Assembly: GCA_025937835.1 (NCBI GenBank) | Contig: JAICQO010000008.1 | Coordinates: forward strand, 1-64,000 | DNA from: Polyangiaceae bacterium | GTDB lineage: Bacteria; Myxococcota_A; Polyangia; Polyangiales; Polyangiaceae | DNA: 64,000 nt | Reading direction: 5' to 3' | Shown: positions 1 to 64,000 of the stretch, one piece after another | How the letters are laid out: each line of letters starts with the position of its first letter | Numbering within the stretch: the first letter of the stretch is position 1 | Program-made: the position numbers and the translations under genes | Notes under the pieces: model-generated | Told to the model about the DNA's origin: nothing | The model's database searches: none | What the model saw: only the letters and a program-made list of their open reading frames with translations

Positions 1-256
1 CCGCGACCGGAGTCCGGGCGCGCTCCGATCAGCCAGGATCACCTGAACCATCGGCCGGTCGTGACCGCGACTGCAGGAGCGAGCCGCCGCCCGGGGCGCT
101 GCTCGCCGCGAAACCAGGGGTTTCACGGTACTCCCGGTTGCCGGCAGGGGATTGTTCGACTAGCCTTCCGCGCCGTGCTCGGCCTTCCTCTTGCCCCCTC
201 GGGCATCGTTATCGACGGCCTCCACGTCCGCGCACCGCGCGTTGCGCGGACCTCCC

Positions 257-330
257 GGGCCCATAGCTCAATCGGTCAGAGCCCCCGGCTCATAACCGGG
301 CTGTTCCTGGTTCGAACCCAGGTGGGCCCA
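257..330 (+). tRNA. tRNA with CAT anticodon, probably tRNA-Ile2(CAU)
   Basis: A full cloverleaf can be drawn: acceptor GGGCCCA (257-263) pairs with TGGGCCC (323-329), D stem GCTC/GAGC, anticodon stem CCCGG/CCGGG around the loop CTCATAA, and T arm CCTGG-TTCGAAC-CCAGG. The anticodon is CAT and the discriminator is A at 330. CCA is not encoded. A second CAT tRNA at 7708 resembles elongator tRNA-Met, so this one is more likely the tRNA-Ile whose C34 is modified to lysidine by TilS. That identity is an inference; elongator Met remains possible. Confidence 0.85.
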
Positions 331-407
331 CTGCATTCGTGTGCGCCCGCCGCGCTCGGTGGCACGCTGCTTAGTCGTATCTCGGTCCCAAGGAGCCCAA
401 CCGCAAA

Positions 408-1154
408 GTGACTATTCACCCGCAAATCGACGCGCTCGAGGCCCTCGCCCGCATCGACGCAGAGCTTAAAGACTTGAACGACGCGCTGACGCAGGAGCGC
501 GAGGCGCTCCGCGGCAAGCAGAGCCACCTGGCGGGTTTGGACGAACGGCTCGAACGCAGCAAGAAGAGCACCGAAGAGATGGAGCGCACGCGCAACGACC
601 TGATGGGCGAGCTCCGTCAGATGTCGATGCAGATCGAGCGCTCACGAGAGAAGCTGTCGCGCTGTCGCACCGAGCGGGAAGCCAACGCCGCCCAGCGCGA
701 GCTCGAAGAGCTGCGCAAGCTGTACCGCGATCGGGAGCAGGACATCGAGCGCATCGAAGGGCTGATCGGCCAGGCACGCGAAGAGTCGGTGAGCGTGAAC
801 AGTGAGCGCGGCACCCTCGCCAGCGAGCTCGGTGAAAGCCAGAGCGACGTGATGGGCCGGCTCGCCGAGACCGAGAAGGCTCTGGCGGAGAAGACGGCCG
901 AGCGTGAAGGCCTGGTGAAGCGCGTGGAAGGCCCGCTGTTCCGCCGCTACGAGATGATCCGGAAGCGCAAGGGCACGGCCATCGCTCACACCAGCAACGG
1001 CACGTGCAGCGCCTGTCACATGCAGCTCCAGCCGATGCTGTTCCAGAAGCTGCTTCGCGGCGACGAGTTCGGGCAGTGCCCGAGCTGCAACCGCATCCTC
1101 TACTTCCGCGCCGCGCAAGCCAACGAGCCCGAGACCCCGCCCGAGCCGGCATAG
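408..1154 (+). CDS. coiled-coil protein with C-terminal C4 zinc ribbon (DUF164/CdsZ-FlgZ type)
   Basis: A protein of 248 aa. Residues about 5-170 are heptad-rich, charged and helical, as in a long antiparallel coiled-coil hairpin. The C-terminal part carries CSACH and CPSCN, forming a four-cysteine zinc ribbon. This architecture matches the DUF164 zinc-ribbon family, whose Helicobacter member FlgZ (HP0958) and chlamydial member CdsZ act as chaperone or adaptor proteins. No flagellar or type III genes lie nearby, so the role here is unknown. Translation starts at GTG 408, 78 bases after the tRNA. The gene is followed after 14 bases by a Ser/Thr kinase and may be co-transcribed with it. Confidence 0.85.
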   Translation: MTIHPQIDALEALARIDAELKDLNDALTQEREALRGKQSHLAGLDERLERSKKSTEEMERTRNDLMGELRQMSMQIERSREKLSRCRTEREANAAQRELEELRKLYRDREQDIERIEGLIGQAREESVSVNSERGTLASELGESQSDVMGRLAETEKALAEKTAEREGLVKRVEGPLFRRYEMIRKRKGTAIAHTSNGTCSACHMQLQPMLFQKLLRGDEFGQCPSCNRILYFRAAQANEPETPPEPA

Positions 1155-1168
1155 CCGCCCCGAGGTCC

Positions 1169-2458
1169 ATGAAAGCCTGCGCGGCGTGCGGTCGGCTCTA
1201 CCCGGACGACGCCGGCTTCTGCCCCGTCGACGGCGGGCCGCTCGGCAGCGCCACCCAGATGCCGGCCCCGCCGAGCGAGCACGACCGTCGCATCGGCGAG
1301 CTCGTTTGCCAGCGCTACGAGATCCGGCGCGTCGTCGCCGACGGCGGCATGGGGCGCGTCTACGAAGCGCTCGATCTCCAGCAGCGCCGCAGCGTCGCTC
1401 TCAAGATTCTGCATCCGGAGATCGCGGGGGACGAGGTGGCGGTCGAGCGCTTCAAGCGCGAGTTCGCCGTCAGCCGCGCGCTGCCCCACGACTACGTCGT
1501 CGAGGTCCTCGATTTTCAGGCTACCGCCGACGACAGCTACGCGCTCGTGATGGAGTTTCTCTACGGGGAGGAGCTACGCGCCACGCTCAAGCGCGAGCGC
1601 ACGGTCGCTCCCGCGCGGATGCTGCGGATGCTGAGCCAGGTCGCGATCGGCATGGACGCAGCGCACGCGCAGAACCTCGTTCACAGAGACCTGAAGCCGG
1701 ACAATCTCTTCCTCTGCCAGCAACGCGACGGTGACATCGCCAAGATCCTGGATTTCGGCTCGGTCAAGGACAACGCCGAGAACGCCAAGAAGCTCACCAT
1801 GCTCGGCACCACGATCGGCTCGCCGTATTACATGGCGCCCGAGCAAGCCCAGGGGCTCGATACGCTGGACCGGCGCGCGGACGTGTGGGCGCTCGCCGCG
1901 ATCGTCTACGAGTGCGTCACCGGTCGCGTGCCGTTTCAGGGCAAGAACGGGCCCGCCACGCTGCTCCAGATCCTGACGCAGGAGCCCGAGCCCGCGAGCT
2001 CGGCTGCCGGAGGGCAGAAGCACGAAGTGCCGCGCGCGCTCGATTTCGCGCTGACCAAGGCCTTTCGCAAGGATCCCGAACAGCGCACCGCCACCGCCGG
2101 AGCGCTCGCCGACGCGGTCGGTCAAGCCTACGGCCTCGAAGGCGGACACCTCGAGTGGGCGGTCCGTCACGAGAAGGATCTGGCGGCGGAGGTCGCCGAG
2201 CGCGCCGCGGATTCGCGCGCAGCGTCCCGTTCGCGCGTCAGCCCGACGTCGGATTTCTTCAACGAGCGCGGGGCGCTCGGGGACTCGGAACCGCCGCAAT
2301 CGTTGCGCGTCGAGGGAATGCCCCGAGACCGCCGGGTGTTGACCCGGCCCTCGATGCTCGCGCGCGCGATCCCGAAGAAACGCGCCACGGGCACCGTGAT
2401 CGGAATGGCCCTGGCCGCCGGAGTGGTTCTTTTCCTGCTCGTGTGGGTGTTTCGCTGA
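1169..2458 (+). CDS. Ser/Thr protein kinase with N-terminal zinc ribbon and C-terminal membrane anchor
   Basis: A protein of 429 aa. Residues 1-25 hold CAAC and FCPVDG, a short zinc-ribbon-like motif often seen at the N terminus of myxobacterial kinases. The Hanks-type kinase domain spans about 50-330: glycine loop GGMGRVY near 59, catalytic lysine in VALKI (79), HRDLKPDN from 172, DFG at 195-197, and GSPYYMAPEQ in the activation segment. All key residues are present, so it should be active. A single hydrophobic segment lies at the extreme C terminus (about 408-427) with almost nothing after it, so this is a tail-anchored kinase with no extracellular sensor. The ATG at 1169 has a GAGG ribosome site a few bases upstream. 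Confidence 0.93.
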   Translation: MKACAACGRLYPDDAGFCPVDGGPLGSATQMPAPPSEHDRRIGELVCQRYEIRRVVADGGMGRVYEALDLQQRRSVALKILHPEIAGDEVAVERFKREFAVSRALPHDYVVEVLDFQATADDSYALVMEFLYGEELRATLKRERTVAPARMLRMLSQVAIGMDAAHAQNLVHRDLKPDNLFLCQQRDGDIAKILDFGSVKDNAENAKKLTMLGTTIGSPYYMAPEQAQGLDTLDRRADVWALAAIVYECVTGRVPFQGKNGPATLLQILTQEPEPASSAAGGQKHEVPRALDFALTKAFRKDPEQRTATAGALADAVGQAYGLEGGHLEWAVRHEKDLAAEVAERAADSRAASRSRVSPTSDFFNERGALGDSEPPQSLRVEGMPRDRRVLTRPSMLARAIPKKRATGTVIGMALAAGVVLFLLVWVFR

Positions 2459-2489
2459 GCCGAAACTCGTGTGCTAGGTTTTCGGCGCG

Positions 2490-3065
2490 ATGACCGCTCC
2501 GACCGTTGCGCTCGCCGTTCTCGTTCTCGCCACTGCCTGCAACAAGGAGGTGCCGAAGGCCGCTGAAGAGCCGCGCGCTGCTGCGGCTCCTCTGGCCGCG
2601 GCGGAGCCCCCAGCCGCCCAGCCTGCGGGACCGACGCAGCCGGCCGCAGCCACGGGCAAGCCCGCCCTGCCCGCGGGCGCCGAGCCGTCGTCCGCCTCGG
2701 CGCAGGCCGCGAGCCGCGTCTCCGATGAAAGCTTCGAGCTCAACTTCGTGGGCAAGCCCGAGTACGAGACCGGCAAGCCCGGCGAGGCCACGATCACGCT
2801 CGACGCGAAGCCGCCGTTCCACGTGAACGACAAGTACCCCTACAAGTTCAAGCTGAAGGAGACCGCGGGGCTCCAGTTTCCGAACCCCGTCGTCGCCAAA
2901 GACGCCGCCAAGCTCGAGAAGCAGCGGATGACGATGGCGGTCGGGTTCACTCCCGCGGCCGCCGGCAAGCACACGATCGCGGGCGTGCTCCAGTTCTCGG
3001 TCTGCACCGACGACAAGTGTCTGATCGAGAAGCGCGACCTCTCGCTCGAAGTTCAGTCGAAATAG
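2490..3065 (+). CDS. lipoprotein with DsbD-alpha-like C-terminal domain
   Basis: A protein of 191 aa. The N terminus is a lipoprotein signal ending in LATAC. A low-complexity Ala/Pro/Glu linker (about 20-75) leads to a C-terminal beta-rich domain. This ends in FSVCTDDKCLIEKRDL, resembling the Cys-containing end of the periplasmic alpha domain of DsbD-type thiol:disulfide interchange proteins. It probably sits in the periplasm on a membrane anchor and may take part in thiol redox or metal handling; the fold match is by eye only. No DsbD membrane domain or thioredoxin partner is visible nearby. Confidence 0.75.
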   Translation: MTAPTVALAVLVLATACNKEVPKAAEEPRAAAAPLAAAEPPAAQPAGPTQPAAATGKPALPAGAEPSSASAQAASRVSDESFELNFVGKPEYETGKPGEATITLDAKPPFHVNDKYPYKFKLKETAGLQFPNPVVAKDAAKLEKQRMTMAVGFTPAAAGKHTIAGVLQFSVCTDDKCLIEKRDLSLEVQSK

Positions 3066-3168
3066 CCGCGATTTTGTCTGGGGTTTCGCTGACTGACAGG
3101 CTGTGCGTCCGTGCTGATAGATGCCAGCCCGCGCCTCGCCGGATTTTCTCCTAGTTGGGGTAGCTGGT

Positions 3169-3184
3169 GCAGATCGTGATCTGC
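3169..3184. promoter_or_regulatory. perfect 16-bp inverted repeat upstream of prkA-like gene
   Basis: GCAGATC-GT-GATCTGC reads the same on both strands and lies 94 bases before the PrkA-like start, in the 212-base gap after the lipoprotein gene. It could be an operator. No regulator is identified, and short palindromes do occur by chance. Confidence 0.35.
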
Positions 3185-3277
3185 TCGGGACAAGACTGTC
3201 GAGGGCGTGACCGTGACAGGGGGCCGGCAAATATGCGGGGATGCGGGCGCCCGCGGTCGGTGTAGGATCCTGGGACG

Positions 3278-5527
3278 ATGAGCATCGTCGACGACCTGCG
3301 GGAGATCGCCGAGCGCGTGCAGCGCGAGTTCGAGCAGGGCAGGAGGCTCCTCAGCTTTCAGGAGTACCTCGAGCTGTTCGGGAGCGATCCGCTCCGGCAC
3401 TCGCGCGACGCGGCCTGGTATCTGCGAGACGCCTTCGATCACTACGGGCGCGAGACGGTCGAGCGCCCCTGGGGAAAGCTGACGCGGTTCCGCCTCTTCG
3501 ATCTGCCGTTCCTCGAACAGCACGAGTCGCGGCGCGAGGCCTTGATCGGTCAGGAAGCCGTCCAGGGCGAGATCTACCGCGCGCTCAGCAACTTCGTGCG
3601 CGAGGGGCGGCCCAACCGCGTGGTGCTGCTCCACGGCCCGAACGGCTCTGCAAAGAGCACGGTCGCCGCCTGCATCATGCGCGCGCTCGAGCACTATTCG
3701 ATGCAGGACGAGGGCTCGCTCTACCGCTTTCACTGGGTATTCCCCAACGAAAAGACGGTGCGCGGCGCGATCGGCTTCGGCGGCAAGCGCTCGAGCCCGG
3801 TGCTCTCGCGCGAGGAGAGCTTCGCGCATTTGCCCGAAGAGGACATCGACGCGCGGCTGTTCATGGAAGTCCGGGATCATCCGCTGTTCTTGCTGCCACG
3901 CACCGAGCGCAAGCGGCTGCTCGAGCGCATGTACGCGGACGCGGGCTCGAAGGAGCCGCCGCCTTCCTGGGTGCTGCGCGGTGAGCTGTCCCACAAGAGC
4001 CGTCAGGTATTCGAGTCCCTGCTCAGCACCTACGACGGTTCGCTCGAGCAGGTGCTGCGGCACGTACAGGTCGAGCGCTACTTCATTTCGCGGCGCTACC
4101 GCGTGGGCGCGGTCTCGCTCGGGCCGCAGCTGTCGGTAGACGCCGGCGAACGTCAGATCACCGCCGACCGCAGCCTCGGCGCGTTGCCTTCGGCGTTGCA
4201 GGCGGTGACGCTGTTCGAGGCCTTCGGGGAGCTGGTGGATGCCGCCGGCGGCCTGCTCGAGTTCTCGGACATCTTGAAGCGCCCGCTCGACGCCTTCAAA
4301 TACCTGCAGATCACCGCCGAGACCGGCGAGGTGGCGCTCCGCTCCCAGAGCCTCCACGTGAACTGTGTGATGCTCGCGAGCGGCAACGAGGCGCACCTCT
4401 CGGCGTTCCACGAGCACCCGGAGTTCGAGAGCTTTCGCGGCCGGCTCGAGCTGGTGCGCGCCCCCTACTTGCTCAGCTGGCTCGACGAGCAGGCGATCTA
4501 CGACGCGCAGATCGCGCCGCAGGTGCGCACCCACGTCGCGCCGCACGCCACGCAAATGGCGGCCATGTTCGCGGTCTTGACGCGCATGCGGCGACCGGTG
4601 AGCGAGCGCTACGAGGGCAACCTGCGGGAGCTCGTGGGCGAGCTCACCGCGGTCGAGAAGATGGACCTGTACGCGACGGGGACGCCCCCGCTCCGCCTCG
4701 AAGACGACTCGCGGAAGCTGCTGAGGTCGGCGATCGAGGCGCTGTACCGCGAGAGCGAGTCCTATCCGATTTACGAAGGGAGCGTCGGCGCGAGCCCGCG
4801 CGAGATGCGGACCGTATTGCTCGACGCCGCTCAGAATCCGCGGTTTTCGTGCCTTTCCCCGCTGGCGGTGCTGGAAGAGCTCGACGCGCTCTGCGAACGC
4901 CCGCAGGAGTACGCGTTCCTGCAGGAGGAGAAGCTGCCGGGCGGCTACCACGATCACGCGCTGTTCCGGCGCGCGATCCGCGATCGCTTGCTAGACTCGT
5001 TCGAAGACGAGTTCCGGATCGCGAGCGGCCTGGTGGACGAGTCCCGCTACAACGACCTGTTCGATCGCTACGTCACGCACGTCAGCTTCTGGGTGAAGGG
5101 CGAGAAGATCCGCAACGCCGTGACGGGCCAGTACGAAGATCCCGACGAGCGCATGATGCGCGAGGTCGAGACGCTGCTCGGCAACAGCGAAGAGCCGGCC
5201 GATTTCCGGCACTCCCTGATCGGCACGATCGCCGCCTGGGCCATCGATCACCCAGGCCGCCCGATCGACCACACTCAGGTGTTCGCCGGTCACCTGCGGC
5301 GCTTGCGCGAGGCCGCGTTCGCCGAGCGCCGCACGCTCGTCGCCAAGCTGTGCCGGGACGTCGTGATCTTGCTGCGCGAGGAGGGCGCCGGCCTGAACGA
5401 AGCGCGCCGCACGGCCGCCGATCGAGCCGCCAACGAGCTCTATCAGCGCTTCGGCTACGAGAGCAGCTCTGCCGGCGACGCCGCCGCGGCGCTGATCCGC
5501 GAACGCTTTCACCAGCTGCTCACGTGA
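3278..5527 (+). CDS. prkA: PrkA-family AAA+ serine protein kinase-like protein
   Basis: A protein of 749 aa. The N-terminal half matches the PrkA AAA domain: FQEYLELF and the region around YLRDAFDHYG near the start, then a modified Walker A, GPNGSAKST (about 120-128), typical of PrkA. The C-terminal half resembles the PrkA C-terminal domain. E. coli YeaG, the best-known homologue, has about 644 aa, so this one is longer. The usual partners YeaH and SpoVR/YcgB are not in the window. Its stop overlaps the start of an amino-acid permease (GTGA at 5524-5527), implying translational coupling and a link to amino-acid uptake. Whether PrkA proteins act as kinases or as proteases is debated. Confidence 0.88.
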   Translation: MSIVDDLREIAERVQREFEQGRRLLSFQEYLELFGSDPLRHSRDAAWYLRDAFDHYGRETVERPWGKLTRFRLFDLPFLEQHESRREALIGQEAVQGEIYRALSNFVREGRPNRVVLLHGPNGSAKSTVAACIMRALEHYSMQDEGSLYRFHWVFPNEKTVRGAIGFGGKRSSPVLSREESFAHLPEEDIDARLFMEVRDHPLFLLPRTERKRLLERMYADAGSKEPPPSWVLRGELSHKSRQVFESLLSTYDGSLEQVLRHVQVERYFISRRYRVGAVSLGPQLSVDAGERQITADRSLGALPSALQAVTLFEAFGELVDAAGGLLEFSDILKRPLDAFKYLQITAETGEVALRSQSLHVNCVMLASGNEAHLSAFHEHPEFESFRGRLELVRAPYLLSWLDEQAIYDAQIAPQVRTHVAPHATQMAAMFAVLTRMRRPVSERYEGNLRELVGELTAVEKMDLYATGTPPLRLEDDSRKLLRSAIEALYRESESYPIYEGSVGASPREMRTVLLDAAQNPRFSCLSPLAVLEELDALCERPQEYAFLQEEKLPGGYHDHALFRRAIRDRLLDSFEDEFRIASGLVDESRYNDLFDRYVTHVSFWVKGEKIRNAVTGQYEDPDERMMREVETLLGNSEEPADFRHSLIGTIAAWAIDHPGRPIDHTQVFAGHLRRLREAAFAERRTLVAKLCRDVVILLREEGAGLNEARRTAADRAANELYQRFGYESSSAGDAAAALIRERFHQLLT

Positions 5528-6804
5528 CCGCGCCCGCGCCCACCGACGCACGGCCGAACACGGTGGGGCTCGGGTCCTTGTTCGCCCTGGGCGTGAACGG
5601 CATCGTCGGGGTCGGCATCTTTTTCACGCCGGGGGCAGTGGCCGCCCTGGTTCCGGGCCCGGCGGGCGCGCTCGCGTACCCCCTGACGGCGCTCCTGCTC
5701 GCCCCCGTCGCGCTCACGGCGGCCTTCCTGGGGCGCGCGTTGCCCGTCGACGGCGGGCCTTACGTTTGGGCGCGCAGCGCCTTCGGCGCGAAGGCCGGCT
5801 GGATCGTGGGCTGGGTAGCCGGAGTTGCGGCGTTGATCAGCACCGCGGCCGTGTTTGCGGGGGTGGCCTCCCAGCTCGCAGCGGGTTTCCCGTTGCCCGG
5901 CGGGCGAGCGGGCTGGGTCGTGCTCTGCGCCGTCGCGCTCTCGGCGGTCGCGTTCGCCGGCCTGCGCCCGAGCGCCTGGGTCTGGAACGCGCTCACGATC
6001 GTCAAGCTCGTGCCGCTGGGCTTGCTGCTCGTGCTCGGACTCGCCGTCACAAGCGTGGCGCTCGAGCGGCCGACGGCGGGGGATTCCGTGGCGCCCGCCT
6101 GGGGCAGAGCGCTGCTCGTCGCGCTGTTCCCCCTGCAGGGGTTCGAGGTCGTGCCGGTTCTCTCCGGAAGGGTCCGCGGCGGGCGCCACACGCTGACCAT
6201 CGCCACCTTCGGCGCGCTGTGTTTCGCCGCCGCGTTGTACGCGGCGATTCAGCTCACTTGTGTCCGCGCGCTGCCCGCCCTCGGCGGCGCATCGGCGCCG
6301 CTCGGGGAGGCGGCGGCCGTGCTCGGCGGCTCCGGGTCGAGCTGGGTCGCACGCGTCGTATCCGTCGGCGCCAGCGTATCGGCGCTCGGCATCGCCTTCG
6401 GCATGGTCGTGATGACCCCGCGCTACATCGCCGCTCTTGGTGAACAGCGCAACGCCCTCGGCTTCTTGGGCCAGGTGAACCCACGCGGGGTTCCGAGCGC
6501 AGCGCTGCTCGCCACGTTGCTCGCCGTGGTCTTGCTCGGCTCGCTCGAGAGCCTCGAATCCTTGTTCGTGCTGTCGAGCTCGGCGGTGCTCATCCAGTAC
6601 GTCGCGGCGTCGGCGTCGCTGATCTGGCTTTCGCTCCGGCGCGCGCACGGCCTCACCCCGAGCTACGTCGCACCCGCGCTCTTGGCGCTCGGTGCGGTCG
6701 GCCTGCTGGCGTCTTCGATCGAGTTCCGGGAGCTGCTCGTGCTCGGAGCGTTCCTCGCGGTCGGAGCTTTCGTGCTGCTGGCCTCGCCGGGACGAGAGCG
6801 CTAG
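5524..6804 (+). CDS. APC-superfamily amino acid permease
   Basis: A protein of 426 aa, almost entirely hydrophobic, with about 12 predicted membrane segments. The N terminus GLGSLFALGVNGIVGVGIFF is the first helix of amino acid-polyamine-organocation permeases with the unwound GVGIFF motif that binds substrate. The GTG start at 5524 overlaps the prkA stop, so the two are translated together. TatD follows 11 bases after the stop. The substrate cannot be told from sequence. Confidence 0.88.
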   Translation: MTAPAPTDARPNTVGLGSLFALGVNGIVGVGIFFTPGAVAALVPGPAGALAYPLTALLLAPVALTAAFLGRALPVDGGPYVWARSAFGAKAGWIVGWVAGVAALISTAAVFAGVASQLAAGFPLPGGRAGWVVLCAVALSAVAFAGLRPSAWVWNALTIVKLVPLGLLLVLGLAVTSVALERPTAGDSVAPAWGRALLVALFPLQGFEVVPVLSGRVRGGRHTLTIATFGALCFAAALYAAIQLTCVRALPALGGASAPLGEAAAVLGGSGSSWVARVVSVGASVSALGIAFGMVVMTPRYIAALGEQRNALGFLGQVNPRGVPSAALLATLLAVVLLGSLESLESLFVLSSSAVLIQYVAASASLIWLSLRRAHGLTPSYVAPALLALGAVGLLASSIEFRELLVLGAFLAVGAFVLLASPGRER

Positions 6805-6815
6805 CAAGGGTTGCC

Positions 6816-7589
6816 ATGTGGTTCGACTCGCACTGCCACCTCGACTCTCAATACTTCCCGGGGGATGCCCAGGCGGCGGCGCTCGAGCGCGCCCGGGCAG
6901 CGGGCGTCGAAGGCTTCGTCTGCATCGGAGTGGGGGGAGCTGCGGCGATGCGCGAAGCCGTAGCTGCCGCCGAGTCCGACCCGGCCGTCTGGGCCACCGT
7001 CGGCGTGCACCCGCACGACGCCACGAGCCTCGACGCTCCGCTCGAGGCCCTGTTGCGCGAATACCTGGCGCACCCCCGAGTCAAAGCCCTCGGGGAGGTG
7101 GGGCTCGACCACCACTACGACCACTCGCCGCGGGACGTGCAGCGCGAGGTGTTTGCGCGGATGATCGCGCTGGCCCGCGAAACCCGAAAGCCGCTCGTGA
7201 TCCACACGCGTGAGGCGCCGCTCGAGACGCTCGAGCTGCTGACGTCCGAGGACGCCCGCGAGGTGGGCGGGGTCATCCATTGCTTCAGCGAAGATCGGGC
7301 CTTCGCCGAGCGCGCCCTCGACCTCGGCTTCGACCTGTCCTTCTCCGGCATCGTGACCTTCAAGAGCGCACGCGCGATTCAGGAGGTCGCGGCCTGGGCG
7401 CCGCTGGAGCGCATCCTGCTCGAGACGGACAGCCCGTACCTGGCTCCCGTCCCCGTGCGCGGCAAGCCCTGCGAGCCTTCGCTGCTGGTGCACACAGCGG
7501 CCCGCGTCGCCGAGCTGCGCGGCATCTCGCTTCAGGAGCTGTCGCAGCACACGACCGCCAACACCCGCCGCCGCTTCGATCTCGCCTGA
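6816..7589 (+). CDS. tatD: TatD-family metal-dependent hydrolase / 3'-5' DNase
   Basis: A protein of 257 aa, the family's normal length. It has the metal ligands of the TatD TIM barrel: DSHCHLD at the N terminus (HxH), GEVGLD (Glu), VIHTRE and VIHCFS (His), and ETDSPYL (Asp). Family members are Mg-dependent nucleases involved in DNA repair and RNA quality control. It sits 11 bases after the permease and probably ends the prkA-permease operon. The ATG at 6816 follows the AAGGGTTGCC region. Confidence 0.93.
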   Translation: MWFDSHCHLDSQYFPGDAQAAALERARAAGVEGFVCIGVGGAAAMREAVAAAESDPAVWATVGVHPHDATSLDAPLEALLREYLAHPRVKALGEVGLDHHYDHSPRDVQREVFARMIALARETRKPLVIHTREAPLETLELLTSEDAREVGGVIHCFSEDRAFAERALDLGFDLSFSGIVTFKSARAIQEVAAWAPLERILLETDSPYLAPVPVRGKPCEPSLLVHTAARVAELRGISLQELSQHTTANTRRRFDLA

Positions 7590-7666
7590 AACCGCTCCGC
7601 TCGCGACCGGACTCGGCCGAAAAGCCGGCAGGGGTCCCGCGCCTCCGGCCCGAGTCGGACAAGCCT

Positions 7667-7695
7667 TGACACCGATCGCGCTCGCCCTTCATATT
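7667..7695 (+). promoter_or_regulatory. sigma-70 promoter of tRNA-Met
   Basis: A perfect -35 TTGACA (7667-7672), a 17-base spacer and a -10 CATATT (7690-7695) stand 12 bases before the tRNA 5' end. The GC-rich discriminator GCGCCCCTCG follows. The tRNA-Pro promoter at 17701-17729 has the same arrangement. Confidence 0.75.
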
Positions 7696-7707
7696 CCGCG
7701 CCCCTCG

Positions 7708-7784
7708 GCCAAAGTAGCTCAGCTGGTTAGAGCACGCGCTTCATAAGCGTGGGGTCGTCGGTTCAAGTCCGACCTTTGGCACCA
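7708..7784 (+). tRNA. tRNA-Met(CAT), elongator; attachment site of the integrative element
   Basis: The acceptor GCCAAAG (7708-7714) pairs perfectly with CTTTGGC. The anticodon stem CGCGC/GCGTG holds the loop TTCATAA (anticodon CAT), and the T arm is GTCGG-TTCAAGT-CCGAC. Discriminator A and an encoded CCA (7782-7784) complete it. The general pattern (TAGCTCAGCTGGTTAGAGC) fits elongator tRNA-Met. The 3' part from the anticodon stem onward is repeated at 14168, so this copy is the intact gene kept at the left junction of the inserted element. Confidence 0.93.
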
Positions 7785-7798
7785 GCAACCAGGCTCGA
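7737..7798 (+). repeat. attL: left copy of the 62-bp attachment-site repeat
   Basis: Identical to 14168-14229 except at 7783 (C here, G at 14214). The first 46 bases match perfectly, from inside the anticodon stem to the tRNA end; 15 more bases match after the mismatch. Identity starts in the anticodon stem, which suggests strand exchange in the anticodon stem-loop. Confidence 0.9.
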
Positions 7799-8266
7799 TT
7801 CGCGATCGGGCCTCCCGAGCGGAGTGGTTGCGGGTACCGATGCGGGTACCTCAATCACGGCGGCCTCGGACGCTGCTTCAAGGCCGGGCACCTTGCGGGT
7901 ACCTGATGCCAGTGCCCGCCGCCGAGCCGCGCTGGCGGCGCGATCCGCGCGTCTTGGTTCGAGCTCGGCGCTCGGCTCGACGGCCTTCGCTCGCGTGCGC
8001 TGGCGGGGCAGGGAGGGGCTGCCGACGGCGCTCCCCAGCGCCCGCCCCTGCCTCGCTTGCACGCCTTCCAAGCGCTCGGTGAGCTGTCCGAACGCCTCCC
8101 GCATGCCGCGCTCCAGCGACGCCTCCCGTGAGCGCTCGAGCGCCTCGACGAAGCTCACGAGCACGGCGACGTAGTCTTTCGCGAGACGCGGATCGAGCGC
8201 CCGCAGGCGCTTCTCGAACCGTCGCGTCTTCGCGAAGAACGGAGCCCACGGATCGGCGCGTCTCAC
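7763..8266 (-). CDS. element protein of unknown function, last gene of the seven-gene operon
   Basis: A protein of 167 aa; no family recognised. The N-terminal half is helical and charged (RRFEKRLRALDPRLAKDY, then a Glu/Arg-rich stretch). The second half is Ala/Arg-rich and looks disordered. Its GTG start overlaps the previous gene's stop by four bases (GTGA, 8263-8266). The reading frame runs through the TGCGGGTACC repeats and into the attachment site, stopping at 7763-7765 inside the tRNA T arm on the opposite strand. The last dozen residues are thus antisense-tRNA sequence, and the real C terminus may be shaped by integration. Confidence 0.55.
   Translation of the reverse strand: MRRADPWAPFFAKTRRFEKRLRALDPRLAKDYVAVLVSFVEALERSREASLERGMREAFGQLTERLEGVQARQGRALGSAVGSPSLPRQRTRAKAVEPSAELEPRRADRAASAARRRALASGTRKVPGLEAASEAAVIEVPASVPATTPLGRPDRESSLVAGAKGRT
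7829..7903 (+). promoter_or_regulatory. three TGCGGGTACC repeats, candidate integrase arm-type sites (left)
   Basis: The 10-mer TGCGGGTACC occurs at 7829-7838, 7841-7850 and 7894-7903. Two more copies lie at 14029-14038 and 14041-14050 by the other end, with the same 12-base step between the paired copies. Clustering near both ends of the element suggests arm-type binding sites for the integrase or for an excisionase. These copies also lie inside the 3' part of the last gene of the leftward operon. Confidence 0.6.
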
Positions 8267-8550
8267 CCGATCTCGCTTCTGAGGTCCGCCACCTCGCCGG
8301 CAATCAACGCCACCATGACGGCCGTGTGGGCCCTCAGGACTATGGCGAACTCCCTGGCGAGCTCGGGATCGCGGTCCAGAAGCTTGGCGCGGAACGCGAG
8401 AGCGAGGTCCCGTGCCCGGGCGGCGAGCGCTTCGGCGTCCACCTCGGGCGCTTCGGTGTTCGGCGCCCGGGCGGCCTTCCGCGGTGCCGCCTTGCTCGCG
8501 CTCTTACCCTTCCGGGTGGCGGCGGCGCGCTTGCTAGCCACCTTTGCCAC
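8263..8550 (-). CDS. small basic element protein, unknown function
   Basis: About 95 aa. The first 35 residues are rich in Lys, Arg and Ala, suggesting nucleic-acid binding by a disordered tail. The rest is helical with a hydrophobic segment (AIVLRAHTAVMVALIAGEV). Start chosen at GTG 8550; GTG 8541 is an equally good alternative that would overlap the previous stop by 8 bases. The next gene starts within its stop codon. No known family was recognised; gene status rests on tight packing and coding-like composition. Confidence 0.55.
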   Translation of the reverse strand: MAKVASKRAAATRKGKSASKAAPRKAARAPNTEAPEVDAEALAARARDLALAFRAKLLDRDPELAREFAIVLRAHTAVMVALIAGEVADLRSEIG

Positions 8551-8818
8551 CCGGCAGCGACACCAACACGGGATCCATGCGCGACTCCTTCGTGGTCGTG
8601 TCGAACTGAAATCGCCAGAGCGCACCGCAGTCCTGGCAGCGGTACAAGCGCTCCCCGTGCGCGCCTGGGGCGGTTATCTCCCCGTACTTGTTGCTCCAAG
8701 TCACGTCGCTGCGCTTCGTCTTGGTGACTTGCTTCAGACCTCGGAGCAACTTCCCTTCCGCGTCCAACGGTGGCACGCCCTTGTCGGCGTCGGGACTGCA
8801 CAGCTTACACGGAATCAT
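8534..8818 (-). CDS. small zinc-ribbon-like element protein
   Basis: A protein of 94 aa. CKLC near the N terminus (residues 4-7) and CQDC in the second half could form a four-cysteine zinc site. Between them lies a hydrophilic stretch. The ATG at 8818 overlaps the preceding gene's TGA as ATGA, which fixes the start. It is the fifth gene of the leftward operon. Many small zinc-ribbon proteins in phages and plasmids are regulators or nuclease accessories, but nothing here identifies a target. Confidence 0.6.
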   Translation of the reverse strand: MIPCKLCSPDADKGVPPLDAEGKLLRGLKQVTKTKRSDVTWSNKYGEITAPGAHGERLYRCQDCGALWRFQFDTTTKESRMDPVLVSLPGGKGG

Positions 8819-9180
8819 CGTCGTAGCTCCCTTCGGCTTCGGAAGGCCTCGAGCTTGACCACCGGCGGCGCTTCCCGCGTGACCTCGGACGCGCGCGGCT
8901 GCCGGAAGCACGGGTGACCGACGCACGCCGGCGCCTCCGTCTCCACCGGCCTCCACGTCCGAGCGAACGTCTCGCGCATGGCGGTCAATTCGGTGATGGC
9001 GTCGCGCAGGTAGCGGGCCCGCGTGGGCAGCCCTTTCAGCTGCCCCTCGGCGTACTGCAAGCCCTCGGCGATCAGCTCCTCGGCAAGCCGCAGCTCGGCC
9101 TCCGAGGAGCTCTCGTCGATCGTCGAGACCGCTCGGCGCGCGTCCACGATCGGGCCGCTTTTGGGGTTGCGGTTAGCCAC
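8815..9180 (-). CDS. element protein of unknown function (helical)
   Basis: About 121 aa if GTG 9180 is used, which overlaps the preceding stop by 8 bases. Residues about 15-75 are strongly helical (EAELRLAEELIAEGLQYAEG and following). A C-terminal stretch contains CVGHPCF, two cysteines three residues apart. No family was recognised. It is the fourth gene of the leftward operon, and its stop overlaps the start of the zinc-ribbon gene. Confidence 0.55.
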   Translation of the reverse strand: MANRNPKSGPIVDARRAVSTIDESSSEAELRLAEELIAEGLQYAEGQLKGLPTRARYLRDAITELTAMRETFARTWRPVETEAPACVGHPCFRQPRASEVTREAPPVVKLEAFRSRRELRR

Positions 9181-9439
9181 GGCCCGCCTCCCGTTCCGCT
9201 GCCCTGGCGGCTCGCGGGGCGAGCTCGGTGAAGGGCTCGTAGGCGACCCCATTGAGATCCGCCAGCTCCCAGAGAGCGCCGTCCAGCTGGGCGAGTTCGT
9301 CGTGAAGGCTTTGACCGGTGCGGCGCGCGAACCCGATCAGCCGCTCGAAGTCGGCGCGAGAGATCGTCACGGTCGTGGTGGGCTTCGAACGCGCACCGCT
9401 GGGAGGCGTCCGGGCCTGCTCCTTCGACGCGCGCTTCAC
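9173..9439 (-). CDS. small element protein with ribbon-helix-helix-like segment
   Basis: An 88-aa protein starting at GTG 9439, which forms GTGA with the upstream stop at 9436. A basic Lys/Arg-rich N terminus is followed by TTTVTISRADFERLIGFARRTGQSLHDELAQL. A short strand followed by helices resembles ribbon-helix-helix regulators or small helical DNA-binding proteins; this is a tentative reading. Third gene of the operon. Confidence 0.55.
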   Translation of the reverse strand: MKRASKEQARTPPSGARSKPTTTVTISRADFERLIGFARRTGQSLHDELAQLDGALWELADLNGVAYEPFTELAPRAARAAEREAGRG

Positions 9440-9705
9440 GACGCCCTCTTTTCGAGCACGGTTGCCTCGAACGTCGAGCCTCGCTCGCACCAGGCGCGAT
9501 AGGCAGCGACCGCGATGGCTTTGAGCTGGACGGTCGCGGCCCTCCGCAGCACTGCATCGTAGCCGCACCCCGAGCGTGCGCCGCCATCCTCGTCGGGCGT
9601 GTCGTCGGTGTGCAGGCCCCAGGTGAGGAGCTCGCGGAGCTGCTCGTGCTGCCGTTCACGACGCCACCGCGCTTCCCTCGGCCTGCTCGTTCTGCCGCAC
9701 GACAT
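9436..9705 (-). CDS. small element protein, unknown function
   Basis: Up to 89 aa from ATG 9705; the true start may lie further in, because the first 50 bases overlap the upstream gene. The body is helical: LLTWGLHTDDTPDEDG and then AVLRRAATVQLKAIAVAAYR. No known family was recognised. Its stop overlaps the start of the next gene by GTGA, which supports it being translated. Confidence 0.5.
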   Translation of the reverse strand: MSCGRTSRPREARWRRERQHEQLRELLTWGLHTDDTPDEDGGARSGCGYDAVLRRAATVQLKAIAVAAYRAWCERGSTFEATVLEKRAS

Positions 9706-9901
9706 CGATCAGCCGCGGCCCGTTCTCCACCAGCGCGAGCGTGGACGCGACCATCACGGCCGCCGTGCGCTGGAAGTCGATCCGGTCGAAGTCGAGCGGG
9801 ATGAGGTCCCACGCCGGATTGTCCGCGCCCACCGCGAGGAACACACATTCGGCACATGGAGGGGATGGCCCGCTGAACCGTCGCGTGCGGCCGATTGACA
9901 C
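9656..9901 (-). CDS. small element protein, first gene of the leftward operon
   Basis: Up to 81 aa from GTG 9901; the start is uncertain. CAEC occurs near residue 16, and the second half is helical (IDFQRTAAVMVASTLALVEN). No family recognised. It faces the rightward membrane-protein gene starting at 9934 (or 9895), so the promoter for the seven-gene operon should lie in the few dozen bases around 9901-9934. Confidence 0.45.
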   Translation of the reverse strand: MSIGRTRRFSGPSPPCAECVFLAVGADNPAWDLIPLDFDRIDFQRTAAVMVASTLALVENGPRLIDVVRQNEQAEGSAVAS

Positions 9902-9933
9902 CTACACGCCGCGCGCTGCTAGCCTGGCTGACA

Positions 9934-10206
9934 GTGGCTCCGAAGACGACCCTCGAGAAAGCGAGGCTGTGGGCGCTCCGAGCTGGCCTGCTGGGCGTGA
10001 TCGGCTTCGGTCTCGGTGCCCTCCTGGGGTTCGTGATGGCCCTTTCCGAATCCACGCTTGAGGGCCGGGCGAGTGTGTTTTTCTTCATCGCATGCTTCGC
10101 GGGCGTGACGCTGGCTTCGGTGCCTCTCGCGATCGCCGCTTGGTTCGTCTTGCTTCGAATGATCGAGCAGGTCGCGGACGCTGCGAAAGGTTCGCGTAGA
10201 GACTGA
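9934..10206 (+). CDS. small membrane protein of the element
   Basis: A 90-aa protein from GTG 9934; a TTG at 9895 would give 103 aa but would collide with the divergent gene. Two clear membrane helices: LLGVIGFGLGALLGFVMAL and FFFIACFAGVTLASVPLAIA, separated by a short polar loop. A basic N terminus (APKTTLEKARLWALR) suggests both ends face the cytoplasm. No family recognised. Confidence 0.55.
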   Translation: MAPKTTLEKARLWALRAGLLGVIGFGLGALLGFVMALSESTLEGRASVFFFIACFAGVTLASVPLAIAAWFVLLRMIEQVADAAKGSRRD

Positions 10207-10562
10207 GCCGCGCGTCCGCGATCTCGAGCTTGCGGAGCACCTTGGCTACGAGCGGGCGCGCGCAATCCGCGATCTGATCCACCGCCTCGTCAAAGACGGA
10301 AAGCTGAGGATTCCGATATTTGCCGCGCGGTGCGGCAAAACCGATGGGGCAGGCGCTCAACATCACCACTCGTGATGTAGAGGGAAAGCTCAACACTTTC
10401 GAGGTTATCACCACGGCGGGGAAAACCTCCGCCGTCGGCGGCCGCGCCGGAACCGAGTACTGGCTCACGGAGGCCCAAGCCCTCAAAGTCGTCGCAAAGT
10501 CCGAGACCGCCCGCGCCGAGTTTCGGCTTCGCGCCGCGCCCTTCGCAGCTGGCTCTCCGTGA
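10205..10562 (+). pseudogene. broken phage-type regulatory protein (antirepressor-like)
   Basis: From 10205 one frame reads VRDLELAEHLGYERARAIRD and onwards to LVKDGKL, the N-terminal helix-turn-helix typical of phage regulatory/antirepressor-like proteins. It runs to a stop near 10373 without the rest. A second frame (open from 10320) carries the expected continuation, including EYWLTEAQALKVVAKSETAR, another hallmark of these proteins, and ends at 10562. The two halves need a frameshift somewhere in 10310-10330, and the usual C-terminal domain is missing. I read it as a decayed gene. A sequencing error cannot be excluded, but the missing C-terminal part argues for real decay. Confidence 0.6.
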
Positions 10563-10898
10563 ACGCCGTGCTCCGGCTACTCCACGGGCCGAGCGGAATG
10601 ACGGTCGAGCCGCGAAGCTCGATCAGCCGCTCGAGCCCGGCTTCTTCGTCGAGTTCGTGATGGTGGCCGCGAACGCGCGCGCGCTGCGCCCTGTGGGCTT
10701 CGGGGGATCGCTGCGCTCGGACCCGAACGGCTATACGTATGGTCATCCCGAGCGACCCTACGCCAAGTCACGCGCGCGGGCGGCCTGTGGCGTTCGCGCG
10801 GGCTGCCGTCTACACGGCGCGCCCTCAAACGTGTTCGAAAAACCGGAACCGCACCCGGGCTTGCCGCCGCCGTCCCCACACACGTAACCCGAGAGGTC
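10563..10898. other. no convincing gene (336 bp inside the element)
   Basis: Both strands are open for short distances only, and the translations are Arg/Ala-rich without motifs. I see no repeat, tRNA or terminator. It may be residue of the decayed regulator gene to its left plus the promoter of the DUF4236-type gene starting at 10899. Confidence 0.5.
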
Positions 10899-11476
10899 GT
10901 GGGCTTCTCGTTCCGCAAGTCGTTCAAGCTCGGACCGGTACGCCTGAACGTGTCCAGAGCGGCGTGGCCGCGTCGGTGGGCGCGTCGGTGGGCGTGCGCG
11001 GGGCTCGCGTCGGGGTCTCGGCGAAAGGGCGCGCCTATGGCCACGTGGGCGCCGGTGGCGTGGGCTATCGGTTCAGCTCCGGCGGCGGCAAGGGACGGGG
11101 GCGAGCAGCGGGCCCGGCAAGCATCGAGCAGTGGCAGGGAGTCGGCAGCGCCGACCCGTCGCCTACCTGGTTCGTGTCGTGCCGAGGCGAAACGATCGGA
11201 CCGATGAGCGACGCCACGATCCGCGAGTGGGCAGCCCTCGGCGCGATCAACCCCGGGACCTACCTCCAGAGCTCCGCGGGCGGGCCGTGGGTGCCGTTCG
11301 AGCAAATGGGCTTTTCGCCGAGCACGTCACACACGGTGCTGGGAATCATCCTCGGCGCCGTTGGCGTCGCCGGATTCGTCGTGGCCGTGTTGGTGCTGTT
11401 CAGCTCGTGCGGCCAGGGCAGGGGCGGCGTGGCCTCTACTCGGGCGGGCTGGCCGGCGGTTGCGTCACGCGGCTGA
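10899..11476 (+). pseudogene. DUF4236 - GYF_2 - membrane protein, interrupted by a one-base deletion
   Basis: GTG 10899 has a good ribosome site (GAGAGG). The first frame gives GFSFRKSFKLGPVRLNVS, the conserved start of DUF4236 proteins, and then goes astray. The expected continuation SGVAASVGASVGVRGARVGV is in another frame and follows at once if one A is restored at about 10956 (GTGTCC-AGAGC instead of GTGTCC-AAGAGC). The rest contains a GYF_2-like domain (WFVSCRGETIGPMSD ... PGTYLQSSAGGPWVPFEQ) and one membrane helix (VLGIILGAVGVAGFVVAVLVL). GYF_2 domains mediate protein-protein contacts. Either a true pseudogene or a sequencing indel. Confidence 0.7.
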
Positions 11477-11522
11477 GAAAATCGGAAGTGCTGAACAGAC
11501 TGGCACCTCGGCAGCAGGTCAA

Positions 11523-11852
11523 ATGGACAAGCTAAACGACGCTATCCGCCGTCAAGACTTCGTGTGGAGGGCTCGAGAGGCCGTGAACAAGGGGTGGGTC
11601 ATCGCGCTGACGGCGCTCGCCGTGGGCTCGTTGGATCTAGCCGGTACCCTCGCGAAGTGCGAGGCGCTGAACATTGCTTCGACTGTCCTGACCATGCTGG
11701 CACCAGGGGTCTATCTGCTCGCGAGCATTGCCCTTCCGGTTCTCTTCGATCACACCGGCAGCCTGATCCCGAATCGCCGGCGACCGTCCAGCACCCCGGC
11801 TAGCGTTCGGCGCACGCCACGGCCCGCAGCGCCGCCTGGTAGCTCTCCGTGA
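11523..11852 (+). CDS. small membrane protein of the element
   Basis: A 109-aa protein if ATG 11523 is used. Two hydrophobic segments (WVIALTALAVGSLDLAG and a longer one ending in LLASIALPVLF) follow a charged start (DKLNDAIRRQDFVWRAREAVNK). The tail is Pro/Arg-rich. The ribosome site is weak, and the frame is open further upstream inside the GYF_2 gene. No family recognised. It lies 46 bases after the DUF4236-type gene on the same strand and may form a pair with it. Confidence 0.5.
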   Translation: MDKLNDAIRRQDFVWRAREAVNKGWVIALTALAVGSLDLAGTLAKCEALNIASTVLTMLAPGVYLLASIALPVLFDHTGSLIPNRRRPSSTPASVRRTPRPAAPPGSSP

Positions 11853-11916
11853 GCCGCCGGAAGGCTCGGCGCTGCCGCCCCGGTCCGGGTGCCGCTCGAG
11901 CGCGGGCGTCTCTCGT

Positions 11917-12330
11917 TCAACCCGCCTTTTTCAGCTCCACGCCGGTCGGCGGCGGCATCAGCTTCTCTCGCACGAGACCGAGCACGGCGAGCGGAACCCA
12001 AGGCTCCATTTGACGTTCTTCTCGCTCCCAACGCGAGACGCTTTCGAAGGTCGTTCCGATGCGCTCGGCGAGCTCGGCTTGCGTCATGTCGAGAGTCTTG
12101 CGCGCAAAGCGCAGCATGGCGCCCGTGACGCGGGGTGCTTCGGTGAACGCGACGAGCGTGGCGCGGAGCTCCACTTTCTCGAGCGTCTCGGCCGACACGG
12201 TGAACTCACCGCACTTGGCACAAACCGGACGAACCACGGAGCGATCGATCACGGTGTGTTCGCCGACGCGGGTGGTGAGCTCGACGTTGCGCCGCTCGAA
12301 CTTGTCGCCGTTGCATTCGTGGCAGTGCAT
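11917..12330 (-). CDS. MqsA-like antitoxin: YgiT-type zinc finger plus XRE helix-turn-helix
   Basis: A 137-aa protein. CHEC (residues 3-6) and CAKC (about 37-40) form the N-terminal zinc site of MqsA/YgiT proteins. The C-terminal domain is a helix-turn-helix (LDMTQAELAERIGTTFESVS) with the WE-R-E end typical of that family. In MqsRA-type systems this protein binds the toxin through the zinc domain and represses its own operon through the helix-turn-helix. It lies 12 bases downstream of the DUF4258 gene; toxin-first order is the rule for such pairs. Confidence 0.85.
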   Translation of the reverse strand: MHCHECNGDKFERRNVELTTRVGEHTVIDRSVVRPVCAKCGEFTVSAETLEKVELRATLVAFTEAPRVTGAMLRFARKTLDMTQAELAERIGTTFESVSRWEREERQMEPWVPLAVLGLVREKLMPPPTGVELKKAG

Positions 12331-12342
12331 TCTCGTTCCCTT

Positions 12343-12603
12343 TCAGAAAACCGTGACGACCAGCCCGCGACCGGTGAACACGATCACGACGCCAAGCGGC
12401 TCGCCGTCGTCGTCTGTTCCGCCGTCGATGCGCCACTTGTTGCCGCCCTCGTGAGCGGCACTCGTGGCGGACGAAAGAGCAAGGCCGATGTCGCGACGGG
12501 TCACGTTCCGTTGTTTCATGCGCTGTAGGGCGTGGGAGCTCAGCTCGAACTGGCGATAGCGCCCGGCGCGAGCTGCCTCCCGGAGCGCTTCGGCGCTGGT
12601 CAC
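12343..12603 (-). CDS. DUF4258-family putative toxin
   Basis: An 86-aa protein. The N-terminal FELSSHALQRMKQRNVTRRD is the signature of DUF4258 (HA-x-x-RM-x-x-R), and the C-terminal part has the strands VVIVFTGRGLVVTVF. DUF4258 proteins are often encoded beside YgiT/MqsA antitoxins and resemble small RelE/MqsR-fold RNases, so mRNA cleavage is the likely activity; this is inferred from family and neighbour. Its ATG overlaps the integrase stop (ATGA, 12600-12603), which ties its translation to that of the integrase. Confidence 0.8.
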   Translation of the reverse strand: MTSAEALREAARAGRYRQFELSSHALQRMKQRNVTRRDIGLALSSATSAAHEGGNKWRIDGGTDDDGEPLGVVIVFTGRGLVVTVF

Positions 12604-13991
12604 TTGGTACCCGACACCTTGAGGCTTGCTTGACGTGACGTCAAGTTCAGCCCAGGCCCACGCCGAGAGATTCCATCGATTACTGCGCGAATTTGCTCCT
12701 CAATCTGCATCGCGGCCTCGAGCGTCTTCGCCTCCACCGGGATGCCGCGAGCGAGCCCGAGGTAGTGCCGCTCCGCGACCGTCACGGAGTGCCCGAGCTG
12801 GACGGCGGAGCGATAGGCGGACGCGGCACCGAAGAGGCTCGGAGCGTTCGTCAGGTACGTTCCGCACGTGCGCCGCAGCGCCTGCCAGTTGCAGCCCGCG
12901 GGCGCGCCGTACTCCGATCGGAGACGACGCTCGGCGGCTTTTGCTTCGTCGCGAGTGAAACCGAAGACCAGGCCCTTGCCGCCGCTCTTCAGGTGCATGG
13001 TGGCGAGCAGCTTGCGGAGCGCGGGCGAGACCTCGAGCGCGACTGTTCGCGCGCGCTTCGTGCGGCTGCGCGCGGGGATGTAGATCTCGCCGACGGCGGC
13101 GCCGGCGTGATCGACCGCCTCGAGGTCGACGTGCTTCCACTCGAGATCGCACATCTCGCGGAAGCGCATGCCCGACAGAACGGCGAGAGCGACGAACGGC
13201 GCGATCGGCGTGTATCGCGGCGTCGTTCCGATCGGGCGCTTGCCGGCGAGCTCCTCGCGGGTGGCCTCGAACGTCTCGGCGTCGTGTCGCAGGGCGGCCT
13301 CGAGCAGGCGCTGCAGCTCGGCTGGCTTGCGGTAGGTGAGGCGCTCGGCGCTGACGGGGAGCTTCTTCAGGCCGTCGCGGAGGTCGTCCGACGAGAGGCG
13401 AGGGAGCAGGCCGAGGGAACGGAGGTAGCCCAAGACGGTGCCGATCGCGCGGAGCTCGACGTTCACGGTGTTGGGCGCGCGGGCCTCGAGCGTGAACCTC
13501 GCCGCGCCGCGCTTGCCGCTCTCGACGGGGACGCGGCGCTTCTCCTTCACGAGCTCGGCGCGGAAGGCGACGACGCGAGCACCCGTGAGCTCGTCGGCGG
13601 ACCGCACGCCGGCCCGCGTCGCCCAGGTCTCGAGCTTCCTGGTTGCGCCCCGGTAGATTTCGACGGTGCGGGAACGAAGCCGAGCGTGATCCTCGAAGTA
13701 GCGTTTGAGCGCGTCGGCGAGCGACGTGCCGGTCTCGCGGGCCGCGCCCGCTTCGAGCTCGAGCCGGCGCTTGGCTATCGCTCGCGCCTTCCGGATCGCC
13801 CAATCGCGTCGCGCCTCCGAGGTCGGGCAGGCCAGCGGGTCGAGCGTGATCTTGACCGTGCGTCCGGAGTCGGGGTCGGAGTAGCGCGCGCGCCAGTGCG
13901 GGTGCCGGCCGGTCGGGTCCGGGCGCAGCAACACCACGCCCGGGTGCGGGCTGCGGGTTCGGCGTTTTCGGTTCGGGCTCGTCGTCGTCAT
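12600..13991 (-). CDS. int: tyrosine recombinase (integrase)
   Basis: About 463 aa from ATG 13991; an in-frame upstream start at 14006 adds five residues but falls on a core-like site. The N-terminal region has an arm-binding-like domain (PHWRARYSDPDSGRTVKITL), followed by a SAM-like core-binding domain (about 100-210). In the catalytic domain I see Arg in SGMRFREMCDLEW, a Lys in RSRTKRARTVAL, the box III Arg in ALRRTCGTYL (the usual His of HxxR is not at its place), then His in LGHSVTVAERHYLG and the nucleophile Tyr in the same motif. It should catalyse integration at tRNA-Met. The gene lies 177 bases from the attR repeat, and candidate arm sites sit right upstream of its start. Confidence 0.92.
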   Translation of the reverse strand: MTTTSPNRKRRTRSPHPGVVLLRPDPTGRHPHWRARYSDPDSGRTVKITLDPLACPTSEARRDWAIRKARAIAKRRLELEAGAARETGTSLADALKRYFEDHARLRSRTVEIYRGATRKLETWATRAGVRSADELTGARVVAFRAELVKEKRRVPVESGKRGAARFTLEARAPNTVNVELRAIGTVLGYLRSLGLLPRLSSDDLRDGLKKLPVSAERLTYRKPAELQRLLEAALRHDAETFEATREELAGKRPIGTTPRYTPIAPFVALAVLSGMRFREMCDLEWKHVDLEAVDHAGAAVGEIYIPARSRTKRARTVALEVSPALRKLLATMHLKSGGKGLVFGFTRDEAKAAERRLRSEYGAPAGCNWQALRRTCGTYLTNAPSLFGAASAYRSAVQLGHSVTVAERHYLGLARGIPVEAKTLEAAMQIEEQIRAVIDGISRRGPGLNLTSRQASLKVSGTK

Positions 13992-14006
13992 GAACCAGCG
14001 GCCCAA

Positions 14007-14026
14007 CGCTCAAACAGCGTGGGGTC
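14007..14026. promoter_or_regulatory. core-type-like site upstream of the integrase start
   Basis: The sequence CGCTCAAACAGCGTGGGGTC resembles the attachment core CGCTTCATAAGCGTGGGGTC at 15 of 20 positions. It includes the same inverted arms (ACGCT/AGCGT counting the A at 14006) that make up the tRNA anticodon stem. It may be an additional core-type binding site used by the integrase to control its own gene. Confidence 0.45.
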
Positions 14027-14028
14027 CG

Positions 14029-14050
14029 TGCGGGTACCTGTGCGGGTACC
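14029..14050 (+). promoter_or_regulatory. two TGCGGGTACC repeats, candidate arm-type sites (right)
   Basis: Copies at 14029-14038 and 14041-14050 are separated by the same 12-base step as the pair at 7829/7841. They stand 38 bases before the integrase ATG, so binding here could both build the recombination complex and repress int. Confidence 0.6.
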
Positions 14051-14167
14051 TCGATCCGTCCTACAGCGTCATTCTACGACATTCAAGGGCATCGTCTGAT
14101 CGACGGGAAACCCGAAAAAACAGGGACGTTGAGCGACGCAGTGTGACGCAGTAGGAAGCGCATCGAA

Positions 14168-14229
14168 CGCTTCATAAGCGTGGGGTCGTCGGTTCAAGTC
14201 CGACCTTTGGCACGAGCAACCAGGCTCGA
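14168..14229 (+). repeat. attR: right copy of the 62-bp attachment-site repeat
   Basis: Matches 7737-7798 with one mismatch (14214). It holds the tRNA-Met 3' half only, without acceptor 5' strand or D arm, so it is not a functional tRNA gene. CCA has become CGA here. Confidence 0.9.
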
Positions 14230-14673
14230 CTCGCGTGCGAATCTCCGCGGAAACATCGGCACTTTCAGGCGATTCTGAGCGTGGGGTGAACCGCCCCCGT
14301 GGCGATCGTTTCCGTGATTTCCGTTCGCCGCGTTTCGATCGGCATGGTAAGAAGGGAGCGCAGGGTCCGTACCGCGGTTTGCCCCCCATACACACCCCCC
14401 CAAACAACCCCCCGCCTGCGGTGCGGGCCCTGCATTAACAAACCGCTTCGCCGCTCCCCCAGGCTCCTCGCCTGCGACGGCTCCGGTTGCTGGCACGTGC
14501 GCCGCGGTTTCGTGGATGTCACGAAATCTGCGCTTGCTAACGCAATGCGCCCACGCGGCGGCGCGCATGGGAGCGCGCGGCCCGGCCAGGGGGGTAACAC
14601 GGCTCGAACGTCCGCTCGCGCCCGCAGCGGCACTGGCACGTGCTTGCAGACGGGCGCGGCGGACGGCAGCGCG
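14230..14673. other. intergenic region right of the element, no gene seen
   Basis: These 444 bases separate attR from the end of the receiver-XRE gene. They contain a C-rich run with CCCCCC tracts (about 14382-14413). No start codon here leads to a convincing protein, and I see no RNA gene. Confidence 0.5.
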
Positions 14674-15282
14674 TCAGTTGTTGCCGAACAGATCGTGGAT
14701 CTTCGAGTCGAGCGCCATCGCGATCTTGTACAAGCTGGAGATCGACGGGCTCGATTCAGCTCGTTCAATCTGCGACAGGAGCGAAATGCTGAGCCCGGTG
14801 CGACGGCTCATCTGCTTCAACGTCAGCTCCTTTTCCTTGCGCAGGGTGCGGATCGTGTCGCCGATGATCTTGTGTAGCTGCTCTTCCGGCGTGCGGGCCA
14901 GGCCCTTCTTCTTCATGACCCGTGACAACACGTCGCGGAACTCGTCCACGTTGAAGGGCTTCTTGATGTAGTCGACCGCGTCTAGCTTCATCGACGCGAT
15001 GGCCGTCTCGAGGTTCGGATGCGCCGTGAAGATGATCACGGCGATGTCGCTGTCGACGGAGCGAATGCGTTTCAGGACCTCGATGCCGTCGAGCTTCGGC
15101 ATCATCAGGTCGAGAATCATCACGTGGTAGTCGCCCTGACGCACCTCGTCTTCGACGAGTGTCGGGTCGCTCAAAGCTTTGACGACGAAGCCGTCTTTCT
15201 CGAGCAGGGTCTGCATGTACTCGCAGATCGCGCGATCGTCGTCGACGATCAGGATTCGGACGCTCGGTACTTCGATCGCCAA
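14674..15282 (-). CDS. response regulator with receiver and XRE-type helix-turn-helix output
   Basis: A 202-aa protein. The receiver domain (about 8-125) has the acidic pair in LIVDDDRA, phospho-acceptor Asp58 in MILDLMMPKLDG, Thr86 in FTAHPN and Lys108 in YIKKPF, so phosphorylation is expected. The C-terminal domain (about 140-200) is a Cro/C1-type helix-turn-helix: LTLKQMSRRTGLSISLLSQI and ERAESSPSISSLYKIA. This output type is rare among response regulators. The start is TTG 15282, fixed by AAGGAG six bases upstream (15289-15294). No histidine kinase is adjacent, so it is an orphan. It is preceded by an AT-rich promoter region. Confidence 0.9.
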   Translation of the reverse strand: MAIEVPSVRILIVDDDRAICEYMQTLLEKDGFVVKALSDPTLVEDEVRQGDYHVMILDLMMPKLDGIEVLKRIRSVDSDIAVIIFTAHPNLETAIASMKLDAVDYIKKPFNVDEFRDVLSRVMKKKGLARTPEEQLHKIIGDTIRTLRKEKELTLKQMSRRTGLSISLLSQIERAESSPSISSLYKIAMALDSKIHDLFGNN

Positions 15283-15299
15283 GAGATGCTCCTTCTGTG

Positions 15300-15420
15300 T
15301 GGATCCGTGCGGCTCCGATGTTGCAGTGACACTATAATGCGAATCTGGTTACCACTCCACTATATTTTTAACCGGTCCGTCCTTAGTTCGTAAGCATCCG
15401 AAATTAATTAGGAATTCGAA
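15300..15420 (-). promoter_or_regulatory. AT-rich promoter region of the receiver-XRE gene
   Basis: This stretch is far richer in A/T than its surroundings. On the minus strand TATAGTG occurs twice (rc of CACTATA at 15330-15336 and 15358-15364), 28 bases apart. The copy nearer the gene is a reasonable -10 element. No clear -35 was found. Confidence 0.45.
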
Positions 15421-15549
15421 GGGTGTCCGAGCCGTTTTCCGCGGCAGGTTCCGCTTTTCGCGGATGAATGTGGCGCGACCGTGAGTATTCCGTTCGCAGC
15501 ACAGCCAATTGCGATCGAGCGGAACCGGAACGCGTGTCGCGCTCACTCA

Positions 15550-17520
15550 TCAGAGTCGCGCTTCGAACGATCCAAACGCAGTCGTGCCAGGCAGCGGGAA
15601 TCCGACGACATCGAAGCGATCCTGAGCCAGTACGTTCGCGACACGCACGCGCAGACTCACGAAGCCCGAGAAGTCCACTTCGCCGCCGGCTTCCAGGTTG
15701 CCGTGTTCGGGGATCACGGCGAGGCCCGCGCGATCCGCGTAACGGCTGGCTTGGTGGATATAGCGCGCAGACAGCGAAACGCGATCGATGCCCGCGACGC
15801 TCAGTGAACGCGCGTAGGAGATGCCGGGGCTGAACACGAGTCGCGGCAGGAACGGCAGCACGTCGTTGGCGGTGGCGCGCTGTTCGGTCGTGTCGCGCGC
15901 GTCGGTGAGCGTGAGCGATGCGTCGAGGCGGAGCCCCGGCAGGGGCTCGGCGCCGAGCTCGAGCTCCGCGCCCAGAGTCCGGGAGCGCTCGCGATTTTCG
16001 GGGACGACGTAGCCCTGCGCGGTCCGCGAAAACACGATCAGGTCGCGCGTCCAGCGCACGTACCCGGAAGCGCCCAACCACAGGCCGACGCCCGCCGCGT
16101 CGTGGATGCGGATACCCGCGTCGAGGCCCAGCGCGCGCTCCGGTTCGAGCCGCGGGTTGCCGCGCACGACCGGCGACATTCCGAACAGCTCACCGAGCGT
16201 GGGAGAGCGCGCCGTGCGGGCGACGTTGGCGAACGCCACGAGCTTGCCGGCGCGCAGGCTCGGACCCACGCGGCCCGTGATCGGATGCTCGCTGCAGGCT
16301 TCGAGTCGCGAGGCTCTCGCGCTCGTGCACTCGACGGCGGCGAGCGCGCGCAGCGACCACAGCCCCTCGCCGACCTCGCCGGACAGGGACGGTCGCAGGT
16401 CGAAGCGTGCGGCTTCGAGCGCGGGGCGCCCGTGCGGTGCGAGCGGATCCTCGTGGCGTGTCAGCCTTTCAGCGCTGGTGTCGAGCGCGGAGCGAAGCCA
16501 CAGCCTCTCACCGGCGGCGAGCCTCAGCGCGACGCTCTGACCGCCGCGCACACCGTTCACGTGTACGTCGTCCGAGCCGAGCAGGAGCTCGAGCCCGGGG
16601 TCGCTCGCGTGGTTCGAGCTCGTGAGCAGGGTGGTCTGGGCTTCGAACCAGTTACCGTCCGCACCCAGGTCGGTGCGCGCCGTCAACGCCGCGAGCCTGC
16701 GCTGGAGCGATTCGCGGGCGAGATGGGTCGGGACATTGGCGAGCCGTCGCGCGCCGCGCTCGAGCGAGCCGTGGCTGGCGAGAAAGCCGAGCTGTGTCCG
16801 CCCGAGGCGTCGGCGCGCGTGCAGCCACGCGCCGAACAACTCCGCGTCGGTGTTCGACGAGTGAGCGTCGCGATCGTCCGAGCTCGTGAAGACCGTGCCG
16901 CGGCTGTCGTCGAAGGTGTAGTCGTTGCTGGCGGCTTCCAGACCGATGCCGCCGATCACGCCGTCGGACGGCGTACCGCTCGAGGCGGTCGCCCACGCGC
17001 CGTAGGTGCCGAGACCGCCGACCAGGGCGCCGAGCCCGAGCTTGCCGTCCGGTCGCCGGGGCACGAAATGCACGCTGCCTCCGGGGGCCGCTCGGTCCGC
17101 GTCTGCCGGTGCGTCGCCGCGGTAGAGCTCGATGCGCTCGATGAACCAGAGCGGCACCGTGGCCAGATCGGCGGATCCTCCGACCTCGTCGTTGATGCGC
17201 ACGCCGCCGAGGTACACGGGAGTCTGCGCGGACGTGGCGCCACGCACGCCGATCGAGGCCGAGGCGCCCAGCCCGCCGAGCTCCGAGATGGCGACGCCCG
17301 GGGACCCGCGCAGCGCATCTGCCGCTCGGAGGCCCGGCGCCTGCAAGCGTTCGCGCGGGATGATCTCGGACGACACCGAGTCGTCGCGCGTGGATGCTTT
17401 CGGGTGGCGCGTGCCGAGCACCTCGACGTTCGGCGGCGGTTCGTCGGCGCGGGCAGGGAAGGGGCATGCCAGGGCGACGAGCGCTGCGCACAAGGCGCCT
17501 GCGGCGCGGCGAGCGACCAC
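15550..17520 (-). CDS. TonB-dependent outer-membrane receptor
   Basis: About 656 aa from GTG 17520 (TTG 17523 is also possible); the longer frame would begin inside tRNA-Pro and is not used. A signal peptide (ARRAAGALCAALVALACPFPARA) is followed by a plug domain with SEIIPRERLQAPGLRAADAL, GVAISELGGLGASASIGVRG and VYLGGVRINDEVGGSADLAT. A 22-strand barrel region follows, with SPTLGELFG and the late-barrel RSRTLGAELELG. It resembles BtuB-like or small siderophore receptors and should import a metal complex or cofactor using TonB energy. No transporter, TonB or riboswitch lies beside it, so the ligand is unknown. The last residues are EARL rather than the usual terminal Phe. Confidence 0.9.
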   Translation of the reverse strand: MVARRAAGALCAALVALACPFPARADEPPPNVEVLGTRHPKASTRDDSVSSEIIPRERLQAPGLRAADALRGSPGVAISELGGLGASASIGVRGATSAQTPVYLGGVRINDEVGGSADLATVPLWFIERIELYRGDAPADADRAAPGGSVHFVPRRPDGKLGLGALVGGLGTYGAWATASSGTPSDGVIGGIGLEAASNDYTFDDSRGTVFTSSDDRDAHSSNTDAELFGAWLHARRRLGRTQLGFLASHGSLERGARRLANVPTHLARESLQRRLAALTARTDLGADGNWFEAQTTLLTSSNHASDPGLELLLGSDDVHVNGVRGGQSVALRLAAGERLWLRSALDTSAERLTRHEDPLAPHGRPALEAARFDLRPSLSGEVGEGLWSLRALAAVECTSARASRLEACSEHPITGRVGPSLRAGKLVAFANVARTARSPTLGELFGMSPVVRGNPRLEPERALGLDAGIRIHDAAGVGLWLGASGYVRWTRDLIVFSRTAQGYVVPENRERSRTLGAELELGAEPLPGLRLDASLTLTDARDTTEQRATANDVLPFLPRLVFSPGISYARSLSVAGIDRVSLSARYIHQASRYADRAGLAVIPEHGNLEAGGEVDFSGFVSLRVRVANVLAQDRFDVVGFPLPGTTAFGSFEARL

Positions 17521-17595
17521 CAACCCCCCGCGCTCATCGAACGACGGCGGGTTGTCCCCGCCGTCGCCCGCGCCCCCTCTGTCTTCGTCTCTCGG

Positions 17596-17669
17596 TCGGG
17601 GCGGGCAGATTCGAACTGCCGACCTCACGGACCCGAACCGTGCGCGCTACCAAACTGCGCTACGCCCCG
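17596..17669 (-). tRNA. tRNA-Pro(CGG)
   Basis: On the minus strand the acceptor CGGGGCG pairs with CGCCCCG. The D stem is GCGC/GCGC, the anticodon stem CACGG/CCGTG holds TTCGGGT (anticodon CGG), and the T arm is GGCAG-TTCGAAT-CTGCC. Discriminator A at 17596; CCA is not encoded. It lies between the TonB receptor and etfA. Confidence 0.93.
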
Positions 17670-17700
17670 AGAAGGCGACCCCTCGGGCGAGGGGCGCCGG

Positions 17701-17729
17701 AAGATGATCCCGAGCGTTCGAACTGTCAA
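17701..17729 (-). promoter_or_regulatory. sigma-70 promoter of tRNA-Pro
   Basis: On the minus strand TTGACA (17729-17724), a 17-base spacer and CATCTT (17706-17701) lie upstream of the tRNA. The discriminator again contains GCGCCCCTCG (17697-17688), as in the tRNA-Met promoter. Confidence 0.7.
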
Positions 17730-17764
17730 GGGAAAGACGCCGGGGCGTGGGGGTTTCTCGAACT

Positions 17765-18739
17765 TCAGGCCCGGCGCTTGTTCAGCTCCGCCACCAGCGC
17801 GGGCACGGCCTGGAAGAGATCGGCCACCAGACCGTAGTCGGCGATCTGGAAGATCGGCGCCTCCGCGTCCTTGTTGATGGCGACGATCACCTTCGAGCCC
17901 TTCATGCCGGCGATGTGCTGGATCGCGCCGGAGATGCCGATCGCGAGGTAGAGCGCCGGCGCGACGATCTTCCCCGTCTGGCCGACCTGATAGTCGCCGG
18001 GGGCGTATCCGGCGTCCACGGCGGCACGGCTCGCGCCGATGGCTGCGCCGAGCGCGTCCGCCAGCGGCTCGAGGACCTCCTTGAAGCGCTCCTTGAGCGC
18101 GCGGCCGCCCGAGACCACGACCTTGGCGTCGGTGAGCTCGGGGCGCTCGCTCTTCACGGAGTCGAGGCCCACGAACTGAACCCGTGCCGCCGCTTCGCCC
18201 ACGGGCGCCTTGGCTACGCTCTCGACCGGCGAGCTCCCGCCTGCCGGCTCGGCCGCGGAGAACTCGCTCTGGCGCGCCGTGGCCACCTGGATCGGCGTGG
18301 ACAGGGTGCACGAGCCGAAGGCGTTGCCGGCGAACATCGGTCGCTTGTAGACGATGGCTCCGCCCTCGACGCTCACGCCCGAGCAGTCGCCGGCGAACGC
18401 GGCGTCGAGCCGGGCGGCGACGCGCGGCATCAGATCTTTGCCCTGGCTGGTCGCGGTGGCGACGACGAGCCCGTAGCCCTTGGCCACGGCCGCGACGGTC
18501 GGCGCGAATTGTTCGGCCGTGTAGTTCTTGAAAGCGGGGTCTTCACACGTGACGACCTTGCTCGCCCCGTAGCGGGCGAGCTCGGCTGCGGCGTCGGCGG
18601 TTTTGTCGCCGAGCACCAAAATCGCGAGCGAACCGCCGAGCGCGGGCAGCGCGGCTTTCGCAAAGCTCAGCGCCGAGAGGGTAGCCTTCTTCGGTTTGCC
18701 GTCTTCTCCGAGCTCGGCAACGACGAGTGCATCTGCCAT
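17765..18739 (-). CDS. etfA: electron transfer flavoprotein alpha subunit
   Basis: A 324-aa protein of normal length. The C-terminal FAD-binding domain is clear: [20 protein letters not shown], then [40 protein letters not shown] and [14 protein letters not shown], ending in LNKRR. It forms a heterodimer with EtfB that carries electrons from acyl-CoA and other dehydrogenases to ETF:quinone oxidoreductase. It follows etfB with a 36-base gap in the same operon. Confidence 0.97.
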
Positions 18740-18775
18740 GTCTTGAATTCTCCGAGACTGTTCCGCAGGTCCGCT

Positions 18776-19606
18776 TCAGAGCGCCTTGGCTTCGTCGGCG
18801 AGCTTGTCGACCAGCTCGGCCACGTCCTTGACCTTGATGCCGGCCTTGCGTTGCGGCGGGCGTTCGAATTTCCGGTACTGGGTGGTGAGGGCTGCGCCGC
18901 CTGCGACGTCGGCGAGCGCCTTCACGTCGAGGGGCTTCTTCTTGGCAGCCATGATCGCCGGAAGCGGTGCGAAGCGCACGCCGTCTCCATAGACGAAACC
19001 GGCTTCCGTGTGGCGCGAGTACACGCTCTTCGGCGCCACGATCCGCAGATCTACCGTGACCACTGCGGGCAACCCGAGCCGTAGCGTGAGCACGCCGCCG
19101 TCGACCTCGCGCCCCACGAGCAGGCTCTTCTCCGACTCCTCGCGGAGGGTCGCGGCGAAGGTCGCCATCGGCCAGTCGAGCAGCTCGGCCAAGCGCTGGC
19201 CCACCTGGTTGCTGTCGCCGTCGACCGCCTGCTTGCCCATCAGCACGAGGTCGGGCTTCTCGGCGTCGACCACGCTCTTCAGCGCGAGCGCCACCAGGCG
19301 CCCGTCGAGCTTGTCGTCGCTCGCGTCGATGCGGATCGCGCGGTCGGCGCCCGTGGCGAGCGCGGCGCGCAGCGTGGTCTCCGCCTCTTTCGGGGCGAGC
19401 GTCACGACCACGACCTCGCCGATCCGCGATTTCGGCGCCTTGCCGTTCTCGGTCAGGCGCAGGGCGGCTTCGAGCGCGTATTCGTCGAATGGATTCATCT
19501 TCCATTCGAGCCCCGCGGTGTCGATCGTGTCACCCGCTGGCGGGATCTTGATCTTGTTGGCGTTGTCCGGATCGGCGACGCGCTTGAGTGCAACCAGGAC
19601 CTTCAA
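18776..19606 (-). CDS. etfB: electron transfer flavoprotein beta subunit
   Basis: A 276-aa protein. It starts MKVLVALKRVADPDNANKIK, typical of EtfB, followed by EWKMNPFDEYALEAALRL. The AMP/recognition region reads LVLMGKQAVDGDSNQVGQRL and LGLPAVVTVDLRI. Partner of EtfA immediately downstream. The gene is divergent from nadB across a 167-base gap that contains a perfect 22-bp palindrome. Confidence 0.97.
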   Translation of the reverse strand: MKVLVALKRVADPDNANKIKIPPAGDTIDTAGLEWKMNPFDEYALEAALRLTENGKAPKSRIGEVVVVTLAPKEAETTLRAALATGADRAIRIDASDDKLDGRLVALALKSVVDAEKPDLVLMGKQAVDGDSNQVGQRLAELLDWPMATFAATLREESEKSLLVGREVDGGVLTLRLGLPAVVTVDLRIVAPKSVYSRHTEAGFVYGDGVRFAPLPAIMAAKKKPLDVKALADVAGGAALTTQYRKFERPPQRKAGIKVKDVAELVDKLADEAKAL

Positions 19607-19702
19607 ATCGACCCTCCTTCGAACCTTCGCTCGCTGAGCTTTCGGGGACTCTACCCGATCTGGAGCGCTCCGCGCCGGTTCCGGGCGCGGCGCTGCGTGG
19701 CA

Positions 19703-19724
19703 GGATCGGCCAATTGGCCGATCC
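19703..19724. promoter_or_regulatory. perfect 22-bp palindrome between etfB and nadB
   Basis: GGATCGGCCAA (19703-19713) is followed directly by its exact reverse complement (19714-19724). It sits about 50 bases before the nadB start and 97 bases before etfB, where an operator for a dimeric regulator would be placed. Which of the two genes it serves is not known. Confidence 0.6.
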
Positions 19725-19773
19725 GTGCGCGCGGCGGGGGCTGGGACTGGTGGTATGAGAAGCGCCCACCCGT

Positions 19774-21387
19774 ATGGTGATGCGAACTGATTATCTCGTG
19801 CTCGGCAGCGGCGTCGCCGGTCTGTCGTTTGCGCTGCAGGCTGCGGCTCACGGTCAGGTGGTGCTGCTCACCAAGCGCGCCGCGATCGATACCGCGACCA
19901 GCTGGGCTCAGGGGGGCGTCGCCGCCGTGCTTTCGCCCGACGACTCCTTCGACAAACACGCCGAGGACACGCGAGTGGCGGGCGCGGGGCTGTGCCACGA
20001 AGTCACCGTCGACCTGTGTGTGCGCGAAGCACCGGACGCGATCCGGTTCTTGAGCCAGCTCGGCGCGCAATTTTCCGAGCGCGAGGCCGGCTCGGGCAAC
20101 TTCGATCTCGGCCGGGAAGGCGGCCACAGCGAGCGACGCATCGTGCACGCCGGCGACATCACCGGCCGTGAGATCCAACGCACACTCTGGGAAGCCGTGC
20201 GGGAGTCCCCGAACATCGAGGTGCTCGAGTGGCACATGGGCGTGGACCTGATCACGCTCTCGAACTTCGGCGGGCCGGATCGCTGCTGCGGCGCCTACGT
20301 GCTCGACGAGCGAAATGGGCGGATCGAGACGCTGCTCGCTCGCGCCACGGTGCTCGCCACAGGCGGCGCCGGCAAGGTCTACCTCTACACGTCCAATCCG
20401 GACGTCGCGACCGGGGACGGCGTGGCCATGGCCTACCGCGCCGGGGCCGAGGTCGCGAACATGGAGTTCTACCAGTTTCACCCGACGGTGTTGTACGAGC
20501 CCAAGGCCAAGAGCTTCCTGGTGAGCGAGGCGCTGCGGGGCGAGGGTGCCGTGCTGCGCTTGCCGGACGGCGAAGCGTTCATGAAGCGGCATCACCCGAT
20601 GGCCGATCTCGCGCCGCGCGACGTCGTGGCCCGCGCCATCGACTTCGAGATGAAGCGAACGGGCTCGGAGCACGTGCTGCTCGACATCACGCACCGAAAC
20701 CCGGACTCGGTGCGCGCGCGCTTTCCCAACATCTACGCCGAGTGCCTGCGCTACGGGATCGACGCGGCGGTGCAGGGCATCCCCGTCGTGCCCGCGGCGC
20801 ACTACATGTGCGGCGGCGTGACCACGGATCTGCACGGCCGCACCACGTTGCCGGGCCTGTGGGCGATCGGCGAGGTGGCCTGCACGGGCCTTCACGGGGC
20901 GAACCGCCTGGCGTCGAACTCGCTGCTCGAAGGCCTGGTCTTCGGCCGGCGCGCCGCGCTGAAGCTCGGGCAACAAGCGGAGGAGATCCGCCGCCAGCCG
21001 CTGCCGAACGTGGCCGATTGGCAGACCGGGTCGGCGGTGCCGAGCGACGAGGCCGTCGTGGTCTCGCACAACTGGGACGAGCTCCGGCACACGATGTGGA
21101 ACTACGTCGGGATCGTGCGCAACGACGCGCGCCTGCGCCGTGCGGCTCGCCGTGTGGCGCTGCTCGAGCAGGAGATCCGCGAGTATTACTGGAAGCACCT
21201 GGTCACGCGCGATCTGCTCGAGCTCCGCAACATCGCCACCGTGGCCGAGCTGATCATTGCCTCGGCGGCGAGCCGGCGCGAGAGCCGCGGCCTGCATTTT
21301 ACGACCGACTATCCCGAGAGCCGCTCGGAGTTCGCAGCCGACACCGTCACCAAGCGCGGAGTCCTACCGCACCTGCGCGGCCACTGA
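19774..21387 (+). CDS. nadB: L-aspartate oxidase
   Basis: A 537-aa protein, the family's usual length. It opens with the FAD-binding DYLVLGSGVAGLSFAL and continues with the active-site segment TSWAQGGVAAVL, then FHPTVLY, AAHYMCGGV and TGLHGANRLASNSLLEGLVFG. It oxidises L-aspartate to iminoaspartate for quinolinate and NAD synthesis. nadA and nadC are not in the window. ATG 19774 and ATG 19780 are both possible starts; the second places the first strand as in other NadB proteins. Confidence 0.97.
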   Translation: MVMRTDYLVLGSGVAGLSFALQAAAHGQVVLLTKRAAIDTATSWAQGGVAAVLSPDDSFDKHAEDTRVAGAGLCHEVTVDLCVREAPDAIRFLSQLGAQFSEREAGSGNFDLGREGGHSERRIVHAGDITGREIQRTLWEAVRESPNIEVLEWHMGVDLITLSNFGGPDRCCGAYVLDERNGRIETLLARATVLATGGAGKVYLYTSNPDVATGDGVAMAYRAGAEVANMEFYQFHPTVLYEPKAKSFLVSEALRGEGAVLRLPDGEAFMKRHHPMADLAPRDVVARAIDFEMKRTGSEHVLLDITHRNPDSVRARFPNIYAECLRYGIDAAVQGIPVVPAAHYMCGGVTTDLHGRTTLPGLWAIGEVACTGLHGANRLASNSLLEGLVFGRRAALKLGQQAEEIRRQPLPNVADWQTGSAVPSDEAVVVSHNWDELRHTMWNYVGIVRNDARLRRAARRVALLEQEIREYYWKHLVTRDLLELRNIATVAELIIASAASRRESRGLHFTTDYPESRSEFAADTVTKRGVLPHLRGH

Positions 21388-21403
21388 CGCGCGCCGCACG
21401 GCC

Positions 21404-22186
21404 ATGAGCCGCCCGAGCTTCACCCCGTTCGACGCCGTATTCTGGACGCTCTCGCTCACGGCGGCGCTGGTCGCCGTGATCACGCTGCTGCAGTCGATAT
21501 CGGCGCGCTTCGCGCACGTCGCGGTCGGCGGCGCGGTGGAGGTCGTGCTCTATGCGGGCGCGAGCTACCTGGTGCTCGAGCGTCCAACTCCGCGCCCGCT
21601 CACGGAGCTCGGCCTGACACGCGCGCCGCTCTGGCTGCTCGGGGCCGGCGCCGCGCTCGGTGTCTCGCTGCACGGGCTCGCCGAGGTCATCCAGTCGCTG
21701 GTCGAAACCGTGCTGCCGACGCCGGAAGGTGTGCTCGAGCAGCGATTGGCGCGCCTGCAGGGCACGGGGTTCGTGGACAGAGCAGCGCTGTTCGCGTTCG
21801 TCTGCGTGCTCTCGCCCGCGGCGGAGGAGCTATTCTTCCGCGGCGCGCTCCACGGGCGGCTCGCGCGCGGTTACGGCTTCGTGCGGGTGGCGTGGACTAC
21901 CTCGATTCTGTTCACGCTGAGCCACTTCGAGCCGCGGCTCTGGCCGTCCTTGCTGACGGTGGCGCTGGCTCTCGCGCTGCTGCGGCAAAAGAGCGCAAGT
22001 ATCCTACCCGGCTACTTGCTCCATGCGGCGTTCAATGCCACGACGCTGTTCTCCGTGTGGTTCCTGCCCGAGCCGCACACGAGCTCGCCGTCACCGATGA
22101 TCCTCGCATTGCTCTCCTCTGCCACGACCGCCGCGCTGCTCGTGGCCTTGGTTCGCCGGAAGAACCGGGAGCTGCCCGGCGCGTGA
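21404..22186 (+). CDS. CPBP-family intramembrane metalloprotease (CAAX protease-like)
   Basis: A 260-aa protein with about seven membrane helices. The family motifs are present: EELFFRGALHGRL (motif 1, EExxxR), SILFTLSHFEP (FxxxH), and LLHAAFNATT (HxxxN-like). CPBP proteases cleave within or near the membrane; bacterial members act in peptide processing, immunity to bacteriocins or regulation. The ATG is at 21404, 16 bases after nadB. Its stop overlaps the next start (GTGA, 22183-22186). Confidence 0.92.
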   Translation: MSRPSFTPFDAVFWTLSLTAALVAVITLLQSISARFAHVAVGGAVEVVLYAGASYLVLERPTPRPLTELGLTRAPLWLLGAGAALGVSLHGLAEVIQSLVETVLPTPEGVLEQRLARLQGTGFVDRAALFAFVCVLSPAAEELFFRGALHGRLARGYGFVRVAWTTSILFTLSHFEPRLWPSLLTVALALALLRQKSASILPGYLLHAAFNATTLFSVWFLPEPHTSSPSPMILALLSSATTAALLVALVRRKNRELPGA

Positions 22187-23286
22187 GCCCCAAGATCGCT
22201 CTGTGTTTGCCGGGCGGCGGCGCGATGGGCGCGCTGTATCAGGTGGGCGCGCTCGCGGCGATCGAGGACGCCGTCGAAGGCTTCGACGCCAACTCCTTCG
22301 ACCTGTACGTCGGCAACTCGGTCGGGGCGAGCTTGTCGGCCACGCTCGCGGCGGGCCTGCCGGTGCAGCGCCTGTACCGAGCTTTCCTCGATCCGGCGGA
22401 CGTGTACTTCGGCATCGAGCGCAAGCACCTGTTGCGCATCGATCTCGGTGAGTGGCGGCGCACGTTGATGTCGGCGCTCTCGGCGCTCGGTCACGCCGCA
22501 GGCTCGGCGCTGTCGCGCGAGGCCAAGGCCGTGCCGGCCACGCTCTGGCAAGAGCTCGATCGGCTGTACGACTCGCTGCCCGCGGGCTGGTTCACTCTCG
22601 AGGGTTACGAGCGCTTCCTCGAGGAGTTCTTCGAACGCCGTGGTGTGCCGAAGACCTTCGCGGCCATGCCCAAGCCGCTGCGCGTGCTGTCGCACGACCT
22701 CGACACCGGGGCGCCGGTTTGCTTCGGCGACGAGGGCTACGAGGGCGTGCCGCTGGCCCGCGCCTGCATCGCCTCGATGGCCGTTCCGCCATTCTTCTCC
22801 CCCGTGAAAATCGGCGACCGCCACTACATCAACCCGGGTGCGGGCTCGCTGTCACCGATGGAAGTCGCGGTGCGGGACGGCGCCACCGCGATCGTCGTCG
22901 TGAACTCGATGACCCCGATCTCTGCCGCGTCGGTGCCGACCGGCCACGGTCACCGCGACAGCTTGCGCGACAAGGGCAACATGTGGGTGTTGAATCAGGC
23001 GCTCCGCATCGGCAGCCAGCGCATGGTCGACGACACCTGCCAGCGGCTGAAGGCCGAGCACCCGGCGCTGTCGCTGCTCCGCATCGAGCCGGAGCCGGAA
23101 GACGGCGTGCTGTTCCTCTACAACGCCTCGAGCTTCGACGCGCGCAGGCGGCTGCTCGAGCGCGCCTACACCTCGACCCGCAAGGAGCTCGGGCGGCGCT
23201 TCGCCGCGGCCGATCCCACGCTGCTCCGCGCGGGTTTTCGCCCCAAGACCCCGACCTCACGCCCCTCGTCGCCACCGCCGTCGTGA
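22183..23286 (+). CDS. patatin-like phospholipase-family protein with altered catalytic Asp motif
   Basis: A 367-aa protein. The oxyanion motif LPGGGAMGALYQVGAL and nucleophile elbow GNSVGAS are intact. Where patatins have DGG or DGA (YVDGG in close relatives), this protein reads YINPGAG, so the catalytic Asp appears to be Asn and the following Gly is Pro. It may have weak or no lipase activity, or use another acid. The start is GTG 22183, overlapping the protease stop; its own stop overlaps the next start (GTGA, 23283-23286), so three membrane-related genes are translationally chained. Confidence 0.88.
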   Translation: MSPKIALCLPGGGAMGALYQVGALAAIEDAVEGFDANSFDLYVGNSVGASLSATLAAGLPVQRLYRAFLDPADVYFGIERKHLLRIDLGEWRRTLMSALSALGHAAGSALSREAKAVPATLWQELDRLYDSLPAGWFTLEGYERFLEEFFERRGVPKTFAAMPKPLRVLSHDLDTGAPVCFGDEGYEGVPLARACIASMAVPPFFSPVKIGDRHYINPGAGSLSPMEVAVRDGATAIVVVNSMTPISAASVPTGHGHRDSLRDKGNMWVLNQALRIGSQRMVDDTCQRLKAEHPALSLLRIEPEPEDGVLFLYNASSFDARRRLLERAYTSTRKELGRRFAAADPTLLRAGFRPKTPTSRPSSPPPS

Positions 23287-23777
23287 ACCGCGCGCGCCAC
23301 TGGCTGGCCCTGTCGGGGCTCTTGCTCGTCCTGGTTGCCTGTAACCGGCGCTACAGGATCGGTGAGCATGTGCTCGTCGAATGGGAGGCGGGCAGCGGCC
23401 AGTTCCACCCGGCGTACGTGGTCGACCGCGTCGGTGAGGCCCGCGTCGTCGTGCATTTCGACGGCTACGATTCGCGCTTCGACGAAGAGGTGAGCGTGGA
23501 TCGGATCAAGGGGCGCGTGGAGGGTCTGGTCGCGATGCCGCCTCCGCCAGCGAAGGTCGCGCGCGCCGTCGGCAGCTCCGAGACACCCGATGCCGGCGCG
23601 GCCGTCGTCAACCCGTACAAGGTCGGCGATCGGGTGAAGGTGCGCTGGCGGAACTCGGTGTACCCCGCGGTGGTGCTCGAGGTCGTCGCCCGCGATCGCC
23701 TCAAGGTGCACTACGAGGGCCTCGAAAACGCCTGGGACGAGACGGTCACGCTCGATCGCCTGGTTGGCCGGCGTTAG
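23283..23777 (+). CDS. lipoprotein with two Tudor/chromo-like SH3 barrels
   Basis: A 164-aa protein. It has a lipoprotein signal ending LLVLVAC. Two similar modules follow: YRIGEHVLVEWEAGSGQFHP with AYVVDRVGEARVVVHFDGYD, and YKVGDRVKVRWRNSVYPAVV with LEVVARDRLKVHYEGLENAW. The second ends DETVTLDRL, the first DEEVSVDRI. These are the beta-barrel pattern of Tudor-knot/chromo-barrel domains. In eukaryotes such domains bind histone tails or RNA; in a bacterial envelope lipoprotein their ligand is unknown. The gene is coupled to the patatin-like gene by a GTGA overlap. Confidence 0.8.
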   Translation: MNRARHWLALSGLLLVLVACNRRYRIGEHVLVEWEAGSGQFHPAYVVDRVGEARVVVHFDGYDSRFDEEVSVDRIKGRVEGLVAMPPPPAKVARAVGSSETPDAGAAVVNPYKVGDRVKVRWRNSVYPAVVLEVVARDRLKVHYEGLENAWDETVTLDRLVGRR

Positions 23778-23788
23778 ACGCGGGCCCG

Positions 23789-24136
23789 TCAGTCACCTGG
23801 GTAGTGGCCCATGCTCGCGAGGGCCGTGACGAGCCGGGCTCGATCTTCACTCGACAAGAGCCGCGGCTCGCGCAAGAGGTGGTGCTTGAGCGGGAGCAGG
23901 TAGCTCTGGGCCGCGCGCGCGTCGCCGAGCGTGAGGTGGGAGAGCCCGCGGTACAGGGCGTAGCGCGCGGCCTCGGGCGCGGCCGCGGTTTTCGCTCGAG
24001 CCGACCAGGCCTGGAGCTCGCGCAAGGATTCCGTGGTGCGCCCGGCCTCGTAGTCCGAGATCGCCTGGGAGAGCGGAGAGCCGCAGGCCGAGCCCAGCAG
24101 CAACACGCCGAGCCAGAGCGGGAGGAAGCGGAGCAT
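23789..24136 (-). CDS. small lipoprotein with TPR-like helices
   Basis: A 115-aa protein. It has a signal peptide with lipobox LLGSACGS. The mature part is helical: AISDYEAGRTTESLRELQAW and then EAARYALYRGLSHLTLGDAR, resembling one or two tetratricopeptide repeats. It converges on the Tudor-like lipoprotein gene (11-base gap) and is divergent from the HTH-cupin regulator. Function unknown. Confidence 0.75.
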   Translation of the reverse strand: MLRFLPLWLGVLLLGSACGSPLSQAISDYEAGRTTESLRELQAWSARAKTAAAPEAARYALYRGLSHLTLGDARAAQSYLLPLKHHLLREPRLLSSEDRARLVTALASMGHYPGD

Positions 24137-24186
24137 GCCCTCGCTTCGTCCACCAGCGGCGCCGAGTTGCCTGTTATCTTACCGAC

Positions 24187-24741
24187 ATGTTGGACCGTTT
24201 GTCAGCAAACCTGGCTCACAACCTCCGACGGCTGAGGGAGGCCCGGGCCATGACGCAGCAGGAGCTCGGCGAACGGTCCGGTGTCCCGAGGCCGACGCTC
24301 GCTCACCTCGAATCGGGCTCCGCCAACCCTACGCTGTCGGTGCTGGCGCGGGTCGCGCAAACCCTGGGTGTTGCGATGGAAGAGCTGGTGCAGACGCCGA
24401 ACGCCAGCCTCTCGCTGAATCGCGCGGCCGAGCTCGAGAGCTCCGAGCAGGCTGGCGCGCTGGTGCGGCGGCTGCTCCCGAGCGGCGCCACTTCTGCGAT
24501 CGCCTTCGAGCGGATCGAGCTCGCGGTCCGCGCCGAACACAGCCGCGGCCTCGGCCGCAGCCTCGACCTCTGCTACCTCGCGTGCGAACGCGGCGAGGTC
24601 GAGGTGGTGAGCGGCGACGAGCGCGCGATCTTGAAGAGCGGGGACGTCGCAGTCGTTTCGCGGGGAGCCGCCCACTCGTGCTCCAACCGCGGTCGCGGCT
24701 CGGCCGTCGTATATTCCGTTCGTACCGTAGCGACGGCGTGA
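24187..24741 (+). CDS. XRE-family transcriptional regulator with cupin domain
   Basis: A 184-aa protein. The N-terminal helix-turn-helix reads AMTQQELGERSGVPRPTLAH and LESGSANPTLSVLARVAQTL. The C-terminal half is a cupin barrel (GEVEVVSGDERAILKSGDVA, then AAHSCSNRG). HTH-cupin regulators of this type sense a small molecule in the cupin and often control transport or amine metabolism. The target is unknown; typA downstream is a housekeeping gene, and the divergent lipoprotein gene at 24136 shares its promoter region. Confidence 0.9.
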   Translation: MLDRLSANLAHNLRRLREARAMTQQELGERSGVPRPTLAHLESGSANPTLSVLARVAQTLGVAMEELVQTPNASLSLNRAAELESSEQAGALVRRLLPSGATSAIAFERIELAVRAEHSRGLGRSLDLCYLACERGEVEVVSGDERAILKSGDVAVVSRGAAHSCSNRGRGSAVVYSVRTVATA

Positions 24742-24777
24742 CGCCGCGGCAGCTAGCGGCCGACGATAACCCCCAGA

Positions 24778-24820
24778 AAACCCGCGAGATCGCCGTAGAA
24801 CCCGGATTTCTTGCGGGTTT
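24778..24820 (+). terminator. inverted repeat between the cupin regulator and typA
   Basis: AAACCCGC (24778-24785) and GCGGGTTT (24813-24820) can form an eight-pair stem with a 27-base loop. No U-run follows, so it may be a leader hairpin of typA rather than a terminator. Confidence 0.3.
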
Positions 24821-24872
24821 CCGCCGGCGCAGCTTGCGGATCCCGGCGCTCAGCACACACTTCGCGCGCCCA

Positions 24873-26687
24873 ATGAGCCCGACCACCCAGCAGCTGCGCA
24901 ACATCGCGATCATCGCCCACGTCGATCACGGCAAGACCACCCTCGTCGACGCGATGCTGCGCCAGAACGGCGTCTTCCGCGAGAACGAGGCGGTCGTCGA
25001 CCGCGTGATGGACTCGAACGATCTCGAGCGCGAACGCGGCATCACCATCCTCGCCAAGCACTGCAGCGTCGTGTTCGAGGGCATCAAGATCAACATCATC
25101 GACACGCCGGGGCACGCGGACTTCGGCGGCGAGGTGGAGCGCACGCTGAAGATGGCGGACGGCGTGCTGCTCTTGGTCGACGCCGCCGAAGGCCCGCTGC
25201 CGCAGACGCGCTTCGTGCTCTCGAAAGCCCTCGAGCTCGATCTGCCAATCGTGGTGGTGATCAACAAGATCGATCGCCAGGACGCGCGCGCCGACGACGT
25301 GCTGAGCGAGGTTTTCGATCTGTTCTGCGAGCTCGGCGCGAACGACGCGCAGGCCGATTTCCCGACGCTGTACGCGATCGGCAAGCACGGCGTGGCCTCG
25401 CTCTCCCTGGCCGAGCCGGGCACCAGCCTGATGCCGCTGATGCGCACGATCGTGACGCGCGTCGGCGCGCCCAAGAACGTGGCCGATGGCCCATTGCAGA
25501 TGCTCGTCTACAACATCGAGCACGACGAGTACGTCGGTCGACTCGCGCTCGGTCGCGTCCAGCGCGGCAAGCTGCGCGTGGGCGACAACATCTCCTGCAT
25601 CGGCGCCAAGAAGACGGTGAGCCAGCGCGTGAGCGCCGTCTATGCCTGGGAGGGCACGAAGCGCGTCAAGGTGGAAGAGGCGATCGCGGGCGACATCGTG
25701 GCCATCGCCGGCTTCGAAGACGTCGAGATCGGCGACACGATCACCGCCGTCGAAGCGCCGGAGGCCCTGCCGCGGATCCAGGTCGAAGAACCGACGATCA
25801 AGGTTCGCTTCCTCGTCAACTCTTCGCCGTTCGCGGGCAAGGTCGGGCGCTGGGTCACGTCGCGGCACGTGCGCGATCGCCTCTACAAGGAGGCCCGCAA
25901 GAACCTGGCCCTGCGCGTCGAGGATACGGAGGAGCCGGATTCCTTCATGGTCTACGGCCGCGGCGAGCTGATGCTGGCGATTCTGGCCGAGACCATGCGC
26001 CGCGAGGGCTACGAGTTTGCGCTCGGCATGCCCGAGGTCGTGGTGCGTGAAGTGAACGGCGAGCGCTGCGAGCCGGTCGAGCTCGTGATCGTCGACATTC
26101 CGGATCAGTACATCGGCGCCATCACCCAGCGGCTCGGCGAGCGCCGCGGTCAGATGACCAAGCTCACGAACCTGGGCTTCGGCCGCACGCGCGTCGAATT
26201 TCGCGTGCCGTCTCGCGGCCTGATCGGCTTCCGCTCGGCGTTCCTCACGGAGACCCGCGGCACGGGTCTCTTGAACTCGTTGTTCGACGGCTGGGAACCC
26301 TACGCCGGTCCGATGTTGCGGCGCCCGAACGGCGCGCTCGTCGCCGATCGCGCCGGCGAAGCCACGCCGTACGCGCTGTTCCACCTGCAGCCGCGCGGCG
26401 TGTTGCTGATTGGGCCCGGCGTGAAGGTCTACGAAGGCATGATCTGCGGCGAGCACAACCGCCCGAACGATCTCGACGTGAACGTCACGCGCGAAAAGAA
26501 GCTCACCAACATCCGCGCCGCCGGCCGCGACGAGAACGTGGTGCTCTCGCCTCCGCGCGTGCTCACGATCGACACCGCGCTCGAGTTCATCGATCGCGAC
26601 GAGCTCGCCGAGATCACCCCCGATGCGGTGCGGATCCGGAAAAAAGTTCTCGAGTGCAACCGCCGCCCGCGCCGCGACGACGAATAG
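24873..26687 (+). CDS. typA: translational GTPase TypA/BipA
   Basis: A 604-aa protein, the family's usual length. The GTPase domain has AIIAHVDHGKTTLVDAML (G1), RGITILAKH (G2), DTPGHADFGGEVER (G3) and NKIDRQDAR (G4). EF-G-like beta barrel and fold domains follow, with the TypA-specific C-terminal domain (YALFHLQPRGVLLIGPGVKV, then GEHNRPNDLDVNV). It binds the ribosome in a GTP-dependent way and helps 50S assembly and stress growth. The start at 24873 is chosen by family alignment; the open frame extends much further upstream without similarity. Confidence 0.97.
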   Translation: MSPTTQQLRNIAIIAHVDHGKTTLVDAMLRQNGVFRENEAVVDRVMDSNDLERERGITILAKHCSVVFEGIKINIIDTPGHADFGGEVERTLKMADGVLLLVDAAEGPLPQTRFVLSKALELDLPIVVVINKIDRQDARADDVLSEVFDLFCELGANDAQADFPTLYAIGKHGVASLSLAEPGTSLMPLMRTIVTRVGAPKNVADGPLQMLVYNIEHDEYVGRLALGRVQRGKLRVGDNISCIGAKKTVSQRVSAVYAWEGTKRVKVEEAIAGDIVAIAGFEDVEIGDTITAVEAPEALPRIQVEEPTIKVRFLVNSSPFAGKVGRWVTSRHVRDRLYKEARKNLALRVEDTEEPDSFMVYGRGELMLAILAETMRREGYEFALGMPEVVVREVNGERCEPVELVIVDIPDQYIGAITQRLGERRGQMTKLTNLGFGRTRVEFRVPSRGLIGFRSAFLTETRGTGLLNSLFDGWEPYAGPMLRRPNGALVADRAGEATPYALFHLQPRGVLLIGPGVKVYEGMICGEHNRPNDLDVNVTREKKLTNIRAAGRDENVVLSPPRVLTIDTALEFIDRDELAEITPDAVRIRKKVLECNRRPRRDDE

Positions 26688-26743
26688 CCCCGACCCTTTT
26701 TCGAGATCTCGGCGGGGGCCGCGCGGGATAACCGATCGACGCC

Positions 26744-27622
26744 GTGACGCTCGCTCGCTGCCTCTGCGTGATCTGCTTGCTGGCTTGCGGCAGGGTCGAA
26801 AATCTCGGCACCGGTGTCGACGGGACAGCGGGGGCGCCCGGTGGGGACGGTGCGGCCTGCGTTCCTTCGCCCAGCGTCGAAGTGGTCGCGCCTGAACAGC
26901 TCGATACGAGCGGCTGGAGTTCGGAGGCCGAGTGCGACGAAATCGCGGCCGCGATCGAGGAGCGCGTGGGTGTGGTGCCAGCCAGCCAGCCGATTCCGGA
27001 AGAATTAGCCGGGCATTGGCTGGGTGGAGAGGGCGAGGCGCGGATCGAGCTCGTGCTGGATCCCAGCGGGCGAGGACAAATCACGTTAGGTGAGCCCGCG
27101 CCGCCGCCGGTTCTCGACGTCGAGGGTGCATACCTCAGCGGTCTCGGAGAATTCGACGCGGCGGCGATCGGCCGGACAGGTTCTGCGGTGCAAGCGTTGA
27201 GCGGCTTCACCTATCGCGTCCGAGCGCGCGAAGCCCTGAGCGGTGACACGCGGATCAACATCGAGCTCGCAGAGCCTTGGGAAAAGTGGTGCACCCTGCA
27301 GTTACCCGTGCGCCGCGCGGATTGCTACGGCTGCGACTTTGCAGGTGACACCTTGTACGTTGGTGCTTGGTGCGAGGGGACGAGCGCTTGCTTCGTGAGC
27401 CAGTCGAAGCTCGGTGTGCGCGTGCACTGTGGCCGGCTCGCGCTGTGCGGCGCGACCGATTCGGTTTGCCTCTGCACGGAGCACTTTTGTACCTATAACC
27501 GCGAGCTTCACGGCTCGTTCCTGGTCTCGCTGGACGTCGCAGATCCGACGCGCTTGCGGTTCGACGAGGACGCCATCGTGCCCAAGCCACGCTACTTGCA
27601 GCGCGTTCCGGACGAGGAGTGA
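26744..27622 (+). CDS. cysteine-rich lipoprotein, unknown function
   Basis: A 292-aa protein starting at GTG 26744. Lipobox LCVICLLACG near the N terminus, then a Gly/Ala-rich linker. The second half has many cysteines (WCTLQL, DCYGCDFAGD, WCEGTSACF, VHCGRLALCG, VCLCTEHFCTY), consistent with a disulfide-stabilised exported domain. No family recognised; likely a lineage-specific surface or periplasmic lipoprotein. It converges with hflX, 19 bases apart. Confidence 0.8.
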   Translation: MTLARCLCVICLLACGRVENLGTGVDGTAGAPGGDGAACVPSPSVEVVAPEQLDTSGWSSEAECDEIAAAIEERVGVVPASQPIPEELAGHWLGGEGEARIELVLDPSGRGQITLGEPAPPPVLDVEGAYLSGLGEFDAAAIGRTGSAVQALSGFTYRVRAREALSGDTRINIELAEPWEKWCTLQLPVRRADCYGCDFAGDTLYVGAWCEGTSACFVSQSKLGVRVHCGRLALCGATDSVCLCTEHFCTYNRELHGSFLVSLDVADPTRLRFDEDAIVPKPRYLQRVPDEE

Positions 27623-27641
27623 CGAGCGCCGTGTTGGGCGC

Positions 27642-29387
27642 TCAGACCGAGGCGCTGTCCGAAGCCACCGGCGCTCTCACGCGAGCCGCGCTCGCGATCG
27701 CCCGCAACAAGGGGCCGAGCGTGCTGAGATCCGTCGCTGACAGCCCGATCTGGCCGGGGCGGTCGAATGCCAGACGCTCTTCCGCGCTCAGGCGGTCGAG
27801 CTTGTTGTAGACGGCGACGCGCGGGCGATTGCCGAGCTCGAGCTCCTCGAGGAGCCGCTGGGTGGTCTCGAGGTGCTGCTCGTGCTCGGGATCGGAGGCG
27901 TCGATCACCTCGACGATCAGATCGGCATCGGCCGCTTCTTCGAAGGTGCTGCGGAAAGCCGCGAACAGATCTGCCGGCATGTTGCGGATGAAGCCCACCG
28001 TGTCGGTGAGCACCACCACGCGACCGTCCGGCAGCGAGAGCCGGCGGGCGCGCGGGTCGAGCGTCGCGAACAGCTTGTCTTCGGCGAGCACGCCAGCGTC
28101 GGTGAGCGCGTTGAGCAACGTGCTCTTGCCGGCGTTGGTGTAGCCGACCAGGGCCACCACGGGCAGCTCGCTCTCGAGCCGCTTGCGCTTGCGCTCTTTG
28201 CGGCGGGCCGCGAGCTCTCCCAGCTCCTTTTCCAGGCGATTGACGCGCTCGCGGGCGCGGCGGCGTCCGATCTCGAGCTTGGTTTCACCCGGCCCACGGC
28301 CGCCGATGCCGCCGGTCAGGCGGGACAGGGAGTCGTCTTTCTGCTGCAGGCGTGGCAGCGCGTACTTGAGCTGCGCGAGCTCGACCTGCAGCTTCCCGTC
28401 GCGTGACTCGGCGCGCTGCGCGAAGATGTCGAGGATCAGCTGCGTGCGATCGATCACCTTGAGATCGGTCTTGGTCGAGATGCTGCTGGCCTGGGACGGC
28501 GTGAGCTCGCAGTCGAAGATCAGCGTTTCGGCGTCGAGGTCGATCGCCCGCATCAAGATCTCGTCGAGCTTGCCGTGACCCACGACCGAGCGCGGGTCGG
28601 GGCGATCGCGGAGCTGGATCACCTGATCCACGACCTCGACGCCTGCCGTCCGCGCCAGGCTCGCGAGCTCCCCGAGGCGTGACTCGGCGCGGAGGCTCGC
28701 GCCGCGCACGCGCTTTTCGCCGACGTGCACGAGGATTGCGCGGCCGTCCTTGGCCACGGCGCGCGCCCGGCGTTTCTGAGCGAATTCTGCCTCGAGCGAG
28801 GCGATCAGCTGCCCGAAATGAGGCTCCGGGTGGCCGTAGGGGAACGGGCCCGCGACCTGATACGGCCGTTCCTCCGCGGACTGCGCGGGGACGTTGTACG
28901 CCCAGGTGATCGAGCGCGGATCACCCTCAGGAGTGAGAATGATCGCGGCCACCAGGTCGAGCCGTAGGCGCGTCAGATCGACCAGGTCGTCGCGCGTCAG
29001 CGGCTCGCCGTACAGGTGCGTGTGAACCAGCCGGAGCGCGCGAAAACGGCCTTCGGCGGCGCGCAGGCGCCCGATGTCCGGCAGCATCAGCGAGCTCGAG
29101 TCGCCGACGATCACGCAGTCCACCTCGCCGGAGCGGTGCACGAGCGCTCCGACCTGACGCCGGGTCTCGCGCGAGGCCTCGCACAGCGAGCGCACGAGCT
29201 CGGGCGTCATGATCCGGTCGCTCGGCACGCGCCGCCGGTAGATCCTCTCGAGCGCCCGCACCGCGCTCGGGGCAAGACCGGATTTATTGCCGTAAACTTC
29301 GACCATTCCGAGGAGCGACCTCGTCGAGTCTGGCATATTTTCCAGGGCCAGGAGCCGGATTTCGCGGGGCCTCTCGCCCTCTGCCAT
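27642..29387 (-). CDS. hflX: ribosome-splitting GTPase HflX
   Basis: About 581 aa from ATG 29387 (a TTG at 29408 adds seven residues). The GTPase domain has VALVGYTNAGKSTLLNAL (G1), LTDTVGFIRNMP (G3) and VAVYNKLDRL (G4). The HflX N-terminal domain carries RPDPRSVVGHGKLDEI, and the linker GGIGGRGPGETKLEIGRRR is diagnostic. An extra N-terminal domain of about 200 residues precedes this; E. coli HflX has about 426 aa. HflX rescues stalled or heat-damaged ribosomes. It is divergent from thrB with a 13-base gap between starts. Confidence 0.96.
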   Translation of the reverse strand: MAEGERPREIRLLALENMPDSTRSLLGMVEVYGNKSGLAPSAVRALERIYRRRVPSDRIMTPELVRSLCEASRETRRQVGALVHRSGEVDCVIVGDSSSLMLPDIGRLRAAEGRFRALRLVHTHLYGEPLTRDDLVDLTRLRLDLVAAIILTPEGDPRSITWAYNVPAQSAEERPYQVAGPFPYGHPEPHFGQLIASLEAEFAQKRRARAVAKDGRAILVHVGEKRVRGASLRAESRLGELASLARTAGVEVVDQVIQLRDRPDPRSVVGHGKLDEILMRAIDLDAETLIFDCELTPSQASSISTKTDLKVIDRTQLILDIFAQRAESRDGKLQVELAQLKYALPRLQQKDDSLSRLTGGIGGRGPGETKLEIGRRRARERVNRLEKELGELAARRKERKRKRLESELPVVALVGYTNAGKSTLLNALTDAGVLAEDKLFATLDPRARRLSLPDGRVVVLTDTVGFIRNMPADLFAAFRSTFEEAADADLIVEVIDASDPEHEQHLETTQRLLEELELGNRPRVAVYNKLDRLSAEERLAFDRPGQIGLSATDLSTLGPLLRAIASAARVRAPVASDSASV

Positions 29388-29400
29388 ACTCCGCCCCGCC

Positions 29401-30378
29401 TTGGCCAAACTGAGCCCCTTGTCCCTCCAAAGCGCGCGCGCGCTCGGCCGCGACTACGGTATTGACGTCGCGGGCGTCGAGCCGCTCGCGCTCGGATCGG
29501 TAAACTCCAACTTTCGTCTGGTGACCGCGGATTCGCGCGCGTACTTCGCGCGCATCTACGAGGAGCAGGAGCGCGCGGGCGCGGAGCGGGAAATCGAGCT
29601 CCTGTCACGCCTCGCGGCCCAAGGCGTGCCGGTGGTGCGGCCACTTGCGCCCGGGGTTCGGGATTGCGCGGGCAAACCCTTCGCGGTCTTTCCCTGGATC
29701 GCCGGGGACTGGTTGTGTCTCCAACGGGTCGGAGCGGACTCTTGCCGCAAGGTGGGGGAGGCGCTGGCGCGCGTGCACCGGGCCGATGTACCGGAGGCCC
29801 TGCTCCCGGAGGGCAGATTTCGGCCGGTCGACATGCTTCAGCGGCTCGAGCGAGTGCGCGAGTCCGGGCCCGCCGCGCTCGCCGCGGACGTCGCCTTCGT
29901 GGCCGGCAAATATGCGGAATACGCGCCGCGCCGCGACAGCGCGCTACCGGGCGGGGTTTGCCACGGCGATCTGTTCCGGGACAACGTGCTCTGGCAAGGC
30001 GCGGAGATCGCGGCGCTGCTCGACTTCGAGAGCGTGTGCCGCGGCAGCTACGTGTACGACCTGATGGTCAGCGTGTTCGCCTGGTGTTACCGGAGCGAGC
30101 TCGAGCTCGAGCAGGCCGCGGCCCTGGTGAACGGCTACCAGTCGCTGCGCCCGCTCTCGCCCGCCGAGTGGGCGGCGCTCGAGGTGGAGAGCGCGTTTGC
30201 CTGCCTGCGCTTCGCGACGACGCGCATCACGGACTTCGAGCTGCGGCGCGACGGCGGTGCCCCGCCGGTGCGGGATTTCAGGCGATTTCTTGCGAGGCTC
30301 GCGGCGGTGGAAGCCGGAGTGCTCGGCGAGCTCCGGGCGCGCGTCGAGCGCACACCGGCGGATTCCGGGAGAACATGA
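29401..30378 (+). CDS. thrB: homoserine kinase (ThrB type II, APH-like) or related phosphotransferase
   Basis: A 325-aa protein with the aminoglycoside-phosphotransferase fold. It has the nucleotide-binding start LALGSVNSNFRLVT, the catalytic loop GGVCHGDLFRDNVLW, and LLDFESVCRGSYVYDLMVSV. These fit the homoserine kinase branch of the family better than drug kinases (LPxGVxHxDLFxDN, YDL). The expected reaction is ATP-dependent phosphorylation of homoserine on the way to threonine. Start TTG 29401; the frame has no earlier start clear of hflX. argH begins one base after its stop. Confidence 0.8.
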   Translation: MAKLSPLSLQSARALGRDYGIDVAGVEPLALGSVNSNFRLVTADSRAYFARIYEEQERAGAEREIELLSRLAAQGVPVVRPLAPGVRDCAGKPFAVFPWIAGDWLCLQRVGADSCRKVGEALARVHRADVPEALLPEGRFRPVDMLQRLERVRESGPAALAADVAFVAGKYAEYAPRRDSALPGGVCHGDLFRDNVLWQGAEIAALLDFESVCRGSYVYDLMVSVFAWCYRSELELEQAAALVNGYQSLRPLSPAEWAALEVESAFACLRFATTRITDFELRRDGGAPPVRDFRRFLARLAAVEAGVLGELRARVERTPADSGRT

Positions 30379-30379
30379 G

Positions 30380-31768
30380 ATGACGATTGCGCGTGGCGGA
30401 CGATTGCCCGACGGCCTCGATCGGGCGATGGAACAACTCAACACCAGCGTCGACGTCGATAGCGCGCTCTGGCCCGACGACATCCAGGGCTCGATCGCGC
30501 ACGCGCGCGGGCTCGGGCGCTCCGGGGTGCTGAGCGCGGCAGAGACCGAGACCATCGTGTCCGGACTCGAGCGCATCCGCGAAGAGATCGAGCAGGGCCG
30601 CTTCGTCTGGGACCGCGCCCGCGAAGACGTGCACATGAACATCGAGGCTCGCCTGGTGGAGCTCGTCGGACCGGTCGGGGGCAAGTTGCACACCGGCCGC
30701 TCGCGCAACGACCAGGTCGCGACCGACCTGCGGCTGTACTGCCGCCGTCGCGGCCAGGAAGCGCTGGCGTCGCTCGATCGGCTCGCGGGAGCCATCGTCG
30801 ATCGCGCCGAGGGCGAGCTCGATACGCTGATGCCGGCGTATACCCATCTGCAGCGCGCGCAGCCTTCGCGCCTCTCGCATCACCTGCTGGCGTGGCAGGA
30901 GCTCTTGCGTCGCGATCGCGGCCGGCTGGAAGATGCGCTGCGCCGCGCCAACGAGTCGCCGCTCGGGGCGGGGGCCGTCGCCGGCAGCGGCTTCCCGCTC
31001 GACCGCGAGGGCGTCGCCCGAGAGCTCGGCTTCGCAGGGCCGATGCAGAACTCGATCGACGCCACCGGCAGCCGCGACTTCTTGATGGAGATCGCCAGCG
31101 CGCTTTCGATCCTCGGTATGCACCTGTCGCGGATCGGCGAAGAGATCGTGCTCTGGTCGAGCGTCGAGTTCGGGTTCATGACGCTGAGCGATGCGTTCTC
31201 GACCAGCTCGTCGATGATGCCGCAGAAGAAGAACCCCGACGTCGCCGAGCTCGTGCGCGGTAAATCGGCTCGGATCCTGGGCTCGCTCACGGCGCTGCTC
31301 GTGCTCGAGAAGAGCCTGTGCTTCGGCTACGGCCGCGACCTCCAGGAGGACAAGGAGCCGATCTTCGACGCGTTCGACGCGGCGATCGTCAGCCTGGACG
31401 CGCTGGCCGGCGCGATCTCGACCGCGACCTTCCGGCGCGATCGCATGCGCGCGGCGCTCTTACGCGGCCACCTGTGCGCGACCGACGTCGCGGACTTTCT
31501 CGCCACGCGCGGCGTGCCGTTCCGCGAAGCTCACCACGTGGTCGGGGCGCTGGTGCGCGAGGCCGACACGCGCGGCGTCGAGCTCTCCGAGCTTCCGGAG
31601 TCCGCGCTGGTCGCGGCTCACCCCCTGCTCACGGGGCCCGAGCTGAAATCGGCGCTCGATCCCGAAGCCGCCGTGGAGCGCCGCGCCCTCGTCGGCGGTC
31701 CGGCAAAGCCGCGGGTGCAGGCAGCGATCGCCGCCGCGCGAGCCTTCTGGAAGGCTAGCGAGCGCTAG
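30380..31768 (+). CDS. argH: argininosuccinate lyase
   Basis: A 462-aa protein, normal length. The fumarase/ASL signature is STSSSMMPQKKNPDVAELVR, including the flexible catalytic serine loop. Also HTGRSRNDQVATDLRL and YTHLQRAQPSRLSHHLLAWQ, which are characteristic of ArgH. It splits argininosuccinate into arginine and fumarate. The ATG at 30380 comes one base after the thrB stop (ATGAGATG), so the two are very likely co-translated; argG is not in the window. Confidence 0.97.
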   Translation: MTIARGGRLPDGLDRAMEQLNTSVDVDSALWPDDIQGSIAHARGLGRSGVLSAAETETIVSGLERIREEIEQGRFVWDRAREDVHMNIEARLVELVGPVGGKLHTGRSRNDQVATDLRLYCRRRGQEALASLDRLAGAIVDRAEGELDTLMPAYTHLQRAQPSRLSHHLLAWQELLRRDRGRLEDALRRANESPLGAGAVAGSGFPLDREGVARELGFAGPMQNSIDATGSRDFLMEIASALSILGMHLSRIGEEIVLWSSVEFGFMTLSDAFSTSSSMMPQKKNPDVAELVRGKSARILGSLTALLVLEKSLCFGYGRDLQEDKEPIFDAFDAAIVSLDALAGAISTATFRRDRMRAALLRGHLCATDVADFLATRGVPFREAHHVVGALVREADTRGVELSELPESALVAAHPLLTGPELKSALDPEAAVERRALVGGPAKPRVQAAIAAARAFWKASER

Positions 31769-31814
31769 AAGAATCCCCGGCAATCTGCCGAAATCGGCGA
31801 GCCGAGGCTTCTCA

Positions 31815-32831
31815 TCACTCCTCGGGCGGCACGTAACCTTCGTAGACCCAGCGTTGCTGTCCGGCTCGCTCGCGATCGAAGGCGCCGACCTGCCAGAGCG
31901 TGACGCCCGCGATCAGCGCGGCGCCCGCGCCGGCGATCGCGTAGCCGGCCCAGCGCGGAATTCCTCCCGCGACGGGCCGTGGCTTGTCTCGGGCTCTCGG
32001 CGCAAGCGGTGCGGCCGCGTACCAGGCGCCGCAGCTCGAGCGACGGCACAGGGCGATCTCGGGGCGCCCTTGCTTGATGCGCAGCACTGCCCAGGCCGGG
32101 CAACTCACCTCGCTCGGCGGTGCGGGGCGCGTCTCGCCGTCGCGCGTTCCGCCGAGGTCCGAAGAGCTGCACGCGAGCACGCGCGTGGCGTCGAGCTCGA
32201 GCACCGGCTCTGCCGCGGTAACCGAAACCCAGCCCGCCCAGATCAACTCGCCGTCGCGCAGCACTCGGAGCTGGTGCTCACCGGCGCGCACGTCCCCGGG
32301 AAACGCTCGTTCGACGCCGTCCCATTCCAGCCGATCGCGCCGCAGCGGGCCGCGGATCTCGAGCCGGAACGCCGGTAAATCGGGCGTGAGTGAGGCGGGA
32401 TCCTGGCCGAAGGTCGCCGCGCGCTCCGGCTCCAGCGCTCGCGCGCGCTTTCGCAGCTCCATCGAGTCCGCGGCGCGCGTCCGCTCGGCGAGCGAGGCGC
32501 CGAGCTCGTGGCGCTCGGCCATCAGCCAAGCGGCCTGAGGAAGCTCGGGGTGCGCGCGGAGCAGGCGTTCCACTTCACTAAGTGCTCTCTGGGCCTCGTC
32601 TTCGGCCAGCGCGGCGCCGTCGGTGCGAGCACGCTCGAGCAGGCGTTCGATTTCGGCGACGAGCTCGCTCGAGTAGTCGGGAAATGTCAGTGGGGCTGCG
32701 CCCTTCGGCACCGCGACGAAACGTGCCGACCAGCGTGCCTCGATTCGCGCGAGCTCGCTGCGAGGTACGACCTCCACCGCAAGAGTGCCGGGCGCGTGAC
32801 CGAGGATGAGCAGAGGAACCGCGGGATTCAC
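31815..32831 (-). CDS. hypothetical protein with C-terminal membrane anchor
   Basis: A 338-aa protein from GTG 32831. The middle is helical and Glu/Arg-rich (about 50-140). A beta-rich segment follows (FRLEIRGPLRRDRLEWDGVE, VRAGEHQLRVLRDGELIWAG), resembling a PEGA-like sandwich. A membrane helix near the C terminus (WAGYAIAGAGAALIAGVTLW) leaves a short tail. Similar proteins occur beside myxobacterial kinases, but none is adjacent here. Function unknown. It is divergent from the MglA-like GTPase. Confidence 0.75.
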   Translation of the reverse strand: MNPAVPLLILGHAPGTLAVEVVPRSELARIEARWSARFVAVPKGAAPLTFPDYSSELVAEIERLLERARTDGAALAEDEAQRALSEVERLLRAHPELPQAAWLMAERHELGASLAERTRAADSMELRKRARALEPERAATFGQDPASLTPDLPAFRLEIRGPLRRDRLEWDGVERAFPGDVRAGEHQLRVLRDGELIWAGWVSVTAAEPVLELDATRVLACSSSDLGGTRDGETRPAPPSEVSCPAWAVLRIKQGRPEIALCRRSSCGAWYAAAPLAPRARDKPRPVAGGIPRWAGYAIAGAGAALIAGVTLWQVGAFDRERAGQQRWVYEGYVPPEE

Positions 32832-32920
32832 AGGCTGGCAGGCGTGATAGAGTGAGGAACCGTCGGGGCGACCATTAAGCGTGGCGCTCGTCGAACCGTT
32901 CGCCCGACGTCGAGGCTATC

Positions 32921-33652
32921 TTGCAGCTGGATTTCGTCAATCGCGAGCTCACCGTCAAGCTCGTCTATTACGGACCGGCGCTCAGCGGCAAGACCACCAA
33001 CCTGCTCGCGCTGCATCAAGCAGCCCAGCCGGGTGCCAGTGGTCGATTGATGACGCTCGAGACCCGGGACGATCGCACCCTTTTCTTCGACCTCCTACCG
33101 CTCCGCTTCAAGGGGCACGGCGGCCTGTCCGTGCGGCTCAAGGTGTTCACGGTGCCAGGGCAGGTGATCCACGCGGCCACCCGGCGCCTGGTGGTGCAGG
33201 GCGCGGACGGCATCGCCTTCATCGCCGATTCGCGCGTCACGGAGACCGACCACAACACCGAGTCGTTTCTGGACTTGAAGCACAACCTCAAGGAGCACGG
33301 CCTCGAGCTCCAGGAGATGCCGCTGATCATCCAGTTCAACAAGCGCGACATGCCGGGCGTGCGCAGCGACGCTGAGCTGGCAGAGCTCGCCTCGCGCGGT
33401 CGCGAGCCGGTGTACCTCGCCGTCGCGACCAGCGGCATGGGCGTCGTCGAGAGCTTCGTGGGTCTCCTGCACCTGACGATGGGCTCGCTGAACGCCACCC
33501 ACGACCTCGAGAAGAAGTTCGGCTTCGATCTGCGCGGCCTGCTCTCGGAGGTGACCGAGAAGCTCGGCCGCGGCCGCGACGTGCCGGCGATCCTGGGCGC
33601 TTGCGTCGGCGGCGCGCTCGACGTGCTGGTGCCGGAGGCGGCAGAGCCATGA
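32921..33652 (+). CDS. MglA-like small GTPase
   Basis: A 243-aa protein with the Ras-like bacterial MglA fold. G1 is YYGPALSGKTTN (18-26), the G3 position reads FTVPGQV (about 76-82) in place of DxxG as in MglA, and G4 is QFNKRD (138-143). Compared with MglA (about 195 aa) it has a C-terminal extension of about 45 residues (FGFDLRGLLSEVTEKLGRGR and on). The start is TTG 32921; an in-frame stop at 32876 rules out a much longer N terminus. It overlaps the histidine kinase gene by ATGA. MglB-type GAP genes are not in the window. Confidence 0.88.
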   Translation: MQLDFVNRELTVKLVYYGPALSGKTTNLLALHQAAQPGASGRLMTLETRDDRTLFFDLLPLRFKGHGGLSVRLKVFTVPGQVIHAATRRLVVQGADGIAFIADSRVTETDHNTESFLDLKHNLKEHGLELQEMPLIIQFNKRDMPGVRSDAELAELASRGREPVYLAVATSGMGVVESFVGLLHLTMGSLNATHDLEKKFGFDLRGLLSEVTEKLGRGRDVPAILGACVGGALDVLVPEAAEP

Positions 33653-35070
33653 CCGCCGCGGCCGGACCCGGGTTGATCGACGAGCTCGTGCTCGGCTCGA
33701 CGCTGAAGCTCGAGGAGCTGATCGATCGCAAGGCGCTCGCGGAGCTCATGGAGAGCGTCCGCGACCTGTTCCGCGTGCCGGTCCGGCTGTATTCCGAAGA
33801 GGGCCGGCTGCTCGCGGACGCGGGGGCCGAAAATCAGCTGTACGCGCAGCTTTCGGAGTCGCGCCCGTTACGGGTCGCCCTCGAAGAAATCGTGCAGCGC
33901 GTGAAGAACCTGGCCCCCGGCCCGGACGGCATCGCGCGGATGAGCTGCATCACGGGCGCTCGCTACTGCGTGGCGCGCGTCGAATACGACGGGCACTCGA
34001 TGGGGCGTTTCATCCTCGGCCCCTACGCGCTGCCCGGAGGCACGCCGGACGTCGCGGCGCTCGCGGCGCTCGAGCCCGAGCTGGATGCCCCGCGCACGAC
34101 GGAGCTGTTCGGAAAACTCCCGGCGGTGACCGACGAGCTCGCGACGCAGATCGGCGCGCACCTGTCGCGGATGCTCGATCTGGTGCTGTTCAGCGAGCAC
34201 CGGGCCCTGCTGACGAGCCAAATGCACCTCGCCAGCGTGCGCGAGAGCTTTCGCGAGCTCGAGGACAAGAGCAAGAAGCTCGAGTCGGCTTACACGAAGC
34301 TCACCGAGCTCGATCGGCTGAAGAGCAACTTCCTCGCGACCATGTCGCACGAGCTGCGGACTCCGCTGACCTCGATCATCGGTTACAGCGAGATGCTGGT
34401 CGAGGGCCTGGCCGGCGAGCTCAGCGCCGAGCAGCGCGACTTCGTGCAGACGATCCGCGAGAAGGGCGAGCAATTGCTGCTGTTGATCAAGGGGCTGCTC
34501 GATCTGTCGAAGCTCGAGAGCGGCACGATGTCGCTCCGCAAGGATCACGTCGAAGCCGCCAAGATCGTGAAGGACGTGATCAGCACGGTCCAACCGCACG
34601 CCTTGAAGAAGGACGTGCGGCTGATCCAGTCGGTGGATCCGGGGCTGCCGCGCGTGTTCGCCGACGGCGAACGGCTCGGTCAGGTGCTGCTTAATTTGGC
34701 AGAAAATGCCGTCAAATTCACGCCGCCCGGCGGCACCGTGTCCCTGGAAGCCAAGCTCGTGCGCATGGATCCGGAGCCGCTCGGTACGCAACACGGCATG
34801 GTTTTGCTCGCCACCAAGCGCAGCGGCGTCGAGTTCCGCGTCGCAGACACCGGCATCGGCATCCCCGAGAACGAGCGCGCGCGCGTGTTCGACGCGTTCT
34901 ACCAGGTGGATGGGAGCTCGACTCGCGAACAGGGCGGGACCGGCCTCGGTCTGTCGATCGTCAAACGCCTGGTCGAAGCCCACGACGGCAACGTCTCGAT
35001 CGAGAGCAATCAGCCCGCGGGCACGGTGTTCGTGGTGCGGCTGCCGCTCCGGCATACCTCGCTCGGGTGA
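33649..35070 (+). CDS. histidine kinase with N-terminal PocR-like sensor domain
   Basis: A 473-aa protein without membrane segments, so cytoplasmic. Residues about 30-180 resemble the PocR ligand-binding sensory domain (VRLYSEEGRLLADAG, RMSCITGARYCVARV, GRFILGPYALPG). A coiled coil (about 195-225) leads to HisKA with phospho-acceptor His234 in FLATMSHELRTPLTSIIGYS, and HATPase_c with NLAENAVKFT, VADTGIGIPE and GGTGLGLSIVKRL. PocR domains in other proteins bind small metabolites. Its ATG overlaps the GTPase stop and its stop overlaps the thiL start, so three unlike genes are translationally coupled. No response regulator is adjacent. Confidence 0.9.
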   Translation: MTAAAGPGLIDELVLGSTLKLEELIDRKALAELMESVRDLFRVPVRLYSEEGRLLADAGAENQLYAQLSESRPLRVALEEIVQRVKNLAPGPDGIARMSCITGARYCVARVEYDGHSMGRFILGPYALPGGTPDVAALAALEPELDAPRTTELFGKLPAVTDELATQIGAHLSRMLDLVLFSEHRALLTSQMHLASVRESFRELEDKSKKLESAYTKLTELDRLKSNFLATMSHELRTPLTSIIGYSEMLVEGLAGELSAEQRDFVQTIREKGEQLLLLIKGLLDLSKLESGTMSLRKDHVEAAKIVKDVISTVQPHALKKDVRLIQSVDPGLPRVFADGERLGQVLLNLAENAVKFTPPGGTVSLEAKLVRMDPEPLGTQHGMVLLATKRSGVEFRVADTGIGIPENERARVFDAFYQVDGSSTREQGGTGLGLSIVKRLVEAHDGNVSIESNQPAGTVFVVRLPLRHTSLG

Positions 35071-36041
35071 GCCGCGTGGCGAGGCGCACGGGTTCGGCAG
35101 GCTCCGAGTGGGAGCGCATCGCGTTGATCGCGCGTTTGCTCGCGCCGAAGCGGCGTAGCCGGGACGTAGTGGTCGGAATCGGGGACGACGCGGCGGTCTT
35201 GCGCGCGAGCGGGCTTTTGGTGTGGACGGTGGACAGCGCCGTCGAGGGGGTGCACTTCGACCTCGACTGGCTCGCGCCGGAGGATGTGGGCTACCGCGCG
35301 ACTCAGGCCGCGGTCAGCGATCTGGCCGCGATGGGCGCGCGGCCGCTCGGCGCGCTCTCGAACCTGTGCTTACCGAAGCGCTTCCCGAAGCGCGACCTCG
35401 AGCGGCTCCTGCGCGGACAGGCGGAGGCGGCACGCGAGCTCGGGTGCCCGATCATCGGCGGCAACCTGGCGGGCTCGAGCGAGCTCTCGATCACGACCAC
35501 TGCGCTCGGCTCGACGCGCGCGCCGCTCTTGCGCAGCGGGGCTCGCGCTGGTGACGAGCTGTGGTTGCTCGGCGACGTGGGGCTCGCTCGCGCGGGGTTG
35601 CTCGCGTTCCAGGAGGGCGCTTCGCGAAAGCGGGCGCTGGCTGCTGCGGTCCGCGCCTTCGCCAGGCCGAGGGCGCACCTGCGCGAAGGGCTGTCACTGG
35701 TCGGCCGCGCGCACGCAGCGCTCGACGTCTCGGACGGGGTCGCTGGCGACGCGGCGCACGTTGCCGAGGCGAGCGGAGTTGCGGTGGTGATCTCGGAGGA
35801 GCGCCTTCGCAAGGCACTACCGCGCGCGCTCGCGACGGCGGCCGCCGAGCTCGACCGGGATCCGCTCGAGCTCGGGCTGTTCGGTGGCGACGACTACGCG
35901 CTGCTCGCCACGGGCCCGGAGCGCAGGCGCCCGCGCGGAGCGAAGGTCATAGGCCGCGTCGAGGCGGGCCGCGGAGTCTCCCTCGAAACGCGCGAAGGAC
36001 GCCGCGCGCTCGGCGGCGGTTTCGACCACTTCGCGCGCTAG
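35067..36041 (+). CDS. thiL: thiamine-monophosphate kinase
   Basis: A 324-aa protein with the AIR-synthase fold. VVVGIGDDAAVL, VDSAVEGVHFDLDWL, RATQAAVSDLAAMGARPLGA, GGNLAGSSELSITTTALG and ALDVSDGVAGDAAHVA match ThiL metal and ATP sites. It converts thiamine phosphate to thiamine diphosphate. GTG 35067 overlaps the histidine kinase stop (GTGA). It lies 14 bases from a convergent lipoprotein gene. Confidence 0.95.
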   Translation: MSRVARRTGSAGSEWERIALIARLLAPKRRSRDVVVGIGDDAAVLRASGLLVWTVDSAVEGVHFDLDWLAPEDVGYRATQAAVSDLAAMGARPLGALSNLCLPKRFPKRDLERLLRGQAEAARELGCPIIGGNLAGSSELSITTTALGSTRAPLLRSGARAGDELWLLGDVGLARAGLLAFQEGASRKRALAAAVRAFARPRAHLREGLSLVGRAHAALDVSDGVAGDAAHVAEASGVAVVISEERLRKALPRALATAAAELDRDPLELGLFGGDDYALLATGPERRRPRGAKVIGRVEAGRGVSLETREGRRALGGGFDHFAR

Positions 36042-36055
36042 CGCCTCCGGGGAGC

Positions 36056-36463
36056 TTACTTACAGGCCGTGGGAAGGCCGACGCCGCGGAGCATGGTCAT
36101 CAGTCCGCTCACCTGCGCGCCCGCGTCGCACGCGGCGGCCGCCTGCAGCATGTACGTCTTGTTCGGTTCGGGCGCGTTCGCCGCGTTCTGGCGCAGCGCC
36201 GAGCAGCACTTCTTGATCGACGAGCCCGAGCCCGTGCCTTTCGCGGCCGTGGCGCTCGCAGAGGCCGACGGGACCGGCTCGGGTTCCGGCTCGAGCTGGA
36301 TCGGCTCCGGCGTGGCGACCGGCGCAGCGACCACGGGGGCCGTGGCCGAAGGCAGGGGCGGCGGCGGCTCGTCCTTCTTGCAACCCGTGGCGGCACCGAG
36401 CGCCGGCACCAACAAACACACGAGCAGGGGGGCGAGCACTTGAGCTTTCTTCGTCGGCTTCAT
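36056..36463 (-). CDS. small lipoprotein, unknown function
   Basis: A 135-aa protein from ATG 36463. A signal peptide ends in a lipobox (GAATGCKKD). An Ala/Pro/Glu linker with PEPIQLEPEPEPVPSA follows. A conserved-looking C-terminal domain has KKCCSALRQNAANAP, AAAACDAG and GLPTACK, with five cysteines. Function unknown. Transcribed toward thiL. Confidence 0.75.
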   Translation of the reverse strand: MKPTKKAQVLAPLLVCLLVPALGAATGCKKDEPPPPLPSATAPVVAAPVATPEPIQLEPEPEPVPSASASATAAKGTGSGSSIKKCCSALRQNAANAPEPNKTYMLQAAAACDAGAQVSGLMTMLRGVGLPTACK

Positions 36464-36679
36464 GGGATTACTCCGAGCGCGGGTTCTTGCCCGCCACCGG
36501 CTCTTTAATAGCCGGCCTGGTTTGGCGGGTAAAGTTCGCGAATCCACAGGGACAGAACGACGGGCGCCGTTCGGCCGGGGTAAACCGGTCGCGCGGTCGC
36601 CCGTCGCGGATTACCAAGCTAACGTTCGCGCCCCAAGCGTTCTTACGTCGGCGTGGGCCTGGATTCGACGGGCGTGGGC

Positions 36680-39922
<3,243 letters not shown>

Positions 39923-40201
39923 CGTTCGTCTCTCCTTCGCCGGGTCTGGGACCGCCTCAAAACACCCAATGAAAACGGGGGAATCGCGACGCGAAAGCCC
40001 ACCCTGCCCGGACGCGCCGGTGGGCGCCCAGGTCGGTGGTGGTGGGCTCGTGTCGCAGGTTCGGGCGGGGGAGCTACCCCGCGATTTGACCCTGCTTCCG
40101 AGGTGTCAGTCTGTTCAGCACTCTACGAAGGCCCGCGCTCGAAACTCGAAAAATACTGGCACTGCGCGCAGGCCCTGCTCAAAACGGGAATGGCCGTTCT
40201 A
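39923..40201 (-). other. nrdJ leader region
   Basis: About 280 bases between the NrdR-like boxes and the nrdJ start. On the minus strand AGCCCACC and GGTGGGCT can pair across a loop of about 40 bases. No protein-coding frame is convincing. I could not match a cobalamin riboswitch. Confidence 0.4.
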
Positions 40202-40248
40202 CCCCAAGACCTTGGGGATCAACAACATAAAACCACAACAGGTTGTGT
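40202..40248. promoter_or_regulatory. tandem NrdR-type boxes and nrdJ promoter
   Basis: CCACAACAGGTTGTGT (40233-40248) matches the NrdR box consensus ACACWATATNTWGTGT at 13 of 16 positions. The perfect palindrome CCCCAAGACCTTGGGG (40202-40217) matches at 10 of 16. Their starts are 31 bp apart, about three helical turns, the spacing known for paired NrdR boxes. On the minus strand CTCGAC (40252-40247), 17 bases and TATGTT (40229-40224) could be the promoter, with one box in its spacer. Confidence 0.6.
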
Positions 40249-40612
40249 CGAGCCCCGAAAACGCCTGAGCAAGATCGCGGTAACTGCTTGTCAGTGCTGA
40301 ACTTTCGAACCGCTGAACACAAGCAGCCCACTTCTTGTCCACGGGCTTCTTCCGAGGTTCTCAGGAACATGCTCACAGAGCGGCTACGTGGCCGGGCCCG
40401 GTTCGGGTGATGACACTGAAATTGCGACGCGGCGCGACCGCGACGGGCGGCGTCACGACGAGCGGCGGTGCGACGCCCGGCGGAAGCTCCGCCGTCAGCG
40501 AGTGGCGGTGCCGCAACGACGGCAACAAGACCGCCACCTACGAGCTCGACGGGCCTGCGTGAAGCCGGCGAGCCCGTCGCCGACCGCCTCGAATCGCTGC
40601 GGCTGATTCGGC
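40249..40612. other. intergenic region between nrdJ promoter and M16 gene end
   Basis: About 360 bases with no convincing gene. A short rightward frame (40410-40562, 50 aa, Gly/Thr-rich) has no supporting motif or ribosome site. CGGCGGAAGCTCCGCCG (about 40479-40495) can fold into a short hairpin. Confidence 0.4.
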
Positions 40613-42139
40613 CTATTTCTTGGGGTAGCTGCGCTTCAAGCTGAAGCCGTGCTCCGGGTCCAGCACGACGACCGGGCCGAACTCCGCGAGCTCGGGCCCG
40701 AGCACCGCGGCGTCGCCCGCGACCGCGATCACCGGCGTTGCTCGGTAGTGGCTGGCAGCGGCGCTGACGGCGCCGGCCTCGAGCTCGCGCAAGTCCTTGC
40801 GGTAGTCGTCGTAATAGTCATCGGGCAGGCCGTTCACCCACAACGAGGCCGTGAGATCAGCGACGCTGCCGACGGTCTCGAGCCGGAACACGAAGCTGTC
40901 GGCGAGGAACCGGGTCGCCGAGTCCAACTCTGCCTGGGAGGGGGGAGAGGTGCCGATCTTCTCGAGGTGCTCGAGCAGGGCGCGCACGGCTTCGGTGGCC
41001 TTCGGGGTCTGTGTCGCGGCGTTGAGCACCAGCGCCGTGGGGCCGACCGCGACCTCGGAGACCGAAGAGCCCGTGCCGTAGGCGAGTGAGCGCTTCTCGC
41101 GCACGTCGAGGAACAGCCGACCCGAGACGCCGCCACCGAGCACCTGGTTTGCCGCCGAGAGCGCAGCCCATTCGGGGCTCTTGCGCTCGACGCCGAGCAG
41201 CCCGACGAAAACCTGGCTCTGGGCGCTGCCGGGGCGATCGGCCAGGTAAATCTGACGCGAGCTCGGCGCGAGCGGACGGGTGAACGAGGGGGGCGGTGGT
41301 GCTTCGCCCTTCCAGCCGCCGAACACCTTGGCGGCCCCGCGTTGCACGCGATCGGGCGTGACGTCCCCGACCACGACCAGGCTGGCGTTGTTCGGGACGA
41401 AGTGCGCCTTGTGCCAGGCCCTGCAGTCGGCGAGCGTGAGCTTCGCGATGTCCCCCGGCTCGGCGTCGTAGCGCGAGTACGGGTGTACCGCCGTCGGCAG
41501 ATCATAGAGCTCGCGGTAGAGCAGCATGGCCGCGGCCCAGCTGGCGCTGCCGCGCGCGGCGCTCCTCAGCCGGTCGGTCTCGCGCGCCTTGAGCTTCGCG
41601 AACTCGGCGTCGAGCAGCGTGGGCGTGAGCGCCACCATCCCCAGGATCTCGAGAGCCGCCTCGAAATCTTCGCTGGTGACGCCCAGTGAGATCCGCGTCG
41701 AGTCGCGATCCGTGCGCACTTCGATGGATGTGCCGAGCGCTTCGGCGCGCTCCACGAGCTTCTTCGGCGAGAGGCCGCCGGCGCCGCCGTCCTTGAGCAG
41801 ATCGCCGGTCACCGCGGCGAGGCCCGGTTTTTCACCGTCGGTGGCGGTGCCCGAGCGCACCACCAGCGTCAGCTGGGCGATCGCGTGCACGTGACGCTCG
41901 ACGACGCGCAGATCGAGGCCGTTCTGTAGCGCCTGGTGAGCGATGGTCGGGAACGGCGCGGCGGGAGCCACGCCCGGCGCAGGCGGCTCGAGCAGCGCGG
42001 GCGGCTCGGGCGGCGGCGGCGCGCTGGGATGCGACGCCCCGGCGGCCGAAGGAGCGACGGGCGGCGCGGGCTGCTGGCAAGACAGGCAGATGGCGAGCGC
42101 ACACACGCTCGAGAGGCTGGAAAGGAAGGAACGGTTCAT
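40613..42139 (-). CDS. M16-family peptidase-like lipoprotein lacking the zinc motif
   Basis: A 508-aa protein from ATG 42139. Lipobox AICLSCQ, then a Pro/Ala linker. The M16 fold is recognisable (NGLDLRVVERHVHAIAQLTL, AHFVPNNASLVVVGDVTPDR, GGGVSGRLFLDVREKRSLAY), including the R-x-x-x-Y pair of the substrate-binding half. The HxxEH zinc motif is absent; its place reads GLAAVTGDLL. It is therefore probably the non-catalytic partner of the M16 gene upstream, whose stop it overlaps (ATGA, 42136-42139). Confidence 0.9.
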   Translation of the reverse strand: MNRSFLSSLSSVCALAICLSCQQPAPPVAPSAAGASHPSAPPPPEPPALLEPPAPGVAPAAPFPTIAHQALQNGLDLRVVERHVHAIAQLTLVVRSGTATDGEKPGLAAVTGDLLKDGGAGGLSPKKLVERAEALGTSIEVRTDRDSTRISLGVTSEDFEAALEILGMVALTPTLLDAEFAKLKARETDRLRSAARGSASWAAAMLLYRELYDLPTAVHPYSRYDAEPGDIAKLTLADCRAWHKAHFVPNNASLVVVGDVTPDRVQRGAAKVFGGWKGEAPPPPSFTRPLAPSSRQIYLADRPGSAQSQVFVGLLGVERKSPEWAALSAANQVLGGGVSGRLFLDVREKRSLAYGTGSSVSEVAVGPTALVLNAATQTPKATEAVRALLEHLEKIGTSPPSQAELDSATRFLADSFVFRLETVGSVADLTASLWVNGLPDDYYDDYRKDLRELEAGAVSAAASHYRATPVIAVAGDAAVLGPELAEFGPVVVLDPEHGFSLKRSYPKK

Positions 42140-43638
42140 GGTTTGACTCCTGCGCTCGGCGGCGCAGCGACCCCCGGACGGACCTCGACCGCCACGCGGC
42201 GCTCGGGGATCAAGTATTCGGCAGCGGCACGCTGCACGTCTCTCGGGGTGACGGCGAGATACGCCGTCAGGTCGCGGACCACGGTCCGCGCGTCGCCGAA
42301 GAACACCTCGTATTCGCCGAGCCGGGTCGCGCGCGCGCGGTTCGACTGCAGCTCGAACACGAAATGGTTCTTGATCCGCGCCTTGATTCGCTCGAGCTCT
42401 TTTTCGTCGGGCGGCGTGGTGCGAAGCCTCTTGAGCTCGGCCTCGAGCAACCGCTCGACCTCTTCGAGCTTGCCCTTGTCGCTCAAGGCGCCGAACAGGC
42501 CGAACAGATCCGGGCCGCGGTGATCGTTGGTCCACGCGCCCACCCGCTGCAACAGCCCGCGGTCGCGCACGAGCTTCTGGTACAGGCGCGAGCTCTCGCC
42601 ATCGGCGAGCAACAACGCGGCCACCTCGAGCGCGGCGTGCCCGGGGGCGATGCGCGGCGGGATGCGGTATCCCCAGTAGATCCCGGGCGTCTTCACGTTG
42701 AGGTCTTCGACGACCTCGCGCTTCGCGGTCACGAGCGGGCTCTTGGACGCGGGCGCTGCGCCCGGCTCCGGGGACGGCGCCGGAAACGCAGGTGGCTCCC
42801 GCCGCTCGGCTCCGCCGAAGTACTTACGCGTCAACTCGACGGCGGCATCGACGTCGAAGTCGCCGGAGATCGTGAGCACGGCGTTGTTCGGCCCGTAGTG
42901 CGCGGCGAAGAAGGTCTGAACCCACTCGAGCTTGGCGGCGTCGAGGTCCTGCATGCTGCCGATGGTCGGGTGTGCGTAGGGGGCGTAGTCCTGGAAGGCC
43001 AGCTCCTGGAGGCGCAGCCGGCTCTTGCCGTAGGGCGCGTTGTTCACCCGCATGCGGTACTCCTCTTTGACCACGGCCCGCTGATTCTCGAGGTTTTCGG
43101 CCGTGACGCTCAGCCAGCGCATGCGATCCGCCTCGAGGAACAGCGCGAGCTCGAGCTCGCTCGAGGGCAGGGACTCGAAGTAGTTGGTGCGGTCGGCGGA
43201 GGTGGTGCCGTTGAGCGTGCCGCCTCGCTCTGAGATCAAGGTGAAGTGCTGCCCGCGCTTCACGTTTTTACTGCCCTGGAACATCATGTGCTCGAACAGG
43301 TGCGCGAAGCCGCTCTGACCGGGGGCCTCGTTGCGCGCGCCGACGTCGTAGGTGACGCTGACGGCGATCGTCGGCGAGCTCGCGTCCGGGTTCAGCACCA
43401 CGCGTAGCCCGTTGTCGAGAGTCACGCGCTGGAGCGAGAGCGCGAGCCGCGTGAGCGAGGCGACGGCCGGGTCCTTCGGAGGATCCGCAGGACCGGCAGG
43501 GCCGGCCGCCGCGGCGCCCGGCGCAGCAGGCTGCGCCCACGCGTCCGCCGCGAACGACATCACCGACAACGGAGAGCCGAGCGCGCACGCGGCAACGAGT
43601 GCCGTGCGCCGAACCGAAAGCAGCTTTTTCGAGCTCAT
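42136..43638 (-). CDS. M16-family zinc metallopeptidase, exported
   Basis: A 500-aa protein from ATG 43638; the frame opens further upstream at 43671 but SSKKLLSVRRTALVAACALG makes a better signal peptide start. Cleavage probably follows AADAWA. The inverted zinc motif GFAHLFEHMMFQGS is intact, with the downstream glutamate in EEYRMRV. Likely periplasmic or surface peptidase that works with the inactive partner encoded next, as in mitochondrial processing peptidase-like pairs. Confidence 0.92.
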   Translation of the reverse strand: MSSKKLLSVRRTALVAACALGSPLSVMSFAADAWAQPAAPGAAAAGPAGPADPPKDPAVASLTRLALSLQRVTLDNGLRVVLNPDASSPTIAVSVTYDVGARNEAPGQSGFAHLFEHMMFQGSKNVKRGQHFTLISERGGTLNGTTSADRTNYFESLPSSELELALFLEADRMRWLSVTAENLENQRAVVKEEYRMRVNNAPYGKSRLRLQELAFQDYAPYAHPTIGSMQDLDAAKLEWVQTFFAAHYGPNNAVLTISGDFDVDAAVELTRKYFGGAERREPPAFPAPSPEPGAAPASKSPLVTAKREVVEDLNVKTPGIYWGYRIPPRIAPGHAALEVAALLLADGESSRLYQKLVRDRGLLQRVGAWTNDHRGPDLFGLFGALSDKGKLEEVERLLEAELKRLRTTPPDEKELERIKARIKNHFVFELQSNRARATRLGEYEVFFGDARTVVRDLTAYLAVTPRDVQRAAAEYLIPERRVAVEVRPGVAAPPSAGVKP

Positions 43639-43730
43639 TTCCAGGTAACGCGAGCTCTTAACACGGATCACGCGCGACGTTTACTACCGGTGGGAGCGCG
43701 ATTGAGTTAGCTTTGCGATTGGTTCAGAAG

Positions 43731-44519
43731 ATGTTCGTTCTCCTTGGACCGAGCTTCGACGGGAGTAGGGACGCTTACCAGCGGCTTGCCCGAGCTACGG
43801 GACTCGTGTCTTACGACCTCAAAGCGCGGATCCGCCCGGGGCTCTGGGGTGTGGTCAAGCTGCTCGGCGACACGCGGGAGGCCGAGGCGCTGGCGCAGGC
43901 GCTGCGTGAGCTCGGCTTCGCTCCGGTGTTGATCGAGCGGGCGGTGCTGCACGACTCGGAGCGTCGCATCGTGACGGCCTCGTCCGTGCGGCTCGACGAG
44001 AGCGAGCTCTTGCTCCAGCTGCCCGACCGCGAGGTGCGGGTCGCCTACCCGGCGCTGGCCGTGATCGTCCGTGGCGAGGTGCAGCCCGGCCGGGTCGCGA
44101 CCGCCGCCAACCCGAGCAGCGGCTCGCTGCGAGCGGTCGCGCCGGGAGGCGAGGCGACGTTCGTCCGGGACGCGCAGAAGCTGTCGTTCGAGGGCTACCA
44201 GGCCGCAGACCTGCACTTCCTCGAGGTGCCCTGGATCGTCCGGATCGGTACGCGCGTCCTCGAACAGGCCGGGCTCGAGCACGGGCCGCGCGCTCTCGAC
44301 GCGCTGGTCGATGCCATCGCCGAGCGCGGCGGGCTCCGAGTCGACCGAGGCGCCCGTACCTCCAGCGTCGCGGCCTTCGTGGAACAACCGGCGCCCCTCC
44401 GCAGCCTGAGCCCCGTGCCGCCCAGCCTGCGGGAGCAGACCGACGAGCGCTTCGATCCGTACTCGCGCGTGATCGGCGAGGCCGAGCGCCAACTCCGCGC
44501 CTCTCCCTCGAGCGCTTGA
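43731..44519 (+). CDS. conserved-looking hypothetical protein
   Basis: About 262 aa from ATG 43731 (TTG 43713 adds six residues). It begins FVLLGPSFDGSRDAYQRLAR and has a following ATGLVSYDLKARIRPGLWGVVKLLG module, which looks like a domain with alternating strands and helices. Later segments LLLQLPDREVRVAYPALAVI and LSFEGYQAADLHFLEVPWIV are beta-rich. No signal peptide, so cytoplasmic. I do not recognise the family. It is divergent from the M16 pair and upstream of the FHA-sigma-54 activator. Confidence 0.75.
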   Translation: MFVLLGPSFDGSRDAYQRLARATGLVSYDLKARIRPGLWGVVKLLGDTREAEALAQALRELGFAPVLIERAVLHDSERRIVTASSVRLDESELLLQLPDREVRVAYPALAVIVRGEVQPGRVATAANPSSGSLRAVAPGGEATFVRDAQKLSFEGYQAADLHFLEVPWIVRIGTRVLEQAGLEHGPRALDALVDAIAERGGLRVDRGARTSSVAAFVEQPAPLRSLSPVPPSLREQTDERFDPYSRVIGEAERQLRASPSSA

Positions 44520-44542
44520 GTGTGTCCCCGGATGGGGCACAC
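44520..44542 (+). terminator. inverted repeat after the hypothetical gene at 43731
   Basis: GTGTGTCCCC and GGGGCACAC separated by GGAT can form a hairpin with one bulge immediately after the stop codon. There is no U-run, so a terminator role is tentative. Confidence 0.3.
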
Positions 44543-44720
44543 ATCCACACTCGATGCCTCATTCCAGGACAGGTGGCTTTCACGCACCACCCGAGTGGGC
44601 CAGCGCGAGTTAACCCGTGCCCTCCGCCTCTAGGCGACTGCTGGGCCGTGTGATAGCCGTCAGATTAGAGGGCGAACGTAATATCAAAGGGCTTCGGCCA
44701 CGACACGCCCTCGTGATTCC

Positions 44721-46295
44721 ATGGCCAATTCAACAACTCGCGGTTACGAGGCGCGGCCCACGACGGCGCCTCCCGCGCCGGGGGCAACCTCCTACTCGGT
44801 GCTGGTTTACGGGGCAGATCATCGAGTCTGGATCGTGCCGCTGAAAAACGGACAGCGATACACGGTGGGTCGCGAAATCACGTCCGACATCGTGCTCGAC
44901 TATCCGTGGGTGTCGCAACGGCACGCGGTGATCATCGGCGGTGATCCGCCGAAGGTCGTGGATCTCGGCAGCCGCAACGGCACCTCGGTGGATTCCCGCG
45001 CGGTGATTCCGGGTACGCCGCGTGTGCTCGCCAGCGGCAACGTGATCGGGATCGCCGGCGTCTCGCTGCTGGTTCAGAGGGGCGGCGAGGCCGAGGCGGA
45101 CGCCTGGCGGCGGGGTGGCGCCGATCCGGGCACGGCGGCTCCGCAGCCGGCCTCGAGTCACGGCAGCTTGGGGCCCTCATCGCCTCCGCTCCTCACGCAA
45201 GATCCGAGGATGCAGGAGCTGTGCGTGTTCGCGGAGCGCGTGGCGCCGAGCGACGTTTCGGTGTTGATCCTCGGCGAAACCGGGGTCGGAAAGGAGCTGT
45301 TCGCGCGCTCGATCCACGAGCACTCGAAGCGCGGCAAGCAGCCGCTGGTCGTGCTCAACTGCGCGGCGATCCCCGAGAACCTCGTGGAGAGCGAGCTGTT
45401 CGGCTACGAGCGCGGCGCGTTCACCGGGGCCACGAGCCCGAAGCCCGGGCTGTTCGAGGCCGCGCACGAGTCCACCTTGTTCCTCGACGAGGTGGGGGAG
45501 CTTCCGCTGCCGATGCAAGCCAAGCTGCTGCGCGTGCTCGAGACCGGGGAGGTGCAGCGACTCGGCTCGCTGCGCACTCGCCGAGTCGACGTGCGGCTGG
45601 TCGCTGCGACGAACCGCGACCTGGGTACGGCCATCGCCACCGGCACCTTCCGGCTCGATCTGTTCTACCGCTTGAACGGCATCAGTCTGTCCATCCCCCC
45701 GCTGCGCGAGCGGCGTGAGGACATCGTGGCTCTCGCCGACCACTTCGCGTCGGCGCTGATGCGCATCGAGGGCCCGCTCTTCACGCCGGAGGCGCGCGCG
45801 GCGCTGTTGGCGTACGCCTGGCCCGGCAACGTACGCGAGCTCAAATCGACGATCCAGCGCGCGGCGCTGTTGGCGCAGGGCGGCGTGATCGACGCACCCC
45901 AGATCGTCCTCGCACCGGCGCCGTGGCTCGCGCTCGGCGTGGATGCGCCGGCACCGGCGAGCCTGCCGTTCGCAACGACTCCGCCGCTGGATTCTTCGGT
46001 GCGCTCCGCGGGGCCCGAGAGCGGCCCTGCTCCGAGCACGTTGGATCCGGAGCAGATTGAACGACGGCGGATCCAGGAAGCGCTGGACCGAATGGGTGGC
46101 AACCAGAAGGACGCGGCCAAGCTGCTCGGCATCTCGCGGCGCACGCTGATCAAGCGCCTCGATCGCTACGAGCTGGCGCGGCCTCGCAAGCGTCCGCGGC
46201 TCCCGAACGACAGCGGAGAGCGGCCGCTCGCCGAGCCGCCCCCGGAGCCGGCTTCCAGCACCGGGGATCCGAGCGCGCGCACCGGTCGCGGCTGA
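44721..46295 (+). CDS. sigma-54-dependent activator with N-terminal FHA domain
   Basis: A 524-aa protein. The FHA domain (about 45-115) reads [23 protein letters not shown] and [11 protein letters not shown], so it should bind a phosphothreonine peptide. The AAA+ domain has Walker [15 protein letters not shown] (182-195), the sigma-54 contact loop GAFTGA at 232-237, and [21 protein letters not shown] Fis-type helix-turn-helix ([20 protein letters not shown]) is near the C terminus. FHA-containing activators are a myxobacterial speciality linking Ser/Thr kinases to sigma-54 promoters. No kinase is adjacent. Confidence 0.95.
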
Positions 46296-46307
46296 GCCAC
46301 GAAGCGA

Positions 46308-47240
46308 TCACGGGCGCGCGATCGCGATCCTGGCCCGTCGCGCGCGGGCGGCGCACAGCACCACGAAACACGCTGCTAGAAGCGTCGTGGCGGTCAGCGG
46401 CTCGCCGAGCAGCGCCCAGGCCCAGAGCAGGCCGAGCACCGGCTGGAGCAGCTGGATCTGGCTGCCGTGCGCCACGCTGCCGAGCGACAGCCCGCGGTAC
46501 CAGGCCACCATCGCCAGGTACATGCTGACCAGCGACACGTAGCCGAGGCCGAGCAGCGCAGCGCCGGAGACGGAGCCGAGCGGACGCGAGGGCCAGGCGT
46601 AGGCCGCGATCGCGAGGTTCACGGGCAGCCCCAGCACCAGCGCCCAGGAGATCACGGTCACACCTCCGAGCTCGCGCGCGAGCAGCGCGCCTTCGGTGTA
46701 GCCGAGCGCCGCGAACGCGACCGCGGCGAGCAACCAGGCGTCGGCTGCGCTGACGGACAACGCCGCCTCCGTGCCCACGAACAGCAGCACGCCGAACGCT
46801 CCCGCCACGGAAGCAAACCAGAACCCGGGCGCCGGACGCTCGCGGCTACGCAGGATCGCATAAACGGCGGTGGCCATCGGCACGAGCCCGATCAGCACCG
46901 TCGCGTGCGAGGCCGGCGCCGTGCGGAGCGCAATGGCCGACGTCAGCGGGAAACCGAACACGACCCCGAGCGCAACCAGCCACAACCGCAGCAGCACGCG
47001 GCGCGGAAACGCCTCGCGCCGCACGAGCAGGACGAGCGCCGCGAGCAGGCCGGCCAGGACCGAGCGCGCGGCGCCGACGAAGGCCCCGCCGAGCTCGGGC
47101 ACGGCCGCGCGCGTGGCAACCAGCGTCAGGCTGAAGCCGAAAACAGCCGCGATACACCAGAAGAGCCCGCTCCGGGCCTCGGCCGGGCTCTGGAGTAGCG
47201 CTCCGGGCCGAACTGCAGTATCGATACTCGAATCAGACAT
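46308..47240 (-). CDS. EamA/DMT-family transporter
   Basis: A 310-aa protein with ten hydrophobic helices in two EamA repeats (GLFWCIAAVFGFSLTLVATR, and LLAAVAFAALGYTEGALLAR). Family members export amino acids, metabolites or toxic compounds. The ATG at 47240 overlaps the start codon of the divergent MocR regulator by two bases (CATG at 47238-47241), and this pairing implies regulation by it. A palindrome and a repeat of AGTATC lie around the starts. Confidence 0.9.
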   Translation of the reverse strand: MSDSSIDTAVRPGALLQSPAEARSGLFWCIAAVFGFSLTLVATRAAVPELGGAFVGAARSVLAGLLAALVLLVRREAFPRRVLLRLWLVALGVVFGFPLTSAIALRTAPASHATVLIGLVPMATAVYAILRSRERPAPGFWFASVAGAFGVLLFVGTEAALSVSAADAWLLAAVAFAALGYTEGALLARELGGVTVISWALVLGLPVNLAIAAYAWPSRPLGSVSGAALLGLGYVSLVSMYLAMVAWYRGLSLGSVAHGSQIQLLQPVLGLLWAWALLGEPLTATTLLAACFVVLCAARARRARIAIARP

Positions 47241-47253
47241 GAAAACAAGTATC
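47217..47253. promoter_or_regulatory. candidate MocR operator: AGTATC palindrome plus third half-site
   Basis: AGTATCGATACT (47217-47228) is a perfect 12-bp palindrome. A further AGTATC lies at 47248-47253, exactly 31 bases from the first half-site and inside the MocR coding start. MocR regulators often bind repeated half-sites in the divergent region they share with their target. Confidence 0.5.
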
Positions 47254-48732
47254 ACTGGCTCGGGCGCTGTCAAGGACGCCCGGCACACGTCGGACGGGCG
47301 GATCGCGGGCGCCCTGCGCGCGCTGGTCGCGCACGCGAGCCCGGGGTCGCGCATCCCGTCGCTGCGCGAGCTGTGCTCGACGCATCGAGCGAGCCCGGTC
47401 ACGGTGCACCGCGCGATCTCGCAGCTCGCGCGCGAGGGGCTGGTGATCGCGCGCCCGGGCGACGGCACGTACGTCGCGCGCAGGCCGGCGGAGTCCGCGC
47501 CGCTCGACTCGTCGTGGCAGCTCAGCGTGCTCGGGAGCGCTCCCGACGCGCTGCCCGCCGTGATGTACGAGCCGCCGTCCGGGCTCTTGCTCGGCACGGG
47601 TTACCCGGACGTCGGGCTGCAGCCGCTCAACCTGCTGATGAAGGCGGCTCGCCGCGCCTCTTCGCGCGAGCGCGCGTGGGATCGAGTGCCGCCCGAGGGC
47701 AGCGCCGAGCTCCGAGCCTGGTTCGCGCGCGACGTCGGCGGCGACGCGACGGCGGCGGACGTGCTGATCGTTCCGGGCGGCCAGGCAGCGCTCGCGGCTA
47801 CCTTTCGCACGCTGGTGCCGTTCGGAGGCCCGATGATCGTCGAGTCACCGACGTATTTCGGGGCCCTGGGCGTGCTGCGTTCGCTCGGGCTTCGGGCCGT
47901 GCCGGTCGCGGTGGACGAGCACGGCATGCGCACCGACCTGCTCGAAGCGGCGCTGGCTTCATCGAAGGCGCGCGCCGTGTACCTGCAGCCGGCCCTCTCC
48001 AACCCCACCGGCACCAGCCTGAGCGCTGCGCGGCGCGCGGAGGTCCTCGAGCTCGTCGAGCGCGCGGGTGCGTTCGTGGTCGAAGACGACTACGCGCGCG
48101 ACCTCTCGTTCTCGGCGTCACCCCCGCCGCCCCTGTTCCGAGAGGCGGGGGATCACGTGGTCTACATTCGCTCGCTGACCAAGTCGACCGCGCCCGGGCT
48201 GCGGGTTGCCGGCATCGTCGCGCGCGGGCCGGTGCGCCGGCGGTTGCGGCTGCTCCGCGCCGTCGAGGACTGGTTCTTCACCGGGCTACTACAGGACACG
48301 GCGCTCGAGCTCGTGACGACACCGGCCTGGCAACGGCATCTGCTCGAGCTCAGGCACACCTTGCGCGCACGCCAGGCCGAAACCGTGCGCGCCCTGGGCA
48401 AGCACTGGCCGGAGGCTCGTCTCACCCGCGTCCCCGACGGTGGCTTCAGCCTGTGGCTCGAGTTGCCCGAGGGCAGGGACGAGCTCGAGTTCGTGCGCGC
48501 GGCTGCGGCTCGCGGCGTGCAGGTCTCGCCCGGGCGTCCCTGGTTCGCGGCCGAGCCGCCCGGGGCCTTCGTGCGGATCAGCATCGCTTCGGCGAGCGTC
48601 AGCGAGCTCGTTCAGGGCGTCGAGCTGCTCGGACAGGTTTCACGCGAGCTCGGCGCAGGAGCGACAGCGCCCACAAGGACAGAAACGGCAGCCAGCCCGC
48701 GGCAACGCCGCGCCCGCCGAGCGCGCAATTGA
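47239..48732 (+). CDS. MocR/PdxR-type regulator (GntR HTH fused to class-I aminotransferase fold)
   Basis: A 497-aa protein. The N-terminal winged helix (IPSLRELCSTHRASPVTVHR, then LAREGLVIARPGDGTYVARR) is GntR-type. The long C-terminal domain is an aminotransferase fold with the PLP lysine in IRSLTKSTAPGLRVAG, plus LQPALSNPTGTSLS and FVVEDDYARDL. MocR proteins use PLP or a PLP-amino acid adduct as signal. The ATG at 47239 overlaps the EamA start on the other strand, so it probably controls that exporter. The 3' end overlaps the convergent protease gene by 134 bases; the last 20 residues (Arg/Thr-rich) fall in the overlap. Confidence 0.93.
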   Translation: MKTSITGSGAVKDARHTSDGRIAGALRALVAHASPGSRIPSLRELCSTHRASPVTVHRAISQLAREGLVIARPGDGTYVARRPAESAPLDSSWQLSVLGSAPDALPAVMYEPPSGLLLGTGYPDVGLQPLNLLMKAARRASSRERAWDRVPPEGSAELRAWFARDVGGDATAADVLIVPGGQAALAATFRTLVPFGGPMIVESPTYFGALGVLRSLGLRAVPVAVDEHGMRTDLLEAALASSKARAVYLQPALSNPTGTSLSAARRAEVLELVERAGAFVVEDDYARDLSFSASPPPPLFREAGDHVVYIRSLTKSTAPGLRVAGIVARGPVRRRLRLLRAVEDWFFTGLLQDTALELVTTPAWQRHLLELRHTLRARQAETVRALGKHWPEARLTRVPDGGFSLWLELPEGRDELEFVRAAAARGVQVSPGRPWFAAEPPGAFVRISIASASVSELVQGVELLGQVSRELGAGATAPTRTETAASPRQRRARRARN

Positions 48733-49633
48733 AAGCGCTCGCGTTGTCCGTCCCGTTGGACGAAGGCGGCGGGGCGGTAGCGTCGTCCGCGAAGTAGGCG
48801 ACGCCTCCGCCGTGATTCAGCGCCTCTTCCAGCAGATCGAGATAGCCCGCGACGAGCATGAAGGTGTTGCGGCTCTCGAGTGACAGGCAATCGCCCGTGA
48901 TCCGCGAGTAGACGCCAATCAGCGTGTCACCCTCCATCGACAGCGCCGGACCGCCGCTGTCTCCGATGCAGACCGTGTTGCCGTCGACGACGAAGCTCCG
49001 CGGCGGGGTGCTGGTCGAGGGCTCGCCGAGACCCGGGTCGACGTCCGTGACGCGCACGTTCGGTAGCTCGCGGCGTTCGACGAGGCCGGTGCGTTGTCCG
49101 GTCCCGTATCCAACCAGGCGCAGCTCGTCGCCAATCTGCGTGTCAGGGCTACGAGGAAGGGTGGAGTAGGCGGGCAGCTCTATTGCGCGGTCCAACACGA
49201 CGACGGCGAGATCGTCGCGGCAGGCTTGAAACGAGCCCGTTTGGAAGAGTCTTTTCCCGAGCGCAGCCGGTTCTTCGAGCGGGCTCGTGCCGAGGTAGAT
49301 CTGAACGGTGCTGGGCTCGACCGGCGCGCCGAACACGCCCGCCCCCGCGCCGTCGTCGATGAGCTCACCGTCGCCGGTGCACACGAAAGGGCGATCGGGG
49401 ACCGTGGCGACGCAATGCTTGGCCGTGACCACCGCGCGCGGCGCGATCAACGTGCCGGTGCAGTCGTTCCAGGTGTCGCTCGCGCCCTCGACGTGAAGAA
49501 ACACCACCTGGTCGCGCGTGGAAGGTGAGTGGGTACCCTCGAGTACGGCTGCGCGAAGTTCCGCTTCACGTTCCGCGTCGGAGGCCGAACACGCGAACGT
49601 CACCGTGCAGAGTAACAGAGTAATGATTCGCAC
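48599..49633 (-). CDS. secreted trypsin-like serine protease with MYXO-CTERM-like tail
   Basis: A 344-aa protein. It has an export signal (ITLLLCTVTFACSAS, possibly a lipobox). The chymotrypsin triad is visible: His in VVTAKHCVA, Asp in CRDDLAVVVLD, Ser in CIGDSGGPALS. The C-terminal end has a cysteine, a hydrophobic stretch and arginines (AFNCALGGRGVAAGWLPFLS, then LLRRARVKPVRAARR), resembling the MYXO-CTERM sorting tail that anchors proteins at the myxobacterial surface. The tail is encoded in the 134-base overlap with the convergent MocR gene. Confidence 0.92.
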   Translation of the reverse strand: MRIITLLLCTVTFACSASDAEREAELRAAVLEGTHSPSTRDQVVFLHVEGASDTWNDCTGTLIAPRAVVTAKHCVATVPDRPFVCTGDGELIDDGAGAGVFGAPVEPSTVQIYLGTSPLEEPAALGKRLFQTGSFQACRDDLAVVVLDRAIELPAYSTLPRSPDTQIGDELRLVGYGTGQRTGLVERRELPNVRVTDVDPGLGEPSTSTPPRSFVVDGNTVCIGDSGGPALSMEGDTLIGVYSRITGDCLSLESRNTFMLVAGYLDLLEEALNHGGGVAYFADDATAPPPSSNGTDNASAFNCALGGRGVAAGWLPFLSLWALSLLRRARVKPVRAARRPERAR

Positions 49634-49932
49634 GCTGCGCGGGCTGCAAGTCGCGTGCGGTTCACGATGCGTCAGGTTGCCCGTCTTTGGCGTGGTTTTT
49701 CGTGGGTCGTTTCGCGTTCGCTGCGCTTCGCGCGAAGCGGAAGCGCATCAAGTGCAGCAGCGTCAGAGCCTCGAGTGAACCCAATTGAGTGAGTGAGAAC
49801 GCGCGTGATCGCGGCTGCATTCGGAACCACTCGAGTTTCTCGGCGCGCGCTCCCGTCGCGAGTCGAAGGCATTCGGCTTGCAGCCAGAGCCGACGAACGC
49901 CGCGTGCGATGCGGCGTCGGAGGCAAATCAGA
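49634..49932. other. divergent intergenic region, with a 16-bp palindrome
   Basis: About 300 bases between the protease and a lipoprotein gene reading right. It contains CGCTTCGCGCGAAGCG (49724-49739), a perfect palindrome. Reading frames through it are Arg/Ser-rich and without motifs. Promoters for both genes should lie here. Confidence 0.5.
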
Positions 49933-50739
49933 ATGAGACTGCTGGGAACTGTTTCGGGACGAATGTTCGGTGTCGGTCTGGCTTGCCTCGCGCTCTCGTG
50001 CGGCGCGCCCGCGGAGACGAGCGAGCCCGTCGCGGAGGAGTCTGAGCCGTTGCTCGGGCTCGGGTTGCCGATCGAGTTGCCGTTGCCGTTGCCGGGTATC
50101 CCCGACCTCGGACACTGCTTGTTCTCGAAGGCGAAAGATACGCTGATCGCCGAGCTCGTGAAGGACAGCTGGCGGGTCGGGTATCCGTTGACGCGGCTCT
50201 ACGTCAACGAAGACGGCAGTGTTTCCGGGCCGGATCTGCCGCCCTCGCTCGAGGGGCAGCTCGAGGTGATCAACACGGTGGAGGCGGCGCGCGCGTCGGT
50301 GGCGGCGGCCGTCGCGGAAATTTCGGGTCTCCCGGACTACACGATGAACGGCATGAGCGTGGCTTTGCCGTCGTGCCTGAGCGTGCCGGCGTGGACTCCG
50401 AACGGAACCACGACCGTCGCCACGACCTTCAATGAGGTCTTCCCGGGCACGACGAACATTTCGTCGTGGCGCGCCACGCACGCGGCGTTCGGTGCTCAGT
50501 GTCCGCTGGTGCGCTCACTCTTGAACACGGATGCCATCGACCCGCCGGGCGACGGAAGCACCAACTCGCCGCCGAGCTCCAGCGTCAGCTCGAGCGGTGT
50601 CCGCGCCAACTCCTACGGTTTGTGCGGTGGCGACGCCTGGGAAGGGCGTCACTGCAAGCTCAGCTACGCATCCGGGGTGAACTGGTCGGGCCGCAGGTGC
50701 CAGGCCTACTACGGCCGTCTGCGCTGCCTCGTCTACTGA
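49933..50739 (+). CDS. lipoprotein of unknown function
   Basis: A 268-aa protein from ATG 49933; the frame is open further upstream, but the signal peptide with lipobox ACLALSCGAPA fixes this start. A Leu/Pro-rich stretch (LLGLGLPIELPLPLPGIPDL) follows the anchor. The C-terminal part has several cysteines (YGLCGGDAWEGRHCKLSYAS, then RRCQAYYGRLRCLVY), probably disulfide-bonded. No family recognised. The next lipoprotein gene lies 18 bases downstream. Confidence 0.8.
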   Translation: MRLLGTVSGRMFGVGLACLALSCGAPAETSEPVAEESEPLLGLGLPIELPLPLPGIPDLGHCLFSKAKDTLIAELVKDSWRVGYPLTRLYVNEDGSVSGPDLPPSLEGQLEVINTVEAARASVAAAVAEISGLPDYTMNGMSVALPSCLSVPAWTPNGTTTVATTFNEVFPGTTNISSWRATHAAFGAQCPLVRSLLNTDAIDPPGDGSTNSPPSSSVSSSGVRANSYGLCGGDAWEGRHCKLSYASGVNWSGRRCQAYYGRLRCLVY

Positions 50740-50757
50740 GCACGGCGGACCTGCTGC

Positions 50758-51810
50758 ATGAAACGTAGACCTGCGACATTCGGCACCGAACAGCTCGGCG
50801 TGATCGTGCTCGCGGCCCTCGCGGCTGCGTGCGGCGATGCGCCGGCCTCGAACCTCGACGCGTGCGGAACCGGCGGGCGGGTCTCGATCGGCTCCGCACA
50901 AGGGGAGGGAGACGACGCGAAAGCGGGCAGCACGGCGACGACCACGCCGCCGAGCTCGCCGCCGACGTCCGGGATACCGCCGGCGCCGAAGCCAACGGAG
51001 CCGGAGCCGCCGTCGGACGAGCCGCCACCGGACGAGCCGCCGGAAGAGCCGCCTCCCGTGGAGGAACCGCCGCCCGTGGAGGAGCCGCCGCCGGTCGAGG
51101 AGCCGCCGCCCGTGGAAGAACCGCCTCCCGCGGAGGAGCCGCCGCCCGTGGAAGAGCCGCCGCCGGTGGAAGAGCCGCCGCCCGTGGAGGAGCCGCCTCC
51201 CGCGGAGGAGCCGCCGCCCGTGGAAGAGCCGCCGCCGGTGGAAGAGCCGCCGCCCGTGGAAGAGCCGCCGCCGGTGGAAGAACCGCCACCGGTGGAGGAG
51301 CCGCCCGCGTTGTGCGTCGACGAGACGGGCTCCGAGGTGCCGTATGACTACACGTTCGGGATCGCGGGCGAGTATGCGTTCGAATTGATGCTCGACTGCA
51401 CATTGGGCGGCTTCATCGCGCCGCTCGTCGATCTCGACCCGCTCGGGCTCACGCTGGTGGACGGCTACGTGGCCGAGCTCACCGACTGGTATCGCGCGAG
51501 CGTTCTCGGCTGTGCTGCAGCCGAGTCGAGTCTGCCGCCGGGCGCCTTCGGCCTGGTTCCGTCCTCGCAAGCGACGGGGCTCTCGCGCGGCGACTTCGAG
51601 GGAACCATTGCGCTGTTTCTGAGCGTATTGACCAGGCACAACGGCTTGCCAGACGGAGTCAGCGCCGCACAAAAGCTCGAGATCAAGGCGCGCCTCGACG
51701 CGCTCGAGGCAGCCGTGGCCGTCGAGAGCGAGGAGCGGACACGTCCATCGCCCTTGCCCGAGTGCCTTCTGCCATTGCCAGGAGGAGAGGAGGGTGGCTC
51801 AGATCCCTGA
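50758..51810 (+). CDS. lipoprotein with long EEPPPV repeat
   Basis: A 350-aa protein. Lipobox VLAALAAACGD, then a Ser/Thr/Pro linker. From about residue 96 to 179 the six-residue unit EEPPPV (or EEPPPA) repeats 14 times. Such a Pro/Glu stretch should form a stiff, extended, acidic spacer that could hold the C-terminal domain away from the membrane or through the peptidoglycan. The C-terminal domain is helical (FEGTIALFLSVLTRHNGLPD) and of no recognised family. Its end overlaps the next start by 17 bases. Confidence 0.85.
   Translation: MKRRPATFGTEQLGVIVLAALAAACGDAPASNLDACGTGGRVSIGSAQGEGDDAKAGSTATTTPPSSPPTSGIPPAPKPTEPEPPSDEPPPDEPPEEPPPVEEPPPVEEPPPVEEPPPVEEPPPAEEPPPVEEPPPVEEPPPVEEPPPAEEPPPVEEPPPVEEPPPVEEPPPVEEPPPVEEPPALCVDETGSEVPYDYTFGIAGEYAFELMLDCTLGGFIAPLVDLDPLGLTLVDGYVAELTDWYRASVLGCAAAESSLPPGAFGLVPSSQATGLSRGDFEGTIALFLSVLTRHNGLPDGVSAAQKLEIKARLDALEAAVAVESEERTRPSPLPECLLPLPGGEEGGSDP
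51043..51294 (+). repeat. 18-bp tandem repeat, 14 copies, coding for EEPPPV
   Basis: The unit is GARGARCCGCCNCCSGYG with synonymous variation, in frame throughout. Copies 5 and 9 code for EEPPPA. Length is likely to vary between strains by slippage or recombination. Confidence 0.9.
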
Positions 51811-53464
51811 TTTTTACTGGTCGCTCCGGCGCTGGGCGTGGCTCGTCGCGCTCAGCGGCTGCAACTACGCGCTCGACTTCGAGACGCGGCAGTGTCGCAC
51901 CACCGACGACTGCCGCGCTCTCGGCTCCGGCTTCGAAGCCAGCGAGTGCCGCGCAGGCTCGTGTGTTTCGACCGCTGCGATCGAGCCGAACCTGGGCGAG
52001 CCCAGCTCGGGCTGCGTGTCGACCGCACAGTGCATCGCCGACAACCGTGACGAGCCCTACGTGTGCCGCCGCCCCGGCGAGCCGTGCACCGCCCTCAAGA
52101 GCCCGGAGTGTCCGCTGGTGTTCGGCGATTTCAACGACGATCAAGCCGTGTACTTCGGAGCGTTCTTGAACGTCCCGGAGTCGGCACCGCTGTCGCAGGT
52201 GTCCACGCTGAACGTCGAGCTCGCCGTGAACGAATTCAACGATTCGGTCGGGGGGTTACCGGGCGGTCCGCTCGGAAAGCTGCGGCCGCTGGTCGGTGTC
52301 GTGTGCCGCAACGACCCGGAGCTCGTCGAGCCGGCGTCGGCCCACCTGCTCGACGAAATCGGCGTCCCGGCCGTGCTCGCGCACTTGCCGAGCGCCGCGT
52401 TGAAGCAGTTCTTCGTCGATCACGCCTTGCCCGAGCAGCGCTTCGTGATCAACCCCGGCTTCGCCGACAATTCCCTGACGTCGATCTCCAGCGGTGGGCT
52501 GTTCTGGCACGTGATCGGCGACATCCGCGACGTGGCGCCCGCCTACCCCCCGCTGTTGTCGCGGATCGAGGCCCACCTCGCGAGCCCGACGCCGATCCGC
52601 GTGGCGATGATCGTGAGCAAGCGCTTTGCGGAGCAGAGCATCGCCGACACGTTGACGCCGCTGCTCGAGTTCAACGGCAAGTCGGTGGTCGAGAACGGCA
52701 ACGACTTCTACGTGGCAGCCGTGCCCGCGCTGCCCGACGAGCCGAACTACGACTACTCCGAGCTCAACCTCGCCTTGCTCGATTTCCGTCCGCACGTGGT
52801 GATCGCGATCACGCGCGAGGAGTTCGTGTACAAGATCTTGCCGCCGCTCGAGTCGGCGTGGGAAAGCGCGGCGCAGGGGCAGGTGCGGCCGTTTTACGTG
52901 GTGCCGACCGCGCTCTCCGGCAACCTCGACCTGCTCGAGTACGTCGCCTCCTCGAACGGCGGCTCGAGCGAGAGCAAGCGCCAGCGCATCGTGGGCGTGG
53001 CGCCGGCCTCGGCCGAGGACCTGACCCTGTACAACCAGTTTCTGATCCGCTTTCGGAGCGCGTTCCCGCGCTTCGAGAACCCGGGCGGCTTCGAGAATTT
53101 CTACGACGCGGTCTACCTCCTCGCCAACGCGATGTTCGCGGCGGGCTCGGTGCCGGAGCTACGCGGGCTCGACGTCGCGCGCGGGATGCAGCGGGTGATC
53201 GACGGCAACGTCGAGATCAACGTCGGACCGACCTTCATCGCCGACGGCTTCACGGCGCTCGCGGCGGGCGGAGAGATCCGCCTGCGCGGCACCATGGGGC
53301 CGGCGGATTTCGATCCCGGCGTCGGAGCCCGGCGCGGGAACGCCAGCATCTACTGCATCCAGCGCTCCGACGGCGAAGACCGGCTTTCCTTCGCCTACGA
53401 CGTGCTTCGCTACGACGGGGGCTCGGAGCTCACCGGAAATTTCCCGTGTTTTGCGGGGTTTTGA
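51794..53464 (+). CDS. lipoprotein with periplasmic-binding-protein-like (type I) fold
   Basis: A 556-aa protein from GTG 51794. Lipobox LVALSGCN. Residues about 30-110 form a cysteine-rich module (CRTTDDCRALGSGFEASECR and following). The large C-terminal part resembles the substrate-binding proteins of branched-chain amino acid transporters (STLNVELAVNEFNDSVGGLP, GVVCRNDP, FYDAVYLLANAMFAAGS). No permease or ATPase gene is near; a transmembrane kinase follows after 10 bases. A role as an outer sensor for that kinase is plausible but unproven. Confidence 0.85.
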   Translation: MAQIPDFYWSLRRWAWLVALSGCNYALDFETRQCRTTDDCRALGSGFEASECRAGSCVSTAAIEPNLGEPSSGCVSTAQCIADNRDEPYVCRRPGEPCTALKSPECPLVFGDFNDDQAVYFGAFLNVPESAPLSQVSTLNVELAVNEFNDSVGGLPGGPLGKLRPLVGVVCRNDPELVEPASAHLLDEIGVPAVLAHLPSAALKQFFVDHALPEQRFVINPGFADNSLTSISSGGLFWHVIGDIRDVAPAYPPLLSRIEAHLASPTPIRVAMIVSKRFAEQSIADTLTPLLEFNGKSVVENGNDFYVAAVPALPDEPNYDYSELNLALLDFRPHVVIAITREEFVYKILPPLESAWESAAQGQVRPFYVVPTALSGNLDLLEYVASSNGGSSESKRQRIVGVAPASAEDLTLYNQFLIRFRSAFPRFENPGGFENFYDAVYLLANAMFAAGSVPELRGLDVARGMQRVIDGNVEINVGPTFIADGFTALAAGGEIRLRGTMGPADFDPGVGARRGNASIYCIQRSDGEDRLSFAYDVLRYDGGSELTGNFPCFAGF

Positions 53465-53474
53465 GGGAGGACAG

Positions 53475-55334
53475 ATGGACGCGGCCGAACACCATCCAAT
53501 CGAACCCGCCGAGCTGCTTCAACCGGGGGACGCGGTCGGGCGCTACCAGCTGCTCTGCCCGATCGCGCGCGGCGGGATGGGCGTGGTCTGGGCGGCGCGC
53601 CAGACCGGTCGGCTCGGCCTGCCGGGCCTGGTCGCGATCAAGATTGCGCTGCGGTCGGGTCACCGCGTTCAGGACTATCTGTTCGACGAGGCCAAGGTGG
53701 CGGCCGCGATCGACCACCCGAACGTGTGCAAGATCCTGGAGCTCGGCCAGGAGGGGGATAGTTTGTTCATCGCCATGGAGTGGATCCACGGCGTGTCCCT
53801 GGCTTACCTGCTGAAGGCGCTGCCGAACCGGCGCCTGGACTATCGCATCGCCGCGCAGCTCATCGCCCAAGCAGCCGGCGGCTTGCATGCAGCACACGAG
53901 CTCCGAGACGACGAAGGCCAGCTGCTCGAGGTGGTGCACCGCGACGCTACCCCGCAGAACCTGCTGATCGCCGTCAACGGCGACTTGAAGGTCGTGGATT
54001 TCGGCATCGTCAAAGCCAAAAATCAGATCCATCAAGCCACGGAAACCGGTGAGCTCAAGGGCAAGCTGAGCTACCTCTCCCCCGAACAAGTCCGAGGAAA
54101 ACCGCTGGATCGCCGCGCCGACGTGTTCTCGCTCGGCTGCGTGCTGTACGTCGCCACGACCGGGCGTAGTCCCTTCAACGACGGCGACGCCGCGAGCACC
54201 ATCACCAAGCTGATGAACGGCGAGTATCCGCCGCCGTCGGCGCTGGTCGAGGACTACCCCGAGCAGCTCGAGCGGATCCTGGTGCGGGCGCTCGCGAGCC
54301 AGCCGTCGGAGCGCTACGAGACCGCCGACGCGCTCCGGATTGCGCTCGAGGAGTTTGCGGCGTCCGGCCCGCACCCGACGACGCGCGAGGACGTGGCGCG
54401 GCTCGTCGGCGAGCGCTGCGGCACGAGCATCGAGGCCTGCCGGGCCAACATCCGCGCGGCTCAGCGGCTTTTCGACTCGCAGGCGACGTCGCTCCGTGTG
54501 CAGCAACACCCCGGCGTCGCGCGCACCGGCCGCTCCGGCACGTACATGGCGCTCGGCCACGAGCCGGCGGAGCCGCGGCCGAAGCCCGAGCTCGTACCGC
54601 CGCCCTTGCCGAGCACCGTGCCACCTCCAGCGGTGATCCCGCTCGTCCCGCTCGCGGAACCGCCGCGCATCGAGCTGTCGTCGGATTTGCGGATCGAGGC
54701 GGCCTCGGCCCCGATGTCGACGCAACCCGCGTCGCTCGCCGTACGAGCCACGGAGACCGGGCGGTTTCGCCGGGCCGCGGTGGCTCTGGGGCTGGGCATG
54801 ACGGCGTTGCTCACGGCGAGCCTGGTCCGCGCCCCCCGCGCGGCGCCTGAAAACGCAGCAGCCAAACCCGCGCCTTCGGTGCTGCTCGAGGCGCCACCAG
54901 CGGCAGTCCCGGCGCGCGTCCGGGTGGTGATCGACGCGCACCCGAACGGCGCAGTGGTCAGCATCGACGGAGGTCCGCCGCTCGCGTTGCCGTACACGTC
55001 GTGGGCGCCGCCCGATAGCAGGGCACACGCGCTGCGTCTGACGGCTCCGGGACACGAGCCGGTCGTCGCGAGCGTGAGCTTCGATCGCGAACAGTCGTTC
55101 TTGTTCGAGCTGCCTCGTACGCGGACCAGGGAGGCCGCACCGATCCACGCCCGCGTGTCGCGGCGTGGCCAGCGCGCGGCGCCCGCTTCCACGCCCGCGG
55201 CCGCGCCGCGCGATCTTCCGAGCGCGACCTCGGCGTCGACGCCCGACGCGGGGCCGGCCGCTTTCCCGATGCTGGTCGAGCCCCGACCGCCCCGACCGAT
55301 CGACGAACGCGATCCGTTCCGGGGTGCGCCGTGA
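53475..55334 (+). CDS. transmembrane Ser/Thr protein kinase with C-terminal PEGA-like domain
   Basis: A 619-aa protein. Ribosome site GGGAGG at 53465-53470 precedes ATG 53475. The kinase domain (about 20-290) has GGMGVVW (33-39), Lys56 in VAIKIAL, HRDATPQN from 155 and DFG at 175-177. The loop lacks the usual Lys of HRDLKPEN, as in the HRDxxPQN group frequent in myxobacteria. A Pro-rich juxtamembrane stretch leads to a single helix (AVALGLGMTALLTASLV). The external part has a PEGA-like sandwich (VVIDAHPNGAVVSIDGGPPL). It lies between the binding-protein lipoprotein and a TPR-PEGA protein, whose start it overlaps (GTGA). Confidence 0.93.
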   Translation: MDAAEHHPIEPAELLQPGDAVGRYQLLCPIARGGMGVVWAARQTGRLGLPGLVAIKIALRSGHRVQDYLFDEAKVAAAIDHPNVCKILELGQEGDSLFIAMEWIHGVSLAYLLKALPNRRLDYRIAAQLIAQAAGGLHAAHELRDDEGQLLEVVHRDATPQNLLIAVNGDLKVVDFGIVKAKNQIHQATETGELKGKLSYLSPEQVRGKPLDRRADVFSLGCVLYVATTGRSPFNDGDAASTITKLMNGEYPPPSALVEDYPEQLERILVRALASQPSERYETADALRIALEEFAASGPHPTTREDVARLVGERCGTSIEACRANIRAAQRLFDSQATSLRVQQHPGVARTGRSGTYMALGHEPAEPRPKPELVPPPLPSTVPPPAVIPLVPLAEPPRIELSSDLRIEAASAPMSTQPASLAVRATETGRFRRAAVALGLGMTALLTASLVRAPRAAPENAAAKPAPSVLLEAPPAAVPARVRVVIDAHPNGAVVSIDGGPPLALPYTSWAPPDSRAHALRLTAPGHEPVVASVSFDREQSFLFELPRTRTREAAPIHARVSRRGQRAAPASTPAAAPRDLPSATSASTPDAGPAAFPMLVEPRPPRPIDERDPFRGAP

Positions 55335-56296
55335 GCACCGTGAAAATCGCGGCAACGGCCGCGTTTTCTGCGCTGCTTGCCTGCCCGGTGAGCGGGCTGG
55401 CCGCGTCTTCGCAAGCTCCCGCCGTGGCGGCTCCTTCGAACCCGCAGCTCGAGCTCGCGCGCACTCACTTCTTGCGCGGCGTCGAGTTCTATCGGCACGG
55501 CGACTTCCGCCTGGCGCTCGTGGAGTTCCGACGCTCCTACGAGCTGTCTCGGAACTACGCGATCCTTTACAACGTCGGTCAGGTCAACCACCAGCTCAAC
55601 AACTACGCCGACGCGCTCGGAGCGCTGCAGCGTTACTTGAAGGAAGGGGGCGCTCGCGTTCCCGAGGAGCGCCGCGTCGAGGTGCAGGCGAGCATCACCG
55701 AGCTCGAGAAGCGCGTCGCGCGCGTGCGGCTGCGGCTGAACCTCGACGGCGTCGAGCTCAGCATCGACGACGCGTCCCTGGGCCGCATCGGGCGCGAGCG
55801 CTGGTGCGTCGTCGACCCCGGCGACCATCGGATCGAGGTGCGGCATCCTGGCTATCGGCCGCTGCGGCGTACAGTGTCGGTCACCGCGGGGGACACCGCG
55901 GAAGTCTCGCTGGTCCTCGTGCCCGAGCGGTTGGCAAGCTCGACGGGCGCTGTGCGGTCGGAGCAGCAGCGCGGCTCTGCGTGGGTCGCCGTGGGCTGGG
56001 TCACGACCGGCGTGCTCGCGGCTGGCGCCGGGGTGAGCGGCTTTTTGGCCGTGAAAGAAGCGCGCGACCTGGCCGAGCTTCGCAGCTCGCCGGAGTCGAC
56101 CGAGGCCCAACGCGACTGGAAGGCCGAGCGCGCTCGCGGTTGGGCGATCGCCGCCGACGCGCTCGCCGGCGCGGCCGTGATCTCGGGCGCGCTGTCGCTC
56201 TACGTGACGCTGTCCGGGTCGGAAGAAGCACCCGAGCGAGCCTCGACGCGCCTCGGCTTCGCGCCCGGCGGAATGAGCTTTTCCGGACGCTACTGA
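55331..56296 (+). CDS. exported TPR and PEGA-domain protein with membrane helices
   Basis: A 321-aa protein from GTG 55331. A signal peptide (AATAAFSALLACPVSGLAAS) precedes TPR-like helices (LELARTHFLRGVEFYRHGDF, then YAILYNVGQVNHQLNNYADA). A PEGA-like beta domain follows (LDGVELSIDDASLGRIGRER, with GDHRIEVRHPGYRPLRRTVS). Two hydrophobic helices lie near the C terminus. It is translationally coupled to the kinase. Proteins of this plan often accompany myxobacterial kinases; the function is unknown. Confidence 0.85.
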   Translation: MSTVKIAATAAFSALLACPVSGLAASSQAPAVAAPSNPQLELARTHFLRGVEFYRHGDFRLALVEFRRSYELSRNYAILYNVGQVNHQLNNYADALGALQRYLKEGGARVPEERRVEVQASITELEKRVARVRLRLNLDGVELSIDDASLGRIGRERWCVVDPGDHRIEVRHPGYRPLRRTVSVTAGDTAEVSLVLVPERLASSTGAVRSEQQRGSAWVAVGWVTTGVLAAGAGVSGFLAVKEARDLAELRSSPESTEAQRDWKAERARGWAIAADALAGAAVISGALSLYVTLSGSEEAPERASTRLGFAPGGMSFSGRY

Positions 56297-56303
56297 GCGC
56301 GAG

Positions 56304-56948
56304 TCACTGCTCGCTCTGACAGCCGATCTGATTCGGCTTCAGGCGGCACAGGTCGAGGACCCGCGCGCGCAGGGCCTTGGCGTTCTTCGGGTTCTTCTGC
56401 ACGATCTCGCCGCGCTCGTACATTTCGGCGAGGCGCGTGCACGACAGCGCGCGATCGCCCTCGCATTGCCTGACGTAGAGCGTGAGCGCGATGCGTCGCA
56501 GCTTCTCGGCGCGGCTCCGGTCTTTCGCGCCGGCGCTGCCGGTGTCCAGGGCGAGAGAGACGCGTTCGCAAGCCTCCGGCAGCTTCTTCCGATCGCAGTC
56601 GACCTCGGCCTGGTGGAGCTCTTCTGGCGAGGTGGGCGCGATGATGGCGACGGTTTGCGCGACCGTCGGCGCGGGCTCGGCGCTGGCGCTCGGCGCGGTG
56701 GCCGCCGAAGCAGACGCTGCCGGCGCGGCGCTCGCCGTTTCGGGAGCGCTCGGCGCGGGGCGCAGGGACGAGGTCGTGCTCTGGCGCTCCGTCTTGGGCT
56801 CGGTCTCGAGCGGCGTGGCGGAAGGAGAGGGCGCTTCGGCCGTCGCGGCCGCACCGCCGGTGCGCCCGCGCGCCGTGGCGAGCGCGATCACGCCGCCGAG
56901 GACTGCCGCGAACACGATCGGGACCACGGTGCGCGACGACAGGCTCAC
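56304..56948 (-). CDS. membrane-anchored protein with Sel1/TPR-like C-terminal part
   Basis: A 214-aa protein from GTG 56948. An N-terminal hydrophobic helix (VVPIVFAAVLGGVIALATA) acts as anchor. An Ala/Ser/Pro-rich linker follows (about 30-100). The C-terminal part has short helices with cysteines: CDRKKLPEACERVSLALDTG and LSCTRLAEMYERGEIVQKNP, resembling Sel1-type repeats. It overlaps the M3 peptidase stop by GTGA. Function unknown. Confidence 0.78.
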   Translation of the reverse strand: MSLSSRTVVPIVFAAVLGGVIALATARGRTGGAAATAEAPSPSATPLETEPKTERQSTTSSLRPAPSAPETASAAPAASASAATAPSASAEPAPTVAQTVAIIAPTSPEELHQAEVDCDRKKLPEACERVSLALDTGSAGAKDRSRAEKLRRIALTLYVRQCEGDRALSCTRLAEMYERGEIVQKNPKNAKALRARVLDLCRLKPNQIGCQSEQ

Positions 56949-58954
56949 GCAGACAACCCCTGACGCTCGAGCAGCGCTTCCGGACGTGGCCGCCGCCCCA
57001 TGAAGCTCACGAACAGGTCCATCGGGTCTCGACTGTCGCCGAGCGCGAGGATCTTGTCACGGAACTCCCGGCCGAGCGTTGGATTCAGTACGCCCTCGGC
57101 GCGGAAACGGCTGAAGGCGTCCGCGTCGAGCACCTCCGCCCACTTGTACGAATAGTAGCCGGCCGCGTAGCCGACCGGGCTGCCGAACAGGTGATAGAAG
57201 CTCGCGGGCATCCCGTAGTCCGACGGCAACGGCGCGGGCGAGAACTGGCCGAGCAGCGTGCGCGCGTAGTCGAGCACCTCTCCGTCTTTCTCGGGGTCGT
57301 AATCGACGTGCAGCGCCAGATCGAGCGCCGCAAAACCGAGCTGTCGCATCTGGGCGCTCGCTGCACGGAACGTACGCGCCGCGCGCAGCCGCTGCAGGAG
57401 CTCCGCCGGGAAGGCCTCGCCGGTCTGATAGTGGCGCGCGAACAGCTCGAGGCAGTCACCTTCCGAGCACCAGTTCTCGAGGATCTGCGAGGGCAGCTCC
57501 ACGAAGTCGTGCACCACGCGCGTGCAAGCGAGGCTACGCACCGTGACCCGGCTCAGGCAGTGATGCAAGAGGTGACCGAACTCGTGGAACATCGTCTCGA
57601 CGTCGCGGTGCGTGAGCAACGACGGCTTGTCGGGCAGCTCCGGGTTCACGTTGGCGCAGAAGATCGCGACGTGCGGCTCGGGCGGAACCGCGGCGACGAG
57701 CCCGTGCATCCAGGCGCCGCCGCGCTTGTTTTCACGCGGAAATAGATCGACGTAGAAGCTTGCGAGCTCCTGCTTGCCGGCGTCCAGCATGCGGTACGTC
57801 TTCACGCGCGCGTCCCAGGCCGGGAGCTCGACGGGCTCGATGCTGACGCCGAACAGCCGCTCGGCGAGCTGGAACGCGCCGTTCAGCACGCGGCCAGCCT
57901 CGAAGTACGGCCGCAGCTGCTCCTCGTCGAGGTCGTAGCGCTCGCGGCGGAGCTTGTCGGCGTAGTACGGCACGTCCCACGGCTCGAGCGCGGGCGCGCT
58001 CGGCCCTTCGAGCTTGCGCCGGAACGCGAGCAGCTCTTCCTGCTCGCGCTCGAAGGCTGCCCGCGTCTTGTCGGTGAGATCGCGGACGAAGCGCTGCGCT
58101 TCGGCGCCGCTCGCTGCCATCCGATCTTCGGTGACGAGATCGGCGAAGGTGCGAAACCCGAGCAGCTTGGCCCGCTCCCGTCGCAGCGTGAGGAGCTCCG
58201 AAATCAGCGGCCGGTTGTCGAAATCTCCCGAGGAAGCGCGCGTGTTGCTGGCGTGATAGATGGCCCTTCTGAGCTCGGCGTCGTCGGCGTAGGTGAGAAT
58301 GAAGGTCGGCACCGGCTCGCGCAGCGTGAGCCGATAACCGGTGAGGCCCTTGTCGGCGGCGTTGGCGCGGAGCAGAGCGAGGCCCGACTCGGGCAGCCCC
58401 TTTAGCCGCGTCGCGTCTTCGAGCACGAGCTCGAAGGCGTTGGTGGCGTCGAGCACGTTCTGCGAAAACTTGGTCGAGACCAGGCCGAGCTTCTGCTCGA
58501 TGGCCGTGAGCTGGGCCTTGCCTTCGGCATCGAGCAGCGCACCCTGGCGCTTGAAATCCGCCAGGGTCTTGTCGAGGTAGCGCTTGCGCGTCGGATCGAG
58601 CCGCTTCGCCTCGTCCGTCTCGGAGAAGGCGACGAGCGCCTGGAACAGGTTCTCGCGCAAGTAAATCGACGCCCAGAAGGCTGTGATTTCCGGCTGCAGA
58701 GCGTTGTAAGCGTCACGAAATGCCGGGGTCGTCGCCACCCCCTCGAGGTGCTCGAGGATCCCGACGCACAGCTCGAGCGGCTCGGTCGCGGTTTCCATCG
58801 CGCCGAGCGTCGAGGCGTAGCTCGGCGACTCCGCGCGGATCGCCGAGAGCTTCGCGTCGGCGTCCGCGATGTGCTGGCGAACGGCCGACAGGTGCTCGGC
58901 GGTGACCGCGGGAAACGCGATGGGGCGCTCGAGCGAGAGCAGCGGGTTGTTCAT
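56945..58954 (-). CDS. M3-family oligopeptidase
   Basis: A 669-aa protein from ATG 58954; upstream codons in the frame lack similarity. The zinc motif is TMFHEFGHLLHH, with the third ligand Glu in the ENWCSEG segment further on. ELPSQILENW and GYYSYKWAEVLDADAFSRF are typical of oligopeptidase A (PrlC)-like enzymes. It has no signal peptide, so it should degrade short peptides in the cytoplasm. Confidence 0.95.
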   Translation of the reverse strand: MNNPLLSLERPIAFPAVTAEHLSAVRQHIADADAKLSAIRAESPSYASTLGAMETATEPLELCVGILEHLEGVATTPAFRDAYNALQPEITAFWASIYLRENLFQALVAFSETDEAKRLDPTRKRYLDKTLADFKRQGALLDAEGKAQLTAIEQKLGLVSTKFSQNVLDATNAFELVLEDATRLKGLPESGLALLRANAADKGLTGYRLTLREPVPTFILTYADDAELRRAIYHASNTRASSGDFDNRPLISELLTLRRERAKLLGFRTFADLVTEDRMAASGAEAQRFVRDLTDKTRAAFEREQEELLAFRRKLEGPSAPALEPWDVPYYADKLRRERYDLDEEQLRPYFEAGRVLNGAFQLAERLFGVSIEPVELPAWDARVKTYRMLDAGKQELASFYVDLFPRENKRGGAWMHGLVAAVPPEPHVAIFCANVNPELPDKPSLLTHRDVETMFHEFGHLLHHCLSRVTVRSLACTRVVHDFVELPSQILENWCSEGDCLELFARHYQTGEAFPAELLQRLRAARTFRAASAQMRQLGFAALDLALHVDYDPEKDGEVLDYARTLLGQFSPAPLPSDYGMPASFYHLFGSPVGYAAGYYSYKWAEVLDADAFSRFRAEGVLNPTLGREFRDKILALGDSRDPMDLFVSFMGRRPRPEALLERQGLSA

Positions 58955-59027
58955 GCCCCGCCACGATACCACGCGGCTCTCGCTCGCGAGGCCGGCGCAA
59001 CGGCCGGAATTGCCGAGGAAAACGGCC

Positions 59028-59945
59028 TCAGTGGTAGGTGAGGGTGAGCAGCAGCGAAGGGCTCGCGCTCGCGCCGTGGATCCAGCGCACGTCGGAGTCG
59101 TCTTCGCCCGTGAGGCCCGCCGCTTGCGTGCGCGCCAGCACACCCAGGCTCCACTCGTCGCCGATCCACCATTCGTAGCCGACCCCGAGCACGATACCGG
59201 CACCGAAGGCTTCGTAGCCGTCGTCGTCGTCGTCGAAGCGCCCGCCGTTTCGACTCGTGAGCGCGGCCAGGCCGAGCGCGGCTTGAAGGTGGAAGCCCTT
59301 GCGCGGGTTCGGATACCAGTCGACGAACGGCCCGAACACTACCAGATCGCGCCGATCCGGATCCATCTCCAGCGGCAGCGTGCCCTGGCTGTCGTTGTCG
59401 TCGCTGTAGTCCCCCGTGAGCAGCGTCGCCGTGTAGAAGCCGCCGCCGAGCACCCAGCCGCGGCCGAGCGTCCCGCCGAGCGCGAACTCACCGACGGAGG
59501 CGAGACCGATCGTGCTGCCGCTGACGTCTCCGCCGTGCACGCCAGCGTCGTCGTCGTTCTCGAGTTGCTCGCGATACATGCCGAACCCCGTACCGAGCCG
59601 CATGTAGAAGCCGTCGTGCACGTGAGCGCCCTCGCGTGGTGCCGGCGGAGGGGGGGGCGCCGCGTGCATGCGCATTCGGTGATGTCCGAGCCGCGAATGC
59701 GGCAGCGCCGGGGCTACGTGGGGCGGGGCCTGCCGCGGGGCGTGCGGCGGCGCGACGTGCAGCGGGGCTGAGGGCGGAGGCGCGGGCGGAGCCGGCGGAG
59801 GAAGCGGGCCGGGTTGCGGCGGCGTCGCGGTATCCGGCGCGCGGAGCTCCTCGCTCGCCGGCGCCTCGGGGGACGGCGGGGTTTGCCCGAACGCGAGACC
59901 GGTGAGCGACAGACAGGCGAAGAACGGGAGCGAGCGATGCAACAT
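59028..59945 (-). CDS. outer-membrane beta-barrel protein with Pro/His-rich linker
   Basis: A 305-aa protein from ATG 59945. The signal peptide LHRSLPFFACLSLTGLAFGQ is followed by a Pro/Ala/His-rich stretch (about 25-105). The C-terminal part alternates strands: GFYMRLGTGFGMYREQLEND, ASVGEFALGGTLGRGWVLGG, LVVFGPFVDWYPN, GAGIVLGVGYEWWIGDEWSL, and ends LLLTLTYH. It looks like an eight- to ten-stranded OmpA/porin-like barrel. Function unknown. Confidence 0.82.
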   Translation of the reverse strand: MLHRSLPFFACLSLTGLAFGQTPPSPEAPASEELRAPDTATPPQPGPLPPPAPPAPPPSAPLHVAPPHAPRQAPPHVAPALPHSRLGHHRMRMHAAPPPPPAPREGAHVHDGFYMRLGTGFGMYREQLENDDDAGVHGGDVSGSTIGLASVGEFALGGTLGRGWVLGGGFYTATLLTGDYSDDNDSQGTLPLEMDPDRRDLVVFGPFVDWYPNPRKGFHLQAALGLAALTSRNGGRFDDDDDGYEAFGAGIVLGVGYEWWIGDEWSLGVLARTQAAGLTGEDDSDVRWIHGASASPSLLLTLTYH

Positions 59946-60065
59946 GGAGCTGCGTCTGAGCAATCAGCGTGCCAGCCGCTCCCGGGTAGGCGGCACCGGG
60001 GTGCTTGCCCAACAGAACGCGCCTCGCCATTCTACGACCGTGAACCGCCGCTCACGGAGTCGCTC

Positions 60066-62024
60066 GTGAACATCGCTTCGGTTCATGAAGGGGACCTGCT
60101 CTGGACGCCGAGCCGGGAGCAGCGAGAAGCGTCCCGCCTCGCGCACTATCTGCGCTGGTTGAAGCGCGAGCGCGGCATCGATTGCGCCGATTACGCGGCC
60201 GCCCACGCATTCAGCGTGCGCGACCTGCCCGGGTTCTGGCAGAGCGTCTGGGACTACTTCGAAGTGATCGGTCACGGACGCGCGAGGACCGTGCTCGAGG
60301 GCGCGATGCCGCACGCCCGCTGGTTCCCGGGCGCGACGCTGAACTATGCGGAAAACGCGCTGCGCCGCCGCGACGCGCACACGGCGGTGATCTTCCGCTC
60401 CGAGTCCGGCGAACGGCTCGAGCTCAGCTACGCAGAGCTTGCCGAGCGCGTGGCGCGAGCGCGGGCCGGGCTGGTCCGCCTCGGGGTGGGGCTCGGCGAT
60501 CGCGTCGCCGCCTTCGCGCCGAACCGACCCGAGACGTTGATCGCCTTCCTCGCGGCCGCGAGCCTCGGCGCGGTGTTCTCGAGCTGTTCGCCGGAGTTCG
60601 GCGTGGGCAGCGTGCTCGATCGCTTTCGTCAGATCGAGCCCAAGGTCTTGCTCGCGGTCGATAACTACGTTTACGGCGGCAAGCGCTTCGACCGCCGCGC
60701 AGAGCTCGAAGCGATCCGCGCGGGCCTACCGAGCCTCGGCGCTATCGTGTTGCTAGGCGAGGGGGACGAATCGGTCGTCCGCTGGGACGAGCTCACGGCG
60801 TCGAGCGCGCCGCTTGCCTTCGAGGCCGTCCCGTTCGAGCACCCGCTGTGGATCCTGTATTCGTCGGGCACGACGGGGCTGCCGAAGCCGATCGTCCACG
60901 GCCACGGCGGGATCCTGCTCGAGCACCTCAAGGCGCTCGCCTTGCATTCCGACCTCGGCGAAAAAGACCGCTTTTTCTGGTTCTCCACCACCGGTTGGAT
61001 GATGTGGAATTACCTCGTCGGCGGCCTGCTGCTCGGTTCGACGATCGTGCTCTACGACGGCAGCCCGGTCCACCCCGACCTCGGCGCGCTGTTCCGGATG
61101 ATCGACGAGGAGCAGCTCACTTACTTCGGCACCAGCGCGCCGTTTCTGCTCGCCTGTCAGAAGCAGGGTCTGAGTCCGAAGCAGCACGCTCGATTCGACT
61201 CGCTGCGCGCGCTCGGGACCACGGGCGCGCCGCTGCCAGCGCAAGGCTTCGGCTGGGTTTACGAGTCGATCAAGAACGACTTGCTGCTCGGCTCCGTGAG
61301 CGGCGGCACCGACGTCTGCACCGCGTTCCTGCTTTCGTGTCCGCTGTTGCCCGTGCACGCCGGCGAGCTCCAGTGCCGCGGCCTCGGCGCCAAGATCGAA
61401 GCCTTCGACGACGCCGGAAAGCCCGTCACTGGAGTGGTCGGTGAGCTGGTGTTGACCGAGCCGATGCCGTCGATGCCCACCTGTTTCTGGAACGACCCGG
61501 ACGACCGGCGCCGGATCGACAGCTACTTCTCGACCTATCCGGGCGTTTGGCGTCACGGGGACTGGCTCAAGCTCACCGAGCGCGGAACCGCCGTGATCTA
61601 CGGCCGCTCGGACGCGACCCTGAACCGCGGTGGCGTACGCATGGGCACGAGCGAGTTCTATCGCGTCGTCGAGGGCATCCCGGAGATCGCCGACAGCCTG
61701 GTCGTGGACACCGGGGGGCCGGAAGATGCAAACGGCAGCTTGTGGCTGTTCGTGGTGTTGCGCGAAGGCGCCGTGCTCGACGCCGAGCTGACGCAGCGGC
61801 TCAAAGCCGCGATTCGAAGCGAGCTCTCCCCGCGACACGTCCCGGACCAGATCCGGAAGGTGCCCGTGGTGCCGCGCACGCTGAACGGAAAGAAGCTCGA
61901 AATCCCCGTGAAGCGGATCCTGCTCGGTCAAGATCCGGCCAAGGTCGCGAGCAAGGATACGCTGGCGGATCCGAAGGCGCTGGAGCCGTACGTCGCGATC
62001 GCGCGAGCAGAGCTCACAGCGTAG
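60066..62024 (+). CDS. acetoacetyl-CoA synthetase
   Basis: A 652-aa protein of the ANL adenylating superfamily. It starts (GTG 60066) with LWTPSREQREASRLAHYLRW, typical of acetoacetate-CoA ligase. The AMP-binding motif is ILYSSGTTGLPKPIVHGHGG, followed by WFSTTGWMMWNYLVGGLLLG and the C-terminal RSDATLNRGGVRMGTSEFYR and VPRTLNGKKLEIPVKRIL with the catalytic Lys. It activates acetoacetate with ATP and CoA, supporting ketone-body or polyhydroxyalkanoate use. It converges with the GFA gene, overlapping it by 11 bases. Confidence 0.95.
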   Translation: MNIASVHEGDLLWTPSREQREASRLAHYLRWLKRERGIDCADYAAAHAFSVRDLPGFWQSVWDYFEVIGHGRARTVLEGAMPHARWFPGATLNYAENALRRRDAHTAVIFRSESGERLELSYAELAERVARARAGLVRLGVGLGDRVAAFAPNRPETLIAFLAAASLGAVFSSCSPEFGVGSVLDRFRQIEPKVLLAVDNYVYGGKRFDRRAELEAIRAGLPSLGAIVLLGEGDESVVRWDELTASSAPLAFEAVPFEHPLWILYSSGTTGLPKPIVHGHGGILLEHLKALALHSDLGEKDRFFWFSTTGWMMWNYLVGGLLLGSTIVLYDGSPVHPDLGALFRMIDEEQLTYFGTSAPFLLACQKQGLSPKQHARFDSLRALGTTGAPLPAQGFGWVYESIKNDLLLGSVSGGTDVCTAFLLSCPLLPVHAGELQCRGLGAKIEAFDDAGKPVTGVVGELVLTEPMPSMPTCFWNDPDDRRRIDSYFSTYPGVWRHGDWLKLTERGTAVIYGRSDATLNRGGVRMGTSEFYRVVEGIPEIADSLVVDTGGPEDANGSLWLFVVLREGAVLDAELTQRLKAAIRSELSPRHVPDQIRKVPVVPRTLNGKKLEIPVKRILLGQDPAKVASKDTLADPKALEPYVAIARAELTA

Positions 62025-62427
62025 GCGGCCCCGCCTCGAACTGCGGTAAATCGTCGAGGATCGTCTCCCAGTCTGCTTTCGAGCCGACGTGGATGTGGCG
62101 GTCCGGGCGCACGCCGGGATCGTCGTCGAAGGCGCCCATCGGAATGATCGCGATCCCGCGCTGCTCGTCCAGGCGCGGCACGCTCGAGCCGCACACCCGG
62201 CAGAACCAGTGCCCGAAGTACTTCACCTCGGGCAGGCGGTACTGGGTGATCTGCTCTTGTCCCCGCAGGTAGCGGCAGCCGTCGAGCGGCAGGAACAGGT
62301 TCACGGCGTGGCCGGTGCCGCGGACCTTGCGGCAACGCGTGCAGTGGCATCGAGTGACGCCGCGCGGCGTGCCGGTCATTTCGAATGCAATGGCGCCGCA
62401 CAAGCAGCTTCCTTTGACGCTGGTCAT
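62014..62427 (-). CDS. GFA-family zinc protein (CENP-V/GFA domain)
   Basis: A 137-aa protein. The zinc ligands of the GFA fold are present: VKGSCLCGAIAFE, RCHCTRCRK and FCRVCGSSVP. The family is named after a glutathione-dependent formaldehyde-activating enzyme, but most members have no proven reaction. Its 3' end overlaps the acetoacetyl-CoA synthetase gene tail to tail. Confidence 0.92.
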   Translation of the reverse strand: MTSVKGSCLCGAIAFEMTGTPRGVTRCHCTRCRKVRGTGHAVNLFLPLDGCRYLRGQEQITQYRLPEVKYFGHWFCRVCGSSVPRLDEQRGIAIIPMGAFDDDPGVRPDRHIHVGSKADWETILDDLPQFEAGPPTL

Positions 62428-62490
62428 GCCTGGAGGTTACCCCGCGCAGCAGCGGATCCGGGCGTGAATCAAAGCGAGCGTGCGGGCCTA

Positions 62491-63399
62491 CTAGCCCGCG
62501 CGTTGTGCGGGCGGTGTGACGCCGAGCCGCGCGAGCCGCTCACGGGCGACGCCGTGCGCGAGCTCACCCTGGTCGATGCCGAGGAAGCGGCGGCCGAGCT
62601 TGGCCGCGGCGGCCAGCGTGGTGCCCGAGCCACACATCGGATCGAGCACTAACCCTTCAGGGTTAGAGGCGGCGCGAACGATACGATCCAGAAGTTTCTC
62701 CGGCTTTTGTGTGGGGTAGCCGGTGGTCTCTTTGACGAGCGGCGTGTTGGCGCGCATCGCGGGGCAATCGGACCAGACGCTGCCGAGGCGGCGGCCGCTC
62801 TCGGCGTAGTAGCGGTAGGTCTTGCCGCCGATCGTGCGTTCGCGGTAGCGGCGGCCGTCGGCGTCTTCGTTACCGAAGTGCATGCGTAAGCTGGTGTCGG
62901 CGTAGGGCTCGCGCAGCGCGGCGTCGTCCGCGTTCCAGGTCATGACGCCGCTCGGGGCGTAGATCAGGATCGTCTGGTGGGTGACGCTCGGGCCGATGCG
63001 GCGGCGCGCGCCGTTGCCGGGCACCCACACCACCTCGCCGGCGAACGCGGCACGACCGAAGACGCGATCGGCGAGCACCTTGGTGTCGTGCACGGTGCGG
63101 TAGTCGAGGTGGATCCAGACGCTGGCTTCGGCTGCCGCGAGCGCTTTCAACGCGGCGAGCCGCGGCTCGAGCATCGACAGGAAGCCGTCGAGGCCGCCCC
63201 AGGAGTCGTCGTAGGCCGGGCTGCCCGCGTCCCGCGCGCCGCCGGCGACGCGAGCGCTATGGACCTTGCCAGTGTTGAACGGCGGATCGACGTAGGCGAG
63301 GTCGAAGCGCACCCCCTCGGCCTCGAGCGCCGGCAGGACGTCGAGGCAGTCGCCGTGGAGGAGCTCGCCCGAATCGAAGGCGGCGCGACCGTGGATCAT
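62491..63399 (-). CDS. site-specific DNA methyltransferase (N6-adenine/N4-cytosine type), orphan
   Basis: A 302-aa protein from ATG 63399. The catalytic motif IV is AYVDPPFNTGK near residue 30; the AdoMet-binding motif I (LVLDPMCGSGTTLAAAAKLG) comes near the C terminus, followed by FLGIDQ. This order (IV then I) is that of the beta class. KETTGYPTQKPEKLLDRIV is the conserved segment before motif I. No endonuclease or specificity gene is next to it, so it may be a solitary regulatory methylase like CcrM. Its start overlaps the stop of the MepA-like gene (ATGA). Confidence 0.93.
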   Translation of the reverse strand: MIHGRAAFDSGELLHGDCLDVLPALEAEGVRFDLAYVDPPFNTGKVHSARVAGGARDAGSPAYDDSWGGLDGFLSMLEPRLAALKALAAAEASVWIHLDYRTVHDTKVLADRVFGRAAFAGEVVWVPGNGARRRIGPSVTHQTILIYAPSGVMTWNADDAALREPYADTSLRMHFGNEDADGRRYRERTIGGKTYRYYAESGRRLGSVWSDCPAMRANTPLVKETTGYPTQKPEKLLDRIVRAASNPEGLVLDPMCGSGTTLAAAAKLGRRFLGIDQGELAHGVARERLARLGVTPPAQRAG

Positions 63400-64000
63400 G
63401 CGCCGCCCGGAGCCAGCGACGCCTCGGCGAGCGGCTCGAACACGGGCGGATCTTCGGCGGCGATCGCCGCGAGGACTTCGGGATCCAGCGTCGGCGTGCT
63501 GGGGGCCTGCGGCAGCCACTGCCAGTAGGGGCCGCCGCCGGTGCAGCCGGTCACGCCTTCTTCCGGAGCGCAGGCGACGCGCAGGTGGAAGTGGTCGTCG
63601 TGGGGTGCGCTGTCGCGCGGCTCGAGCAGGACGGTTTGCGCGCGGTACACGAGGTCCATCGGCTCTTGCCGGGCCAGGGCGTAGTCGATGAGCAGCGTCT
63701 CGACCTTGTGGCTCGCGAACAGGAACTGCACGCCGATCTCCGGATTTTCCAGCAGGGACTTCACGAGCGCCCAGTTGCGGGGGACGTCCAACTGGATGAA
63801 ATCTCCGTCGTCGTTCAGCTTGCCGAGGCCGTCGCTGTCGAGCGAGACGAAGCCGGGGCTGCGCCTGGGCACGCCGCGCGGCGTGGTGACGTAATACAGC
63901 AAATCCACGTCGCGGCCGGTGCGGTGCGAGTTGTGGCCCGGGATCTTGCCGCCGTGGCGGGCCGAAAAATCGCCGATCACCAGCGGCTGTCCGTCGGGGA
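63396..64000 (-). CDS. mepA: penicillin-insensitive murein endopeptidase MepA (partial, 5' end outside the window)
   Basis: At least 201 codons are present; the frame stays open to the window edge, so the N terminus is missing. The metal-binding motifs of the LAS metallopeptidase family are seen: GHNSHRTGRDVDLLYY (His and Asp ligands) and APHDDHFHLRVAC (HxH). MepA cleaves D-Ala-mDAP cross-links in periplasmic peptidoglycan. The C-terminal tail after GGGPYWQWLPQ is Ala/Pro-rich. It is translationally coupled to the downstream DNA methyltransferase, an unexpected pairing. Confidence 0.92.
   Translation of the reverse strand, partial: PDGQPLVIGDFSARHGGKIPGHNSHRTGRDVDLLYYVTTPRGVPRRSPGFVSLDSDGLGKLNDDGDFIQLDVPRNWALVKSLLENPEIGVQFLFASHKVETLLIDYALARQEPMDLVYRAQTVLLEPRDSAPHDDHFHLRVACAPEEGVTGCTGGGPYWQWLPQAPSTPTLDPEVLAAIAAEDPPVFEPLAEASLAPGGA

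Follow-up and report, generated by a model that had tools for sequence, protein, structure and literature searches.

Islands of the Islander type are delimited by a tRNA gene at one end and a displaced 3′ fragment of that gene, in the same orientation, at the other, with an integrase gene between them and a total length of 2-200 kb (PMC4383910). The island described here shares these bounds, their orientation and the internal integrase with the islands whose attP is centred on the anticodon; it differs from them in being very small (6.4 kb), in its orphan cargo and in its twin pairs of arm-like repeats with a 12-bp period. It also resembles the KplE1 intS type (PMC2951348) in that only a short stretch with putative Int arm sites separates the start of int from one of the att sites; unlike that system, it has no recognised TorI-like directionality factor, and autoregulation is here only a possibility. 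Orphan genes of narrow distribution that lie in clusters, often within integrated elements, are likewise characteristic of the archaeal 'dark matter islands' (PMC4158269), although these belong to another domain of life and are likened to our locus by general character, not by shared families. Finally, DUF4258 is listed among the BECR-fold toxin families, and DUF4258-MqsA fusions have been reported (PMC11980606). As in the type II pairs of that survey, our island carries a DUF4258 protein gene followed by one for an MqsA-family HTH/zinc protein. However, the toxin comes first and the antitoxin second, whereas the survey table gives the A/T order for DUF4258, and the putative pair sits within the int operon, unlike the pairs described there.

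An integrative island in a tRNA-Met gene

Seven small minus-strand genes, designated A to G (Table 1), account for one third of an integrative island of 6,431 bp that occupies the tRNA-Met gene of a Polyangiaceae-like chromosome. The repeated part of this gene starts at the anticodon stem; the two copies are identical over 46 bp, and weaker similarity extends past the core. Joining the flanks in silico at the att cores restores an intact tRNA-Met. The element is thus bounded by an intact tRNA gene and a 3′ fragment in the same orientation, and the gene of a tyrosine recombinase integrase lies within it. Five genomes of the same genus lack the island at the searched tRNA-Met region: all have the response-regulator neighbour gene and a tRNA-Met, and island DNA (7850-14100) is without a match. 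In two of the five (L085 and L086) the upstream gene order is kept up to TatD-tRNA-Met; the tRNA is inverted relative to the response-regulator gene in L082 and L083, and the two lie 8.6 kb apart in L084. Judged by its sequence, the carrier of A-G is a well-defined tRNA-targeting mobile island with orphan cargo. What had been an orphan ORF string can now be treated as a bounded, testable mobile element with defined ends, integrase, likely Int arm sites and operon direction relative to attP, and the function of the orphan operon can be approached as one unit. The tRNA, the integrase and the toxin-antitoxin pair were absent from the earlier sequence-only reading of this DNA, which treated the genes alone.

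At the far end of the island, reading inward, the integrase gene is followed by the DUF4258 gene, which overlaps it by 4 nt, and then by the MqsA-family antitoxin gene, so that a toxin-family gene stands next to a matching antitoxin-family gene, as in type II systems. Among the remaining genes, one is split: Pfam places positions 1-21 of DUF4236 in one frame, and positions 21-51 plus GYF_2 in another, which hints at an assembly error or at decay by frameshift within the element. Relaxase and conjugation families were not found among the island ORFs scanned with Pfam, PHROGs and NCBIfam, nor were replication (primase, helicase, Rep) or excisionase families among the ORFs scanned, a weak or novel excisionase being possible. 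A search of the island for sigma-70-like promoters returned none and is uninformative in so GC-rich a genome.

Table 1. Features of the island and its target gene. Positions are counted along the window, the whole 64-kb stretch of DNA that was analysed.
Feature	Position	Strand	Remarks
tRNA-Met (anticodon cat)	7708..7784	+	ARAGORN, Rfam RF00005; 3′ half = left attachment site
attL core	7737..7782	.	46 bp, exact repeat of 14168-14213
Gene G	7763..8266	-	167 aa at most; pI 11.4, with a strongly basic C-terminus; reaches into att arm and tRNA at its 3′ end
Putative arm-type pair GGTACCCGCA, left arm	7829..7850	-	12-bp period; copies at 7829 and 7841
Third GGTACCCGCA copy, left arm	7894..7903	-	exact repeat
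Gene F	8263..8541	-	92 aa; basic N-terminus
F/G joint	8266-8263	-	GTGA, 4 nt
Gene E	8534..8818	-	94 aa; two CxxC motifs
E/F joint	8541-8534	-	GTGGCTAG, 8 nt
Gene D	8815..9180	-	121 aa
D/E joint	8818-8815	-	ATGA, 4 nt
Gene C	9173..9439	-	88 aa; possibly ribbon-helix-helix-like core
C/D joint	9180-9173	-	GTGGCTAA, 8 nt
Gene B	9436..9705	-	up to 89 aa; start uncertain
B/C joint	9439-9436	-	GTGA, 4 nt
Gene A	9656..9844	-	62 aa, acidic, pI 4.1; codon score
Small hydrophobic, membrane-like protein, divergent from A	9934..10206	+	start 9895 possible; no Pfam family
Small ORF	10344..10562	+	no Pfam or PHROG family
DUF4236 + GYF_2 gene, split over two frames	10899..11476	+	Pfam
Small ORF with hydrophobic segments	11523..11852	+	ORF scan, Pfam
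MqsA-family antitoxin, zinc motif and HTH	11917..12330	-	PF15731 37.1 bits (cut-off 30); TIGR03830 below cut-off
DUF4258 protein, probable RelE-like toxin	12343..12603	-	PF14076 29.8 bits (cut-off 25); PMC11980606
Tyrosine integrase, 468 aa	12600..14006	-	PHROG 1 E 3.1e-26; Pfam Phage_integrase E 9.6e-6, 1.2 bits under cut-off
Putative arm-type pair GGTACCCGCA, int-side arm	14029..14050	-	12-bp period; copies at 14029 and 14041
attR core	14168..14213	.	displaced 3′ half of tRNA-Met

The A-G gene chain

We lean towards reading A-G as a single polycistronic operon whose seven small genes are lineage-specific and would serve as accessory and regulatory cargo of the 6.43-kb tRNA-Met integrative island. 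Of this model, the sequence itself shows the 46-bp att cores, the paired repeats in both flanks, the int-DUF4258-MqsA string, the A-G chain and the lack of the island next to this tRNA in the five relatives.

The seven ORFs that the sequence-only reading had proposed are all present where it placed them; they run from 9844 down to 7763 and use two frames alternately. A codon log-odds score, trained on the long genes of the window with the island left out, was computed along the region in windows of 60 codons. On the minus strand, the frame with the best score changes in step with the genes, from -1 (A) to -0 (B), -1 (C), -0 (D), -1 (E), -0 (F) and -1 (G), with core maxima of 0.64 (A), 0.45 (C), 0.54 (D), 0.36 (E) and 0.30 (F) bits per codon. 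Of 94 wrong-frame ORFs within trusted genes, which formed the null set, 2% score as high as A, 3% as high as D, 4% as high as E and as F, and 6% as high as C. Taken singly, the ORF calls are of moderate strength, and the case for A-G being genes rests on the ordered chain and its joints, not on any single ORF.

With the best-supported starts, five of these joints are overlaps of 4 nt (GTGA or ATGA) or 8 nt (GTGGCTAR), the two 8-nt joints, GTGGCTAA between C and D and GTGGCTAG between E and F, being near-identical. It is because 4-nt and 8-nt overlaps take turns that the whole chain occupies only two frames. Purine-rich, ribosome-binding-like runs lie upstream of C, D and E; for D the better-supported start is GTG 9180, with GGGAGG 6 nt upstream. 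The better-supported start of F is GTG 8541, with 8550 also possible, and the codon score prefers GTG 9844 over 9901 for A; B has no convincing start codon. The ATGA and GTGA joints reported earlier at 9436, 8815 and 8263 were thus recovered, whereas the longer overlaps reported at 9173 and 8534 proved to be artefacts of taking the most upstream start, since the starts at 9180 and 8541 give the 8-nt joints. The longer overlap at 9656 also came from picking the most upstream start; A more probably starts at 9844, and the start of B is uncertain.

The same joints bear on whether A-G might be the debris of one longer gene, frameshifted by true decay or by assembly error. The use of just two frames, the split of the neighbouring DUF4236 gene and the draft state of the genome (227 contigs) would all fit such an origin. 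However, at five consecutive switches start codon and stop are no more than 4 or 8 nt apart, and three of the five starts have a purine-rich, ribosome-binding-like run. Random frameshifts are not expected to place starts and stops in this way, and we consider debris very improbable.

A shorter true string, in which several ORFs and above all B and G are not genes, is also unlikely, yet it deserves more weight. B and G are the weakest calls of the seven: 21% and 15%, respectively, of the wrong-frame ORFs score as high, which puts both genes inside the range of that null set. Moreover, G extends at its 3′ end across the att arm into the tRNA gene, and its coding signal weakens below about 7950; the C-terminus of G is therefore doubtful. 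On the other hand, the cores of B and G are locally in the best frame (0.28 and 0.42 bits per codon), and each takes part in a 4-nt joint with the adjacent gene. Overall, the A-G string looks like a set of real genes that are co-transcribed.

Properties and relationships of the A-G proteins

A is acidic, whereas B-G are basic, G strongly so. The sequence-only reading had singled out a protein with a CxxC...CxxC site, one with a very basic tail and one with a ribbon-helix-helix-like start. The first is E and the third C, both correct as sequence patterns; the basic-tail pattern is correct too, except that two proteins have such ends, F at the N-terminus and G at the C-terminus. In a single-sequence model of C (no alignment, pLDDT 70), a disordered basic N-terminus precedes the stretch TTTVTIS and helices 28-41 and 45-63. 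A fold search of the PDB with this model gave non-significant matches, several of them to ribbon-helix-helix proteins including Arc and CdbA, and Pfam gave no RHH match; the model weakly suggests a ribbon-helix-helix-like protein. The model of E is all-beta and of low confidence, and fold searches against PDB and viral structures returned no significant match; with its two CxxC motifs, E is a possible zinc protein.

None of the seven proteins has a significant family match in Pfam, PHROGs, NCBIfam or PADLOC, in agreement with the earlier remark that they belong to no known family. The lowest family E-value, 0.003 for F against an ATP-synthase subunit model, lies far under that model's cut-off. 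No relative was accepted for E in 146 genomes, a genome collection (by peptide pattern), phages or IMG/VR, for D in 284 genomes, phages, plasmids or IMG/VR, or for A in 284 genomes or IMG/VR; the same holds for B, C, F and G in 146 genomes, for C, F and G in phages, and for C and G in IMG/VR. The collections differed by protein and pattern-based scans detect close relatives only, so that 'orphan' is meant at this sensitivity. Homologues that are plainly phage structural genes, which the sequence-only reading had named as evidence against its proposal, did not appear in the collections searched.

Several candidate relationships were rejected. The faint matches that C and G gave in relatives (lowest E about 4e-4 and 1e-3) were judged compositional, being spread over most genomes and mostly within longer open frames. 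A match of D in G324 (E 9e-4) fell in a frame antisense to a transporter-like gene and was discarded on inspection, and matches of G to L049 and others reflect a low-complexity Arg/Ala-rich tail. Within the chain, F and G as paralogues were dismissed, this pair not being among those with shuffle p < 0.05; C and G are the sole pair below that level (p 0.04, 21 pairs), and this similarity was not taken as meaningful.

Arm sites, related islands and a possible regulatory circuit

Arm-type sites are well known for lambda-type integrases. In the window, the 10-bp sequence GGTACCCGCA occurs in five exact copies, all on one strand and all flanking the att cores, with two copies 12 bp apart in each arm. 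Allowing one mismatch raises the number of matches to seven, where 2.8 are expected, and the argument rests on the clustering of GGTACCCGCA at the cores, not on the copy number. When the window is divided into 213 bins of 300 bp, 9 bins contain some 9-mer pair of this kind, the arms counted in. Similar geometry recurs with other motifs on related elements: TGCTGGTAC pairs with a 12-bp period on the tRNA side and the int side of L022, GTAGCGGCA pairs of the same period on both sides of L026, and GTGGTAGCA pairs, again at 12 bp, on the IMG/VR contig L087; L034 has a pair on the int side only, with an unrelated motif. On L087 the two pairs enclose a tRNA-Val-like 3′ half; this makes an uninterrupted attP-like site, in which the pairs are 221 bp apart, compared with 231 bp in the attP predicted for our island. 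By analogy with lambda-type integrases, we read the GGTACCCGCA pairs as putative integrase arm-type sites.

The operon reading of A-G, combined with these sites, suggests a mechanism that goes beyond the sequence arrangement and that we infer from the layout. Int would bind the paired GGTACCCGCA arms bracketing the half-tRNA core, leading to integration and excision there. Transcription of A-G would run toward the tRNA, and no terminator-like site was found on the A-G strand in either flank. In the predicted excised circle, about 190 bp separate the stop of G from the start of int, and the core and the int-side arm pair lie between them. Transcription of A-G could then continue through attP into int-toxin-antitoxin, which would lie downstream of A-G only in the excised state, and the operon could in this way tie its own expression to addiction and re-integration. 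While the element sits in the chromosome, int would have to rely on a promoter of its own beside the putative Int arm sites, which fits autoregulation, a behaviour reported for tRNA-associated integrases (PMC2951348). Re-initiation of translation at the overlaps might yield the A-G products in coupled amounts. As for individual proteins, structural and compositional hints weakly suggest that C (ribbon-helix-helix-like), E (possibly zinc-binding) and F and G (basic tails) might serve in regulation, assist excision or modulate the host or a helper phage.

Tightly overlapping gene strings are common in compact phage-like elements, so overlap alone implies neither a complex nor fixed ratios. The earlier statement that tight coupling implies one or the other therefore goes too far; the idea is compatible with the locus and has no specific support.

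The integrase is present in 11 of 146 related genomes, that of A-G counted, and at 20 loci of the genome collection, mostly in Myxococcota MAGs and also in Planctomycetota-labelled records. Since the records of related islands carry the names of Polyangiaceae and other Myxococcota, the host of A-G probably belongs there too. Three complete islands with half-tRNA repeats were delimited, in tRNA-Val (L022, 5.6 kb, and L026, 11.8 kb) and in tRNA-Gly (L034, 7.6 kb). The islands of Polyangiaceae and Sandaracinaceae and the viral contig have in common the integrase, a half-tRNA core and mostly 12-bp-spaced arm pairs, but differ in cargo: a HicA-type toxin gene adjoins int in L022, and L031 has a ParE-like/HTH pair. 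The A-G string, which the sequence-only reading had proposed to look for in other islands, is absent from all related islands examined. A further locus, L055, where the integrase is 79% identical over a segment, was set aside as a short, broken match and has no A-G. The result suggests that there is a group of small islands, for the most part in Polyangia, that target tRNA genes and in which the integrase and attP geometry are common and cargo or toxin-antitoxin pairs are exchanged.

This exchange of cargo, together with the tight coupling of the seven genes and their lack of a known family, could be taken to mean that A-G forms a new system in its own right, serving for instance anti-phage defence or helper-phage interference, whose products assemble into one complex and for which the island is a mere vehicle. 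Against this, A-G has no recognised enzymatic or effector domain, its matches to the anti-phage defence models of PADLOC are no better than E 0.026, which falls short of a defence-family match, and it is absent as a transferable module from all other collections searched; we regard such a system as quite unlikely. Equally slim is the prospect that A-G is a single, undescribed multi-protein module, made up of a DNA-binding regulator, a zinc protein and partners with basic tails, which would control excision or put competing phages out of action, on an undescribed family of compact Polyangia tRNA islands defined by the integrase and the twin 12-bp-period arm sites. The chance that the A-G operon is a new system is modest.

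Alternatively, the island may be a phage satellite, with A-G as its early and helper-exploiting genes, comparable to the regions of small genes in satellites of the PICI or P4 type. Related integrases indeed occur in L026 with excisionase-like HTH and polymerase/primase-like proteins, in L034 with a DUF3631 protein and on the viral contig L087 with its uninterrupted attP-like site; the two L026 proteins count equally in favour of the accessory-cargo reading. However, PHROG matches of A-G are nothing better than E 0.05, the 6.4 kb hold no recognised replication, packaging or capsid gene, and scanning IMG/VR for close relatives gave nothing for A, C, D, E and G. A satellite is accordingly improbable, if a little less so than a self-contained system, and we continue to prefer an operon of accessory and regulatory cargo. 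In L034, L026 and L087, small-overlap genes read toward the tRNA or attP, the same direction as A-G.

Att regions and tRNA genes

ORF G, the last of the seven overlapping minus-strand genes, ends in a stretch that it shares with the tRNA gene and with the putative arm sites for the integrase, and therefore this DNA may be under constraint as protein, att arm and tRNA alike. An uninterrupted attP-like site lies immediately upstream of a related integrase in an IMG/VR contig (L087), where two pairs of 12-bp-spaced repeats enclose the 3' half of tRNA-Val; this contig also encodes a serine resolvase and a helicase.

Related and possibly decayed elements

Toxin-antitoxin-type pairs are located immediately downstream of related integrases in two genome-collection loci (L022 and L031) and in the window, and their types differ (HicA type, ParE-like/HTH and DUF4258-MqsA). 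On the island, the reading of the DUF4236 + GYF_2 gene is divided over two frames, owing either to element decay or to an assembly error. In a Polyangiaceae genome (L055), a broken integrase remnant near tRNA-Arg, with one 79%-identical segment, is perhaps a decayed relative of the island element.

Chromosomal surroundings

A permease-like gene is flanked by PrkA on one side and TatD on the other; it is missing from two same-genus genomes lacking the island (L085 and L086), where gene order is otherwise conserved.

Coordinates of the features discussed
Feature	Sequence	Position	Strand
Permease-like gene	window	5524-6804	+
ORF G end/putative arm sites/tRNA	window	7763-7950	-
DUF4236 + GYF_2 gene	window	10899-11476	+
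Toxin-antitoxin-type pair	window	11917-12603	
Integrase remnant	L055	10001-11626	
attP-like site	L087	9702-9943

Follow-up and report, generated by a model that had tools for sequence, protein, structure and literature searches.

Chromo-like domains in exported bacterial proteins were described by Kaur, Iyer, Subramanian and Aravind (2018, PMC5906684). In the main passages of that paper, such domains carry an aromatic cage, come in two to six tandem copies, are found in alpha- and delta-proteobacteria among other groups, and are stated to occur consistently in secreted proteins. Their predicted ligands are methylated-lysine-like groups in murein or matrix, and the same passages propose an origin of the eukaryotic chromatin readers from exported barrels of bacteria in which the cage was already present. 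On the eukaryotic side, the proteins of the MRG family are nuclear readers of H3K36me3 and H3K4me3 that also contain an MRG domain, and the pocket of one of them, MRG701, is made of H37, Y42, Y62, W65 and W69 (PMC5084153, in the sections on which we draw).

The gene analysed here, located at 23283..23777 (+ strand) of a 64,000-nucleotide stretch of DNA (the window) from a soil bacterium of the Polyangiaceae, a relative of Sorangium, encodes a lipoprotein that belongs to this already described kind of exported tandem chromo-like protein: like the secreted proteins in the main passages of Kaur et al., it is predicted to be exported, contains barrels in tandem and has at least a partial cage. Those passages make no mention, however, of a two-barrel lipoprotein family, of a PPPPxKV linker, of a restriction to one family of Myxococcota or of a gene block with patatin, CPBP and nadB genes, although the lists in the supplement may include members. 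A literature search, outside most subscription journals, returned no paper on the two-barrel Polyangiaceae family; under the same coverage, and with binding assays being one aim among others, it returned no measured ligand for a bacterial chromo-like barrel. We have not seen the gene context nadB-CPBP-patatin-Tudor described before.

The open reading frame has a GTG start, a TAG stop and no internal stops, and codes for 164 amino acids: an N-terminus reading MNRARHWLALSGLLLVLVAC, followed by two barrel modules. In the N-terminus, a short stretch of positive charge leads into a hydrophobic core and then into the lipobox LVAC (residues 17-20, 23331..23342, +). From a direct reading of the sequence, residues 1-19 (MNRARHWLALSGLLLVLVA; 23283..23339, +) are predicted to be the signal peptide and Cys20 the lipidated residue, which places Asn at position +2 of the mature protein. 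Three residues separate Cys20 from barrel 1, which occupies mature residues 5-58 (23352..23513, +; delimited by Pfam, AlphaFold2 and conservation). The linker (mature residues 59-92; 23514..23615, +) includes the conserved motif PPPPxKVxR, a short predicted helix at 71-78 and a low-confidence stretch at 79-88; as a Pro/Ala/Ser-rich tether between the barrels, it measures some 25-43 residues. Barrel 2 covers mature residues 93-144 (23616..23771, +; delimited by VIA-align, profile and conservation). A longer frame of 441 amino acids, at 22452-23777, was rejected as the gene: its upstream part runs in a different frame through the patatin gene, and the family starts at the signal peptide. A scan for sigma-70 promoters and terminators gave nothing informative, and the lipoprotein had no NCBIfam or PADLOC match at E <= 0.01. 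The sequence-only reading had given both modules the pattern Y-x-G-x-x-V-x-V-x-W, V-x-H and D-E-x-V. The last element is correct in both; the spacing of the first is in fact Y-x-x-G-x-x-V-x-V-x-W, and module 2 has K-V-H-Y-E-G in place of the second.

Are these modules truly barrels of the Tudor or chromo type? The Pfam Tudor-knot model (PF11717) matches the whole protein in two stretches, with 33.5 bits where the cut-off is 20.8 (E=3.9e-8), and the MBT model reaches 31.7 bits against a cut-off of 22. Taken singly, barrel 1 scores 23.5 bits with Tudor-knot, over the cut-off, and barrel 2 scores 18.1, under it; in the genome search the values are 22 (over) and 16.4 (under). We collected 47 sequences, made up of the window copy plus 46 taken from the remaining 65 strong matches described below, and aligned 28 of the 47. 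Tudor-knot matches every one of the 28, the window copy among them, at E <= 0.01, and their profile, searched against the PDB, retrieves the chromodomains of Eaf3 (5.2e-7), MRG15 (6.7e-7) and MRG2 (1e-6). A chance motif is thus ruled out, given the Tudor-knot score, the profile matches in the PDB and the agreement of all 28 members. The short Tudor-knot profile also matches 6 of the 14 control genomes, mostly below the cut-off and over it in one, so that single-barrel matches elsewhere mean little alone; what supports a Tudor identity is the combination of tandem match, fold and orthologs.

With respect to the fold, the AlphaFold2 model of the mature protein (mean pLDDT 83.3) contains two five-stranded barrels, both confident, the first with strands at 10-14, 22-30, 35-40, 49-52 and 56-59 and the second with a like set within 98-144. 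The pTM is 0.47, which leaves the mutual position of the two barrels uncertain, and pLDDT falls below 50 in the linker stretch 79-88. The best fold matches are members of the MRG family (MRG15, MRG2, MRG701 and Eaf3, with Z from 9.8 to 8.3). For barrel 2, VIA-align places MRG15 on top (2f5k_B, Z 9.8, 1.7 A over 58 residues), and finds MRG2 in complex with H3K4me3 (4pl6_A, Z 9.4, 1.4 A over 54 residues) and with H3K36me3 (Z 9.4, 1.3 A). For barrel 1 it finds the Tudor domains of UHRF1, TDRD3 and PHF1, with Z of 7.4-7.8, which the tool grades as middling. The top rows of Foldseek, with E from 1.3e-5, are occupied by MBT, Agenet and other tandem readers. Tandem Tudor, MBT and Agenet readers such as L3MBTL, FMRP, ADCP1/AGDP and SETDB1 also contain at least two barrels in series, but superposed over their whole length they fit poorly (rmsd 14-19 A, TM of about 0.3 for the query), so that the agreement with known structures holds barrel by barrel only. 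The double Tudor or chromo-barrel that had been proposed from the sequence is borne out by the Tudor-knot score, the two predicted barrels and the MRG15 and MRG2 matches; a fold unrelated to SH3/Tudor barrels, which would have spoken against it, was not seen. Unlike the MRG proteins, the Polyangiaceae protein is predicted to be exported and lipidated, and consists of two barrels and nothing else.

The MRG chromo-barrels and the Polyangiaceae protein share five cage positions. According to the profile alignment, the MRG15 sequence spaces its cage residues as MRG701 does, and in the MRG15 alignment the MRG-type residues fall on W103, Y108, Y125, L128 and W132 of barrel 2, the spacing being the same save that the loop separating the two tyrosines differs in length. 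The cage of barrel 1 (W15, H23, F40, Y43 and F47) was assigned by likeness to barrel 2. Defined in this way, as aligned positions of the sequence rather than from model coordinates, the cage is strongly conserved among the 47 sequences: in the order just given, the positions are aromatic in 47, 47, 47, 43 and 47 sequences for barrel 2, and in 46, 44, 46, 46 and 46 for barrel 1. All five are aromatic in 43 of the 47 for barrel 2, in 42 for barrel 1, and all ten in 39. Fourteen positions are at least 90% aromatic in the set, and ten of them are those of the cage (the remaining four are Y5, Y93, H39 and H124). The aromatic cage that the sequence-only reading had wished to see checked is hence present as conserved aromatic residues at the MRG positions. 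The window copy itself is atypical, with five of five positions aromatic in barrel 1 and four of five in barrel 2: it has H23 for Tyr, F47 for Trp and L128 for Tyr, His or Phe, and these three departures from the family cage may have weakened its binding sites. With a median charge of -3 (-5 in the window copy), barrel 1 is acidic and so well matched to a cationic ligand; barrel 2, with a median of 0 (+2 in the window copy), is close to neutral.

The question arises as to what such a cage would be used for. The explanation we favour, and to which we give about an even chance, is that the protein is a lipid-anchored, bivalent envelope receptor or tether for cationic amines, possibly methylated, carried by peptides of the envelope or of the extracellular matrix. 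Signal peptidase II would cleave before Cys20, and the lipid would anchor the N-terminus. Barrel 1, which starts at mature residue 5, would then lie close to the membrane, and barrel 2 would be held out on the Pro/Ala/Ser-rich tether. Each barrel is a predicted chromo-barrel of the Tudor-knot type with a pocket of five aromatic residues; the equivalent pocket of MRG proteins grips methylated lysine via cation-pi contacts, and here the cage would bind an amine on a peptide, two weak sites providing avidity. Of this picture, the computations support the fold, the cage residues, the lipobox, the conservation and the gene block, while ligand binding, the nature of the ligand as a peptide-borne amine, retention in the envelope and any cooperation with the patatin described below are inferred. 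The binding of peptides at the surface or in the periplasm, as had been suggested from the sequence, may follow from the same features; for glycans, the alternative ligand of that suggestion, the analysis gave no supporting evidence.

The pocket may also serve for something simpler. It is possible, though we consider it doubtful, that the barrels bind peptidoglycan stem peptides or unmodified envelope peptides in an SH3b-like manner, through the diaminopimelate amine or through Lys or Arg, in which case the protein would be a wall tether and not a reader of methylation. Aromatic cages can also accommodate lower-methylated amines, and a predicted exported lipoprotein with a barrel adjoining its anchor agrees with a wall tether. 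Moreover, the main passages of Kaur et al. favour murein or matrix peptides as ligands, by virtue of architectures parallel to those of bacterial SH3 domains (PMC5906684). However, the nearest structural matches of the barrels are methyl-lysine readers, and the full five-residue cage found in most sequences would exceed the need of a plain amine.

In a second alternative, the barrels would be structural protein-protein modules, made for one fixed partner, for each other or for the Pro-rich linker, with the aromatic residues packing. Three residues of the linker motif, P67, P70 and V73, never vary among the 28 aligned sequences, a hint of some specific contact that may be intramolecular. Nevertheless, the ten cage positions vary mostly among Tyr, Trp, Phe and His, and core packing would not require all five aromatic residues at the mouth of the barrel. 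We regard this alternative as rather improbable.

As regards anchoring, a cysteine is found three residues ahead of barrel 1 in 47 of 47 sequences, and this invariance upholds the lipoprotein call made from the lipobox in the window; a rule requiring both a lipobox and a start is satisfied by 36 of the 47 and failed by 11. In Myxococcus xanthus lipoproteins, lysine at +2 correlates with an inner-membrane location (8 of 12 proteins), and alanine at +7 with a location in the extracellular matrix (PMC3222651, in the sections on which we draw). In our set, position +2 is Lys in 21 of 47 sequences and otherwise Ser, Gln, Thr, Asn, Glu, Arg, Gly or Ala, and position +7 is Val, Ile or Pro. With Ala at +7 in 0 of 47, the M. 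xanthus rule lends no support to matrix export, which is unlikely on this basis.

The two-barrel lipoprotein is conserved in one family, the Polyangiaceae to judge by its named members. The source genome has one copy. Within the order, 93 of 183 genomes give a match at E <= 1e-3, and strong matches (E <= 2e-30) are found only in the window's own family, in 66 of 108 genomes (in one of the 66, G134, the match covers residues 3-95 only). Across the phylum, the profile matches at 1e-10 in 71 of the 371 genomes with a completeness of at least 90; the best profile match outside the family is at 2.9e-21, and many of the weaker ones span the profile incompletely. Among named genomes, a scan yielded 77 loci from 112 candidates. 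The strong loci carry titles of the kind Polyangiaceae, Myxococcales, Sorangium, Polyangium or Minicystis; at the weakest end there are, among others, Burkholderiales, Opitutaceae, spirochaetes and Acidobacteria.

Other proteins of the Polyangiales (loci L161-L180) contain one to five barrels of the same family, and several have starts that resemble, by eye, a signal peptide or lipobox. Their architectures differ from that of the two-barrel lipoprotein: they combine barrels with LCCL domains, or place barrels on either side of one membrane helix. Two exported-looking proteins (L172:2165-3433 and L173:1398-2420) are fusions of LCCL domains (PF03815, 119.6 and 118.8 bits, respectively) with Tudor-knot barrels, and LCCL is not named as a partner in the section of Kaur et al. 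on secreted chromo-like domains. In four open frames (L166, L170, L175 and L177), chromo-barrels stand on both sides of a single hydrophobic stretch resembling a membrane helix, an arrangement that would put one barrel in the cytosol. In the main passages of Kaur et al., by contrast, the bacterial domains are said to occur consistently in secreted proteins. The N-terminus of L177 also has a CxxC...CxxC stretch that is zinc-ribbon-like.

In the window, the Tudor lipoprotein gene closes a block of four genes on the + strand. The first is an L-aspartate oxidase-like gene (19774..21387, +; FAD_binding_2 and Succ_DH_flav_C domains), named nadB here by our interpretation; it is followed by a gene for a CPBP/Rce1-like intramembrane protease (PF02517; 21404..22186, +), a member of the conserved block, and by one for a patatin-like phospholipase (PF01734; 22183..23286, +). 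The patatin gene lies directly upstream of the Tudor gene, its TGA overlapping the GTG start (GTGA, 23283-23286), so that the two proteins are probably translated together. The order nadB-CPBP-patatin-Tudor recurs in many loci. Neighbours were counted by tblastn against the fetched stretches, since the gene calls came from a crude GC-position heuristic that in some genomes picks up the antisense shadow of the patatin gene. Of the 47 loci, counting the window, 25 have a same-strand patatin gene no further than 250 bp upstream of the Tudor gene, and in another 7 it is 0.8-2.4 kb upstream. It was not found in the fetched stretch at 15 of 47 loci, some of these stretches being short (2.2 kb for L027, 3.4 kb for L032, among others), such that a missing neighbour there means little.

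Several other proteins are encoded nearby. On the - strand of the window, 23789-24136 codes for a small protein that starts much like a lipoprotein, with a lipobox-like LLGSAC, and matches nothing in Pfam or NCBIfam; it is found again near the Tudor gene in several related loci. In nine loci (L025, L038, L041-L045, L047 and L072), the next gene downstream on the same strand encodes a conserved protein of about 150-210 amino acids, several times with an apparent signal sequence (by eye); it is absent from that place in the window. Further on, the 292-residue product of 26744-27622 (+) has an N-terminus like that of a lipoprotein (LLACG) and matches no Pfam family.

The link with patatin extends to whole genomes. 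Among the 108 genomes of the family, with thresholds of E <= 2e-30 for the Tudor protein and E < 1e-90 for patatin, a patatin ortholog is present in 50, and 49 of these 50 also have the Tudor protein. One genome (G170) has patatin only, 17 have the Tudor protein only and 41 have neither; weak patatin matches in G068, G082, G083 and G105 (E from 5.2e-25 to 7.5e-23) were left out of the count. The corresponding P is 6e-15, with genomes treated as independent though they are related. At 1e-30, patatin was found in none of 18 re-searched family genomes without a Tudor match, the positive controls giving 2 of 2; at 1e-20, a weak patatin appeared in one of these Tudor-less genomes, G068. A distance of 25-35 kb separates the two genes in four genomes (G148, G149, G150 and G152) from the genus to which Polyangium belongs; they are about 490 kb apart in G130, taken as Minicystis, and on different contigs in G109. 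The co-occurrence thus does not rest on adjacency alone.

Such an association invites the idea that the Tudor protein works with the patatin and the CPBP protease in membrane-lipid turnover, its cage binding a quaternary-amine lipid head group of the choline or betaine type at the membrane. The recurrent gene order, with patatin within 250 bp in over half of the loci, the co-occurrence even where the genes are apart, and a barrel 1 that adjoins the lipid anchor all speak for it. However, the 17 genomes with the Tudor protein and without patatin indicate that the former does not need the latter, nearly a third of the loci showed no patatin within the stretch fetched, and the co-occurrence was counted without phylogenetic correction. 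In addition, the neighbouring patatin has, by eye, no export signal; it is probably in another compartment, which speaks against direct contact. We judge the lipid-turnover explanation very doubtful. A separate candidate, an anti-phage (CBASS) patatin cassette, is not supported. Three PADLOC phospholipase models match the patatin, with their best stretches within residues 7-83 only, and its scores are far under the cut-offs of the defence models (38.7 bits against 200 for CBASS_lipase, 30.2 against 400 for DS2_1_antiphage).

Returning to the lipid-anchored receptor or tether for amines, the Polyangiaceae family is a convenient test case, being small, with two barrels and a nearly complete cage. 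The protein is likely to be soluble without its anchor, cultured members (Sorangium, Polyangium, Minicystis) make the family accessible, and the recurrent gene neighbourhood points to a first candidate partner. In its boldest form, which we think unlikely, the protein would sit in the envelope and read methylated or quaternary amines, either on the cell's own envelope or matrix or on the surfaces of prey or kin, and would be genetically tied to patatin. If this were true, these bacteria would possess a functioning pathway for reading amine marks outside any nucleus, and not just the relic of a fold.
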